A program made the translations under genes and the position numbers. The notes under the pieces were generated by a model that saw nothing but the letters and a program-made list of their open reading frames with translations, was not told where the DNA came from and made no database searches. A DNA stretch of 47,369 nt from Nitrospirota bacterium (GTDB lineage: Bacteria > Nitrospirota > Leptospirillia > Leptospirillales > Leptospirillaceae), in assembly GCA_027314645.1 (NCBI GenBank), contig DAHVAL010000014.1, forward strand, positions 1-47,369. The letters are read 5' to 3'. This document shows positions 1 to 47,369 of the stretch, one piece after another; the stretch's first letter is position 1; the number at the start of each line of letters is the position of its first letter.

Positions 1-112
1 GAAAATTCCCCATGCGTCTCCATGACAGCGAGTGCGCCACCCAGGGATACATGAATGTCCCCAAGGGGAGGGCGCAACTTACGACAACGGGTTCGACGCC
101 TAACAGCCGGGT

Positions 113-139
113 CCAGGAGGGGCGGGGCAGGCCTCCTGG
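113..139. repeat. Perfect 8-bp hairpin, CCAGGAGG/CCTCCTGG
   Basis: The arms are 113-120 and 132-139 with an 11-base loop. On the forward strand no T-run follows directly, so it is a poor intrinsic terminator. It could be part of a structured leader or the end of an upstream transcript. The reverse strand superficially resembles a B12 box, but the rest of a cobalamin riboswitch is absent. Confidence 0.5.
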
Positions 140-242
140 CGGTCACGCCACCAATAATTCTTTTAACGCGATAAGTTTTTTTAAAATGGAATCTGGTTTT
201 AGGTTTTTCAATCCTACGAAGGAGGGTTTTGTTCGTCAATCT

Positions 243-272
243 TGTGCAAAATGCTTCCATGCGTGTGCAAAA
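243..272. repeat. Direct repeat TGTGCAAAA, 21-bp period
   Basis: Identical 9-mers start at 243 and 264, exactly 21 bp apart, which places them on the same face of the helix two turns apart. They lie about 105 to 135 bp upstream of the first export gene. This arrangement would suit a tandem-binding regulator of the efflux operon, but no regulator gene is adjacent in the window, so the role is inference. Confidence 0.4.
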
Positions 273-376
273 AGGGTTCTTGCCGGGGTCGTCATGAAAG
301 ATGTTTCAAGGTCGATTAAATCAAAGGGTTATGATAGGATCGCAGGCGAGAGATCGGGAAGAGGAGAGCGTTTCTG

Positions 377-1846
377 ATGTCTGTCAACAGGAATGAAAAG
401 GAATCAGAAATTCCATATTTCCAAGACTCCTTTCGAAGCGGCAAAGGACGCGTGATGCCATCGGATTTCATGGCCGGTGCATTGTCCCGTCGCGGCCCAA
501 CGATTGTTTTTCTGGCAGTTTTTCTTGCCGTTGTCCCTCCCACTCGCAACTTCGCAGCCGCAGATCCTCCCAACGTTCCCGTTACCCTCGAAAATGCCGT
601 CTCCCAAGCTCTTTTGGCCCGACCTGAACTCAAGGCACAACTCGACCGCGTCAAAAGTGCCCAGGAGACCATCGGCCAGGTGCGATCGGCAGAATTTCCA
701 CAACTCTCCGCAAGCGTCCAAACCATTTACGGAAATAGCCTCTTCGGATTCTTTCTTTTTCAAAATTACGTCTATCAGGATCTGAACCTCCTGACCGTCA
801 CCTTGACTGAAACCTTGCTCGACTTTGGAAAAGTCGGCTCTCAAATCGAGGAGAGCCAATTTTCCTATGATGCGGAAAAAGATCGGGAGCGAGTTCTTTG
901 GTCTCAGACCATCCGCGATGCAGAATCGGATTTTTTCACTCTCCTCGCGGACCAGCATCAGGTAAGGGCTGATAAAAAGAGCCTGGAAGATGCCAATCTT
1001 CAGTTATCCCGGGCCCGATTGCGGTACTCCACAGGCAGAGGAATCATTTTAGATGTCACCAGGGCCAGGGTGAACGTCGAAGCGGCTCGGCTCGCCCTGA
1101 TCCGCTCACGAGACCAGGTCAAGACCGACTCCGTCAACTTGGCCCAGGTAATGGGAATCCGGAAAAATGTCCATCTCGTCGCCCAAGAGGTTATCCAGGA
1201 TCCCAACTTCGTTCTGGCCCCCAATCCCGATCATGATTTGAAGATTGCCCTGGCCCACCGCCCTGAGTGGGAAGAGGCCCAGAACAATGTGAAGGCGGCC
1301 CAGGCCAATGTCAAGAATGCCCGCTCCCAGAACTATCCATCGCTCAACGCTCTTTTCCAATCCTTTACCGCCACCGTTCCGGCGGGGACCCTTCCGTTTA
1401 CCTATCTACCGAACAACTCCCCCTATTCCACCGTTAATATCGGAGGGATCCTGACCATCCCCCTCTTCGAAGGGGGATATATGATCCACCAGACCGCCAA
1501 AGCCCGCTCGGACCTCATGACGGCGCTCGATACACAGGATTCGGTGCGCCTCCAGGTCGCGTCCGATCTGAGAAAAGCCGCCATTACCATCTCCGATGCC
1601 AAGCAGCAGCTGGAGGAGGCCTTGACGGAAGAAGAAAACGCGTTGAAAAACGATACGCTGGTCGAAGAGGCCTACAGGGTTGGCCAGGTGCAATCGGTGG
1701 ACGTGATGGACGCCCAGACCGCTCTGAGGCAGGCACGGGAAATTGTGATAAAAGCCAAATATTTGCTAATGAACGGTTATGTGGCCTACCAATATGCCCG
1801 GGGAACCATCGAGCCTCCCAGAACCATCGCGGATGACAAGCCCTGA
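377..1846 (+). CDS. TolC-family outer-membrane efflux channel
   Basis: Outer-membrane channel component of a tripartite exporter, expected to form a trimeric beta-barrel with a long periplasmic coiled-coil tunnel. The 489-residue protein has an N-terminal hydrophobic stretch at about residues 40-62, ending in a signal-peptidase-like Ala-Ala-Ala. It then shows two similar halves rich in Ala, Gln and Arg heptads, typical of outer membrane efflux proteins (for example the segment after residue 65 and again after about 290). The chosen ATG follows GAGGAGAG by about 8 bases. An ATG 26 codons downstream would shorten the region before the signal peptide and is also plausible. It is the first gene of the operon with the adaptor and ABC genes that follow, so it probably serves that exporter. 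The substrate is not evident. Confidence 0.88.
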   Translation: MSVNRNEKESEIPYFQDSFRSGKGRVMPSDFMAGALSRRGPTIVFLAVFLAVVPPTRNFAAADPPNVPVTLENAVSQALLARPELKAQLDRVKSAQETIGQVRSAEFPQLSASVQTIYGNSLFGFFLFQNYVYQDLNLLTVTLTETLLDFGKVGSQIEESQFSYDAEKDRERVLWSQTIRDAESDFFTLLADQHQVRADKKSLEDANLQLSRARLRYSTGRGIILDVTRARVNVEAARLALIRSRDQVKTDSVNLAQVMGIRKNVHLVAQEVIQDPNFVLAPNPDHDLKIALAHRPEWEEAQNNVKAAQANVKNARSQNYPSLNALFQSFTATVPAGTLPFTYLPNNSPYSTVNIGGILTIPLFEGGYMIHQTAKARSDLMTALDTQDSVRLQVASDLRKAAITISDAKQQLEEALTEEENALKNDTLVEEAYRVGQVQSVDVMDAQTALRQAREIVIKAKYLLMNGYVAYQYARGTIEPPRTIADDKP

Positions 1847-1860
1847 CCTAAGGAGTGTTC

Positions 1861-2766
1861 ATGGCCAGAAAACCCAAGCCTTTCATCATCGTGATTCTCC
1901 TTCTTGTTTTAGCGGGAGCCGGTACCTGGTTCTGGTTAAGCCATCGGACACGGCCCTCGCCTGCCTCCCTTGTTCTCTTCGGGAATATCGACCTTCGAGA
2001 GGTCCAGCTGGCCTTTCACGACACTGGTCGCATCCTGAAGCTTCTGTATGTGGAAGGCGCTCCGGTCAAGACCGGAGCCCTGATGGCCATTATGGATCCC
2101 GTCCGCTATCAGGACTTGGTGGATGCCGACAATGAGGCCCTTAAACGTGACCGGGCCCAGCGCAAAAACGCCGAACAGACATGGGCGCGCGTTCGCCGGT
2201 TAACCAAAGCCCAGTTCAACTCTCACCAACAGAAGGATGACGCCAGAGCCGCCCTCGACATGGCCCGAGCCTCGGTAAAGAGGGACAAAGCCCAGCTGGC
2301 TTACGATACCCGGCAGCTCAACGATACGAAGGTCTATTCCCCTGTCGACGGAATCGTGCAAACCCGTATCCTCGAGCCGGGAGACATGGCCTTTCCGCAA
2401 ACCCCCGTGTATACGCTCTCTCGCACACGACCGCTCTGGGCGCGCGTCTATCTTGAAGAGCCGGAACTGGGGAAAATTCACGAGGGAATGCCGGCGTACG
2501 TCACCTCCGATTCCCATCCGGGAGAAACATTCGTCGGGTATGTGGGCTATATTTCCCCGGCAGCGGAATTCACCCCCAAGGAGGTCCAGACCCTTCACCA
2601 GCGGACCATCCTCGTATACAGGACCCGGGTCTATCTTTCCTGTCCGACATTCAAGCTCCGCCTGGGAATGCCCGTGACGGTCACCATCCCTTTTCATCAC
2701 CCCCCGTCCCTTCCGATGCGTTGTCCGGACGGATCTTTCGCAGAGACCATCCATGGCGGTGGCTGA
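1861..2766 (+). CDS. HlyD/YbhG-type periplasmic adaptor (membrane fusion protein)
   Basis: Membrane-anchored adaptor linking the inner-membrane ABC permeases to the TolC-type channel. A single N-terminal transmembrane anchor covers about residues 8-27. It is followed by a split lipoyl/barrel-sandwich domain around a coiled-coil hairpin rich in Arg, Lys, Gln and Asp (about residues 80-155), then a beta-barrel region with the VDGIVQTRILEPGDM-type segment characteristic of HlyD proteins. The ATG at 1861 follows AAGGAG by 5 bases. A GTG six bases upstream overlaps that ribosome site and was rejected. The 3' end overlaps the ATPase gene by 14 bases, which implies coupled translation. At 301 residues it is within the YbhG size range. 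Confidence 0.88.
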   Translation: MARKPKPFIIVILLLVLAGAGTWFWLSHRTRPSPASLVLFGNIDLREVQLAFHDTGRILKLLYVEGAPVKTGALMAIMDPVRYQDLVDADNEALKRDRAQRKNAEQTWARVRRLTKAQFNSHQQKDDARAALDMARASVKRDKAQLAYDTRQLNDTKVYSPVDGIVQTRILEPGDMAFPQTPVYTLSRTRPLWARVYLEEPELGKIHEGMPAYVTSDSHPGETFVGYVGYISPAAEFTPKEVQTLHQRTILVYRTRVYLSCPTFKLRLGMPVTVTIPFHHPPSLPMRCPDGSFAETIHGGG

Positions 2767-4540
2767 ACAAAAAAACTCCCCGGCCATTTCCGTCTCGCAT
2801 CTCGTCCGGACCTTCCGGTCCCCCCGGGGAATCATACGGGCGCTGGATGATGTCTCCTTTACCGTGCCCAAAGGGACGATCACAGGGCTGATCGGACCCG
2901 ATGGAGCAGGAAAGACAACCCTTCTCAGGATTTTGGCCGGAATTATGGCACCAGATGGGGGCAAGGCCGAAATTCTGGGGTTCGACCCTGAGACCCAAGG
3001 CCCTAAACTTCAACGACATATCGGGTATATGCCGCAGAAATTCGGCCTCTACGAGGACCTCACGGTCGGAGAAAATCTTGACCTCCATGCAGATCTCCAT
3101 GGCGTCCCTGTGGAACGAAGATCCGAGTTCTATGCCCCTCTTCTCGCGATGACCGCCTTGTCCCCCTTTCGTTCCCGCCTCGCAGGAAATCTCTCGGGGG
3201 GAATGAAACAGAAGCTTGGGGTCGCCTGCTCGCTCGTTCACGCCCCCCCGCTCCTCCTCCTGGACGAACCGACCGTCGGGGTCGATCCGGTTTCCCGAAG
3301 GGACCTATGGGAGATCCTGACCACCCAGGTCCGCAATCAGGGAACCACCCTTCTCGTGAGCACCGCCTATATGGATGAGGCCAGTCGCTTCGACCGTGTG
3401 GTGATTCTCTATAACGGACATGTTCTCGGGGAAGGGAACCCCTCGGATTTGATGTCGAATGTCCGGGGCCACGTATTCTGGGTGAATGTCCCGGACATTG
3501 CCGCCCGCCGGCTGGAACCTCTCCTGTCCCAGGTCCCGGGAGTGATTGATGCGGTCGGAGAGGCGGAGGAGGTCCGCATTGTGTCCGAAGGGACCTCCCC
3601 TCCATCGCTTCCGGAAGACATGAAGGGGGCCCGGACGAAGAGTCTCGACCCGCGCTTTGAAGATGCCTTCATGCTTCTTCTGGGTCAGGAGCAAGGATCC
3701 AAGGGAAGGAGATCCTTCTCCCCGGAGCGGCTTGGATGGCAAAATAAAAAGAGGGGACTTTTGGACGGAGGAGTCGAAGACTCCATTGTCATCCGGGACC
3801 TGACGCGCAATTTCGGGTCGTTTTGTGCGGTCGATCACCTGACCTTTTCCGTGCGCAGAGGGGAGATCTTTGGCCTCTTAGGCGCCAATGGAGCCGGAAA
3901 AACCACCACCTTCCGCATGCTCTCGGGACTCCTTCTTCCCACCTCGGGAGAACTCAGGATCGATGGACAGGATGTGTTAGGGGCCGGGGTGTCGAATTTA
4001 CGGAGCCGTCTTGGATACATGTCCCAGAAATTTTCCCTCTATTCGCAACTCACGGTCACACAGAACCTCACATTTTTCACAAGCGCCTACGGAATGACGG
4101 GAAAGCGGCAGCGGGACCGAATCGCGGAAATCGAGGAGTTTTTTGAGCTCGTGCCGTATCGACATGAGTCGGCAGGTCTTCTTCCTTTGGGTTTTCGGCA
4201 GCGGTTGGCGCTGGCGGCATCGCTTGCCCACGAACCGTCGATCCTGCTTCTAGACGAACCGACAAGCGGGGTCGATCCACTGGCCAGGAGAGAGTTCTGG
4301 AGAACCATCAGTCAATTGTCTCTCTGGGGGATTTCGGTGCTGGTCACCACCCATTTTATGACGGAGGCCGAATATTGCGATCGTTTGGCGATCATGTCCC
4401 TCGGACGTCTCCTGGCTCTTGGATCACCCAGCGAGATCCGCGCCCGGGCAAGGACCGAAGCCTGCCCGAACCCGAGCCTCGAGGAGGCCTTCATCGCCCT
4501 GCTTGAGCAGGAAAATCGTGCCAGGGACGCCCCCTTATGA
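2753..4540 (+). CDS. Fused tandem ABC ATPase (YbhF-like)
   Basis: Energises the ABC-2 type exporter formed with the next two permeases. Two nucleotide-binding domains lie on one chain. NBD1 has Walker A GPDGAGKTT (residues 48-56), signature LSGGM (147-151) and Walker B ending LLLDEPT (about 174). NBD2 has Walker A GANGAGKTT (about 377-385) and Walker B ILLLDEPT (about 497-504). The signature of NBD2 is degenerate (LPLG around 477-480), and NBD1 has Ala205 where the switch histidine is expected, while NBD2 keeps His534. The two losses would map to the same composite site, leaving one canonical ATP site. This asymmetry resembles what I recall of YbhF proteins. The ATG lies inside the end of the adaptor gene. 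The stop overlaps the next start as ATGA. Confidence 0.92.
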   Translation: MAVAEQKNSPAISVSHLVRTFRSPRGIIRALDDVSFTVPKGTITGLIGPDGAGKTTLLRILAGIMAPDGGKAEILGFDPETQGPKLQRHIGYMPQKFGLYEDLTVGENLDLHADLHGVPVERRSEFYAPLLAMTALSPFRSRLAGNLSGGMKQKLGVACSLVHAPPLLLLDEPTVGVDPVSRRDLWEILTTQVRNQGTTLLVSTAYMDEASRFDRVVILYNGHVLGEGNPSDLMSNVRGHVFWVNVPDIAARRLEPLLSQVPGVIDAVGEAEEVRIVSEGTSPPSLPEDMKGARTKSLDPRFEDAFMLLLGQEQGSKGRRSFSPERLGWQNKKRGLLDGGVEDSIVIRDLTRNFGSFCAVDHLTFSVRRGEIFGLLGANGAGKTTTFRMLSGLLLPTSGELRIDGQDVLGAGVSNLRSRLGYMSQKFSLYSQLTVTQNLTFFTSAYGMTGKRQRDRIAEIEEFFELVPYRHESAGLLPLGFRQRLALAASLAHEPSILLLDEPTSGVDPLARREFWRTISQLSLWGISVLVTTHFMTEAEYCDRLAIMSLGRLLALGSPSEIRARARTEACPNPSLEEAFIALLEQENRARDAPL

Positions 4541-5676
4541 ACGACAACGAGACCCTTCAGGAAAAACTGACCCGGATTTCTGCCATGGTCAAGAAGGAAA
4601 CAATCCAGATCTTCCGGGATCCTTCAAGCCTCGCCATTGCCATCGTGCTGCCGGTCTTTCTCCTTCTCATCTTTGGATATGGCGTTTCGCTCGATGCCCG
4701 CCACGTTCCGATCGCCGTGGTCGCGGATAGCCGGACCTCCGCCTCCGAAGGGTTCGTGGCGGGTCTTCGGCAATCCCCCTGGTTCGTCCCTCGCTCCTAT
4801 CCCAACATTCATGAGGCGATTGGGGCGTTAAAGCGGAAGGATGTTGACGGGATTCTTTGGCTTCGGGAAGATTTCGGCCGGTCCATCCAATCCTTCCGGA
4901 CCCAGGGGGTGGATGTGGTCGTCAACGGGGTGGATGACAACACCGCCCGCTTGGTTGAAGGGTATCTGACCAACACGTGGGCGACCTGGATCGGATTGAG
5001 AAACCTGAGAGGTCGGACGCTCACCTTCCAGCCCGTCAGCCTAGACGTCCGGATCTGGTTCAACCCCAACAGCCGGAGCCGGGATTTCCTTGTCCCGGGC
5101 CTGATCGCCGTCATCATGACCTTAATCGGAGCGCTCCTCACATCCATGGTCATCGCCCGTGAATGGGAGCGGGGAACCCTCGAATCGCTCTTTTCCACCC
5201 CCGTGACAATCGGAGAAATTCTCATTGGAAAGTTCATCCCATATTTCATTCTTGGAATGATCGGAATGGGGGTCTCGGTCACCATGGGACGGGTCCTCTT
5301 TGCCGTCCCGCTCAGGGGGACCCTCCTGGTTCTTTTGATTTGCTCGGCCCTCTTTCTGACCACCGCCTTGGGCATGGGGCTCGTCATTTCAACGATCTCG
5401 AAGAACCAGTTCGTGGCGGGCCAAATTGCCATCGTCTTTACCTTTCTCCCGGCCTTCATTCTGTCCGGGTTCATCTTCGACATCCATTCGATGCCCCTTT
5501 TCATCCGGGTCATCACCCACCTCATACCGGCCAGCTATTTCGTGACCATCCTCCAGTCGGTCTTTCTGGCGGGGAACATTCCCGGAATCATCATTCCAAA
5601 TGCGATCACCCTCTTCCTGTTTTCGGTCTTCCTCTTCGGAGTTCTTATCCGAATCAGCCGAAAGAGAATCCTGTGA
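4537..5676 (+). CDS. ABC-2 type permease 1 (YbhS-like)
   Basis: Inner-membrane subunit of the exporter. The 379-residue protein has the ABC-2 layout: one N-terminal transmembrane helix after a cytoplasmic FRDP-containing segment (about residues 28-50), a large periplasmic domain of about 140 residues, then five C-terminal helices from about residue 180. A conserved short stretch (RGTLESLFSTP) between helices probably forms the coupling helix to the ATPase. Its ATG overlaps the ATPase stop by 4 bases. It is paired with a second, similar permease, so a heterodimer is likely. Substrate unknown. Relatives include drug and cation exporters. Confidence 0.9.
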   Translation: MNDNETLQEKLTRISAMVKKETIQIFRDPSSLAIAIVLPVFLLLIFGYGVSLDARHVPIAVVADSRTSASEGFVAGLRQSPWFVPRSYPNIHEAIGALKRKDVDGILWLREDFGRSIQSFRTQGVDVVVNGVDDNTARLVEGYLTNTWATWIGLRNLRGRTLTFQPVSLDVRIWFNPNSRSRDFLVPGLIAVIMTLIGALLTSMVIAREWERGTLESLFSTPVTIGEILIGKFIPYFILGMIGMGVSVTMGRVLFAVPLRGTLLVLLICSALFLTTALGMGLVISTISKNQFVAGQIAIVFTFLPAFILSGFIFDIHSMPLFIRVITHLIPASYFVTILQSVFLAGNIPGIIIPNAITLFLFSVFLFGVLIRISRKRIL

Positions 5677-6791
5677 GCCTCCTTGTGATTAGAATCCTGA
5701 GGCTCGCTCAAAAAGAATTCCTCGCCCTTCTCCGGGACAAAAAATCCCGCTTGGTGTTGATCGTCCCGCCCCTGATCCAGCTCATCGTGTTCAGCTATGC
5801 GGCGACATTTGACCTCAACCGCATTTCCTATGCGGTCTGGAACGAGGATCCAGGACTCTTCTCCAGGCAGCTTCTCGCCCGATTTTCCGGGTCAAAAAAC
5901 TTCCATCTCTTAAGAGCCGTGAACTCGGAGGAGGACGTCAAATCCCTGATAGACAACCGGGATGTCCTTCTCGTCGTCCACCTTCGGAGCACCTTCAGCC
6001 GGGACCTTTTGGCCGGGAGGCAAGGGTCGGTCCAAGCCATCATCGATGGGCGCCAAAGCAATACGGCCATGATTCTCATGGGATATGTCCAGACGATCGT
6101 TCAGACCTTCAATGACGACTTCGTGACTGAACATGGGCTTACGCCTCCCATCGCCCCGATCCTGGTTCGGGCCTGGTACAATCCCAATCTCAAGAGCCGA
6201 TGGTTCATCGTCCCCGGAATTGTGGGGCTTTTGACCCTCGTCATTTCCTTGTTGGTGACGGCCTTGTCAGTCGCCCGGGAACGGGAGGATGGGACCTTCG
6301 ATCAACTGTTGGTCACCCCTCTTCGCCCCTTCGATATCATCATGGGAAAGATCATTCCCGGGTTTGTGATCGGGTTGCTCGAGGCGACGGCGATTATCCT
6401 GGTGGCCGTCTTCCTGTTTCATGTTCCGCTCAGGGGATCGGTTTTGGCTCTTTACCTGGGCATCCTCCTTTTTATCCTTTCCGGCCTGGGAGTCGGCCTC
6501 ATGATTTCCTCGGTGGTCAAAACCCAGCAGCAGGGTCTTCTGGGGGCCTTCCTGTTTTTGGTTCCTTCGATCATTCTGTCCGGTTTCGCCACTCCCATCG
6601 AAAATATGCCCCGCGTCATCCAGGATTTGACCCTCCTGAATCCCCTCCGGTATTTTCTCGTGGTCCTTCGGTCGGTCTTTCTTCAAGGGGCCGGTGTCCG
6701 GATTCTCCTATTGGATTATGGGGCCATGGCGGGGATCGGAGTCGTCTCCCTTGTTCTGGCGGCGCATTTTTTCAGGAAAAAAATCGAGTGA
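5673..6791 (+). CDS. ABC-2 type permease 2 (YbhR-like)
   Basis: Second permease of the same exporter, 372 residues, with the same topology as its neighbour: an N-terminal helix near residues 25-45 after a KEFLALLRDK segment, a periplasmic domain, then a C-terminal helix bundle. The coupling stretch reads REDGTFDQLLVTP, parallel to the RGTLESLFSTP of permease 1, which supports origin by duplication. The frame is open far upstream, but the protein family begins at the GTG overlapping the previous stop (GTGA), so that start was chosen. It is the last gene of the operon. A convergent gene lies about 280 bases beyond. Confidence 0.9.
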   Translation: MSLLVIRILRLAQKEFLALLRDKKSRLVLIVPPLIQLIVFSYAATFDLNRISYAVWNEDPGLFSRQLLARFSGSKNFHLLRAVNSEEDVKSLIDNRDVLLVVHLRSTFSRDLLAGRQGSVQAIIDGRQSNTAMILMGYVQTIVQTFNDDFVTEHGLTPPIAPILVRAWYNPNLKSRWFIVPGIVGLLTLVISLLVTALSVAREREDGTFDQLLVTPLRPFDIIMGKIIPGFVIGLLEATAIILVAVFLFHVPLRGSVLALYLGILLFILSGLGVGLMISSVVKTQQQGLLGAFLFLVPSIILSGFATPIENMPRVIQDLTLLNPLRYFLVVLRSVFLQGAGVRILLLDYGAMAGIGVVSLVLAAHFFRKKIE

Positions 6792-7075
6792 AGGAGACGG
6801 ATTTTCTCGAGTGAAACGAAAGAATGGTCGGAAGCGCTGCCCGGAGGGATTGAACTGGGAAAAACGGGCCCTGCCCAACAAAAAAATCCAGCGACCGCGT
6901 TTGCGACACCGGGGAGAGTCTCTGATCCCAGGACCCGCCATTTGAAGGCGGAGAGGGAAAATCGATCAAGGGGGCAAGGAGACGGACTTCGCGGAATGAT
7001 TGAGGGAAGGCGAATCCCAAGGGTTCGGAGGGAGGATTCGCGTGACAGTCTCTCAAAGATCAATTTAGAGAGAGC
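6792..7075. other. Convergent intergenic region
   Basis: No gene is supported between the exporter operon and the convergent RDD gene. A weak reverse-strand terminator candidate has a 4-bp GGGC/GCCC stem at 6866-6876 followed by T5, about 200 bases past the RDD stop. A separate 8-bp inverted repeat (GCGAATCC/GGATTCGC) at 7010-7041 has a 16-base loop and no T-run. Neither is convincing alone. Confidence 0.4.
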
Positions 7076-7546
7076 TTACGACGCCTCTGCCGGGCGGGGG
7101 GAGGGTATCGTTTTTTGCCGGATGACGCGCGTTCCGGAAAGACAATCGTGCAGAGCCCGGCGGCGATCATTTCCCAAGGCAAAAAGAAATCCTAATCCCA
7201 ATGTCATAAGCGATACAAGAAGACTGAGGGTTCTTGATAAGGCCCGACGGGTCCCGATCGCTCGCAACTCTCCATCATCAGAGTCGCGCACCACGGTCAA
7301 CCCGAAAAGCGACAATCCTGGGGTTTCCGATAATGCGGCCAAAAAGAGAAAAAAGTAAAGGAAAATCCCCGCGGAAACGGCCCAAAAATGGAACGAAGAC
7401 AAGGCCCATTGCCGCAAGGGGTTGAACAAATCATCCCTTGGGGTTCCCGCAAGGACTTCTCTTCTCAGAAGGTACACTCCAAGCTCCGAGAAAAAAATTC
7501 CGAGGGAGAAGTCGATCAAAAAAGCCAGAATACGTCGAAGTATCAT
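7076..7546 (-). CDS. RDD-family integral membrane protein
   Basis: Small inner-membrane protein of 156 residues with the RDD family pattern: an Arg-Arg pair and acidic residue in the first helix (RRILAFLIDF), a second helix around residues 50-72, the TPGLSLFGLTVV stretch after it, a third helix near residues 105-123, and a final ALHDCLSGTRVI segment matching the family's R-A-L-H-D-x-L-x-G-T ending. The ATG overlaps the rsmE stop as ATGA, which fixes the start and argues for co-translation. Biochemical function of most RDD proteins is unknown. Transport or stress roles have been suggested for some members. Confidence 0.8.
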   Translation of the reverse strand: MILRRILAFLIDFSLGIFFSELGVYLLRREVLAGTPRDDLFNPLRQWALSSFHFWAVSAGIFLYFFLFLAALSETPGLSLFGLTVVRDSDDGELRAIGTRRALSRTLSLLVSLMTLGLGFLFALGNDRRRALHDCLSGTRVIRQKTIPSPRPAEAS

Positions 7547-8259
7547 GGATGGCTCGCTCGCTGAATGTCTTCTTGGCCATGAGTCAGAGAGAGGAGGGAG
7601 GCCACGACGATAGGAGCCAGGCGCCCGGGCAGAATCCGTGGCCCCAGACTTGCCCGACACGCCCGTCCGATCTTCTCTTGTTCCAAAACCATGGATCGTT
7701 CACGGTCCGTCCACCCCCCTTCCGGACCCGTCACTGCCAAAAGGGGACGCTCACTCGAAGGAATCGAAAGCGCCTTCCAAATCGGAAGTGCGGTGGGATC
7801 TTCGTCCAGAAAAAGCATGAATGGCAGATCTTCTTCCAACAGTCTTCCCAGAGAACACGGAGGTTTCACCTCCATCCGGTCGGTGCGGCCAGAAAGCTGG
7901 CTTGCCTCCTGAACCTTCGTGTCGAAGCGCGCCTTTTTCCGCTCGAACTGGTCCTTGTTCCAATGGACTTGCGATCGATCGGCGAGAAGGGGATAAAGAG
8001 TCCGGACTCCCAGGCAGACGGACGGTTCGATGATCTCTTCGAACCCTTCCCCTTTGAGGAGTCCGACGGCCACGTCAAAGATCCGTCTTTTTCCGGGGCC
8101 GTTTCCCCCTCGGTCGGGAGAAGGCGTCAGCGAGACGACCAGGGGAACGAGCGCCGTGACCACCCCGAGATAGACCTGATCCGGGCATTCGGGCCGGACA
8201 AATCGGAAGGAATCTCCGGGTGTCGCCCGAAGGCTTTTTGTGAGATGACGGGCGAGCAT
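7543..8259 (-). CDS. rsmE: 16S rRNA m3U1498 methyltransferase RsmE
   Basis: SPOUT-fold methyltransferase expected to methylate N3 of U1498 in 16S rRNA. The GPEGGWTDRE motif and the C-terminal LGPRIL knot stretch identify the family. Position 8259 is the first canonical ATG, but the recognisable N-terminal family segment (…ARHLTKSLRATPGD) would then begin only two residues in, where relatives have roughly 25 more residues. The same frame stays open upstream to a TGA that is also the dnaJ stop. An ideal ribosome site GGGAGG (8350-8355) lies 6 bases before an ATA at 8343-8341, which would give 266 residues. No ATG, GTG or TTG occurs between. After LGPRIL the usual RTET(A) residues are replaced by PGRL, which is unusual. 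It follows dnaJ directly in the heat-shock operon, a common arrangement. Confidence 0.82.
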   Translation of the reverse strand: MLARHLTKSLRATPGDSFRFVRPECPDQVYLGVVTALVPLVVSLTPSPDRGGNGPGKRRIFDVAVGLLKGEGFEEIIEPSVCLGVRTLYPLLADRSQVHWNKDQFERKKARFDTKVQEASQLSGRTDRMEVKPPCSLGRLLEEDLPFMLFLDEDPTALPIWKALSIPSSERPLLAVTGPEGGWTDRERSMVLEQEKIGRACRASLGPRILPGRLAPIVVASLLSLTHGQEDIQRASHP

Positions 8260-8373
8260 GGCGCCGGGATGAAGAACAAGACCGGCCGGGTCATCCTCAA
8301 TGCGATCGGCCCCGGTAATCCAGAAAAGGGCAGGTCCGCCTATGTCCGGCCTCCCGAGGAATAAACGAGCCGA

Positions 8374-9483
8374 TCACTCAAAGATCGACTTTACCTTTGA
8401 AAAAAGGCCTCCGTCGCCCCCCGCCGGATTTTCCTGCGACTCACCCGAAACCTCGGCAAACCGTTCAAGTGCCTCCCGTTGCTCCCGGGACAAACGGGTC
8501 GGAATTTCGACGTTGAACCGGACCACGAGATCTCCCAATCCCCGTGTCTGGGGGTTGGCGATCCCTTTTCCGCGGACTCGGCGAACCGTTCCAGGCTGCG
8601 TTCCCGGATCGACCTTCATCGCATAGGAGCCTCCCAATGTGGGAATTTCAAGTGTCGACCCAAAAATGGCCTGTGTCAGCGTCAGGTTTTTTTCGATGAC
8701 CAGGTCGTCCCCTTCCCGCGTGAAGACCTGGTGGGGTTTGACGACGACATCAAGATAAAGATCCCCGGGGGGCCCTCCACTGACACCCGCATGCCCCTCA
8801 CCGGAGATCCTGACGCGCATGCCCGTCTGAACGCCCGCGGGAATGGACCGCGTGATCGTCCTGTCGACGGAGATTCTCCCCTTCCCGGAACAATTCGGAC
8901 AGATCTCCGTGATCATGCGGCCTTCCCCGCCGCAAGTCCCGCAGGTTTTCTGAACGTGAAAAAATCCCTGCTGAATCCGGATAAATCCGGTCCCACGGCA
9001 GGAAGAACACACCGTGACGGATTTCCCGTTCTTCGATCCGTTCCCCGAACAAGGCGCACAGGTTTCCCATCGCGCGAGCTTGATGGAAATTTCTTTGCCG
9101 AGGGCCGCCTCCTCAAAGGACAGCTCCACCTGGCGAAGGATATGCTCCCCTTGCTGGCGGCCGCCTGAAGAGCCGCCCCCAAAGAATTCGTTGAGAACCT
9201 CGGAAAACACATCCCCGAAGTTCGCCCCTCCACGGGCAAACCCTCCGTCGAAGCCTTCAAAGAAGCCCGAGCCCCCTCCAGAATCATACACCTGGCGCTT
9301 CTGCGGATCGCCGAGAACTTCATAGGCTTCATTGATCAACTTGAATTGCGCTTCCGCCGCTTTGTCGCCAGGATTGCGGTCGGGGTGATACTGCATGGCC
9401 AATTTGCGGTAGGCCTTTTTAATGTCGTCTGCGGACGCGTTTCGGGAGATGCCCAAGACGGTATAAAAATCTTTCGAGGCCAA
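8374..9483 (-). CDS. dnaJ: Chaperone protein DnaJ (Hsp40)
   Basis: Co-chaperone that stimulates DnaK ATPase activity and delivers unfolded clients in the cytoplasm. All parts of a full-length type I DnaJ are present in 369 residues: the J domain with HPD in YHPDRNPGD (about 33-35), a Gly/Phe-rich linker (about 70-110), four zinc-binding CxxCxGxG repeats ([32 protein letters not shown]), and the C-terminal substrate and dimerisation domains. The ATG follows a GGGGAAGGATC ribosome site. It lies 85 bases after dnaK, with a strong intrinsic terminator in that gap, so its expression probably depends on read-through. Confidence 0.97.
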
Positions 9484-9521
9484 AAGAGATCCTTCCCCTG
9501 AATGGAATGGTCGGTTCGTGC

Positions 9522-9553
9522 AAAAAGCGGAAGAAGGATCAGCCTTCTTCCGC
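9522..9553 (-). terminator. Intrinsic terminator/attenuator between dnaK and dnaJ
   Basis: A perfect 11-bp stem (GCGGAAGAAGG with CCTTCTTCCGC, arms 9527-9537 and 9543-9553) and a 5-base loop are followed in the dnaK direction by T5. This is a textbook rho-independent terminator placed 15 bases after the dnaK stop. Because dnaJ follows on the same strand with no clear promoter of its own, it probably reduces dnaJ output relative to dnaK. Confidence 0.85.
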
Positions 9554-9568
9554 CAGGGTATTCTCGCT

Positions 9569-11497
9569 TCAGGACGGGTTCTTTTTCACGTCCTCGTATT
9601 CGGCATCGACCACGTTCTCGCCCGACGGGCCCGAGGCGGACTGGCCGGGAGAAGCGCCATCCCCGCCGCCTTTCTCCGCATTTTGGGACGCCTGGGTGGT
9701 CTTGTACACGATGTCCGCAAGCTTGTGTGATTCCTGCTCCAACACCTTCAACGCTTCCTTGAGCTCATCGATATTTTCGGACGTGAGCTTTCCACGGGCG
9801 GCTTCGATCGCTTCCCGAAACTGGCCCCGTTCCACATCGGAAATTTTCTCGGTCACATCCCCGAGAGATTTTTCCATGGCGTAGATCATGTTTTCCAAGC
9901 CGTTGCGGGTTTCGATCTTCTCGCGTCGCTTATGGTCCTCGGCGGCATGGGCTTCGGCTTCCCGAATCAGACGATCCACCTCGTCCTTCGAAAGCCCTCC
10001 TTGGGCCGTAATGCGGATCGATTGCTCCTTTCCGGTTCCCTTATCCTTGGCGCTGACGTGAACGATTCCATTCGAATCGATATCGAAGGTGACTTCGATT
10101 TGAGGCACGCCCCGGGGGGCGGAAGGAATCCCCGTAAGATCGAACTCGCCCAAAAGCTTGTTATCGGCCGCCATTTCGCGCTCTCCCTGGAAAACCTTGA
10201 TGGTCACGGAGTTTTGATTGTCGGCCGCCGTCGTGAACACCTGGCTACGTTTCGCGGGGATGGTCGTGTTCCTCTCGATCAGCTTGGTAAACACGCCTCC
10301 CAAGGTTTCGAGCCCCAAGGAAAGCGGGGTCACATCAAGAAGAAGGACATCCTTGACGTCTCCCTTCAGCACGGCTCCCTGGATGGCCGCTCCAATCGCC
10401 ACGACCTCGTCGGGGTTCACCCCTTTATGCGGGTCCTTTCCAAAGAACTTGCGGACGGTCTCCTGGACCTTGGGCATACGTGTCTGTCCCCCCACAAGCA
10501 CCACCTCGTCGACATTGGAGGAGGTCAGGTCCGCATCGGAAAGAGCTTTCTTGACAGGCTCAAGGGAATGGCTGACCAGTCCATCGGTCAATTGCTCAAG
10601 CTTCGAGCGGGAAATTTTCATGACCAAATGCTTCGGACCCGAGGCATCTGCGGTAATGAAGGGAAGGTTGACCTCCGTCTCCATCACGGTGGACAACTCG
10701 ATCTTCGCCTTTTCGGAGGCTTCCTTCAGTCGCTGGAGAGCCATTTTGTCTTTTTTAAGGTCGATGCCCGACTCCTGGAGATAGGTCGCGACGATATAAT
10801 CGATCAGGGACGCGTCAAAATCGTCTCCGCCAAGGTAGGTGTCCCCATTGGTGGATTTCACTTCAAACACCCCTTCCCCTATCTCAAGGATCGAAATATC
10901 GAAGGTTCCTCCGCCAAGGTCGTACACGGCAATTTTTTCTTCCTTCTTCCTGTCAAGGCCATACGCCAGGGACGCGGCCGTCGGCTCATTGATGATTCGG
11001 AGAACATTGAGGCCCGCAATCGCCCCGGCATTCTTCGTATCTTGACGCTGCGCGTCATTAAAATAGGCCGGGACCGTGATGACGGCATCGGTCACTTTTT
11101 CCCCAAGGTAGTCCTCGGCGGCTTGTTTGAGCTTCATCAAGATCTTGGCGGAGATTTCCGCAGGGGAATACTGCTTGCCACGTATTTCGACATAGGCATC
11201 CCCACTGGGGCCAGACACGACCTTGTACGGAAGCCGTTTCATCGCATGAACCACCTCGTCGGAAATGAATTTTCGTCCGATGAGACGCTTGACGGAATAA
11301 ATGGTATTTTCCGGATTGGTGATCGCCTGACGTTTCGCCACCTGGCCGACCAGGATCTCCCCTTTGTCTGTGAAAGCAACGACGGATGGGGTAATGCGCG
11401 AACCCTCCTGGTTCGGGATCACGACCGGTTCTCCCCCTTCCATGATGCAGACAACGGAGTTTGTTGTTCCGAGATCGATCCCGATGATTTTACTCAT
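9569..11497 (-). CDS. dnaK: Chaperone protein DnaK (Hsp70)
   Basis: ATP-dependent chaperone of 642 residues that binds exposed hydrophobic segments with DnaJ and GrpE as partners. The N-terminal ATPase domain opens with GIDLGTTNS, contains the [11 protein letters not shown] and [12 protein letters not shown] signatures (about residues 165-205) and the [10 protein letters not shown] segment near 340. The substrate-binding domain and helical lid follow. The tail is Gly/Pro/Ser-rich and ends in an acidic [14 protein letters not shown]-like stretch. A ribosome site GAAAGGAATT precedes the ATG. It is third in the CIRCE-controlled hrcA-grpE-dnaK-dnaJ order. Confidence 0.98.
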
Positions 11498-11582
11498 AGA
11501 TAAATTCCTTTCACGATGAAGTGATATATCATTTCGGCGGAACCCTTGTCCCGCATGTATGTTCCTGCCTTTATTCTCAGTC

Positions 11583-12152
11583 TCAGGATGGCTTTCCCTT
11601 TGAAACCGTCACCATGGAGGGGCGGATCAACCGGTTGTGGATTCGGTAACCTTGCTGATAGACGTCGACAATCATCCCTTCCGGAAGAGTGTCGGTTTCA
11701 GTATACCCGACCGCTTCGTGAACTTCGGGGTCGAAGGAGGCTCCTTCCGACTGAACGCGAACGACATGGTTTTTTTCAAGGAGTTCCAAAAATTGCTTTT
11801 GGGTGAGACGAACCCCCTCGACGAGGGATTTGCATCCTGCGCCACCTTCGGCGTCCACCGTCCCGACATGCTGCAAGGCGCGCTCAAGGTTGTCCAGGAC
11901 AGGTAAAAAAGCCCGGAGAATGGATTCGTTTGCAAATTTGCGCGATTCCTCCAAATCCCTCCCGCTTCTTTTCCGAAAATTGTCGAAATCGGCAAGAAGA
12001 CGAATATATTTCTCCTTCCAGGGATCCCCTTTGGACTCCTCCGTCTGTGATCCTTCTCCCTCTTGAAGAAGCTCAGCCTCCGCATCCGAAGGGGCCTCTC
12101 TTCCCGGCTCCTTATTCGAAGGGGGCGCTTCTTCCTCAAACTCTTCCGGCAT
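11583..12152 (-). CDS. grpE: Nucleotide exchange factor GrpE
   Basis: Dimeric exchange factor that releases ADP from DnaK. The 189 residues comprise an acidic, probably disordered N-terminus rich in Glu (residues 1-45), a long coiled coil beginning near [17 protein letters not shown] (family signature), and a C-terminal beta domain with the conserved [25 protein letters not shown] stretch split across about residues 145-170 and ending in VTVSKGK. It sits between hrcA and dnaK, as expected for CIRCE-type operons. Confidence 0.95.
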
Positions 12153-12219
12153 TCCTCATCCTTTCTATTCCATGTATCCTATTGGTTCACGCACCTCAAA
12201 AATTCACGCATTCAGACGA

Positions 12220-13275
12220 TTATTCAACGCCCAGCCCGGAAAGCCAATGGTTCAGGCGGTTGGAAAGGCGCGACATCAGGGGAATCACCTGACCGTAATC
12301 CATCCGGACGGGGCCGACAAGCCCGATCGTTCCGAACCACGCTCCTGCCCGCAGAAGAGGAATGGAGACGACTGTGCATGCGTCAAGGCCCGGAGGTTCG
12401 TTTTCCGAACCGATCGAGACCGAGATCCCTCGAAATTCGACGAGCTTTTTCAAAAAGCTGAAAAGAGCGATCTGTTCCTCAAAGGCCTGGAACACCGACT
12501 CAAGATCTCCGGCGCGAAAAAACCCAGGCTCCTTCGCAAATCTTGAAGCCCCGAACAATTTGACGCCGGGTGTTCCTTCCAGGCGTTCAAGGGCACCGAC
12601 AAAGTCATTCCAAGCCTCCGAAATTCCCTCCATGTCGGCAAAGAAGGCATCCCGGATCTCGGATATTGTCTTTAATCGCCCTATCCTGTTCAGCTTCAGG
12701 ACGATTTTTCGAAACTCAACCCAGCCAATTCCCTCGGGATAAATGATGGTCCGTTTGAGAAGATGGCCGGTTTCAAGAATCACGACGAGAAGCCCCTCTC
12801 TGCCGGAAACCGGAACAGCCTCGAGGCCCACAACGCGAACATCTCCGACCGATCCCGTTTCCATAAGAAAGACCGCGTGGCCGGACATTCTCCCGACCTG
12901 AATGACGATCTCGGTCAAAACCTCGCTGAATTCGGTCAGCGAGGCTTCGGAAAGAAGCGGTTCGATCCCTTCCGAAAAATGGGTCCATTCTTCAAATTCG
13001 GATTGTTCAAAATCCGAATGGTCGACGAAGTAGCGAAACCCTTTTTCCGTGGGAACGCGCCCCGCGGAGGTGTGGGGATGGGTAAGGTATCCCAACTCCT
13101 CAAGGGCACTCATTATATTTCGGATCGTTGCAGGCGAGTAAGGCAACCTGAAAGAACGGTTGACAGACTGGGAACCGACCGGTAACCCTGAACGGATATA
13201 CCCCACGATGGTGGCGGAAAGAACTGCCCACTTTTTCTGGTCGAGAATTTCCTTCATTTCTGAACTGTCTGGCAC
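12220..13275 (-). CDS. hrcA: Heat-inducible transcription repressor HrcA
   Basis: Repressor that binds the CIRCE operator of class I heat-shock operons and is thought to be kept active by the GroE chaperonin. The N-terminal winged-helix domain includes SQSVNRSFRLPYSPATIRNIMSALEELGYL (about residues 35-65), followed by HTSAGRVPTEKGFRYFVD, which is diagnostic of HrcA. The C-terminal GAF-like part carries the family FGTIGLVGPVRMDY sequence near residue 325. I place the start at a GTG with GGAGG 4 bases upstream (351 residues). An ATG six codons later is also possible. An ATG upstream at 13302 lies inside CIRCE and is rejected. First gene of the operon it should control. Confidence 0.95.
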   Translation of the reverse strand: MPDSSEMKEILDQKKWAVLSATIVGYIRSGLPVGSQSVNRSFRLPYSPATIRNIMSALEELGYLTHPHTSAGRVPTEKGFRYFVDHSDFEQSEFEEWTHFSEGIEPLLSEASLTEFSEVLTEIVIQVGRMSGHAVFLMETGSVGDVRVVGLEAVPVSGREGLLVVILETGHLLKRTIIYPEGIGWVEFRKIVLKLNRIGRLKTISEIRDAFFADMEGISEAWNDFVGALERLEGTPGVKLFGASRFAKEPGFFRAGDLESVFQAFEEQIALFSFLKKLVEFRGISVSIGSENEPPGLDACTVVSIPLLRAGAWFGTIGLVGPVRMDYGQVIPLMSRLSNRLNHWLSGLGVE

Positions 13276-13288
13276 TCGTCCTCCAGAT

Positions 13289-13315
13289 TTAGCACTCAGC
13301 AACTTCGAGTGCTAA
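13289..13315 (-). promoter_or_regulatory. CIRCE operator
   Basis: Perfect 9-bp inverted repeat TTAGCACTC / GAGTGCTAA with a 9-base spacer, matching the established CIRCE consensus exactly. It begins immediately downstream of the -10 box and ends 14 bases before the hrcA GTG, so the predicted transcription start lies inside it. HrcA bound here would block initiation, and the element would also form a stem at the 5' end of the mRNA. Confidence 0.97.
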
Positions 13316-13344
13316 AATATATCAGGAGGAAGAGACGCTGTCAA
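13316..13344 (-). promoter_or_regulatory. Sigma70-type promoter of the hrcA operon
   Basis: Consensus -35 TTGACA (13344-13339) and -10 TATATT (13321-13316), separated by exactly 17 bases. The -35 hexamer contains the stop codon of the preceding small membrane-protein gene, so the promoter begins within that gene. The leader would be only about 30 to 35 bases. Confidence 0.9.
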
Positions 13345-13574
13345 GCCTTCTTGTCTTCAGGAATCGAGTTTCCTTTGGCCCCACCCTTTTCTTCAAGCGG
13401 ATATCCCCAAGGATCGACCTTCTTTTCTTCTTGGGGGAATCGTTTGTTCAACAGGCGCTCTCTCCTCACGATGAGGTAGAAGCTTGCCGAAATGACGAAC
13501 ACGGTCATGATCAGGCCGACGATGATAATGGAATAGTTGACGATCATGTTCGGAATACTTGGAGTTTCGTCCAT
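13341..13574 (-). CDS. Small single-TM protein, function unknown
   Basis: I do not recognise this 77-residue protein. It has one hydrophobic helix at about residues 12-35 (IIIVGLIMTVFVISASFYLIV), followed by a positively charged juxtamembrane segment (RRERLL) and a hydrophilic, Lys/Glu-rich tail containing DPWGYP. The charge distribution suggests N-out, C-in orientation. The ATG at 13574 follows AAGGA. A TTG six codons upstream would overlap the ribosome site. It lies about 40 bases after the FdhE-like gene and is the last gene of the long run. A functional link to FdhE is possible but only inferred from adjacency. Confidence 0.65.
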   Translation of the reverse strand: MDETPSIPNMIVNYSIIIVGLIMTVFVISASFYLIVRRERLLNKRFPQEEKKVDPWGYPLEEKGGAKGNSIPEDKKA

Positions 13575-13615
13575 TACAATCCTTTCCTTCAATCGGAATC
13601 AGAGCAATCTTCCCT

Positions 13616-14524
13616 TTATGGGCGGTAATCATCAATCCCCGGGCGCCGGATGGCTTCGGCATGGCTGATCGGCTGCCCGAGCGGTCTCAGCCCCATTTCG
13701 CCCGCGGCCATATCCAGATGCAACCCCAACACTTCCTGAATATCGGGGTTGAGGAAATCGGATCCGGCCCTTTGGTCGACCATTTTCAGATAGGTTCGAC
13801 ACCCCTCGCACGCCAGTATTCCCTGATGTTCATTGGGATGCTTGTAGAGAAGATCGAAAAGCTCCGGATCGGTTTCCCCGCAGGAGGGGCATCCAGCCAT
13901 CAAAAATGTCTCCCAATGAAACGAACAGAAAAAACAATAGTACCTTCTCCGGTCGTTCGACACGGCCTGGCCGATGACGGGCGGCGCTCCGCATACCGGA
14001 CAGTGGGCATAGCCCCATTCAAGGTTCCGCAAAAAAGTGATCAGGGTTTCGTGAAGGCGTTCAAAGGAGATGCGAAGAGACATTTTCAGCAAGTAGACCA
14101 GAAGGGGACGGGGAACATCCATCGTTTCCGAAACGGAATCAAAATGCCCGTCGTCGCGAGAGAGAAGCTCGGCGATCACTTCTCCTTCCGATTTCCGGCT
14201 GTTTCTCATGAAGGTCGCAATACGGGTGGCATATTGCTCGCGCTCTCCGCCGCCTTGTCTCATGACGGTCATAATCTTCCTGAACTGCTGCCCGGTGTGA
14301 GGAAGGTTCATTTTTGCAAAGGCGGGACGGTCAATCAAAGGAATGCCTCTCGACAATCGCTCCCGGAGCGTCGCGTCGCGAAGATCGATCAAGGCCAGGA
14401 GGTCGTCAGGTCGGGAGGTATTCCAGATCTCTTCGATCTTCTCGTAAAACTGGAAAATATCCCGCAAATGAGGGCGCGCCCGAATATGTTCGGCGAGCAT
14501 TCGATCACGTTCAGAAGATTCCAT
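13616..14524 (-). CDS. FdhE-like formate dehydrogenase accessory protein
   Basis: Resembles FdhE, a cytoplasmic iron-binding protein needed for activity of respiratory formate dehydrogenases. The 302-residue protein has a helical N-terminal half and a C-terminal half with rubredoxin-like Cys pairs: CPVCG (about residue 172), CFFC (about 194), CPSCG (about 209) and CEGC (about 233). An aromatic-rich link RRYYCFFCSFHWE lies between the pairs, as in the family. No formate dehydrogenase subunit is encoded in the window, so its client enzyme must lie elsewhere or differ. It follows relA by 17 bases and is probably co-transcribed. Confidence 0.75.
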   Translation of the reverse strand: MESSERDRMLAEHIRARPHLRDIFQFYEKIEEIWNTSRPDDLLALIDLRDATLRERLSRGIPLIDRPAFAKMNLPHTGQQFRKIMTVMRQGGGEREQYATRIATFMRNSRKSEGEVIAELLSRDDGHFDSVSETMDVPRPLLVYLLKMSLRISFERLHETLITFLRNLEWGYAHCPVCGAPPVIGQAVSNDRRRYYCFFCSFHWETFLMAGCPSCGETDPELFDLLYKHPNEHQGILACEGCRTYLKMVDQRAGSDFLNPDIQEVLGLHLDMAAGEMGLRPLGQPISHAEAIRRPGIDDYRP

Positions 14525-14541
14525 GCAACCTCCGGGATATC

Positions 14542-16809
14542 TTAGGCGTTGAAGGTGTGAAATGGTTCAGAAGAGGTTTTGATCCTCTGCACGCGAACGA
14601 CGCCCTTCACGTGTTGGACTCGCGTCATGATCTCCTGAAGATGACCCAGATTTTCTACGGTAATGGTGAAGTCCAGAACCCCCATGCGGTGCTTGGATGG
14701 TTTTACCTCGGCATGCGTGATGTTGGCCCCCCGCTCCGAAATGACCGCGGAAACAGCCGCCAGCATCCCGGGTTTGTCCTCCATCGACACCCGGAGATGG
14801 ACATCGAAGATCGCATCCTTCGAAGAGTCCCACACAGCAGGAACAATCCGGTCCTGCTCCAGGGAAAGGTGGACGAGATTCGGACAGTCGGCAGTATGGA
14901 CAATGATCCCCCGTCCCCGCGTGACATACCCGACGATCTCCTCTCCAGGGACAGGGCTGCAACACCCCGCAAGACCGATCAGAAGATCCTTTCCACCCCC
15001 CCGAACAACGATCGGGACCCGTTCCTGCATTGGAGAGGGGGTGATGACAGAAACAGGTTCCTCTCCCTGACCCGGAAGGAGTTTTCGGAGCACCGAGGAG
15101 GCGGAAAGCCGGCCGAACCCGATGCGGGAATAGATATCCTCGAGCGTAGGATCGGACAAATCGGAGAACGAGAGGACGGTTCCCAAAAATGGCGGCTTGG
15201 TAAACTCGCTCCATCGCCGATGAAATTTTTGGGCCTCCGCCTCAAGGGAGCGCAACCCGATTTCTGCGCTCTGGCGCATCTCCTCTTCCTTGATCCAGTG
15301 GCGGATTCTGGCCCGTGCCTTGGGGGTGGCGACAAAGCGCAGCCAATCCTTGCTCGGGGTTTGAGAAGGATTCGTGATGATCTCGACCACATCGCCGCTT
15401 TCCAGGACCGTCTTGATGGGAACCCATCGTCCATTCACGCGGGCGCCAACGGTACGGTTCCCTACCTCGGTATGGATCCCGTAGGCGAAATCAATCGCCG
15501 TCGAGCCCTTGATCATTTCCCGAACATCGCCGGCCGGTGTAAAGACATAGACCTCATCAGGAAAGAGGTTGAGCTTTACCGAATTCATGAATTCCTGATT
15601 GTCGGAAAGCTCCTTCTGCCATTCGACGAGTTGGCGAAGCCAATTCACGACCTTGAGATCCGGAAAAGCGGGTGTGCCGTCCGAGTTTTCCTTATAATTC
15701 CAATGGGCGGCGACCCCTTCTTCGGCCACGCGATGCATCTCTTCCGTCCGGATCTGAAACTCCACGAGCACCCCTTCCGGTGCGATCACGGTCGTATGCA
15801 GGGATTGATACATATTCGACTTTGGAACGGCAATGAAATCCTTAATGCGGCCGGCCATCGGCTTGTAAATCCCGTGGAGCAATCCCAACACGCCGTAACA
15901 ATGGAGCTTCGTGTCGGTAATGACCCGAATCCCCATCAAATCGTAGATTTCATCAAAAGGAATTTCCTGGGAGGTCATCTTCCGGTAAATGCTGTAGATA
16001 TGCTTGTACCGGCCTTCAACACGGCCAGGAATGGCGTTTTCAACCAAGGACTGAGAGACCGAGTGGATGATCTGCTCGATATAATTGGTCCGTTCCTTCC
16101 GTTTTCTCGCCACCCGGGAGCGAAGGTCGGCATAGGTTTCCGGATCAAGGACGGAAAAGGAAAGGTCTTCAAGCTCGGATTTGATCCATCCGATCCCAAG
16201 CCGATTGGCCAACGGGGCATAAATATCCAGGGTCTCTTGGGCAATGATTTTTTGCTTCGACGCATCGAGCCATTCGATCGTGCGCATGTTGTGAAGCCGG
16301 TCCGCGAGCTTGACAAGAAGAACGCGGATATCTTCCGACATCGACAAAAGCATCTTACGAAAATTTTCGGCCTGCTTCTCTGCCTGGGACTTCTTAAATT
16401 GAAACTTTCCTATTTTGGTGACGCCGTCGATCAAATGCAGAACTTTTTTCCCAAAGGTGGACTCGATCACTTCGGGCGAGAGGGACGTGTCTTCCAGGGT
16501 GTCATGGAGAAGGGCGGTGACGAGACAATTGGTATCGACCCGCATTTCGGCCAAAATAAGAGCCACATTCAGCGGATGTTTGATATAGGAGTCGCCGGAC
16601 TGCCGTTTTTGACCCTCATGCGATTCGAGGGCCATATTGTAGGCCTTGCGGATAAGGTCAAGACCTTCAGGATTCGGATTGTACCGGGCCACCGTCTCAA
16701 GAAGCCTGTCGAGGGTGACCTCCCCTTCCGGAAGGGCATGCCCATGGTCCGTGGGATCAGAAATCCCTTCAGGCCTGTCGGTATTGGCTAACAACGAAGA
16801 GGCGTTCAA
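14542..16809 (-). CDS. (p)ppGpp synthetase/hydrolase, RelA/SpoT family
   Basis: Makes and probably degrades the alarmone (p)ppGpp. The 755-residue protein carries an HD hydrolase domain with HDTLEDT (HD at 102-103, ED at 106-107), a synthetase domain with KHIYSIYRKM, FDEIYDLMGIRVI and QIRTEEMHRVAEEGVAAHW, a TGS domain beginning VFTPAGDV, and a C-terminal ACT domain. An intact HDxxED motif suggests it is bifunctional, of the long Rel type, although this is inference. The start is a TTG behind AAGGGGG. It overlaps the end of recJ by 41 bases. No second long RSH protein is visible here. Confidence 0.93.
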   Translation of the reverse strand: MNASSLLANTDRPEGISDPTDHGHALPEGEVTLDRLLETVARYNPNPEGLDLIRKAYNMALESHEGQKRQSGDSYIKHPLNVALILAEMRVDTNCLVTALLHDTLEDTSLSPEVIESTFGKKVLHLIDGVTKIGKFQFKKSQAEKQAENFRKMLLSMSEDIRVLLVKLADRLHNMRTIEWLDASKQKIIAQETLDIYAPLANRLGIGWIKSELEDLSFSVLDPETYADLRSRVARKRKERTNYIEQIIHSVSQSLVENAIPGRVEGRYKHIYSIYRKMTSQEIPFDEIYDLMGIRVITDTKLHCYGVLGLLHGIYKPMAGRIKDFIAVPKSNMYQSLHTTVIAPEGVLVEFQIRTEEMHRVAEEGVAAHWNYKENSDGTPAFPDLKVVNWLRQLVEWQKELSDNQEFMNSVKLNLFPDEVYVFTPAGDVREMIKGSTAIDFAYGIHTEVGNRTVGARVNGRWVPIKTVLESGDVVEIITNPSQTPSKDWLRFVATPKARARIRHWIKEEEMRQSAEIGLRSLEAEAQKFHRRWSEFTKPPFLGTVLSFSDLSDPTLEDIYSRIGFGRLSASSVLRKLLPGQGEEPVSVITPSPMQERVPIVVRGGGKDLLIGLAGCCSPVPGEEIVGYVTRGRGIIVHTADCPNLVHLSLEQDRIVPAVWDSSKDAIFDVHLRVSMEDKPGMLAAVSAVISERGANITHAEVKPSKHRMGVLDFTITVENLGHLQEIMTRVQHVKGVVRVQRIKTSSEPFHTFNA

Positions 16810-18433
16810 GATAATCCCCCTTGCCCCGGATCTCGGGAGTCAAGACCAGATCGCATTCCTGTCCAGGATGGGGCATCTTTCCCCCCTCCCTGAAAAACGC
16901 GCGACCATTTCCGTGTCTCCACCGGTAGGAACAGACCTGCATGCGCCCAAATCCGTCCTCCAACCGTTCAATTCTCGCCCGGCGAACCCCGAACATGGGA
17001 GAAGAAAAGCCTTCGCCGAACGGAAACAGCTTACTGTATCCTTCCCAAAAAACCGGATTCCGAAAATAGGAAGGAAGAAACGCGTCGATCTTCAATGGAG
17101 CGTCCGAAGACTTTGAGGGGCTTGCTCCGTTTTGGGAGTCGGCCTCATGATTGAGAATTTCTTTCAGTCTTCGCGACACTTCGGGAAGGAGATTTAAAGG
17201 GAACTCCAGCCCCCCCGCCATCGGGTGTCCTCCTCCAAGGATGGGGAGATCGGTCAACGCCTTCAATATTTCCGGGAACCGATCATTGTTCCGGCATCGC
17301 ACAGATCCTCTCACGGTCAACGAGGTCGTCAGCGTCCCCACAAAGACCGTCCGGTTCCATTCTTCGGAGATGCGATGGGCAACCCTTCCCAAAATTCCTG
17401 GGAACCAATTCGAATCAAACAAAAACCATCCATCCGGGTCCTTCTTACGAATCTCTTCGTAAAGAACCCATTCCATTTCCTGCCTTTTTCTGTTCATTTC
17501 GAGAAGAAGGTGGACCGTTTTTTCCGAGCTTTCCGAAGAAGAGGCCATCAACAGGTCGAACGCAGGGCGAGGATCTCCCATCCGTCCGGGCGCATTCAAA
17601 AACGGAATCACCCCAAAAGAGAAATCGCTCACAATGGGAGCCCGGCGGATCTTGCGTCGCAGAAGGATTCGGATCCCCGGGAATGCCGACAGCGCCTCCT
17701 CCGACAGGAGGGCCCGGATGAAGTAGCGATTTTCCCGTAAAAGGGGGGCACGGTCACCCAGCACGGAAAGTCCCGCCAAAAAGGCCATCTGAGGTTCTTC
17801 GTCCGGCGTCAGATAGGGCCTGATCAACGTATAGGCCGCCCCCGCAGAGGTAAGGGCCGACCGACCGGAAGGATGGACGAGAGGAACGGATTTCCGCGGC
17901 CATTCGTCCGGGATCAAATGGTGATCGACGACCAGACAGGACATCCCTTCCGACAGGAGCATCCGGAGGACATGCGCGCTGGATGCCCCCATATCCGTCA
18001 CGATAATCCGACGAATCCCTTCTTCCTGGAAGGGCTGGATCCGCGCGGGCCGAACAGATCGGCCATCTTCCCGATTCGTCAAAAGAATGGAGTGCGGATG
18101 GCCGCGATAGGTCAAAAATCTGGAGAGAATCGCTGCGGAGGTCAGGCCGTCTACATCGAGATCCGCATAGATGAGAACGGGTTCCCGGTTTTCAAGAAGC
18201 CCATGCATCCAGACACGGGGAGAATCCATGTCCCCAAGGGAATGGTCCCCCGGTGGAAGGGGGGCTTGAATGTCGTTGACGAAGGAATCGGGAGCGATTC
18301 CCCGGCGGAACAGGACCCGCACCCACACCGGATCAAGTCCCCATGCTTTGGAGTGGGCATACACCTCCTCCTCTGACATCTCGGGAACATCCCATGCATG
18401 GTTGTCACACCCTGCGATTTCTTGTTCCATCAT
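16769..18433 (-). CDS. recJ: Single-strand-specific exonuclease RecJ-like (DHH/DHHA1)
   Basis: 5'-to-3' single-strand DNA exonuclease of repair and recombination. In the 554-residue reading the DHH-superfamily motifs are all present but divergent: DLDVDG (91-96; usually DYDxDG), VTDMG (145-149), DHH (170-172) and GDRAPL (226-231; usually ADxxPL). The RecJ-type LNAPGRMGDPRPAFDLL segment and a DHHA1 GGGHPMAGG (about 400) follow. The metal-binding acidic residues appear kept, so activity is likely. Start: ATG with AAGGA upstream. A TTG 22 codons earlier extends the frame without family-like sequence. It lies between secF and relA. Confidence 0.88.
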   Translation of the reverse strand: MMEQEIAGCDNHAWDVPEMSEEEVYAHSKAWGLDPVWVRVLFRRGIAPDSFVNDIQAPLPPGDHSLGDMDSPRVWMHGLLENREPVLIYADLDVDGLTSAAILSRFLTYRGHPHSILLTNREDGRSVRPARIQPFQEEGIRRIIVTDMGASSAHVLRMLLSEGMSCLVVDHHLIPDEWPRKSVPLVHPSGRSALTSAGAAYTLIRPYLTPDEEPQMAFLAGLSVLGDRAPLLRENRYFIRALLSEEALSAFPGIRILLRRKIRRAPIVSDFSFGVIPFLNAPGRMGDPRPAFDLLMASSSESSEKTVHLLLEMNRKRQEMEWVLYEEIRKKDPDGWFLFDSNWFPGILGRVAHRISEEWNRTVFVGTLTTSLTVRGSVRCRNNDRFPEILKALTDLPILGGGHPMAGGLEFPLNLLPEVSRRLKEILNHEADSQNGASPSKSSDAPLKIDAFLPSYFRNPVFWEGYSKLFPFGEGFSSPMFGVRRARIERLEDGFGRMQVCSYRWRHGNGRAFFREGGKMPHPGQECDLVLTPEIRGKGDYLERLFVVSQYRQA

Positions 18434-18524
18434 CAAGCATCCTTGGTGTGGTTCCAGCACCTTGGGAGAAGGACCCAAATTTTTGAGTGACCGGGCCAAT
18501 CATCTAAATTCAGTCACAGGACTG

Positions 18525-18635
18525 TCAGATGACATTCTTCTTCTTGAGGTAGAGGATAACGATCACCGTCACCGGTGGAAGAAGAAAAAGCCCAATGCTT
18601 CCCAAAACCTCTGAAATGTTGATTTGACCCTGCAC
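18525..18635 (-). CDS. Possible 36-residue membrane microprotein
   Basis: A short frame in the secF-recJ gap begins with GTG about 8 bases after AAAGGA and encodes a mostly hydrophobic peptide (LGSIGLFLLPPVTVIVILYL) ending in four positive residues and VI. It looks like a single transmembrane helix with a cytoplasmic basic anchor. The frame remains open upstream into secF, where it has no membrane character. I do not recognise a family. It could be chance, but composition, ribosome site and position in the operon favour a real small gene. Confidence 0.4.
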   Translation of the reverse strand: MQGQINISEVLGSIGLFLLPPVTVIVILYLKKKNVI

Positions 18636-18666
18636 GAGATTGGTCCTTTCGAATATCCGGAAGGCA

Positions 18667-19614
18667 CTACACTCTATTGCTTTCCGGAGCCGTTTTCCTG
18701 GAAGAAACACCGAGTCCCTGCTTCCGTCCAGGAAGGACGAGAAGAAGAGGGCTGGCAACGAAGATCGAAGAGTAGGTCCCGATCATCACTCCGATAAAAA
18801 GGGCCAGGGAAAATGAATGAATCACCGGCCCGCCGCCTACCAACAGCGCGAACAAAACCAACTCCACGGTTAATGATACCACAACCGTCCGGCTAAGTAC
18901 TTGATTGATCCCTGAATTGATCAGCTCCTCAGGAGTCTGCCGTACCGTGCGGCGCATTTGTTCCCGAATACGGTCGAAAACCACGACTGTATCGGTGAGA
19001 GAATATCCGGCCAGGGTCAGCAGGCTGGTCACGATCAATAGATTGATTTCCGTCCCCATAATATAAAGGACGCCCAAAAGGGCGACGACATTGTGAAAGG
19101 TCGAGATGGCCGCCGCCAGGCCGAACCTGAATTCGAATCGGACCGCAATATAGAGGATAAATCCGATCAAGGAAAAAAGGATTGCCACCAACGCTTTTCC
19201 GGCAAGCTCGCTCCCGATCGTCGGGCCGATTTCAATGGACTGGCGGATCGTCATGGGATTCGACGGAAAACTGGTTCGCAAGACACGCAACAGGGATTCC
19301 GTCACGGAATGGGTCCGCTCTTTTCGAACCTTTACGCGAATGAATAGATCGGAGGTCCTGTTGACATTCTGAATCTGTGCTCCCGAAAATCCCTGGTCCG
19401 AGAGGACCTTCCGAACGCCCGCCAGAGATTCGGGATGGTCAAAATGCACCATAAGGGCCGTTCCCCCGGTAAAATCTATTCCCAGATTGGCCGCCCCCCG
19501 AACGATCTGAAAAAGCGCAAACAGGCCGATCACGACGAAAATAGAAGAAATCCCCAAGGAAATTTTTTTCTTTCCCATAAAGTCGATGGCCGGGTTTTTG
19601 ATCAATTCAAACAT
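18667..19614 (-). CDS. secF: Protein translocase subunit SecF
   Basis: Inner-membrane partner of SecD that uses the proton gradient to complete preprotein translocation through SecYEG. The 315 residues show a first transmembrane helix (about 18-38), the periplasmic LGIDFTGGTALMV signature, and five C-terminal helices with YSLTDTVVVFDRIREQMRR, the conserved SecF cytoplasmic stretch. It lies 27 bases after secD in the standard yajC-secD-secF order. The protein ends with a hydrophilic tail after the last helix. Confidence 0.96.
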   Translation of the reverse strand: MFELIKNPAIDFMGKKKISLGISSIFVVIGLFALFQIVRGAANLGIDFTGGTALMVHFDHPESLAGVRKVLSDQGFSGAQIQNVNRTSDLFIRVKVRKERTHSVTESLLRVLRTSFPSNPMTIRQSIEIGPTIGSELAGKALVAILFSLIGFILYIAVRFEFRFGLAAAISTFHNVVALLGVLYIMGTEINLLIVTSLLTLAGYSLTDTVVVFDRIREQMRRTVRQTPEELINSGINQVLSRTVVVSLTVELVLFALLVGGGPVIHSFSLALFIGVMIGTYSSIFVASPLLLVLPGRKQGLGVSSRKTAPESNRV

Positions 19615-19641
19615 GGAAATATCCCCAGGTTAGGAATGCGT

Positions 19642-21213
19642 TCATATCGAAAGTCGTTCTAATTTTGATCGTCTGGCAAGGAGGTCGAACACGATTCTGG
19701 TCCCCGCAAGAGAAGTAAAAAGGTTGATCGCAATCCCGACTGTCAGCGTAACGGCAAACCCTTTGATCGGACCCGTTCCGAACATAAAGAGGATCACGGC
19801 GGTGATGAGCGTCGTCACGTGGGAATCGACGATGGTTAAAAACGCCTTGTCGTACCCGAGGTCGATCGAGGATCGGACAGGCCTGCCCGACCTTATTTCT
19901 TCCCGAATACGTTCAAAGATAAGGACGTTGGAGTCGACACCCATCCCGACGGTAAGAATGATCCCTGCGATTCCCGGCAAGGTTAGGGTCGCATGGAGGG
20001 CCGCCATTGCCCCCATAAGAAAGAGCATATTGAGCATCAGGGCAAAGTCTGCGATCACTCCCGACAAACGGTAGTAAACGGCCATAAACAGGAGCACAAG
20101 AAGAAGGGCGATCATTGTTGCATGAAGCCCCGCGCGTATGGAGTCCTTTCCGAGGGAAGGCCCGACGGTGACATTCTGCAGGATTTGAACCGGTGCCGGA
20201 AGAGCCCCCGAGCGCAATACGATGGCCAGATCCTTCGCTTCCTTCATGGAAAAGCTGCCCGTGATCTGCGCCTGTCCTCCGGAAATTTCCTCCTGGATGA
20301 CCGGCGCGGAATAGACCGTCTTGTCCAAGACAATCGCCAGGCGATCCTTCACATGATTCTTCGTGATCTGGTCAAACAGCTTCGATCCGGCGGAATTGAA
20401 GGTCAATGAAACATAGGGCTCATTAAACTGTCCAAAGGCCACCCGTGCATCACTGATCATGTCTCCGGTCATCAAAGGAAGGGATTTCAGCAAATAGGGG
20501 ACCTTTGTCCCATTTTTTGAGGGCGAGTTCCCGTAAAGGACTTCCTCGCCTGGCGGAAGAGGGGTCTTGCCCCCATTGGTGAACTGGGCAGGATCCGCAG
20601 AATCGTCGGCAAGCTTAAACTCGAGGCGCGCCGTCCTTCCGATTAACGCCATCGCTCTTTCAGGATCGGTCACACCAGGCAACTGGATCAGAATCCGGTC
20701 CTTTCCTTGCTGTTCGATCACCGGCTCCGCGACGCCAAATTGGTCGATCCTGTTCCGAATGACTTCCATGGCCTGAGTCATGGCATGTGTCCGTATTCTC
20801 TGGGTTTCTTTTTTGGGAAGCGTGAACGCCAGGCTAGACGGGGAATCTGTGGATTTCTTTAAATAGGAGGCCCGGCTGGACACCCAATCGAGAGCCTTTT
20901 TTCGAGTCGCAGGGTCGGAGACTGCCAGTGTGATCGTGTCCCCTGAGACGGCTGGCTTGACGCCCAGTTCCGAAAGACCCGCGGCAATTTCATCCAAGGT
21001 GCCGGAGACCGCCTTATCCTCCAAAACTTGAAGGGTCAAAGACATCCCCCCTCTCAGATCAAGCCCCAATGAGATGGAACCGCCGGGAAGATAGGTCTTC
21101 ACGGAGGACGGGAGACTCTCCCACACAGGGAGGGACGGCAGAATCCAAAGAATCGAAAGGACAGTAAAAAGGACCAGCAGAACTATCCGGCCCCTTACAT
21201 TTTTTTTATGCAT
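19642..21213 (-). CDS. secD: Protein translocase subunit SecD
   Basis: Large periplasmic-domain subunit of the SecDF translocation motor. One N-terminal helix (about residues 9-28) precedes the SLGLDLRGGMSLTLQV signature, then a periplasmic P1 domain of about 270 residues with a VIRNRIDQFGVAEP segment. Five C-terminal helices follow, including GVDSNVLIFERIREE, which contains conserved charged residues of the proton path. At 523 residues it is a typical length for SecD proteins separate from SecF. Confidence 0.96.
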   Translation of the reverse strand: MHKKNVRGRIVLLVLFTVLSILWILPSLPVWESLPSSVKTYLPGGSISLGLDLRGGMSLTLQVLEDKAVSGTLDEIAAGLSELGVKPAVSGDTITLAVSDPATRKKALDWVSSRASYLKKSTDSPSSLAFTLPKKETQRIRTHAMTQAMEVIRNRIDQFGVAEPVIEQQGKDRILIQLPGVTDPERAMALIGRTARLEFKLADDSADPAQFTNGGKTPLPPGEEVLYGNSPSKNGTKVPYLLKSLPLMTGDMISDARVAFGQFNEPYVSLTFNSAGSKLFDQITKNHVKDRLAIVLDKTVYSAPVIQEEISGGQAQITGSFSMKEAKDLAIVLRSGALPAPVQILQNVTVGPSLGKDSIRAGLHATMIALLLVLLFMAVYYRLSGVIADFALMLNMLFLMGAMAALHATLTLPGIAGIILTVGMGVDSNVLIFERIREEIRSGRPVRSSIDLGYDKAFLTIVDSHVTTLITAVILFMFGTGPIKGFAVTLTVGIAINLFTSLAGTRIVFDLLARRSKLERLSI

Positions 21214-21257
21214 TACTCATCATCTCCCGAGCCGTCAGGTTATCATTCATAATGGTT

Positions 21258-21545
21258 TCACGATTCAAGGGTCAGGATCGCCTGCTTCATCACAGTGACA
21301 ACGACGCCCGGAGCGATTTCGAGATCCACCTGCCGGTCCCGAATCACTGAAATCGACCCGACAAGTCCCCCCCCGGTCACCACACGATCCCCGATCTTCA
21401 AGGAAGAAAGGAATTCCGCCATTTTCTTCTGACGCTTTTTTTGAGGAAAGATAACAAGGGCGTAAAATAGGACGATGATTAATAAAATTGGCACGAGTTG
21501 CATGACCGTCTGTCCCGATGAGGTTGACTGCGCAACGCTGTTCAT
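21258..21545 (-). CDS. yajC: Preprotein translocase accessory subunit YajC
   Basis: Single-pass membrane protein of the SecDF-YajC complex. The 95 residues have one transmembrane helix at about 16-35 followed directly by FPQKKRQKKM, the YajC hallmark, and a soluble domain with GDRVVTGGGLVGSI. Its start overlaps the tgt stop by 4 bases. The tgt-yajC-secD-secF order is widely conserved in bacteria. Confidence 0.96.
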   Translation of the reverse strand: MNSVAQSTSSGQTVMQLVPILLIIVLFYALVIFPQKKRQKKMAEFLSSLKIGDRVVTGGGLVGSISVIRDRQVDLEIAPGVVVTVMKQAILTLES

Positions 21546-22693
21546 TTATCGGCTCCTTCTATGTCCCTTGGCTGAAAACATGGAGTCTCCCACCCCGCAA
21601 GACGTCCTTCGGAAATCCTCTTGCGGATCTCGCGCATAAGATCCATATAAAATGACACATTATGGATCGTCCCCAGAATGGCCCCTGTCATTTCTGAATT
21701 TTTGACAAGGTGATGCAGGTAGGACTTTGAATGATTCCGGCACGTCGAACAGGCGCATGCCGGATCGATCGGGTCCATGTCCTCCCTGTATCGGGCATTT
21801 CGGATGACGATCGGGCCGTTCCAGGTGAAGTACATCCCGTTTCTTGCGTTTCTCGTTGGGAGGACGCAATCGAAAAGGTCCACCCCTTGGCGAACTCCTT
21901 CCACAATATCACCCGGATACCCGATTCCCATCAAGTACCGGGGGCGATTTTCGGGAAGAATCGGGAGGGTTGAGGACAGCATCCTGCGTCTTTCCTCGAA
22001 GCTCTCCCCGACACCCAGCCCACCGATTCCAAAGCCAGAAAATTCTTGTCCTTCGGATCCCCGCAGCGTCACAAGTCCTTCCGCGCTCCGCTCTCGAAGC
22101 GCTTTATCGATCCCCCCCTGAACAATCCCAAATAAGGGAGCGGAGGTTTCGGGGTTCCACGCATTCAAGGATCTTTGGGCCCATCTGTGGGTTCTCTCCA
22201 TCGCTTCGGCCACCCGTTCAGGCGGTTGGTCAACCCCCGCCAAGTCATCCAAAACCATCCGGATATCAACCCCAAGATCGCCTGAAATGGAAACCGCGTC
22301 CTCCGGGGACAGAAAGACTCTGGCCCCGTCATACGGAGATAAGAAAGAGATTCCCTCCTCCATAATTTTTCTTCGATGCTGAAGGCTCAGCACCTGGTAT
22401 CCGCCGCTGTCGGAGAGTGTGGGAATCCGGATTCCCATCATGCGGCCAATTCCCCCGTTTTGGCGTACGATTTCCCGACCGGGGCGCAGCCAGAGGTGAA
22501 AGGCATTCACCAGAAGAATCTCGGTCCCTGTTTCTTTCAACGTTTCTGGAATAAGCCCTTTGACGGTTCCCCTGGTGCCGACAGGCATAAACGCAGGCGT
22601 ATCGACTTCCCCGTGAAGGGTCCGAAGTCGCCCGGTTCGCGCTTTTGTCGTTGGATCACGGTGCCGAACCTCGAAGAACCCCTGAGGGATCAC
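21542..22693 (-). CDS. tgt: Queuine/preQ1 tRNA-guanine transglycosylase
   Basis: Exchanges guanine-34 for preQ1 in GUN-anticodon tRNAs, the first tRNA step of queuosine synthesis. The 383-residue TIM-barrel protein has the substrate-binding DSGGYQVLSL segment (about residue 94), IVQGGIDKALRERSAE, the nucleophile-region FDCVLPTRNARNG (about 275-287), and the zinc site CACSTC with a downstream His (about 315-345). Its start overlaps argS by 4 bases. No queuosine biosynthesis genes are in the window. Confidence 0.97.
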   Translation of the reverse strand: MIPQGFFEVRHRDPTTKARTGRLRTLHGEVDTPAFMPVGTRGTVKGLIPETLKETGTEILLVNAFHLWLRPGREIVRQNGGIGRMMGIRIPTLSDSGGYQVLSLQHRRKIMEEGISFLSPYDGARVFLSPEDAVSISGDLGVDIRMVLDDLAGVDQPPERVAEAMERTHRWAQRSLNAWNPETSAPLFGIVQGGIDKALRERSAEGLVTLRGSEGQEFSGFGIGGLGVGESFEERRRMLSSTLPILPENRPRYLMGIGYPGDIVEGVRQGVDLFDCVLPTRNARNGMYFTWNGPIVIRNARYREDMDPIDPACACSTCRNHSKSYLHHLVKNSEMTGAILGTIHNVSFYMDLMREIRKRISEGRLAGWETPCFQPRDIEGADK

Positions 22694-24459
22694 ATCGAAT
22701 CCGGAGCTGAAACACCCAGGAGAGAAAGTCCCTTCTTTAGAATTTTTGCCACGGCGATAGAAAGGCCGATTCTGGCAAGCATAACGGGACGATCCTTCTC
22801 CTCAGACGAAAGAATTCGGTGGTGAAAGTAATAATGATGGTAGGCGCCGGCCACGGCAGCCAGATAATCCGTTAAGGGGTGCACCTCGAAAGATTCCGCA
22901 CAACGAAGAATCACGCCTGAAAATTGGGCAAGAAGCCTGATGAGAGAACGCTCGGTTTGCTCCGACAGCACCGACAACGACCCCGCGGAAAATTCTTCGA
23001 GGGCGACGTTTCTGAGGGACGCCTGGGCCAAGAGACTTTTCACCCGGGCATGCGCATACTGGACATAAAAGACCGGGTTGTCCATGGAGCGCTCTTTGGC
23101 CTTGGCAAGATCGAACTCAAGCGGGGATTCGTGGCTTCGGGTCAAGTAGGAAAATCGGGTGGCATCAACCCCGACCTCGTCGAGCACTTCCCCTAACGTC
23201 ACATACTCGCCCGCTCGTGTCGACATGCTGACCGCTTTCCCATTCCTCATCAGGGACACAAGCTGGATCAGACAAATGCGCAAATCCACATTTTTCTTGG
23301 CGCGCTCGGCCAAAGTCCTGACGACCGCCTGCATCCGAGCCTGGTACCCATGGTGGTCTGCGCCCCAAACATCCACCAAGGTATCAAAACCGCGCTCCAC
23401 CTTGTCGGCGTGATAGGCGATGTCCGCCGCAAAATACGTGTAAGAGCCGTCCGATTTTTTGAGGACCCGATCCTTATCGTCATTCATGACGGTGGTCTTG
23501 AACCAGAGGGCCCCCTCCGACTCAAAGACCATTCCCCCCGGCTCCTGCTCCAAAAGATCAATCCAATGCGAAATTCGGGACCGGTCCTCTCCCGGAAAAA
23601 TATGAAGCGTTTTTTCGGAAAAAAACCGGTCAAAAGAGACGCCAAATCTCGAGAGATCGTTTCGAATCTCGGACATGATCAGTGTCTGGGCCACATGGGT
23701 AAACGCGTCCTGCACTTCTTCCGTGAACCGGCCCTCCAGGGCACTTTTCCGTACCGCATCCCCAATGAGCTCTTTTTCCTCTCTGAGTCTTTGGGCGATT
23801 TCGGGGATGTAGTCGCCTCGGTATCCTTCGCCGTCTCCCAGGAGACGCACCCTTTCTTCAGGATCAGCCCGTCCTTCAAGCCTTCGGAATGCGAGGTAAA
23901 CAGATTTTCCCAACATATTCATCTGATTACCGGCATCGTTGATATAGTATTCTGTCGAGACGCGATGGCCCGCTTCTCGAAGGATTCGGGCGAGAGAGTC
24001 GCCGAACGCGGCTCCTCGACCGTGACCGACATGAAGGGGACCTGTTGGATTGGCGCTGACAAATTCAACATTGATGGCTCTCGGACTGGAAACTTTCTCG
24101 GTGTGACTGTCAGATCCGATGACGCGTTCCAGATACCGGTAGAGGAAGGGAGAGGAAAAAGTAAGGTTGATGTATCCAGGACCGGCAACTTCTACCCACA
24201 CCAGCACATCAACTGCGGACGGATCATCCTTCATCGCGGTCACAATTTTTTCGGCGATGGCTCTGGGAGGCTTGCCGAGGCCCTTCGAGAGACCCATCAC
24301 CAAAGGAGTCGACAGATCTCCGAATTCCTCCTTTTTAGGCCACTCCAGTCGAAGGCCTTTTTCAAGGGTGGACTGGATCGTCTCGAGAGGCCATCCCTCC
24401 TCTGATCCCGATTTGAGAACGGCCCGAGTGATGATTCCTTTTACACACTCTTCAAACAC
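22690..24459 (-). CDS. argS: Arginyl-tRNA synthetase
   Basis: Class I synthetase that charges tRNA-Arg. The 589 residues show an N-terminal additional domain, the HIGH-type motif as HVGHGRG after NPTGPL (about residue 122), NDAGNQMN, and the catalytic WGADHHGYQARM region. The KMSKS-like loop reads SMSTR in GKAVSMSTRAGEYVTL, a variant also seen in other bacterial ArgRS from memory. The protein ends with a DALR anticodon-binding domain and the family-typical LLGVSAPDSM. It lies between tsaD and tgt with very short spacing. Confidence 0.97.
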   Translation of the reverse strand: MFEECVKGIITRAVLKSGSEEGWPLETIQSTLEKGLRLEWPKKEEFGDLSTPLVMGLSKGLGKPPRAIAEKIVTAMKDDPSAVDVLVWVEVAGPGYINLTFSSPFLYRYLERVIGSDSHTEKVSSPRAINVEFVSANPTGPLHVGHGRGAAFGDSLARILREAGHRVSTEYYINDAGNQMNMLGKSVYLAFRRLEGRADPEERVRLLGDGEGYRGDYIPEIAQRLREEKELIGDAVRKSALEGRFTEEVQDAFTHVAQTLIMSEIRNDLSRFGVSFDRFFSEKTLHIFPGEDRSRISHWIDLLEQEPGGMVFESEGALWFKTTVMNDDKDRVLKKSDGSYTYFAADIAYHADKVERGFDTLVDVWGADHHGYQARMQAVVRTLAERAKKNVDLRICLIQLVSLMRNGKAVSMSTRAGEYVTLGEVLDEVGVDATRFSYLTRSHESPLEFDLAKAKERSMDNPVFYVQYAHARVKSLLAQASLRNVALEEFSAGSLSVLSEQTERSLIRLLAQFSGVILRCAESFEVHPLTDYLAAVAGAYHHYYFHHRILSSEEKDRPVMLARIGLSIAVAKILKKGLSLLGVSAPDSM

Positions 24460-24470
24460 AAAGACTCCGA

Positions 24471-25475
24471 TTAATCTTCATCCCACCTCGGTCTCGGGCG
24501 GATTTCACTATAGGGAGGCCGGACGATTTCCCCCGATCGAAATAATTCCAAACCTGTCAAAGCTATCATAACTGCATTGTCTCCGCAAAGGGGGCGAGGG
24601 GCAATCCGAAGCGGAATCCCCTTCTCTTCACATAATATTTTGAGCAAGGTTCGAAAATGCTGATTGGCGGCAACCCCTCCTCCGACCAAAAAAACAGGGG
24701 GGTGAAATCTCCCGAGAGCTTTTCCAATACGATCAAGAAGGTGGGAGACGATTGCGTCTTGGTAGGAAGCGGCCATGAGAGGAAGGCGGTCCCCTGTGAT
24801 TCCCTCACTCCGCACATGCGAAACAAAAGCGGTTTTCAAGCCGCTGAAGCTAAAATCCAATTCCCTGGGTGTATGAATCCCCCGAAGAAATTTCAAGAAT
24901 GGCCCGCTCCAGGCCTCTGCAGCCTTTTCGATCTCCGGGCCGCCCGGGTACGGAAGCCCTAAGACCTTAGCCCCCTTGTCAAAGGCTTCTCCTGCCGCAT
25001 CATCCACCGTTCGTCCCACGAGGTCGAGGTCTGGCCACTTTCGAATGCGATAGAGATGTGTATGCCCCCCTGACACAACCAGTCCCAAGGACTCCTGCGG
25101 AATCTCCTCTTCGATTTCCACTGCGACCCTGAGGTGGGCGCGAATGTGATGAACCGGAATCAGGGGAATTTTTTTCGACCAGCAAAGGCCCTTGAGGTAA
25201 GAAATGGCACTTAACAGGCCTCCCGAAAGCCCGGGCCCTGTCGTCAGCGCAGCGGCAGCGACCTGATCAAGGGACAGGCCCGTTTCAGAAAAGGCTGCTT
25301 CCACCAAAAAGGGGAGACGTTCGGAATGTGTTCGGGAGGCAAGTTCAGGGACCACACCCCCATAGGGTGCATGGAGGTCGTTCTGGGAAAGTGAACGGTG
25401 GAAAAAAAGAGCCCCGGTCATATCGACCAGGGCTACAGATGTATCGTCACACGAACTCTCGATGGCAAGAATCAT
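24471..25475 (-). CDS. tsaD: tRNA N6-adenosine threonylcarbamoyltransferase TsaD
   Basis: Transfers threonylcarbamoyl to A37 of ANN-decoding tRNAs, acting with TsaB, TsaC and TsaE. The 334-residue ASKHA-fold protein opens with ILAIESSCDDTSVALVD. It has the metal-binding HHIRAHL (about residues 109-115), the VSGGHTHLY loop, DDAAGEAFDKGAKVLGLPYPGGP, and a C-terminal GGVAANQHFR. An Arg occupies the position before AH where Glu is common. It starts 13 bases after the clpC stop and so is probably read from the clpC promoter. Confidence 0.96.
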   Translation of the reverse strand: MILAIESSCDDTSVALVDMTGALFFHRSLSQNDLHAPYGGVVPELASRTHSERLPFLVEAAFSETGLSLDQVAAAALTTGPGLSGGLLSAISYLKGLCWSKKIPLIPVHHIRAHLRVAVEIEEEIPQESLGLVVSGGHTHLYRIRKWPDLDLVGRTVDDAAGEAFDKGAKVLGLPYPGGPEIEKAAEAWSGPFLKFLRGIHTPRELDFSFSGLKTAFVSHVRSEGITGDRLPLMAASYQDAIVSHLLDRIGKALGRFHPPVFLVGGGVAANQHFRTLLKILCEEKGIPLRIAPRPLCGDNAVMIALTGLELFRSGEIVRPPYSEIRPRPRWDED

Positions 25476-25488
25476 GGATCAGATGATC

Positions 25489-27930
25489 CTAGATTACTGC
25501 AGCCATGGAATCTTCTTCGATGAACACGGGCTGGCCTTCACGCATCACCACACGAATCTTTTTGTCCGCATGGAGCGCCCCGGCGATAACCATTTCCGAA
25601 AGACGGTCCTCGATATGGCGCTGAATTGCGCGTCGCATCGGTCGGGCTCCATAATTCGGTTGATATCCCTCTTTCACAAGCCATTTCTTGACTTCCAGGT
25701 CGAGTTCGAGAATGATCCCTTTGGGTTCAAGACGCTTGTTAAGCTCCGCGATTCGAATGTCGACGATCACTTCGAGTTGTTTTTCATCCAGAGGATGAAA
25801 GACGACGATTTCGTCGATCCTGTTTAAAAATTCTGGATTGAAGGTCCTCTTCAGATCATCTTGGATCGTATTTTTGATGAATGTTTCCCTCACCTCCCCC
25901 GTCCCCCGCTGGAAGCCAAGAGAGCCTTCCTTTTCGATAGCCCGGGCCCCGAGGTTTGACGTCATGATCAGGACCGTGTTCTTGAAATCGATCCTCCGTC
26001 CAAGGCTGTCCGTGATAAATCCATCATCAAGCACCTGAAGGAGGACATTGAACATATCCGGATGGGCTTTTTCGATCTCGTCGAAGAGAATGACAGAGTA
26101 GGGCCGACGGCGAACCTTTTCTGTGAGCTGGCCGCCCTCTTCATATCCCACATATCCAGGAGGCGCCCCCGTCAATCGCGACACGTTAAATCGCTCCATA
26201 TATTCGGACATGTCAACGCGAATCAGGGCCTCTTCATTTCCAAAGAGAGTTTCTGCCAGGGTTCGGGCAAGTTCTGTCTTGCCAACCCCTGTTGGGCCGA
26301 GAAAGATGAAGGACCCGATCGGGCGTTTTTCTCCCTTGATTCCCGCTCTGGATCTTCGGATCGCCCTTGCCACGGCGGAAATGGCTTCGTCTTGTCCAAC
26401 GACACGACGATGAAGCTCGTCTTCAAGCTTGAGAAGGCGTTCACTTTCCCCTTCTTCAATGCGGTAAAGAGGGATTCCGGTCATCTTGGACACGATCATT
26501 GACACTTCTTCGCCCCCAATAACCGGTCTTTTCTTCTCCTGCTCGGTTTTCCATTTTATCTTTTCTTCGTCGATCTGTTTTCGGAGAACGTCTTCCTGAG
26601 TCCTCAAACGCACGGCTTCTTCAAAGTTCTGCTGTTTGATGGCTTGTTCTTTGCCTTTGAGGGACCGTTTCAACAGTTGATCAAGTTCCTTGATCTCGGG
26701 AGGCAGAGAAAAGCTCTTGAGCTTTGCACGCGATCCGGCCTCATCGATGATGTCGATGGCTTTATCGGGCAGGAATCGGTCGGTCACGTACCGCTCTGAC
26801 AAGACCACGGCGTCATGGACCGCAGAATCGGTGATCACAACGCCATGATGCTCCTCGTAACGATCGCGCAGGCCAAGAATGATTCTCTCCGCTTCCTCGA
26901 TGGGAGGCTCGTTGACGTAGATGGGCTGAAAACGCCTCTTAAGAGCCCCATCCTTTTCGATATATTTCCTATATTCATCGAGGGTCGTGGCTCCAATGCA
27001 CTGGATTTCCCCTCGAGAAAGGGCAGGCTTCAGCATATTGGAGGCATCGATGGAGCCTTCTGCGGCCCCGGCTCCTACCAACGTATGCAGCTCATCGATG
27101 AACACGATGATGTTTCCGGCGGTCACCACCTCTTTCATGACGACCTTCAGACGTTCCTCAAATTGGCCACGGTATTTTGTGCCGGCGACAAGGGACCCAA
27201 GATCCAAGGCGACAACCCTCTTGTTGAGAAGGTTATCCGGAACTTCCCCATTAACGATTTTTTGAGCGAGACCCTCCACAATAGCAGTCTTGCCGACCCC
27301 TGACTCCCCGATCAACACAGGGTTGTTTTTCGTTCTTCTTCCCAAAATTTGAAGGACGCGTTCGATCTCGTCATGGCGGCCGATAACCGGGTCAAGCCCT
27401 CCATCGGTGGCCATCTGCGTCAGATCGCGGCCAAACTCATCGAGCGCGGGCGTATTGCTCTTTCGTTCTTTTTCTCGATTTGTCCCGGTTCCCGCCTTTT
27501 TAAGAAGACTTGCGGTCAATTGACGGGCTGCAAGCAGATTTGATCCCAGAGCCCGTAAAATCTTCCCGCCGATTCCGTCTTCTTCGCGGAGAACCCCCAA
27601 AAGGAGATGTTCCGATCCAATATGGGTATGGCCCAAAAGGCGGGCTTCATCGACGGCATATTCAATGACTCGTTTGACGCGGGGAGTTAGGGGAAGTTCC
27701 CCGAAGGTCAACGTGGCAGTTCCGTTAAGGAGATTGCGTTCGATTTCCATTCGAACCTGATCCGGAGTCAGTCCCATTCTTTTAAGAACGGCTACAGGAA
27801 CCCCATCGGGATCAGACACCAAAGCCAGCACGATATGTTCGGTCCCCAAATAATCATTCTGATGCTTTTCGGCCTCTTCACGGGCCATAATGATGACCTT
27901 CCGTCCCTTTTCTGTGAATTTGTCCATCAT
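25489..27930 (-). CDS. clpC: ATP-dependent Clp protease ATPase ClpC
   Basis: Hexameric AAA+ unfoldase that feeds proteins to ClpP. The 813 residues contain a double Clp N-domain (about 1-145), AAA-1 with GESGVGKTA, a central M-domain carrying a UVR-like coiled stretch ([20 protein letters not shown]), AAA-2 with [10 protein letters not shown], and a ClpB-D2 C-terminal domain. The ATG at 27930 has GAGGAG 7 bases upstream. The open frame continues upstream into the promoter and was cut there. No CtsR or McsAB genes flank it, unlike Firmicute clpC operons. It heads the long reverse-strand run. Confidence 0.95.
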
Positions 27931-27985
27931 GGCAGGGCTCCTCGCTGGCTCTATTGAAATGATACATGAGCAATGTCTTAAAAAA

Positions 27986-28014
27986 ATAGTAATCCGGCCC
28001 CCTACCCGTGTCAA
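27986..28014 (-). promoter_or_regulatory. Sigma70-type promoter of the clpC run
   Basis: TTGACA (28014-28009) and TACTAT (27991-27986) are separated by exactly 17 bases, followed by a T-rich initial region. The predicted start, near 27979, would give a leader of about 50 bases. No CIRCE or CtsR-like heptad repeat overlaps it. Confidence 0.85.
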
Positions 28015-28093
28015 GAAAACCCGGGGCGTCAAGATCCGCAAGTCCCCAAGAAACTTGAAAAGCGGTCCAACCTCCTTTTTCTGTTGGCTTTCA

Positions 28094-28118
28094 GGTGTAA
28101 AGTAAGATAGATTTTACC
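28094..28118. promoter_or_regulatory. Imperfect inverted repeat before bioB
   Basis: Half-sites GGTGTAAA (28094-28101) and TTTTACC (28112-28118) form a near-palindrome overlapping the possible bioB -10. It might be an operator for biotin control, but the half-site order and spacing do not match the known BirA or BioR consensus sequences, so this is only a candidate. Confidence 0.3.
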
Positions 28119-28236
28119 ATCATGCGTTCATTGAAAACGAAAATCCAATGAAATGCTTGAAAAAGTTGATCTTTCTAAAAAGCCACAGGAATCAAGCACG
28201 GATAATGATGCATCCCCCATAACAAAAGGACGTTCC

Positions 28237-29274
28237 ATGAATCTTGAAGACGAGGTCGTTGACCGGATATCGGAGTGTACGGATACCGCCATGTCAGGGG
28301 ACCGCATCACTCAGGAACAGGCACTTTGGCTCTTTTCGCTCCCGCAAGAATATTCCCCCATGATTCAAATGGGGGCCGAGGCGGTGAGAGAAAAATTTCG
28401 AGGCAACCAGATCGACCCCTGTACAGTCATGAACGCAAAATCCGGAAGTTGCGCTGAAGATTGTCATTTCTGTGCTCAATCCTCCCATTTTCGGACCATT
28501 GCCCCCACTTACGACCTCTTGGCGTCGGATGCGATTGTGACAGCAGCCAGAAAAGCCCGGGATAACGGAACCCGTCGATTTTGTATCGGCACAAGTGGCC
28601 GAAGTCTTGAAAACCCGATGGAGCTCAGGATCGTTGAAACAGCCCTGGGAAGAATGCGGGAGGAACTCGGCCTATGGTCGTGCGCCACTCTCGGATCGAT
28701 CACGAAAAATACCATCAACATTTTGAAGGATGCCGGCCTTAATCGTCTTCACCATAACCTCGAAACCTCCCGAAACCACTTCCCAAACATCGTCACGACC
28801 CATACCTATGACGAACGGGTCGAAACGGTCAGAAAGGCCAAAGAGGCCGGTATTTCTGTCTGCTCCGGGGGAATTTTTGGCGTCGGCGAATCCAACCAGG
28901 ACAGGGTCTCCCTCTTTGAACTCCTCAGAGAACTTGACGTCGACTCCATTCCAATCAATTTTTTGGTTCCGATCGCCGGAACCCCGCTATTCGACAAGGG
29001 AGCCGGGATCGAATCTGAGGAGGCTCTGCGCGTCATCGCTGTCGGCCGTCTCTTCTTCCCCACGAAGGAGGTCCGTATCTGCGGCGGCCGTATGCCCGCG
29101 CTCAAAGACCGACACCACGAAATCTTTTCCCATGGGGCGGACGGGGTGATGATTGGGAACTATTTGACCCGTCAGGGCCGGTCACCGGATCAGGATATTC
29201 AAATGATCCGGGAAATGGGGTTCGACCTGGTTCCACCCCACCCCCTTTCACAGGCGAATTCAACCGTTGAGTGA
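28237..29274 (+). CDS. bioB: Biotin synthase BioB
   Basis: Radical SAM enzyme that inserts sulfur into dethiobiotin in the last step of biotin synthesis. The 4Fe-4S cluster ligands are C72, C76 and C79 in CAEDCHFC. Further BioB features are the NHNLET-like segment (here HHNLETS), CSGGIFGVGES and ICGGR near residue 288, the last being associated with the second cluster. The 345-residue reading begins at an ATG with AAAAGGA 6 bases upstream. First gene of bioB-bioW-bioF. bioA and bioD are not in the window. Confidence 0.97.
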   Translation: MNLEDEVVDRISECTDTAMSGDRITQEQALWLFSLPQEYSPMIQMGAEAVREKFRGNQIDPCTVMNAKSGSCAEDCHFCAQSSHFRTIAPTYDLLASDAIVTAARKARDNGTRRFCIGTSGRSLENPMELRIVETALGRMREELGLWSCATLGSITKNTINILKDAGLNRLHHNLETSRNHFPNIVTTHTYDERVETVRKAKEAGISVCSGGIFGVGESNQDRVSLFELLRELDVDSIPINFLVPIAGTPLFDKGAGIESEEALRVIAVGRLFFPTKEVRICGGRMPALKDRHHEIFSHGADGVMIGNYLTRQGRSPDQDIQMIREMGFDLVPPHPLSQANSTVE

Positions 29275-30115
29275 CCGAACATTCTTCAGCGTAAGAATGC
29301 GGATTCATATGTCAGGACGCCACCTTTCCGGAGCCGAAGACCTGGTTCCCGCCGAAGAGCTGGAACAAACCGTGGCCGCCTTTTTGAAGCGCCTCGCTCC
29401 GTTCGCCTCTCGAGAAAATCAGTGGGTCCCTCAACAAATCCTCACCATCGATCCGATCCCGGAAAAAGCCGTCCTCCGAAAGCCCCTGCTCCCCGTTCAG
29501 ATGCTGGATTCCAAGTCCCTGGAGGAAACCTCAGCCCTCCTCCCGTATCTCCTGGAGGAGCTTCTTCCCAATCCAATGATGGGGGAAAAAATTCTTGAGA
29601 TCTTTTTTCGCAAGATCATGGATTCTCCTCCGAAAAACGGGGCGTTGGTCGTGACCACTTCAGGAGAATTGCTAGACATTGGCCATTTAGAAGGGATCAG
29701 AACCACCCATGTTGGATGCACGGCTAGAATCCGACAGGATCTCGAACAGTGCCTCGATCCGCTCACCAGGCCAAACTACCGGCTTGTCGATGCTCTGGTG
29801 TTAGCCAGCAAGGTTATTTCCTCTGGGTGCGTTCTTCTTGAAATCTGTGCATCGGATGACCCTGAATATACAACAGGCTACCTTGCTTCGGACAAATTTG
29901 GATATATAAGGATTCCACATATCAAAACCAAAGGCTCTGGCAGGGGCGGACGACTCTATGTTGTGCCCCCCGATGTCGATCTCCGATCTTTGATCACCTA
30001 TCTTCGGGCGACGCCGGTGGTGATCGATCGGCAACCCTCTCCTGCAGAATCCCCCCTCCATCCTTCTCTAAAAACGACTCGGCTGGTTCCATCGACCAAT
30101 CCTTGCAAGGATTGA
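29267..30115 (+). CDS. bioW: 6-carboxyhexanoate-CoA ligase (pimeloyl-CoA synthetase) BioW
   Basis: Makes pimeloyl-CoA from free pimelate, ATP and CoA at the entry of the biotin pathway. Family recognition rests on FFSVRMR near the start, the HLSGAEDLVP segment (residues 19-28), which aligns with the BioW HISGGERLIP region, and the C-terminal ALVLASKV, SDDPEYTTGYLAS and GRGGRLYVV stretches that match the Bacillus subtilis enzyme as I recall it. The 282-residue reading uses a TTG that overlaps the bioB stop by 8 bases. A start 10 codons later would remove the conserved FFSVRMR, so the TTG is preferred. A C-terminal tail of about 25 residues extends past the family end. Confidence 0.9.
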   Translation: MSDRTFFSVRMRIHMSGRHLSGAEDLVPAEELEQTVAAFLKRLAPFASRENQWVPQQILTIDPIPEKAVLRKPLLPVQMLDSKSLEETSALLPYLLEELLPNPMMGEKILEIFFRKIMDSPPKNGALVVTTSGELLDIGHLEGIRTTHVGCTARIRQDLEQCLDPLTRPNYRLVDALVLASKVISSGCVLLEICASDDPEYTTGYLASDKFGYIRIPHIKTKGSGRGGRLYVVPPDVDLRSLITYLRATPVVIDRQPSPAESPLHPSLKTTRLVPSTNPCKD

Positions 30116-30129
30116 GGACAGGAGAAGGC

Positions 30130-31278
30130 ATGTCAGATCCCGACAGACGCTCTGACGGTGCATTCCATCGAATCCTTCAAAGCTTGGGGGACCAAGGACG
30201 GATAAAACACCTCCCTCCCCCAGGGACGAACTCTCTCTCCTCGAACGATTATTTAGGCTTAGCCCGTCACCCCGAAGTTATTGAAGCCGCCGTCAAGGCC
30301 GTGAGCACCTATGGCACAGGCAGCACAGGCTCAAGATTCCTTTCGGGGAATCTTGAACTCAGTGAGGAATTGGAATTTCGCATCGCCAAGTTTAAAACAC
30401 CTGAATCAGGGCTTGGCCGTGTATTTTCCTCAGGTTACCATGCCAATCTTTCCGTCCTTTCAATCTTTTCGCCGCATGCAGGAGGCCGTTACTCCGATGC
30501 AGAAAACCATGCCTCCCTCATCGACGGATTTCGCATGGGCCAAAAACCCGTCCACATCTTTCCCCATAACGACTGGAGATGGGTCGAAGCGCATATTTCC
30601 AGAAACCGGATCAAAAGCCCCCTGATTGTCACCGAATCCCTTTTCAGTATAAGCGGAGAAATCGGATGTCTTCCCGAGCTTTATCACATTGCCAAAAAGC
30701 ACGATGGACTTCTTGTGATCGACGACGCGCATGCCACTGGAACCCTGGGCCCAACGGGGAGAGGAGGACTTGAATACTTCAACCTTCCCTTTGATCCCGG
30801 GCATATGATTCTGACCGGAACATTTTCCAAATCGTTGGGAAGCCTCGGGGGGTTTGCCCTCTTGAAAGAGGACTTCCGAACCGTCCTCTCCTCGCTGGGA
30901 AGACCGTTTATTTATACGACCGCTCTTCCACCCGGCGTCCTCGCTGCCTCGATAAAGAGCCTTGAGATCCTGGACAGGTCTCCAGATCTGACCGAACGAC
31001 TGCAAACTCTGAGCGCTACTTGGCAACACAGGCTGAAAAGGGTCGCTCTCAAGACCCCAATCATCAATTTGAAAAAAAATCGGATTCCGCTTGAGGACAT
31101 TTCTCGCGCATTTTCCGATCGAGGGTTTTTACTCCCTGTTCTTCGGCACCCAACGGTCCCTAAGGGACAGGAATGCCTTCGTCTTTCCGTCAGCCTGAAT
31201 TGGGGGGAAAAGATCGAAAACACCCTCATGGAAATATTTGCCAACCAAATGGAAGGGGACGATGGCCAAAACGATTGA
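30130..31278 (+). CDS. bioF: 8-amino-7-oxononanoate synthase BioF
   Basis: PLP enzyme condensing pimeloyl-CoA with L-alanine to give KAPA. The 382-residue protein has the fold-type I landmarks: SNDYLGLARHP (38-48), GTGSTGSRFLSGN (62-74), the DDAHATG cofactor site (D198 to G204), and the Schiff-base lysine K234 in TFSKSLGS. The ATG follows AGGAGAAGGC. It sits 14 bases after bioW, and its end overlaps the next gene by 17 bases. Confidence 0.95.
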   Translation: MSDPDRRSDGAFHRILQSLGDQGRIKHLPPPGTNSLSSNDYLGLARHPEVIEAAVKAVSTYGTGSTGSRFLSGNLELSEELEFRIAKFKTPESGLGRVFSSGYHANLSVLSIFSPHAGGRYSDAENHASLIDGFRMGQKPVHIFPHNDWRWVEAHISRNRIKSPLIVTESLFSISGEIGCLPELYHIAKKHDGLLVIDDAHATGTLGPTGRGGLEYFNLPFDPGHMILTGTFSKSLGSLGGFALLKEDFRTVLSSLGRPFIYTTALPPGVLAASIKSLEILDRSPDLTERLQTLSATWQHRLKRVALKTPIINLKKNRIPLEDISRAFSDRGFLLPVLRHPTVPKGQECLRLSVSLNWGEKIENTLMEIFANQMEGDDGQND

Positions 31279-33388
31279 CTACAAGAAAAAAAGTATTCCA
31301 TTAGCCCTGACCACAGGAGATCTTGTTCAGAAAAACGGAGATCTCCTTGGATTATGGAGCACGACCTTGGATTTCGATGCTTCCGCCACCCCCTTTCATG
31401 GCCTTTTTTGGAAAGGAATGCGATATCTCTCCCGGTTTGTCTTTTTAATTGACGGGACCCCGCCTCTCTCCCTGTCCTCCGCCGCGTCTTCCCATGAAGA
31501 AAATAGACAATCCCCTTATTTCCGACATTTACGTCTCCTAGGACCGCCCATATCAGAATTTATCGAAGGCTGTCCTCCCCCAAATCTCCTGATCGACGGT
31601 CCTCTCCTGGTCGATAGAAAACGATTTTGTTACCCGTCCGGGATCGTCGACGAGATCACCGTTTACAACCATGGCCCCTACGTTATCCAAGTCCCGGTTT
31701 CGTTCATGATTTCCACGGACCTAAGAGACATTATGGATATTCGAGGGATCAGAGAGGAATGGCCCGCACACTCCATCCATACAACCTTTGAGGGGAACGA
31801 AGGGGTCCTTACATTTTATTTCATGGGACCTGATCAAACCGCTCGGGAGACAAAAATCACACTGGAGCCGCACTTCCTTTCTTGGAACGCCGGATCGCTC
31901 GAGGGCTCCATCGAGGTTTCTGCCCACGGAAAAAAGACCATCAAGTTTAAGGTTCATTGCAAAGAATCGGTCAATCGCAGAATCGGCGCGGCTTCCGACT
32001 CCAAAAAAGGGCGCATAAAATCCGTTGCCTCTTACTTGAAGCAAGATCTGGAGGATCAAAAGACCTTTCAATCGATGTGGCCGACCATTGAAGGGGATGG
32101 TCTTCCTCTTTCCAGGTGGAGAGACAATGCCATCAATGATCTTCGAATCCTTCTGACACCAACACCCTTTGGACCGTTTCCGTATGCAGGAATTCCCTGG
32201 TTTTCGACCCCATTTGGCCGGGACGCCTTAATATCAGGCTTTTCGACACTTTGGGCTCATCCTCCTTTAACGCGGGCCGTTCTCCTTTTTCTTTCTGCAA
32301 CCCAGGCCAAAACTGAAGATCGATTTAGGGACGCCGAAAGGGGAAAGATTCTTCATGAATTTCGTTATGGGGAGGCCGGGAAAGACCCTGCAGTCCCCTT
32401 TGGCCACTATTACGGTTCGGTGGATGCTCCGCCTCTTTTTATAGCCTTGGCATGGGAATATCTGAAGAGAACCGGCGATAAAGCAACATTGACCAAAATC
32501 CGTAAATCGATCGTCCTCGCGATGGAGTGGATCGAAAATAGGGGGGTGGACCCTTCCTCCGGATTCCTTGTCTATAAGTCAGATTCAGGCAAGGGCTTGA
32601 TTCAAAAAGGATGGAAAGATTCCGGGGACTCCGTATTCCACGCTAACGGTGAATTGGCCAAAGGTCCAATCGCTCTTTCAGAGGTCCAAGGCTATCTCTA
32701 CATGGCCTATCTGGGCTTCTCCAATCTTTTAAAATTTTTCGGGGATGCCCATTTGGGAACATATTTTGAAGAAAAAGCCTTCAAGCTTCGTGAACGATTC
32801 CATCAGGGGTTTTGGTCGGATAAAATCCACATGTTTTCTTTGGCAATTGATGGGCAAGGAACCCCATGTGAAGTTCGCTCGTCCAATGCAGGCCATCTCT
32901 TGTTCACAGGAATCGCCTATGATCAATATGCCAAAAAGACCGCCCAGGAGTTGCTCATGCCCGACATGTTTTCCGGGTGGGGGATAAGAACCTTGGGGGC
33001 CAAAGAAGTTCGATACAATCCTGTCTCGTATCACAACGGGTCTGTCTGGCCACACGACAATGGACTTATCCTGGCCGGATTCTCAAAATATGGCCTGAAA
33101 GAAGAGCTTTCCCTCCTTGCCCAATCCTATTTTGAGGCCCTTTCCTCTCTCCCCTCAGAACGGCCTCCGGAACTCTTTTGCGGATTCGAAAAAAGCGCAG
33201 TTTCTGAAGGTCCTCTGTCCTATCCGACATCCTGTCGAATTCAAGCGTGGTCGATTGCCTCATTTTTTCTTGTAATCCAGGCGCTCGCTTCACTGGACCT
33301 CAACACGACCGATAAAAAAATCATTAAAATTAACGAATCAGAATTTCGTTTTATCGGATCCTTAAAAATAGATCACATTCCAGCTTGA
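31262..33388 (+). CDS. Amylo-alpha-1,6-glucosidase-like (glycogen debranching) protein
   Basis: Predicted to remove alpha-1,6-linked glucose from branched glucans. The 708-residue protein has a bacterial N-terminal GDE-type beta domain (about 1-240, beginning NGDLLGLWSTTLDFDASATPFHGLFW), followed by an (alpha/alpha)6 barrel of the GH63/GH15 clan with WFSTPFGRDALISG (about residues 312-325), GHYYGSVDAPPLF, and GWGIRTLGAKEVRYNPVSYHNGSVWPHDN near 580-600, the family's strongest block. It overlaps bioF by 17 bases, so it is translated from the biotin mRNA. A link to biotin is not obvious. It may simply have been captured by the operon. Confidence 0.85.
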   Translation: MAKTIDYKKKSIPLALTTGDLVQKNGDLLGLWSTTLDFDASATPFHGLFWKGMRYLSRFVFLIDGTPPLSLSSAASSHEENRQSPYFRHLRLLGPPISEFIEGCPPPNLLIDGPLLVDRKRFCYPSGIVDEITVYNHGPYVIQVPVSFMISTDLRDIMDIRGIREEWPAHSIHTTFEGNEGVLTFYFMGPDQTARETKITLEPHFLSWNAGSLEGSIEVSAHGKKTIKFKVHCKESVNRRIGAASDSKKGRIKSVASYLKQDLEDQKTFQSMWPTIEGDGLPLSRWRDNAINDLRILLTPTPFGPFPYAGIPWFSTPFGRDALISGFSTLWAHPPLTRAVLLFLSATQAKTEDRFRDAERGKILHEFRYGEAGKDPAVPFGHYYGSVDAPPLFIALAWEYLKRTGDKATLTKIRKSIVLAMEWIENRGVDPSSGFLVYKSDSGKGLIQKGWKDSGDSVFHANGELAKGPIALSEVQGYLYMAYLGFSNLLKFFGDAHLGTYFEEKAFKLRERFHQGFWSDKIHMFSLAIDGQGTPCEVRSSNAGHLLFTGIAYDQYAKKTAQELLMPDMFSGWGIRTLGAKEVRYNPVSYHNGSVWPHDNGLILAGFSKYGLKEELSLLAQSYFEALSSLPSERPPELFCGFEKSAVSEGPLSYPTSCRIQAWSIASFFLVIQALASLDLNTTDKKIIKINESEFRFIGSLKIDHIPA

Positions 33389-33556
33389 TTACCATTCTAA
33401 TTAAAATTATGATAAATTAAACTTTACATTTATGAGAACATAGGATATATATTGTGTATCTGGAAAAAAATTCTCGGAGATCCTTGAATTTACTTTAGGG
33501 TTCCGTATAATCAACCGAGAAGTATTAATGGCTTCTATCCATCTTGCGAGGGAAGA
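33389..33556 (+). other. AT-rich intergenic region before the transpeptidase gene
   Basis: No gene is supported and no GC-rich terminator hairpin follows the debranching gene. The region is far more AT-rich than its neighbours and carries one clear promoter, described separately. Confidence 0.5.
33484..33511 (+). promoter_or_regulatory. Sigma70-type promoter before the transpeptidase gene
   Basis: TTGAAT (33484-33489) and a consensus TATAAT (33506-33511) are 16 bases apart, about 45 bases upstream of the ATG. The surrounding AT richness supports promoter function. Confidence 0.75.
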
Positions 33557-34921
33557 ATGCTGGACCCTATTTCTCGAGCTCTTTTAAGTCGCATTTTTGT
33601 CCTTCTCTGTATATCCCTGGCACTTTATCGTCTCCCAAATGTGATTTATGCTTCTAACCCGGTCGAATCAGAAGCCACGCCCCTGCCTGATTCACCGAAC
33701 AACCCGTCGGAAAAAAACACCCCTCGTCCTTTACGCGTTCAATCCATATTTTCCCATGGTTTCTTCGATGACAACCCTTCCTTCCTGACAAAAAACGGGG
33801 TTCCAGTCATTGAAGTCATTGATCAAGCCCCTACCTTGCTTCCCAACTTCATTCCGGAGTTTTCAACCATAAAGAACGGCCGTTTCATCACCCACCTTGA
33901 TGGAGGATATACGGTTGTCTGGACCGTAGACCCTGTTCTTCAAACGAGAATAGGGAAATATATTCAAAACCATCGTGTTCCGTACGGTTTTTTTGTTGCC
34001 GAAAACCCGAGGAACGGCCGCCTTCTTGCCTTCTGGGGCTCGCACTACCGGAAATTTGATGGAAGCCTCCTGCTTCGGGCGACCTATCCCGCCGCATCAT
34101 TGTTCAAAATCATTACAGCCACCGACGCCCTCTCCCAACATAAAATCACACCGAATACCCGCATCCATTTCCATGGATGCTTATATTGTATCGGGCCCGC
34201 CTTTTGGCATAACGATCGGCGCCGAGACCGTCTCGACCTCACCGTGTCGGAGGCCCTCGGAAGATCAATCAATGTCGTGTTTGCTAAAATCGCGCTAAGG
34301 TACCTTTCTCCCAATGACTTGCGGGATACCGCAATGCGGTACGGGTTCAATCGCCCAATCCGATCCGATATCCCCATCGATCAAAGCCATGCAGATATTC
34401 CTGAGGATCTGAACGGGTTTGCATTTTGTTCCGCTGGTTTTGGGGATGTTGGGATCAGCCCAATCCATGCAGCGGCCATCGCGGGAGCCCTTTCGAACGA
34501 TGGCGTTATGATGAACCCGCATTTGATTGAGCAAATCATCGGAAAAAATGGAGAGATTCTTTTTCAAGATGCTCCGGAATACCTGTTTGCCGTCACAACT
34601 CCGACCATTTCCAAAGCAATGATTAAAATGATGCAGTCTACTGTCGTCCACGGAACGGGCCACAAAGCTTTTTTCAGATGGCGATTTAACCCACGGCTTC
34701 GCCATATTCTCGTGGCAGGGAAGACTGGAACCTTGACTGGAAAGAACCCGGCAGGGCATTATGTATGGTTTATAGGGACAGCGTCTAACCACAATCCAAA
34801 CATTGCTGTCGCAGCATTGACAATCGATCAAGGAATATGGACGATAAAGGGTCCGGACATAGCCAGTAAAGGGATGTACACTTTCTTTAACGAAAAACAT
34901 TCCGACAAGGTTCATGGTTAG
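33557..34921 (+). CDS. Penicillin-binding transpeptidase (small, single-anchor)
   Basis: D,D-transpeptidase-type serine enzyme acting on peptidoglycan in the periplasm. All three active-site motifs are present and ordered: SLFK (S181 to K184), SIN (S237 to N239) and KTG (K389 to G391). The N-terminus has one hydrophobic segment (about residues 9-30), a signal or anchor. A proline-rich linker and a short region of about 80 residues follow, too small for the usual class B dimerisation domain and lacking a glycosyltransferase. The segment before SIN carries a Cys pair (CLYC, about 208-211) that could form a disulfide. The length of 454 residues is short for PBP2 or FtsI. The ATG follows GAGGGAAGA. 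Confidence 0.85.
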   Translation: MLDPISRALLSRIFVLLCISLALYRLPNVIYASNPVESEATPLPDSPNNPSEKNTPRPLRVQSIFSHGFFDDNPSFLTKNGVPVIEVIDQAPTLLPNFIPEFSTIKNGRFITHLDGGYTVVWTVDPVLQTRIGKYIQNHRVPYGFFVAENPRNGRLLAFWGSHYRKFDGSLLLRATYPAASLFKIITATDALSQHKITPNTRIHFHGCLYCIGPAFWHNDRRRDRLDLTVSEALGRSINVVFAKIALRYLSPNDLRDTAMRYGFNRPIRSDIPIDQSHADIPEDLNGFAFCSAGFGDVGISPIHAAAIAGALSNDGVMMNPHLIEQIIGKNGEILFQDAPEYLFAVTTPTISKAMIKMMQSTVVHGTGHKAFFRWRFNPRLRHILVAGKTGTLTGKNPAGHYVWFIGTASNHNPNIAVAALTIDQGIWTIKGPDIASKGMYTFFNEKHSDKVHG

Positions 34922-35066
34922 ATTCAAAGATTTCAGGCATAAAATCATGTATTCTTTTTCATGAATTTCGGACTTCATGGATTCGGATTGCTGAGTGAAA
35001 AGGGGCATTGCTTCCGAAAAAAAAATCCATTTAGATTTCAACATTCTGACCTCAGGGAGGGGAATC

Positions 35067-35480
35067 ATGGTATCCGTGAAAAAAATTATGACCCGAAATC
35101 CGATATCCGTTGATATGACAACAACAGCAAGAGAAGTTGCTGAAATCATGAAATCAAAAAAAGTAGGAAGCTTACTGGTAGCCCAAGATGACAAAACCGT
35201 TGGGATCATCACTGAAACCGACTTGGTAAGACGCGTTTTGGGAGAAGACAGAGTTCCTTATATCACTCCGGTCTCACAAGTGATGAGCGCACCTGTATTG
35301 ACAATCTCCCCAGACGCTTCTGTCTATGATGCCCAGGATATGATGGACAAACATCACATTAGGCATCTATTGGTGGTTGATGAAGATGAGACGGTTCTTG
35401 GAGTGATTTCGATCAGAGACCTTATCCATCCGACTTACGTTGGACGAGAAGATTCTTGGGATGGGGGCGTGACAGAATAG
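35067..35480 (+). CDS. Twin-CBS-domain protein
   Basis: A 137-residue stand-alone pair of CBS domains, which commonly bind adenine nucleotides or related ligands to regulate partners. CBS1 spans about residues 7-60 (MTRNPISVD… VGIITETDLVRRVL) and CBS2 about 70-125 (MSAPVLTISPDASVYDAQ… HIRHLLVVDEDETVLGVISIRDLI). The start has GGGAGGGG 4-6 bases upstream, which decides it over an upstream in-frame ATG. It is followed 90 bases later by a strong terminator. Its partner is unknown. Confidence 0.9.
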   Translation: MVSVKKIMTRNPISVDMTTTAREVAEIMKSKKVGSLLVAQDDKTVGIITETDLVRRVLGEDRVPYITPVSQVMSAPVLTISPDASVYDAQDMMDKHHIRHLLVVDEDETVLGVISIRDLIHPTYVGREDSWDGGVTE

Positions 35481-35569
35481 TCGAGAAAGCGTTTTCAGGA
35501 AAGATAAAGGACGCCAAAAACGACCAAGGTGTGCGGCAAAGTAGTGGTGGTTACCCTTCCCAAATGGTG

Positions 35570-35609
35570 AAATGCCTTCAGTCCAAAAAACTGGAGGCAT
35601 TTTTATTTT
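35570..35609 (+). terminator. Intrinsic terminator after the CBS gene
   Basis: Arms 35570-35582 and 35590-35602 give a 13-bp stem with one G-T wobble, closed by a 7-base A-rich loop and followed by a T-rich tract interrupted once by A. It closes the transpeptidase-CBS unit. Confidence 0.9.
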
Positions 35610-35708
35610 GAGCATACCACTTTCCCCGGAACCTCTGCCAGAATGCGGAGGAATGCATGGGAACTCCTGCAAAAATCCGATCATCAATTTTCACAATTTC
35701 AGGCAAAG

Positions 35709-35726
35709 AAAAAAACAGGGTCCCTG
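35709..35726 (-). terminator. Possible terminator of the ribosomal cluster
   Basis: A short palindrome CAGGGACCCTG followed on the reverse strand by T7, 14 bases past the stop of the last reverse gene. The stem is only 4 to 5 bp with a tiny loop, so it is weak. No better candidate is visible between the convergent units. Confidence 0.35.
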
Positions 35727-35739
35727 ATCGGGGCAATTT

Positions 35740-36189
35740 TTATTGAAAAAGCTGAAATTGAAAGGTTCCGCCGTTAGTGACAACGGTAATTGGAGGCTTG
35801 AAGGGAAGGGAAAACCGATATTTGACATAATGTGGGGCAATGGAAACCTTTTCCATCTTACCCTGATTTTGATGCATTCCATTTTTTATCAGGATTAGCC
35901 GAATCGTTGGAGGCGCATGAAATTCAAAACGATTGTTTCCTAAATACCAAAGCTCGCAGCCTCTTTGCTGATAGTTGTCATCGACAGAGATTTCGTGGAT
36001 TTTTGCGGGTGAAAGGCCCCTTGTGTCAAGAATATAGGCTTGGCGGGAATAGAGAAGAGTTTCTTTTGATAGGACATGCCTTACGATTAATAGGACCCCC
36101 AGAACGATAATGAGGGTCCCGATCGCAAGACCATATATGAGGGGAAGAGGGTTGGACGGCTTTTTGACATGAGCACCCATATTGGCCAA
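35740..36189 (-). CDS. Single-TM protein after rplQ, function unknown
   Basis: I do not recognise this protein of about 149 residues. It has one transmembrane helix at about residues 17-40 after a short cytoplasmic N-terminus. The extracytoplasmic part is about 105 residues and is predicted to be mostly beta strand from its alternating pattern (for example RFEFHAPPTIRLILI and FSLPFKPPITVVT). The start is uncertain: a TTG five bases past the rplQ stop is used here, and an ATG three codons later is equally possible. Neither has a strong ribosome site, so expression may rely on coupling to rplQ. Confidence 0.6.
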   Translation of the reverse strand: MANMGAHVKKPSNPLPLIYGLAIGTLIIVLGVLLIVRHVLSKETLLYSRQAYILDTRGLSPAKIHEISVDDNYQQRGCELWYLGNNRFEFHAPPTIRLILIKNGMHQNQGKMEKVSIAPHYVKYRFSLPFKPPITVVTNGGTFQFQLFQ

Positions 36190-36194
36190 CCGAG

Positions 36195-36617
36195 TTACTT
36201 CTTTTCCTCTTTTTTAGTCTGCACGGCAGGAGTCGGAGTCTTCTTCGAAGCGAGGGACTCCCCCAGTTCAACGAGTTCCAAAACAGCCATTTCCGCTCCG
36301 TCCCCAATTCTCCGACGGGTTTTAATGATGCGCGTATACCCTCCAGGACGGGATACAAATCTTGGAGCAATGCTGTCGAAGAGATGAAACGCCACATCTT
36401 TGTTTCGAACCACCTTCAGGACTTCTCTGAGATGGTGGATATTTTTTTCTCTTGCCTTTGAAATAAGCTTTTCTACCATTGGACGAAGCTCTTTCGCTTT
36501 CATGGTAGTCGTCTCAATTTTCTCATGCTCGAAAAATGAAGTGATCATCGACCGGAACATTGCAGCCCGATGGCTAGAATCGCGACCAAATTGACGGCCA
36601 GAAACACGGTGTCTCAT
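36195..36617 (-). CDS. rplQ: 50S ribosomal protein L17
   Basis: Ribosomal large-subunit protein near the exit tunnel. The N-terminus MRHRVSGRQFGRDSSHRAAMFRSM is a diagnostic family stretch (split here: MRHRVSGRQFGR and SSHRAAMFRSM). A hydrophilic C-terminal tail of about 20 residues rich in Lys, Glu and Thr extends past the usual core. It follows rpoA by 16 bases. Confidence 0.97.
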   Translation of the reverse strand: MRHRVSGRQFGRDSSHRAAMFRSMITSFFEHEKIETTTMKAKELRPMVEKLISKAREKNIHHLREVLKVVRNKDVAFHLFDSIAPRFVSRPGGYTRIIKTRRRIGDGAEMAVLELVELGESLASKKTPTPAVQTKKEEKK

Positions 36618-36633
36618 AAGATTTCTCCGATTG

Positions 36634-37626
36634 TTACTCGTTAACCTCGGGTTTTTTTCCGAACTTCGTTAAATCCATACCAAGAGAAAGACCGATATTG
36701 GCTAAGGCGTCCTTGATCTCATCGAGCGATTTTTTTCCAAAATTTTTCGTCTGAAGAAGATCTTCTTCGGTCCTTCGTACCAAATCGTGAATTTTCTTAA
36801 TCTCAGAATTTTTCAGACAATTGGCCGCACGAACAGACAATTCCAGTTCGTTGACGCTCTTATCTAAGAGGGATTGGAATCCGTCCGATACTGCAGCAGG
36901 AGAATTCTTTCCAATGGGATCATCGATATTCGATGATTCATTCGATATAAAGAGATCCAAGTGATTTTTTAGGATCATGGCAGACTGGGAAAGAGCCTCA
37001 CTTGGAGAAATACTTCCATCTGTTTCTATTTCAAAGATCAGGCGATCGTAATCTGTCATACGGCCGACTCGGGTGCTCTCAACGAAATAATTCACCTTTT
37101 TTAGGGGGGTGAAGATGGCATCAATGGGGATAACGCCCACTTCCGGCTCATCAAGTCGCGAGCGGTCTGCCGGGACATATCCGCGGCCTTTCTCGACTTT
37201 AAGATCCATATCGAGAGTGGAGCCTTCATCCAACGTGGCAATAACGTGGTCCGGATCCAATACATCAACAATACCGGCAGTGTCCAAATCTGAAGCGGTA
37301 ACAATCTTTGGACCTTTAACCTTTAGATGAATCCAATGCGGATCAGTTGGGTGCATCTTTAGGCGGAGGTCTTTCAAATTGAGGATAATATCGCTGACGT
37401 CCTCAACGACACCAGGGATATTGGAAAATTCATGAAACACATTCTTGATCCGGATCGCTGTAATGGCCGTTCCGCTGATCGATGAAAGGAGAACTCTCCT
37501 AAGGGCATTGCCCAGGGTGATTCCGTATCCCCGTTCAAAGGGTTCTATCACGACACGCGAAGAACGATTCGTGTTTTTTTCGAAGTGAAGACCCTTTGGC
37601 ATTTGGGAGGTCACGACTGAATCCAT
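36634..37626 (-). CDS. rpoA: RNA polymerase alpha subunit
   Basis: Assembles the RNA polymerase core and contacts activators and UP elements. The 330-residue protein has the N-terminal domain with YGITLGNALRRVLLSS (about 34-49) and a C-terminal domain of two helix-hairpin-helix elements (ELELSVRAANCLKN… KNFGKKSLDEIKDALANIGLSLG). A linker of about 20 residues contains SSNIDDPIG. It lies between rpsD and rplQ, the alpha-operon order. Confidence 0.98.
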   Translation of the reverse strand: MDSVVTSQMPKGLHFEKNTNRSSRVVIEPFERGYGITLGNALRRVLLSSISGTAITAIRIKNVFHEFSNIPGVVEDVSDIILNLKDLRLKMHPTDPHWIHLKVKGPKIVTASDLDTAGIVDVLDPDHVIATLDEGSTLDMDLKVEKGRGYVPADRSRLDEPEVGVIPIDAIFTPLKKVNYFVESTRVGRMTDYDRLIFEIETDGSISPSEALSQSAMILKNHLDLFISNESSNIDDPIGKNSPAAVSDGFQSLLDKSVNELELSVRAANCLKNSEIKKIHDLVRRTEEDLLQTKNFGKKSLDEIKDALANIGLSLGMDLTKFGKKPEVNE

Positions 37627-37656
37627 GTTTGTCTCCTCTATATCCCTTGAAAATGA

Positions 37657-38286
37657 TTAGCGTGAATACAATTCGACGACAAGATTTTCAGAAATAAGAA
37701 TATTAATTGCATCACGCTGCGGGATATCCTTAACAGTGGCGCTAAATGAATTCTTATCGACATCAAGCCAGCTCGAGACGACTCCACGCAATTCTGCATC
37801 ACGGAAATTTCCTTGAACTCTCTCGCTTGTTCTCATTGACGGAGCTAAAGAAATAGCATCGTTGACCTTGCAGGAATAAGAAGGAATATTCACTTTTCTC
37901 CCATTTACAAGGATATGGCCATGAGTAACAAGCATTCTTGATTCGGTACGGGACGCCCCCCAGCCGATATGGTAAACCACACTGTCCAACCGCATTTCAA
38001 GAGCTGCAAGAAGGGACTGCCCAGTATTGCCCTTTTTTCGCGAGGCAATTTTAAATGTTTTCCGAAACTGTCGCTCAAGGACTCCGTATATTCTCTTAAC
38101 CTTCTGCTTCTCTCTCAGCTGAAGGCCATACTCAGAAGATTTTGCTCTGTTTTGACCATGCTCTCCCGGTGGATAGGAGCGGCGATCAATAGCGCATTTT
38201 GCCGAAAGGCATCGAGCTCCTTTAAGGAATAGTTTGACCCCTTCTCTTCTGCAAAAACGGCAAACAGGCCCATTATAACGCGCCAA
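37657..38286 (-). CDS. rpsD: 30S ribosomal protein S4 (zinc-binding form)
   Basis: Primary 16S-binding protein and, in many bacteria, the autoregulator of the alpha operon. Cys9, Cys12, Cys26 and Cys31 form the C+ zinc site in the N-terminus. The S4 RNA-binding domain carries TESRMLVTHGHILVNGRKVNIPSY. At 209 residues it is full length. The S11-S4-alpha-L17 order is kept. Confidence 0.97.
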   Translation of the reverse strand: MARYNGPVCRFCRREGVKLFLKGARCLSAKCAIDRRSYPPGEHGQNRAKSSEYGLQLREKQKVKRIYGVLERQFRKTFKIASRKKGNTGQSLLAALEMRLDSVVYHIGWGASRTESRMLVTHGHILVNGRKVNIPSYSCKVNDAISLAPSMRTSERVQGNFRDAELRGVVSSWLDVDKNSFSATVKDIPQRDAINILISENLVVELYSR

Positions 38287-38323
38287 AGCTTCTCCTTTAC
38301 TTTAATCGGTCAAATAAATGGAA

Positions 38324-38710
38324 TTAGACCCTGCGTCTTTTAGGTGGACGACATCCATTATGTGGAATAGGAGTGACATCTTTTATAAGACTTATTTTTA
38401 TCCCGACAGTTTGAAGGGCTCGAATGGCGGATTCTCTGCCTGATCCTGGACCTTTTACATACACCTCACAGGACTTCATTCCCATGTCGGAAGCTTTTTT
38501 AGTGGCAATCTCAGCGGCCTTTTGGGCGGCAAAAGGTGTACTTTTCCTCGAGCCCTTAAAGCTCTGTGCTCCTGAACTAGACCATGCGATCACATCGCCC
38601 TTTGCGTCTGTGATGGAAATAATCGTGTTATTAAAGGAGGCGTGAATATGTACGATTCCAACGGGAACATTTTTTTTCTCCCGCTTTTTTGTTCCTTTTT
38701 TAACGCTCAT
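38324..38710 (-). CDS. rpsK: 30S ribosomal protein S11
   Basis: Platform protein of the small subunit. The 128 residues include [30 protein letters not shown] (in two halves) and the C-terminal signature [16 protein letters not shown]. It has a lysine-rich N-terminus ([11 protein letters not shown]) and sits 30 bases after rpsM. Confidence 0.98.
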
Positions 38711-38740
38711 AACTCCCTCAGTGGTTATTAAAGTCTAGGA

Positions 38741-39115
38741 TCAGCCCGTTTTCTTCTTGGCACCAATGCCTTTCTTCGGACCCTTTCGTGTACGAGCGTT
38801 TGTCTTTGTCCTCTGGCCCCGGACTGGAAGACCTTTGCGGTGGCGCAATCCCTGGTAACATCCGATGTCCATTTTCCGTTTGATATTCTGAGAAATCTCG
38901 CGTCTCAAATCCCCTTCAACGGCATAGGACACCTCGATTGCGTCCCGAAGTTTTGCCACTTCGTCATCGGTCAGGGCATGGACACGGGTGTCAGGGTCGA
39001 CCTTGACAGCCTGAAGTATTTTCTTAGCGCTCGGACGTCCGATGCCGAAAATATAAGTTAAGGCGATTTCAATTCTTTTATTGCGAGGCAAATCAACCCC
39101 TACGATGCGAGCCAA
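38741..39115 (-). CDS. rpsM: 30S ribosomal protein S13
   Basis: Head protein of the small subunit contacting the 50S subunit and P-site tRNA. The 124 residues start [26 protein letters not shown] (halves [14 protein letters not shown] and [12 protein letters not shown]) and end in a basic tail with [15 protein letters not shown], as in the family. Confidence 0.98.
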
Positions 39116-39135
39116 AACTTATCTCCTTAAGTTAA

Positions 39136-39249
39136 TCAACCCTGCCGTTGCTTGTGCTTAGGGTTTTCACATTTAATCCGGACAATTCCGTTCCTTCGGA
39201 TTACCCGACATTTGGAACAGATTGGTTTTACTGAGGCTCGAACCTTCAT
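39136..39249 (-). CDS. rpmJ: 50S ribosomal protein L36 (zinc-binding form)
   Basis: A 37-residue ribosomal protein beginning [19 protein letters not shown]. The zinc ligands C11, C14, C27 and H32 are all present. It lies in the infA-rpmJ-rpsM position of the cluster. The gene is too short for routine frame lists but is unambiguous by sequence and place. Confidence 0.97.
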
Positions 39250-39274
39250 GTTAACTCCGCGTTAAAAGTGCATG

Positions 39275-39493
39275 TTACTTGAATCTGTAGGTAATTCGCC
39301 CTCGGGTCAAGTCATACAGGGATAATTCAAGCGTCACCTTATCCCCTGGAAGAATTTTGATATAATTCATTCTCATTTTGCCGGAGATATGAGCCAGGAC
39401 TTTATGTCCATTCTCCAGCTCTACTCTAAACATCGCATTGGGCAACGTCTCAAGAACGGTCCCTTGAACTTCAATTGTGTCTTCTTTTCCCAC
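39275..39493 (-). CDS. infA: Translation initiation factor IF-1
   Basis: OB-fold factor that binds the 30S A site during initiation. The 72 residues include the family stretches [36 protein letters not shown] and [18 protein letters not shown]-type ending (here [16 protein letters not shown]). It lies 18 bases after map. Confidence 0.97.
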
Positions 39494-39511
39494 TAACCCC
39501 TCATGAATTCA

Positions 39512-40264
39512 TCATAGATCAGGAAGAGTCAGAATCTTCGGACCAGATTTTGTAATCGCAACTGTATGCTCAAAATGGGCCGAAAGGCTTCCGTCCTTGG
39601 TAACAGCAGTCCAACCATCGGGAAGAACAACTGTTTCGTGTCCCCCTTCATTGACCATAGGCTCAATGGCAAGGACCATACCCGCTTCCAATTTAAGCCC
39701 TTTACCTTTGTGGCCATAATTGGGAACGGGAGGTTCTTCGTGAAGCCTTCTGCCAATTCCATGGCCCACAAAATTTCGGACAACGGAAAACGAATGCCCT
39801 TCAGCGTATTGCTGTATGGCATAGGAAATATCCCCGATCCGCGATCCGGGCAGACATTGCTCGATTCCAAGTTCAAGCGACTTTTGGGTAACCTTGATGA
39901 GCCGTTCGGCCATCTCTGATATTTGACCCACTCCGACCGTTACAGCTGAATCGCCAAAATACCCGTCGAGCTCCACGCCATAATCCAAACCGACAATATC
40001 CCCATACTGTAACACATAATTACTTGGGATTCCATGGACAACGACATTGTTCACCGAAAGACAGATCGAAGCGGGGTAAGAATGATACCCTTTAAAGGCT
40101 GGTTTAGCCCCATGTTTAATCGCATAATTCTCAGCAAAACGGTCAATCTCTAGCAAGGAAATGCCAGGAGAAACCATCTTCTTAATTTCCAATAGGGCAT
40201 TAGCCACAATTCGACCAGCCCTATGAATTTTTTCAATTTCTTGTTCTGTCTTTAAATGAACCAT
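39512..40264 (-). CDS. map: Methionine aminopeptidase, type I
   Basis: Removes the initiator methionine from nascent proteins using two divalent metals. The 250-residue pita-bread enzyme keeps the ligand set: Asp pair in DYGVELDGYFGDSAVT, His in GHGIGRRLHEEP, Glu in AIEPMV and Glu near FEHTVAI. There is no N-terminal zinc-finger extension. It lies between adk and infA. Confidence 0.97.
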   Translation of the reverse strand: MVHLKTEQEIEKIHRAGRIVANALLEIKKMVSPGISLLEIDRFAENYAIKHGAKPAFKGYHSYPASICLSVNNVVVHGIPSNYVLQYGDIVGLDYGVELDGYFGDSAVTVGVGQISEMAERLIKVTQKSLELGIEQCLPGSRIGDISYAIQQYAEGHSFSVVRNFVGHGIGRRLHEEPPVPNYGHKGKGLKLEAGMVLAIEPMVNEGGHETVVLPDGWTAVTKDGSLSAHFEHTVAITKSGPKILTLPDL

Positions 40265-40271
40265 TTTTCAG

Positions 40272-40931
40272 TCATTTTTTTTTCTTTGAGGAAATGAGTT
40301 TTTCGATCTCTGAAAATACCTTTTCGATGGGTCGGCTGGCATCCACATTCGCCAACACCTTACGTTCCCCATAATAGTTCAGCAGAGGCTTTGTGTGTTC
40401 CCAATACACAACAGATCGTTGGCGAATAACTTGTTCATTGTCGTCTGTTCTTTGAACCAACAAAATATGACAGACATCGCAAAGGGTATCATCTTTAGGC
40501 TTTGCAAAAATGGTGTGATAGGTCCTTTGGCACTTTGGACACATCCTTCGACCAGTTAACCGAATGATCCGCTCTTCCTCATCCATCGTAAAATCAATCA
40601 CAAGATCGATTTTTGAGCGAAGGGACGTCAGTATGGAATCGAGTTCCTTCGCTTGATGAATGTTTCGAGGAAATCCGTCAAAAATAAATGTATTTTTCCC
40701 TGCTTCGGGCGTGGAGATTTTTTCTTGAACCAGTCCAAGAACTAATTCATCGGGAACAAGTTCTCCTTTTTCCATAAATCCTTTTGCTTTAATTCCCAAG
40801 GAGGATTGGTTCCTTATCGATTCACGTAGTAAGTCTCCCGTTGAAATTTTCACCATAGGATGTTTCTCGAGAAGCATGTTCGCTTGAGTTCCCTTCCCCA
40901 CTCCGGGAGGGCCTATAAATACAATATGCAT
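40272..40931 (-). CDS. adk: Adenylate kinase (zinc-lid form)
   Basis: Interconverts ATP, AMP and ADP. The P-loop is GPPGVGKGTQA (about 7-17), and the AMP-binding segment is STGDLLR. The lid has a zinc site with two Cys pairs, CPKC and CDVC, as in many non-enterobacterial enzymes. DGFPRN is present near residue 85. The 219-residue gene lies 3 bases after secY. Confidence 0.97.
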   Translation of the reverse strand: MHIVFIGPPGVGKGTQANMLLEKHPMVKISTGDLLRESIRNQSSLGIKAKGFMEKGELVPDELVLGLVQEKISTPEAGKNTFIFDGFPRNIHQAKELDSILTSLRSKIDLVIDFTMDEEERIIRLTGRRMCPKCQRTYHTIFAKPKDDTLCDVCHILLVQRTDDNEQVIRQRSVVYWEHTKPLLNYYGERKVLANVDASRPIEKVFSEIEKLISSKKKK

Positions 40932-40934
40932 TAT

Positions 40935-42260
40935 TTAGGCAATCCTTCCCCTGATGCGACTCTTTTTCAGAAATCCCTCATAATTTCTGGACATCATATA
41001 GGACTCAATTTGTTGAGAGGTGTCTAAAGAAACACCAATAACAATTAAAAGAGAAGTTCCACCAAAATAAAAAGGGACATGGAGTTGATAAATCAAAATT
41101 TCTGGAATAACACAAACTACTGCTAAATACACCGCTCCAACAAGGGTAATTCGATTCATGACCTTATAGATAAATGCGGCTGTTGTTTTTCCTGGGCGAA
41201 TTCCCGGAATAATTCCCCCATATTTCTGGATATTCTCAGCAATATCGGCAGGGTTCAACACCACTGCTGTATAGAAAAAGCTAAAAAATAAAATGAGCAT
41301 CACATAGAGAATTGTGTACGAAAAACTCCCAGGAGCCAGAGATTTCCCAATCGATTGAATCCATGGAACAGAAATAAATCCGGCAATAGTGGCCGGAAAA
41401 GATATCAGGGAGGATGCAAAAATGGGAGGAATCACCCCCGCAGTATTAATCTTAAAAGGAATATGGGTCGATTGACCCGCAACCATTTTATTGGTCACGA
41501 GCCGTTTGGCATATTCCACGGGAATTTTTCTCCTTGCCGTTTCAATAAACACAATTGAGGCAACAATGATAACGACCATCGCTGCAAGTACAAGGAGAAC
41601 AAACCCAGATATTTCTTCCTGCTGGTAGAGTTTATAGGTAGAAAGAACTGCAGAAGGAAGTCTTGCAACAATACCGGAAAAAATTATCAGGCTAATCCCG
41701 TTTCCGACCCCTCGTTCGGTGATCTGTTCACCAAGCCACATGACAAAAGTCGTCGCCGCCGTCAATGTAATCATAACCAATATTCGGAATCCCCATCCTG
41801 GATGGGGAACAAATTGGCCGTGATTCATCTGTTCCAATCCCAATGCGATTCCAAAGGATTGGATCATGGCGATTAAAACGGTCAAGTATCGTGTGTATTT
41901 GGTAATGACCTTCCGACCTCTCTCCCCTTCTTTTGAGAGCGCCTGTAATGCAGGATGAACAACCGTGAGCAATTGAAGAATGATGGATGCCGATATATAG
42001 GGCATAATTCCAAGAGCAAAAATTGTAAACCTCGAAAGAGCTCCTCCAGAGAACATATCAAAAAAACCGATCAAAGCTCCGCCATTTTGATGGAGAAACT
42101 TAGACAGTTCTGTTCCATTCACCCCTGGAGTGGGGATATAGGCTCCAATCCGATAAATTGCGAGCATTCCAAGTGTAAAAAGAACCCGTTCCCGGAGTTC
42201 CGGAATTTTCCAAATATTTTCAAAGGTGCGAAATATTCTCTCAACCAATCGATCCGCCAA
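40935..42260 (-). CDS. secY: Protein translocase channel SecY
   Basis: Ten-helix channel of the SecYEG translocase. The 441 residues include the N-terminal AIYRIGAYIPTPGVN and a plug-region segment (IGFFDMFSGGALSRFTIFALGIMPYISASI), with the cytoplasmic C5 and C6 loops later. The reading used starts at a TTG that overlaps the end of rplO by 20 bases. A TTG four codons later is also possible, with GGCGGA in front of it. It is placed between rplO and adk. Confidence 0.97.
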   Translation of the reverse strand: MADRLVERIFRTFENIWKIPELRERVLFTLGMLAIYRIGAYIPTPGVNGTELSKFLHQNGGALIGFFDMFSGGALSRFTIFALGIMPYISASIILQLLTVVHPALQALSKEGERGRKVITKYTRYLTVLIAMIQSFGIALGLEQMNHGQFVPHPGWGFRILVMITLTAATTFVMWLGEQITERGVGNGISLIIFSGIVARLPSAVLSTYKLYQQEEISGFVLLVLAAMVVIIVASIVFIETARRKIPVEYAKRLVTNKMVAGQSTHIPFKINTAGVIPPIFASSLISFPATIAGFISVPWIQSIGKSLAPGSFSYTILYVMLILFFSFFYTAVVLNPADIAENIQKYGGIIPGIRPGKTTAAFIYKVMNRITLVGAVYLAVVCVIPEILIYQLHVPFYFGGTSLLIVIGVSLDTSQQIESYMMSRNYEGFLKKSRIRGRIA

Positions 42261-42687
42261 TTTTAATAATTTTTTCCTGAACGGATTTGCTCACGCGGAT
42301 TCCTTCTACGATGTAAGGCTTTGTCGGATCTCCGGTCCCCAGAATTTTGACTGAAAATTTCCTTGATCTCGGAGGATCTATAACCCCTAGGCTCATTAGG
42401 GAATTAACATCGATGCGATTTTCAGGAAATTCGAATTTTTCGATCCGATCGATATTAATGGTCAGAGTTTCAACTCTATCGATAGGGGTGAATCCCCTTT
42501 TGGGGACCCGAAGAATTAAAGGAGTCTGGCCACCTTCAAACCCTGGCGGCTTGACTCCACCGGAACGTGCACCTTGTCCTTTGTGTCCTTTGGTGGAGGT
42601 TTTCCCGTGGCCCGAACCCGTCCCTCGCCCCACACGCTTCTTTCGATGCTTCGCCCCTTCAGAAGGCTTTAAATCATGAAATTTCAT
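42241..42687 (-). CDS. rplO: 50S ribosomal protein L15
   Basis: The 148 residues open with MKFHDLKPSEGAKHRKKRVGRGTGSGHGKTSTKGHKGQ (halves MKFHDLKPSEGAKHRKKR and VGRGTGSGHGKTSTKGHKGQ), a diagnostic Gly/Lys-rich tail, then the L15 fold with the GGQTPL motif. Its end overlaps secY, implying coupled translation of the channel. Confidence 0.97.
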   Translation of the reverse strand: MKFHDLKPSEGAKHRKKRVGRGTGSGHGKTSTKGHKGQGARSGGVKPPGFEGGQTPLILRVPKRGFTPIDRVETLTINIDRIEKFEFPENRIDVNSLMSLGVIDPPRSRKFSVKILGTGDPTKPYIVEGIRVSKSVQEKIIKIGGSIG

Positions 42688-42701
42688 GAATTGATTTCTC
42701 C

Positions 42702-42887
42702 TTAAATTTCTTTCACTTCCAGCATATGTTGCGTTTTCCGGACCATTCCCAAGATGGTTGGAGAGGCGTTACGAATAACTTCTTGGTTTGGCCTTTTAAG
42801 TCCCAGCGCATCAATAACCTTCCGAACTTTCAAGGGAACCCCTATCGGACTCTTAATAAGGCGGATTTTAATCTTAGTCTCAGACAT
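42702..42887 (-). CDS. rpmD: 50S ribosomal protein L30
   Basis: A 61-residue protein with the L30 pattern [11 protein letters not shown] near residue 8 and [22 protein letters not shown], ending with the family-typical hydrophilic segment. Present between rpsE and rplO. Confidence 0.96.
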
Positions 42888-42916
42888 TTCCTACCCTCTC
42901 ACCCGTTTGATGAAAA

Positions 42917-43405
42917 CTATGATGCTTCAGGTTTTCTTTCTTCCATCGCATCCTTGAAGCTCCGAAGCTTTTTAAGCCCCTCCAAAGTCGCCCGTACGAC
43001 ATTATACGGGTTGCTTGAACCAAGGGATTTACAAAGAACATTCGTTGCCCCGAGAACTTCCATGACCGCTCGGACTGCACCACCCGCAATCAGTCCTGTT
43101 CCCTCGGATGCCGGCTTGATCATGACATCCTCTGCACCAAAATGACCGATCACTTCATGCGGGACAGTTGTCGCCTTTAAAGGAACGGAAATTAAATTTT
43201 TCTTTGCATTTTCAATGGCCTTCTTAATGGCTTCTGGAACTTCGGTCGATTTTCCTTTTCCCATTCCCACCACACCTGCGCCGTTCCCGACAACAACAAG
43301 GGCTGAAAAGGAAAATCTTTTTCCGCCTTTCACCACCTTAGAGACCCGATTAACAAATACGACCTTATCCTTAAGGGCGCTATGATCTATTTTGATGTGT
43401 TCCAA
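42917..43405 (-). CDS. rpsE: 30S ribosomal protein S5
   Basis: Involved in decoding fidelity and mRNA helicase activity. The 162 residues show the double-stranded RNA-binding segment [40 protein letters not shown] (halves [16 protein letters not shown] and [17 protein letters not shown]) and the C-terminal domain with [18 protein letters not shown]. Confidence 0.97.
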
Positions 43406-43426
43406 GACCCCTCCTCAGATTGGGCT

Positions 43427-43783
43427 TTAAAACTGTAATCCCCCTTCACGAGCTCCATCAGCAAGAGCCTTTATCCGACCGTGGTAAAGATATCCCCCTC
43501 TGTCGAACACAACATTTGAAATGTTTTTTCTTTTTGCCTCTGCAGCAATCATCTGGCCAACCTGTTTTGCTACGGATATTGTATCTCCAGATTTAATATC
43601 AGGAATGGACAGAGAAGAGGCCGAAACAAGGGTATGCCCCTTAGCATCATCAATAATTTGAGCATAAATATATTTTAAACTGCGATAAACAGAAAGACGG
43701 GGTCGCTCTTCACTTCCCTTAATTTTCTTACGAACCCGTTTGTGTTTCGAAATTCTTTTATCATTCCTTGTATGCAGTTTCAC
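43427..43783 (-). CDS. rplR: 50S ribosomal protein L18
   Basis: Binds 5S rRNA with L5. The 118 residues include the [30 protein letters not shown] stretch (halves [17 protein letters not shown] and [12 protein letters not shown]) and end in [23 protein letters not shown]-type sequence. Basic N-terminal tail. Confidence 0.97.
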
Positions 43784-43801
43784 TTTATGCTCCTGATTAG
43801 A

Positions 43802-44344
43802 TTACTTTTTCCCTGTTTTTCCTTCTTTTCTCCGGACCTTCTCTCCCTCGAACTTTATCCCTTTACCCTTATAAGGCTCGACAGGTTTGATCTGTTTGAT
43901 TTCGGCAGCAATTTTCCCAAGAAGTTCTTTGTCGTGTGACACAAGGGTAATGATGGTCTGTTTTTCCACGGAGGCCTTTATTTGTTTTGGAAGGGTCATC
44001 TCCACCGGCTTCGTAAAACCTAGGGTCATCGACAGGTTTTGTCCTGCGAGCTGGGCTCTAAACCCAACACCGGTAATTTCCAATACCTTCTTAAAAGGTT
44101 CGGCGACCCCTTTGACCTTGTTATAGAGAATGGAGCGATGTAACCCATGAAGGGCCTTGTCTTTGCCATTATCTGAAGGCCTGACAACCGTTAAAAGGCT
44201 TTCCCCCTGGGTCACCGAAAACCCAAAAGGGAGTGTATGGGACATTTCTCCATGAGGTCCTTTGATATGAAGGTCGAGTTTTTCAACCTTCACCGTGACC
44301 CCTTTAGGAACAGTAATCGGCAATTTTCCAATGCGAGACATCAT
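43802..44344 (-). CDS. rplF: 50S ribosomal protein L6
   Basis: The 180 residues form two L6 repeats. MSRIGKLPITVPKGV marks the N-terminus, and VEPYKGKGIKFEGEKVRRKEGKTGKK marks the end (halves VEPYKGKGIKFEGEKVRR and KEGKTGKK). Two tandem ATGs are possible starts, and the second is better spaced from GGAG. Confidence 0.97.
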   Translation of the reverse strand: MMSRIGKLPITVPKGVTVKVEKLDLHIKGPHGEMSHTLPFGFSVTQGESLLTVVRPSDNGKDKALHGLHRSILYNKVKGVAEPFKKVLEITGVGFRAQLAGQNLSMTLGFTKPVEMTLPKQIKASVEKQTIITLVSHDKELLGKIAAEIKQIKPVEPYKGKGIKFEGEKVRRKEGKTGKK

Positions 44345-44362
44345 TAACTCCGAAGGAAATGG

Positions 44363-44761
44363 TTACCAGATTTGACAGAGGACTTCGCCACCAAGGTTTT
44401 GTTGTTTGGCTTTCCGGTCTGTCATTACACCCTTTGAGGTAGAAAGAATTGTAACCCCGATTCCTCCCATAAGAATCTTATGCTTCGTGACCTTTTGATA
44501 GATCCGTAGGCCAGGCTTAGAAATTCTTTTTAATCCTCGAATAAGCGGGATGCGGTTATTCGATATTCTTAAATTAATGAGGAGGTTTTTCTTTCCGTTA
44601 TCTTCGGTCACCTCGTAGGAGGAGATAAAGCCTTCCTCTTGCATGACCTTTAAAATATTTTCTTTAAGATTAGAATGTTGACATGACACTGTTTGATAAA
44701 CACGCATGTTGGCATTCCTGATACGGGTTAACATATCAGCAATAGGATCAGTCAAAGACAT
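44363..44761 (-). CDS. rpsH: 30S ribosomal protein S8
   Basis: Central-domain 16S binder, and in E. coli the repressor of the spc operon. The 132 residues begin DPIADMLTRIRNA and end with the family signature GVMTDRKAKQQNLGGEVLCQIW. Confidence 0.97.
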   Translation of the reverse strand: MSLTDPIADMLTRIRNANMRVYQTVSCQHSNLKENILKVMQEEGFISSYEVTEDNGKKNLLINLRISNNRIPLIRGLKRISKPGLRIYQKVTKHKILMGGIGVTILSTSKGVMTDRKAKQQNLGGEVLCQIW

Positions 44762-44773
44762 AAAAACCTCGCT

Positions 44774-44959
44774 TTACCAAGATGATTTTGTAATTCCAGG
44801 AATCTCTCCCTTAAGGGACAGATTGCGGAAACAAATACGACACATTCCGAAATCTCGCATATAACCTCTCGGGCGTCCGCAAAGCTTACACCGGTTATAT
44901 GTCCTGACCTTGAACTTTTGAATTTTCTTTGCTTTATTCACCATCGAAATTTTGGCCAT
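44774..44959 (-). CDS. rpsN: 30S ribosomal protein S14, type Z
   Basis: The short, zinc-binding S14 of 61 residues. It shows C-x2-C pairs CKLC and CRIC separated by [12 protein letters not shown]. The short C+ form is normally found outside the enterobacteria. Confidence 0.97.
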
Positions 44960-44969
44960 AATTTCCTCT

Positions 44970-45629
44970 TTACTTTCTGAATGGCATCCCTAACAGAGAG
45001 AGCAGTTTTTTTGAACTGGCATTATCCCGGGCTGTGGTCACAATAGAAACATCCAAACCATGGAACATAGAGACCTCATCGTATTTGATTTCTGGAAAAA
45101 TGATTTGCTCTTTTAGACCTAAGGAGTAATTTCCATTCCCGTCAAAGGAGCGATCGTTTATTCCTTTGAAATCTCTAATCCTTGGCAGGGCTATAGCGAT
45201 TAACCGGTCCAAGAATTCCCACATGATATTGCCTCGAAGGGTCACCATCACACCAATCGGCATACCTTCACGAAGTTTAAAACCCGCTATGGATTTCCTT
45301 GCTTTGGTAAGGACGGGCTTCTGACCGGTGATAAGCTCCAATTCTTTTGATGCCATATCAAGAAGCTTCGGATTTCCTATGGCCTCACCTAAGGCGACGT
45401 TCAAGGTGATTTTGGAAAGCTTCGGAACTTGCATCACATTCTTAAATTTTAATTCTTTCATCAATTGGGGCTGAATTTCCTTTAAATAACGAGTCTTAAG
45501 TCGAGGTTCCGTTGGGCTCTCACCCTTTGGTGGAGCAGTACGCTTGGGAGCGGTACTCTTTGAGCTTTCTGACTTTGTCTTGGCTTTTTTTCCCGATTTT
45601 GCGGGAGCCGTTCCTTTTTTTTCCGCCAT
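44970..45629 (-). CDS. rplE: 50S ribosomal protein L5 with N-terminal extension
   Basis: Central-protuberance protein that contacts 5S rRNA and P-site tRNA. The core begins near residue 43 ([14 protein letters not shown]) and includes [34 protein letters not shown] and the [20 protein letters not shown] segment. Residues 1-42 are an extra Lys/Ser/Thr/Pro/Ala-rich stretch with no counterpart in the roughly 180-residue standard L5. The ATG follows AAAGG by 7 bases, and a GTG directly before it is less well spaced. No alternative start with a ribosome site is visible at the core boundary. Confidence 0.95.
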
Positions 45630-45656
45630 CACTGACCTTTCATTCTTACTTTTGAT

Positions 45657-46007
45657 CTACTTTTGATCGATGATTTCGTTACATTTCTTACAAGAGCGCA
45701 GTTTTTTTCCAGACTCAAGAATTTTGTGGGAGATTCGTGTAGGTTTATGGCAATTCGGGCATTCCAACATCACATTGGAGGCGTCAAGGAAGTTTTCTTT
45801 TTCGATGAAACCGCCTTGAGGAGCGGTTTGATTCGGTTTCACCGCCTTCTTGATGATGTTTATATTTTCAACGTAAACACGGTGTAAAAGTCGATCAACT
45901 TTTATCACCTTCCCTGATTTGCCTTTATCTTTTCCTACGGTCACAAGCACTTTGTCATCTTTTTTAATCGGGGGAAAGGCTTGTGATTTGAGTTTTTGGT
46001 TTTTCAT
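45657..46007 (-). CDS. rplX: 50S ribosomal protein L24
   Basis: Assembly initiator of the large subunit. The 116 residues carry the KOW motif DDKVLVTVGKDKGKSGKVIKVD (halves DDKVLVTVGKDKGK and SGKVIKVD) and a C-terminal zinc ribbon with CPNC and CKKC, present in many L24 but absent from the E. coli protein. Confidence 0.96.
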   Translation of the reverse strand: MKNQKLKSQAFPPIKKDDKVLVTVGKDKGKSGKVIKVDRLLHRVYVENINIIKKAVKPNQTAPQGGFIEKENFLDASNVMLECPNCHKPTRISHKILESGKKLRSCKKCNEIIDQK

Positions 46008-46022
46008 CTAATTCCTCGAGTT

Positions 46023-46391
46023 TTAAAGAACTTCAGGGGCAAGAGACAATATTTTCATAAATTTTCTTTTCCTCAGCTCTCTGGCCACAGGACCGAAGAT
46101 ACGAGTCCCGATCGGATCCCCTTGAGCATTGATCAAAACAGCTGCATTCTGGTCGAAGCGGATATAAGATCCATCTTCCCGGCGGGACTCTTTCACAGTC
46201 CTCACCACGACCGCTTTGGCGACATCACCTTTTTTTACGGAGGCATTTGCGGTTGCTTCTTTAATAGAAACGACGATCGTATCGCCCAGATAGGCGTATC
46301 TTCTCCGGGACCCACCCATGATATGGAAGCACATTACTTTTTTGGCGCCGGAGTTATCTGCAACCTGGAGCATTGTTCGAAGCTGTATCAT
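46023..46391 (-). CDS. rplN: 50S ribosomal protein L14
   Basis: Inter-subunit bridge protein. The 122 residues begin [21 protein letters not shown] and end [14 protein letters not shown], both characteristic of L14, with [13 protein letters not shown] near residue 97. Confidence 0.98.
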
Positions 46392-46414
46392 TATAAGTGC
46401 CTCTTTTAGAAATT

Positions 46415-46681
46415 TTATAAAACCTGAACAACCCGATGATGCTTATCTTTGCTGATCGGTCTTGTTTCAACTACTAAAACGGAAGCCCCTTCCGGGATAG
46501 CTTTATCGGTGTGAGCTTTGATTCTGTTTTTCTTGGTCACAACTTTTTTATAGAGGGGATGAACGACCTTGCGGCGAATTTCAACCACCACGGTCTTGGT
46601 CATCTTGTTTTTAACGACCGTCCCCTGAAGAAGGCCCGAAGATTTTTTCTTGGGGGCCGTTTTCGTTTCTTTACTTTCCAT
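46415..46681 (-). CDS. rpsQ: 30S ribosomal protein S17
   Basis: OB-fold 16S-binding protein. I start it at an internal ATG preceded by AAGGA (88 residues) rather than at one 19 codons upstream inside rpmC. The core [31 protein letters not shown] is diagnostic (halves [18 protein letters not shown] and [10 protein letters not shown]). A basic N-terminal stretch of about 12 residues (KTAPKKKS) precedes it. It overlaps rpmC by 11 bases. Confidence 0.95.
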
Positions 46682-46871
46682 TCTTGGATTTCCTTTCGGT
46701 AAGGACCGTAAAGAGTTTTGCAATATTTCTTTTTTCATCTTTCACAAGATGACCATGTTCAAGTCGCCCATTCACTCTTTGAATTCTGAATGTAAGGAGA
46801 CGTCTCTTTCCTTCAGAAACGGCTTTAATAATTTCATCGTCCGTCATCTGTCTTATTTCAGAGGATTTCAT
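46671..46871 (-). CDS. rpmC: 50S ribosomal protein L29
   Basis: A 66-residue two-helix protein near the tunnel exit, with RRLLTFRIQRVNGRLEHGHLVKDEKRNIAKLFTVL (halves RRLLTFRIQRVNGRLEH and KDEKRNIAKLFTVL) matching the L29 core. Its start overlaps the rplP stop as TAATG. Confidence 0.96.
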   Translation of the reverse strand: MKSSEIRQMTDDEIIKAVSEGKRRLLTFRIQRVNGRLEHGHLVKDEKRNIAKLFTVLTERKSKNGK

Positions 46872-47284
46872 TAAATCTCCTCGCGTTTAACGATCTTGGT
46901 CGCAAAGGGCATCTTGTAGGAGGCCAGCCTGAGAGCTTCCTCAGCAACCTCAGCGGAAACCCCTTCCATTTCATAGATAATGCGCCCGGGCTTAACAACC
47001 GCAACCCAAAACTCCGGGTTCCCTTTGCCTGATCCCATACGTGTCTCGGCAGGTTTTCTTGTGATCGGTTTGTCTGGAAAAACGCGAATCCAGACTTTCC
47101 CCCCACGTTTTACGAACCGTGTGATCGCAATTCGGCCGGCTTCTATTTGGCGAGAAGTAAGCCAGTGGGGTTCGATGGCCTTAAGACCAAAATCCCCAAA
47201 GGCCAACTCTGATCCACGATAGGCTTTCCCTTTCAGATTTCCCTTCATCATTTTGCGATGTTTAACTTTTTTCGGACTTAACAT
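46871..47284 (-). CDS. rplP: 50S ribosomal protein L16
   Basis: Contacts A-site tRNA and helps organise the peptidyl-transferase region. The 137 residues begin [21 protein letters not shown] and contain the [21 protein letters not shown] signature (split [12 protein letters not shown] and AVVKPGRI). Its ATG shares a base with the rpsC stop. Confidence 0.98.
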
Positions 47285-47369
47285 TACTGCTTAACCTTTC
47301 TACTCTTTTCAGGGGTCTTCTCTAGCGTGACTTCAGGTTCGGCTGGAAGATGATCTCCCATGTAAATCC
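47284..47369 (-). CDS. rpsC: 30S ribosomal protein S3, C-terminal end (partial)
   Basis: Only the last 28 codons lie in the window; the gene continues past the right edge. The frame gives [13 protein letters not shown] followed by a Lys/Glu-rich tail ending KVKQ. IYxGD is the usual C-terminal landmark of S3, and its position just before rplP confirms the assignment. Confidence 0.88.

Follow-up and report, generated by a model that had tools for sequence, protein, structure and literature searches.

Several bacterial genes starting at AUA have been described, although such starts are uncommon. In Staphylococcus aureus, infC, ccpN, and citZ start at AUA, and such starts are tied to extended Shine-Dalgarno (SD) motifs (PMC13009471). 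Initiation at the non-AUG sites tested in this species (AUA of ccpN and citZ, and AUU of cvfC1) amounted to about 10% of that at AUG, with the ccpN AUA reaching up to 30% of AUG in rich medium (PMC13009471). In Listeria, rsbW alleles with ATA are initiated at this codon with reduced protein output (PMC13068326), and reduced protein was also reported for the ATG>ATA allele of rpoS in E. coli O104:H4, which arises as a laboratory allele (PMC12864459). For E. coli, the output from ATA has been put at no more than 1% of that from ATG (Hecht 2017, cited in PMC12864459), and a third-base mismatch with CAU (AUU/CAU) results in a very low yield in vitro (PMC10158994).

In this work, the dnaJ-rsmE junction was analyzed within the window, i.e., the whole 47,369-nt stretch of DNA of a Nitrospirota bacterium of the family Leptospirillaceae. 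Based on comparative sequence data, it is probable (roughly 0.74) that the ATA triplet at 8343-8341 is a genuine AUA start of rsmE; the position of this triplet, its homology, its SD, and the full-length match of the product to solved RsmE structures are documented below.

With AUA starts documented in Staphylococcus, Bacillus, and Listeria, the rsmE AUA would be ordinary in kind. Among the publications listed by a literature search for rsmE with non-canonical or AUA/ATA starts, none was seen to report such a start in rsmE. The rsmE gene resembles infC, ccpN, and citZ of S. aureus in combining AUA with a strong SD and, like the citZ AUA, which is limited to one strain lineage, its AUA is limited to one species. 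However, the S. aureus AUA starts were mapped by Ribo-Ret (those of ccpN and citZ were additionally tested with reporters), whereas the rsmE AUA is proposed from sequence. S. aureus and Bacillus subtilis share the ccpN AUA, and the rsmE case further differs in phylum and in the kind of gene, which here codes for an rRNA methyltransferase. The rsmE case may also be likened to rsbW of Listeria and rpoS of E. coli O104:H4, in which a single-base ATG to ATA change leaves a reduced but real output, although these are recent alleles with the ATG parent in hand, whereas the parent codon of rsmE was deduced from species about 56-60% identical at the protein level.

Organization of the dnaJ-rsmE junction

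The features of the junction are summarized in Table 1. It had been proposed earlier, from the letters of this DNA, that rsmE lacks an ATG, GTG, or TTG start, and indeed none of these occurs in the 38 codons of the rsmE frame from 8373 to 8260. The frame was also said to stay open up to the dnaJ stop, which holds true, since the dnaJ TGA lies in the rsmE frame, 30 nt before the ATA. The placement of the ATA 6 bases after GGGAGG agrees in both coordinates and spacer. The first canonical ATG (8259), located 28 codons downstream of the ATA, was described as devoid of a ribosome-binding site, and the preceding sequence, CCGGTCTTGTTCTTCATCCCGGCGCC, contains neither an SD nor any other purine-rich site; as this codon encodes Met29 counted from the ATA, the expected cost of about 28 N-terminal residues was likewise borne out. 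It should be stressed that in the same window 37 and 34 codons are open before the first canonical starts of dnaK and dnaJ, respectively, so such openness alone is not rare, and it is homology that carries the case. The Rfam scan of the window indicated no RNA element at the dnaJ-rsmE junction.

Table 1. Coordinates of the features of the dnaJ-rsmE junction in the window and of infC in the same genome.
Feature	Position	Strand	Remarks
rsmE	7543..8343	-	266 codons read from ATA; 16S rRNA m3U1498 methyltransferase family, SPOUT
ATA, putative start codon	8343-8341	-	codon-level comparison of 16 family loci
GGGAGG, Shine-Dalgarno	8355-8350	-	6-nt spacer to ATA; duplex energy -10.3 kcal/mol with the anti-SD
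27 codons, ATA to first ATG	8260..8340	-	N-terminal PUA strands; lost if the start is at 8259
ATG, first canonical in-frame start	8259-8257	-	Met29, inside helix 28-37; not a likely start
dnaJ	8374..9483	-	369 aa from TTG; ORF list; TGA 8376-8374
dnaJ-rsmE gap	8344..8373	-	30 nt; same length in L003-L006, sequence different
mini-ORF, other frame	8340..8381	-	TTG over the dnaJ end, 13 codons, TAG overlapping ATA (ATAG)
infC	G000:C4:14889-15386		own genome; row set L066-L080 (14 genus genomes)

The mini-ORF present in another frame at this junction shows no sequence conservation beyond its start, although in L003-L006 the corresponding frame ends with a TGA overlapping the GTG or ATG (GTGA or ATGA). 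It is probably a product of chance, and it would fit termination-reinitiation. Coupling of rsmE to dnaJ termination, as suggested in the earlier note, is plausible, given the 30-nt gap.

Regarding the neighborhood, the region 7543-13302 (minus strand) holds a heat-shock cluster comprising hrcA (Pfam), a grpE-like gene, dnaK, dnaJ, and rsmE, where grpE and dnaK are presumed identifications based on the ORF sequences. An ATG at 7546, possibly that of the next gene, overlaps the rsmE stop (ATGA). The window also contains, at 14314-16791 (plus strand), an ORF of 825 codons that matched no Pfam family at E 0.001 and has a fair SD (-8.6) upstream.

Identity and predicted structure of the rsmE product

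The product of the gene matched TIGR00046 with 88.3 bits (cut-off 41), which places it in the RsmE subfamily, and PF04452 with 87.1 bits (cut-off 23.9). The stricter NCBI equivalog models were not reached (best 75.8 of 196), and the PUA_4 Pfam model alone remained below its cut-off (12 of 23.9). The protein is, judging by these matches, a member of the RsmE family with predicted U1498 methylation.

The AlphaFold2 model of the full-length protein, built from a 10-row alignment (mean pLDDT 80.3), together with VIA-align, revealed an N-terminal PUA domain and a C-terminal knotted SPOUT domain. For ten RsmE-family entries, alignment to the model covered 225-239 residues with Z 20.3-22.5. The VIA-align table contains 15 RsmE-family entries, and for 12 of them the alignment begins at model residue 1-5 and chain residue 0-7, which indicates that the ATA start gives the normal RsmE length; the remaining alignments start at 71, 72, and 22 (two of these involve chains of 173-174 residues and one has an rmsd of 10.5). 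In the model, residues 14-18 and 21-25 form strands located upstream of Met29, so initiation at 8259 would disrupt the PUA domain, which is described as the RNA-binding domain of the RsmE family (PMC5699498).

Codons 2-28 as protein-coding sequence

The upstream frame had been proposed to resemble the missing N-terminus, and the comparison with relatives supports this. Amino-acid identity to the nearest relative (L003) equals 59% within codons 2-28 and 56% within the remaining protein, and the identity at codon positions 1, 2, and 3 of this stretch is 0.74, 0.81, and 0.48, respectively, i.e., these codons are conserved like the rest, with positions 1 and 2 exceeding position 3. Other relatives gave values similar to those of L003. 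Moreover, the 10-row alignment shows no variation at G3, P4, F7, and W8, and all 16 loci have these residues. The invariant GP..FW places the start at codon 1 or 2, or upstream. No ATG, GTG, or TTG able to yield this conserved N-terminus was found, and no other near-cognate codon at or upstream of codons 1-2 has an SD.

Start column in related genomes

Among 21 family genomes, rsmE was present in 16; it was not found in G001, G006, G007, G010, and G018, all of which are 64-81% complete. At the column of the ATA, the 16 loci carry ATA (once, in the window), GTG (four loci: L003, L004, L005, and L011), ATG (six loci: L006 and L012-L016), or no start codon (TCC in L007, L009, L010, and L022, and GCT in L008). 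Thus, the ATA is aligned with a start codon in 10 of the 15 other family loci, and none of these 15 has a start codon at the position of the 8259 ATG; homologues beginning there were what the earlier note had named as speaking against its reading. In L003-L006, as in the window, the start lies exactly 30 nt past the dnaJ stop, and these 30 nt differ in sequence. Read by eye in its own frame, the dnaJ C-terminus precedes rsmE in 10/10 genus loci (SKVKSIFE in five and SKVKSIFD in five).

The earlier note had placed two options side by side, authentic initiation at AUA and an error in the sequence, and had advised an alignment with close relatives. This alignment speaks for a true start site, and an error in its bases, which come from one assembly, keeps a small probability. 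ATA at this column occurs in none of the 15 other family loci, so conservation within the lineage was not observed; a conserved AUA is the usual supporting feature and not a strict requirement (the citZ AUA is strain-bound), and one assembly of the species was compared. In the tree (15 rows, with the truncated L022 left out), the window belongs neither to the L003-L006 group (90/92) nor to the TTG group (99/95), which suggests that ATG or GTG at the column is likely the ancestral state, and ATA would be private to the lineage of the window.

The start-column comparison covers the family loci; 14 loci of other families (L017-L021 and L023-L031), as well as 34 loci from the contig search (Acidobacteria, cyanobacteria, and others) that are too distant, were kept out of it. 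No recognizable genus member was present among the latter 34 loci, and the pattern scan of viral contigs gave no matches.

In L007-L010 and L022, the nearest in-frame ATG, GTG, or TTG is a TTG that shares 8 nt with the end of dnaJ and would add 13-14 residues, and codons further upstream fall inside dnaJ. In this sister clade (L007 of G002, L008 of G008, L009 of G012, L010 of G004, and L022 of G011), the TTG over the dnaJ stop reads TTGACTGA or TTGACTAA, and a strong SD-like GAGGGG precedes the usual start position. This GAGGGG looks like a remnant of an ancestral start, and the start would have been relocated through a change of frame at the junction. For the clade B extension, the coding test had 9-10 codons to work with, a short stretch. 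The TTG overlapping the dnaJ end, inferred as the start in these five loci, was also considered for the window and rejected, as it lies there in another frame and ends at a TAG.

Shine-Dalgarno strength and folding of the start region

Using one method, SD energies were calculated for the 11 loci starting at the column, and the ATA of the window proved to have the strongest SD (GGGAGG, properly spaced at 6 nt). The energies at the GTG starts were -9.5, -9.5, -8.6, and -7.3 kcal/mol, and those at the ATG starts were -7.7, -3.1, -2.4, -2.3, -0.5, and 0 kcal/mol (non-ATG vs. ATG, exact two-sided p = 0.009, for 11 related and non-independent rows). Stronger SDs at GUG and UUG starts, i.e., the same direction, were reported across prokaryotes (PMC5622118). 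In the window (both strands, same search range), just 13 of 954 ATA triplets have SD pairing of -10.3 kcal/mol or stronger, and the one of rsmE coincides precisely with the column at which the relatives start. Two family genomes have an intact anti-SD (CCTCC); no 16S gene was found in this assembly. It should be mentioned that SD-like strength before the column is generally high in the genus, and strong SD-like stretches precede it in L008 and L009 too, with no start after them; hence, taken by itself, the strength of the SD is a weak argument. Folding of the start region is predicted at -18.6 kcal/mol in the window vs. -23.3 to -31.8 kcal/mol in L003-L006; compared with the more distant family members (-9.9 to -22.1 kcal/mol), the region of the window shows no weaker folding.

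Start of infC and initiator tRNA in the genus

A start at ATT is known for infC. In all 15 infC rows from the 14 genus genomes, the genome of the window included, there is no in-frame upstream ATG, GTG, or TTG, and CTGATTAAY follows AAGGAGG or AAGGGGG in each of them (L081, a second, weak fragment in G019, was omitted). ATT (or CTG) is therefore likely to be the infC start in the genus, as judged from this alignment. The first canonical codon of infC lies 17-59 codons downstream, and gene finders may cut infC short. With an infC start other than ATG, GTG, or TTG, the machinery of the organism apparently tolerates weak ATN starts when a strong SD precedes them. Both infC of the genus and rsmE would thus combine a non-canonical ATN start after a strong SD with a gene acting on the ribosome, but the infC ATT is conserved in 15/15 rows and the rsmE ATA was found once.

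In the genome, 40 tRNA matches were found, of which 39 were typed and four carry the CAU anticodon. A GGG/CCC anticodon stem is the hallmark of the initiator tRNA, and L110, which has both CAU and this stem, is taken by us to be the initiator. A dedicated initiator with a UAU anticodon was also considered; none of the 39 typed matches (out of 40) has UAU, which, in an incomplete assembly, weighs little.

Proposed initiation at AUA and alternative explanations

In the proposed scenario, the ATA would be derived from the family ATG or GTG start, most simply by one G-to-A change in ATG. The 30S subunit would be held over the AUA by the GGGAGG at 6 nt, by a start region with weaker folding than that of the sister species, and by the proximity of the dnaJ stop; at the AUA, the ordinary CAU initiator tRNA would insert formyl-methionine despite the third-base A-C mismatch. 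A normal, full-length RsmE would result, synthesized more slowly than with an AUG. We infer the presence of the AUA in the living genome, initiation at this codon, and a low yield.

Among the alternatives, the one that survives best, although it is still unlikely, is a consensus error or a rare strain allele, with ATG (or GTG) at 8343-8341 in the population and ATA in the assembly. The assembly is a draft in 69 contigs without a 16S gene, it is the one assembly of the species that was compared, ATA is one base from ATG, and ATG>ATA is also known as a laboratory allele of E. coli rpoS (PMC12864459). On the other hand, the remaining rsmE is intact and conserved, a random error would need to strike the start codon, and the SD of the window is the strongest among the 11 loci.

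That the rsmE start codon was lost and the gene is entering decay appears very improbable: the 266 codons contain neither a stop nor a frameshift, the conserved columns of the catalytic domain are kept, and the strong SD is retained, even though RsmE is not known to be essential in E. coli and an ATA start would lower the output. Translation from the ATG at 8259, yielding a 238-aa protein without the first strands, has in its favor that this is the first canonical in-frame start; however, no SD precedes it, 0/15 relatives start there, the codons upstream of it are conserved as coding, and the product would lack the invariant GP..FW together with strands 14-18 and 21-25, which makes this option extremely improbable. 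A start at another near-cognate codon (ATT at codon 9, or the upstream TTA or CTC) is scarcely credible despite ATT being the likely infC start in this genome, as the ATT at codon 9 is preceded by the invariant GP..FW, neither an SD nor a homologous start goes with the upstream codons, and of all these codons only the ATA lies on the start column.

Significance of the probable rsmE AUA start

U1498, the target of RsmE, lies near the decoding region, and IF3 is autoregulated through infC in E. coli. By analogy with infC, the AUA, as a poorly read start, could be a regulatory choice, with rsmE output responding to the IF3 level or to methylation of its own target; in the same reading, the ATAG stop of the mini-ORF, the counterpart of GTGA or ATGA in the sister species, may preserve coupling through a 13-codon leader. 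We consider this reading very doubtful.

As a genuine start of rsmE, the ATA would represent a clean comparative case of AUA initiation beyond the model species, for which 15 relatives show the homologous codon, its spacing, and the SD. Annotation pipelines admitting only ATG, GTG, and TTG would truncate this RsmE by 28 residues, removing the first PUA strands. Furthermore, the ten loci of the genus, whose dnaJ-rsmE junctions carry ATG, GTG, ATA, or a relocated TTG, could provide a small natural series for studying the trade-off between start codon and SD.
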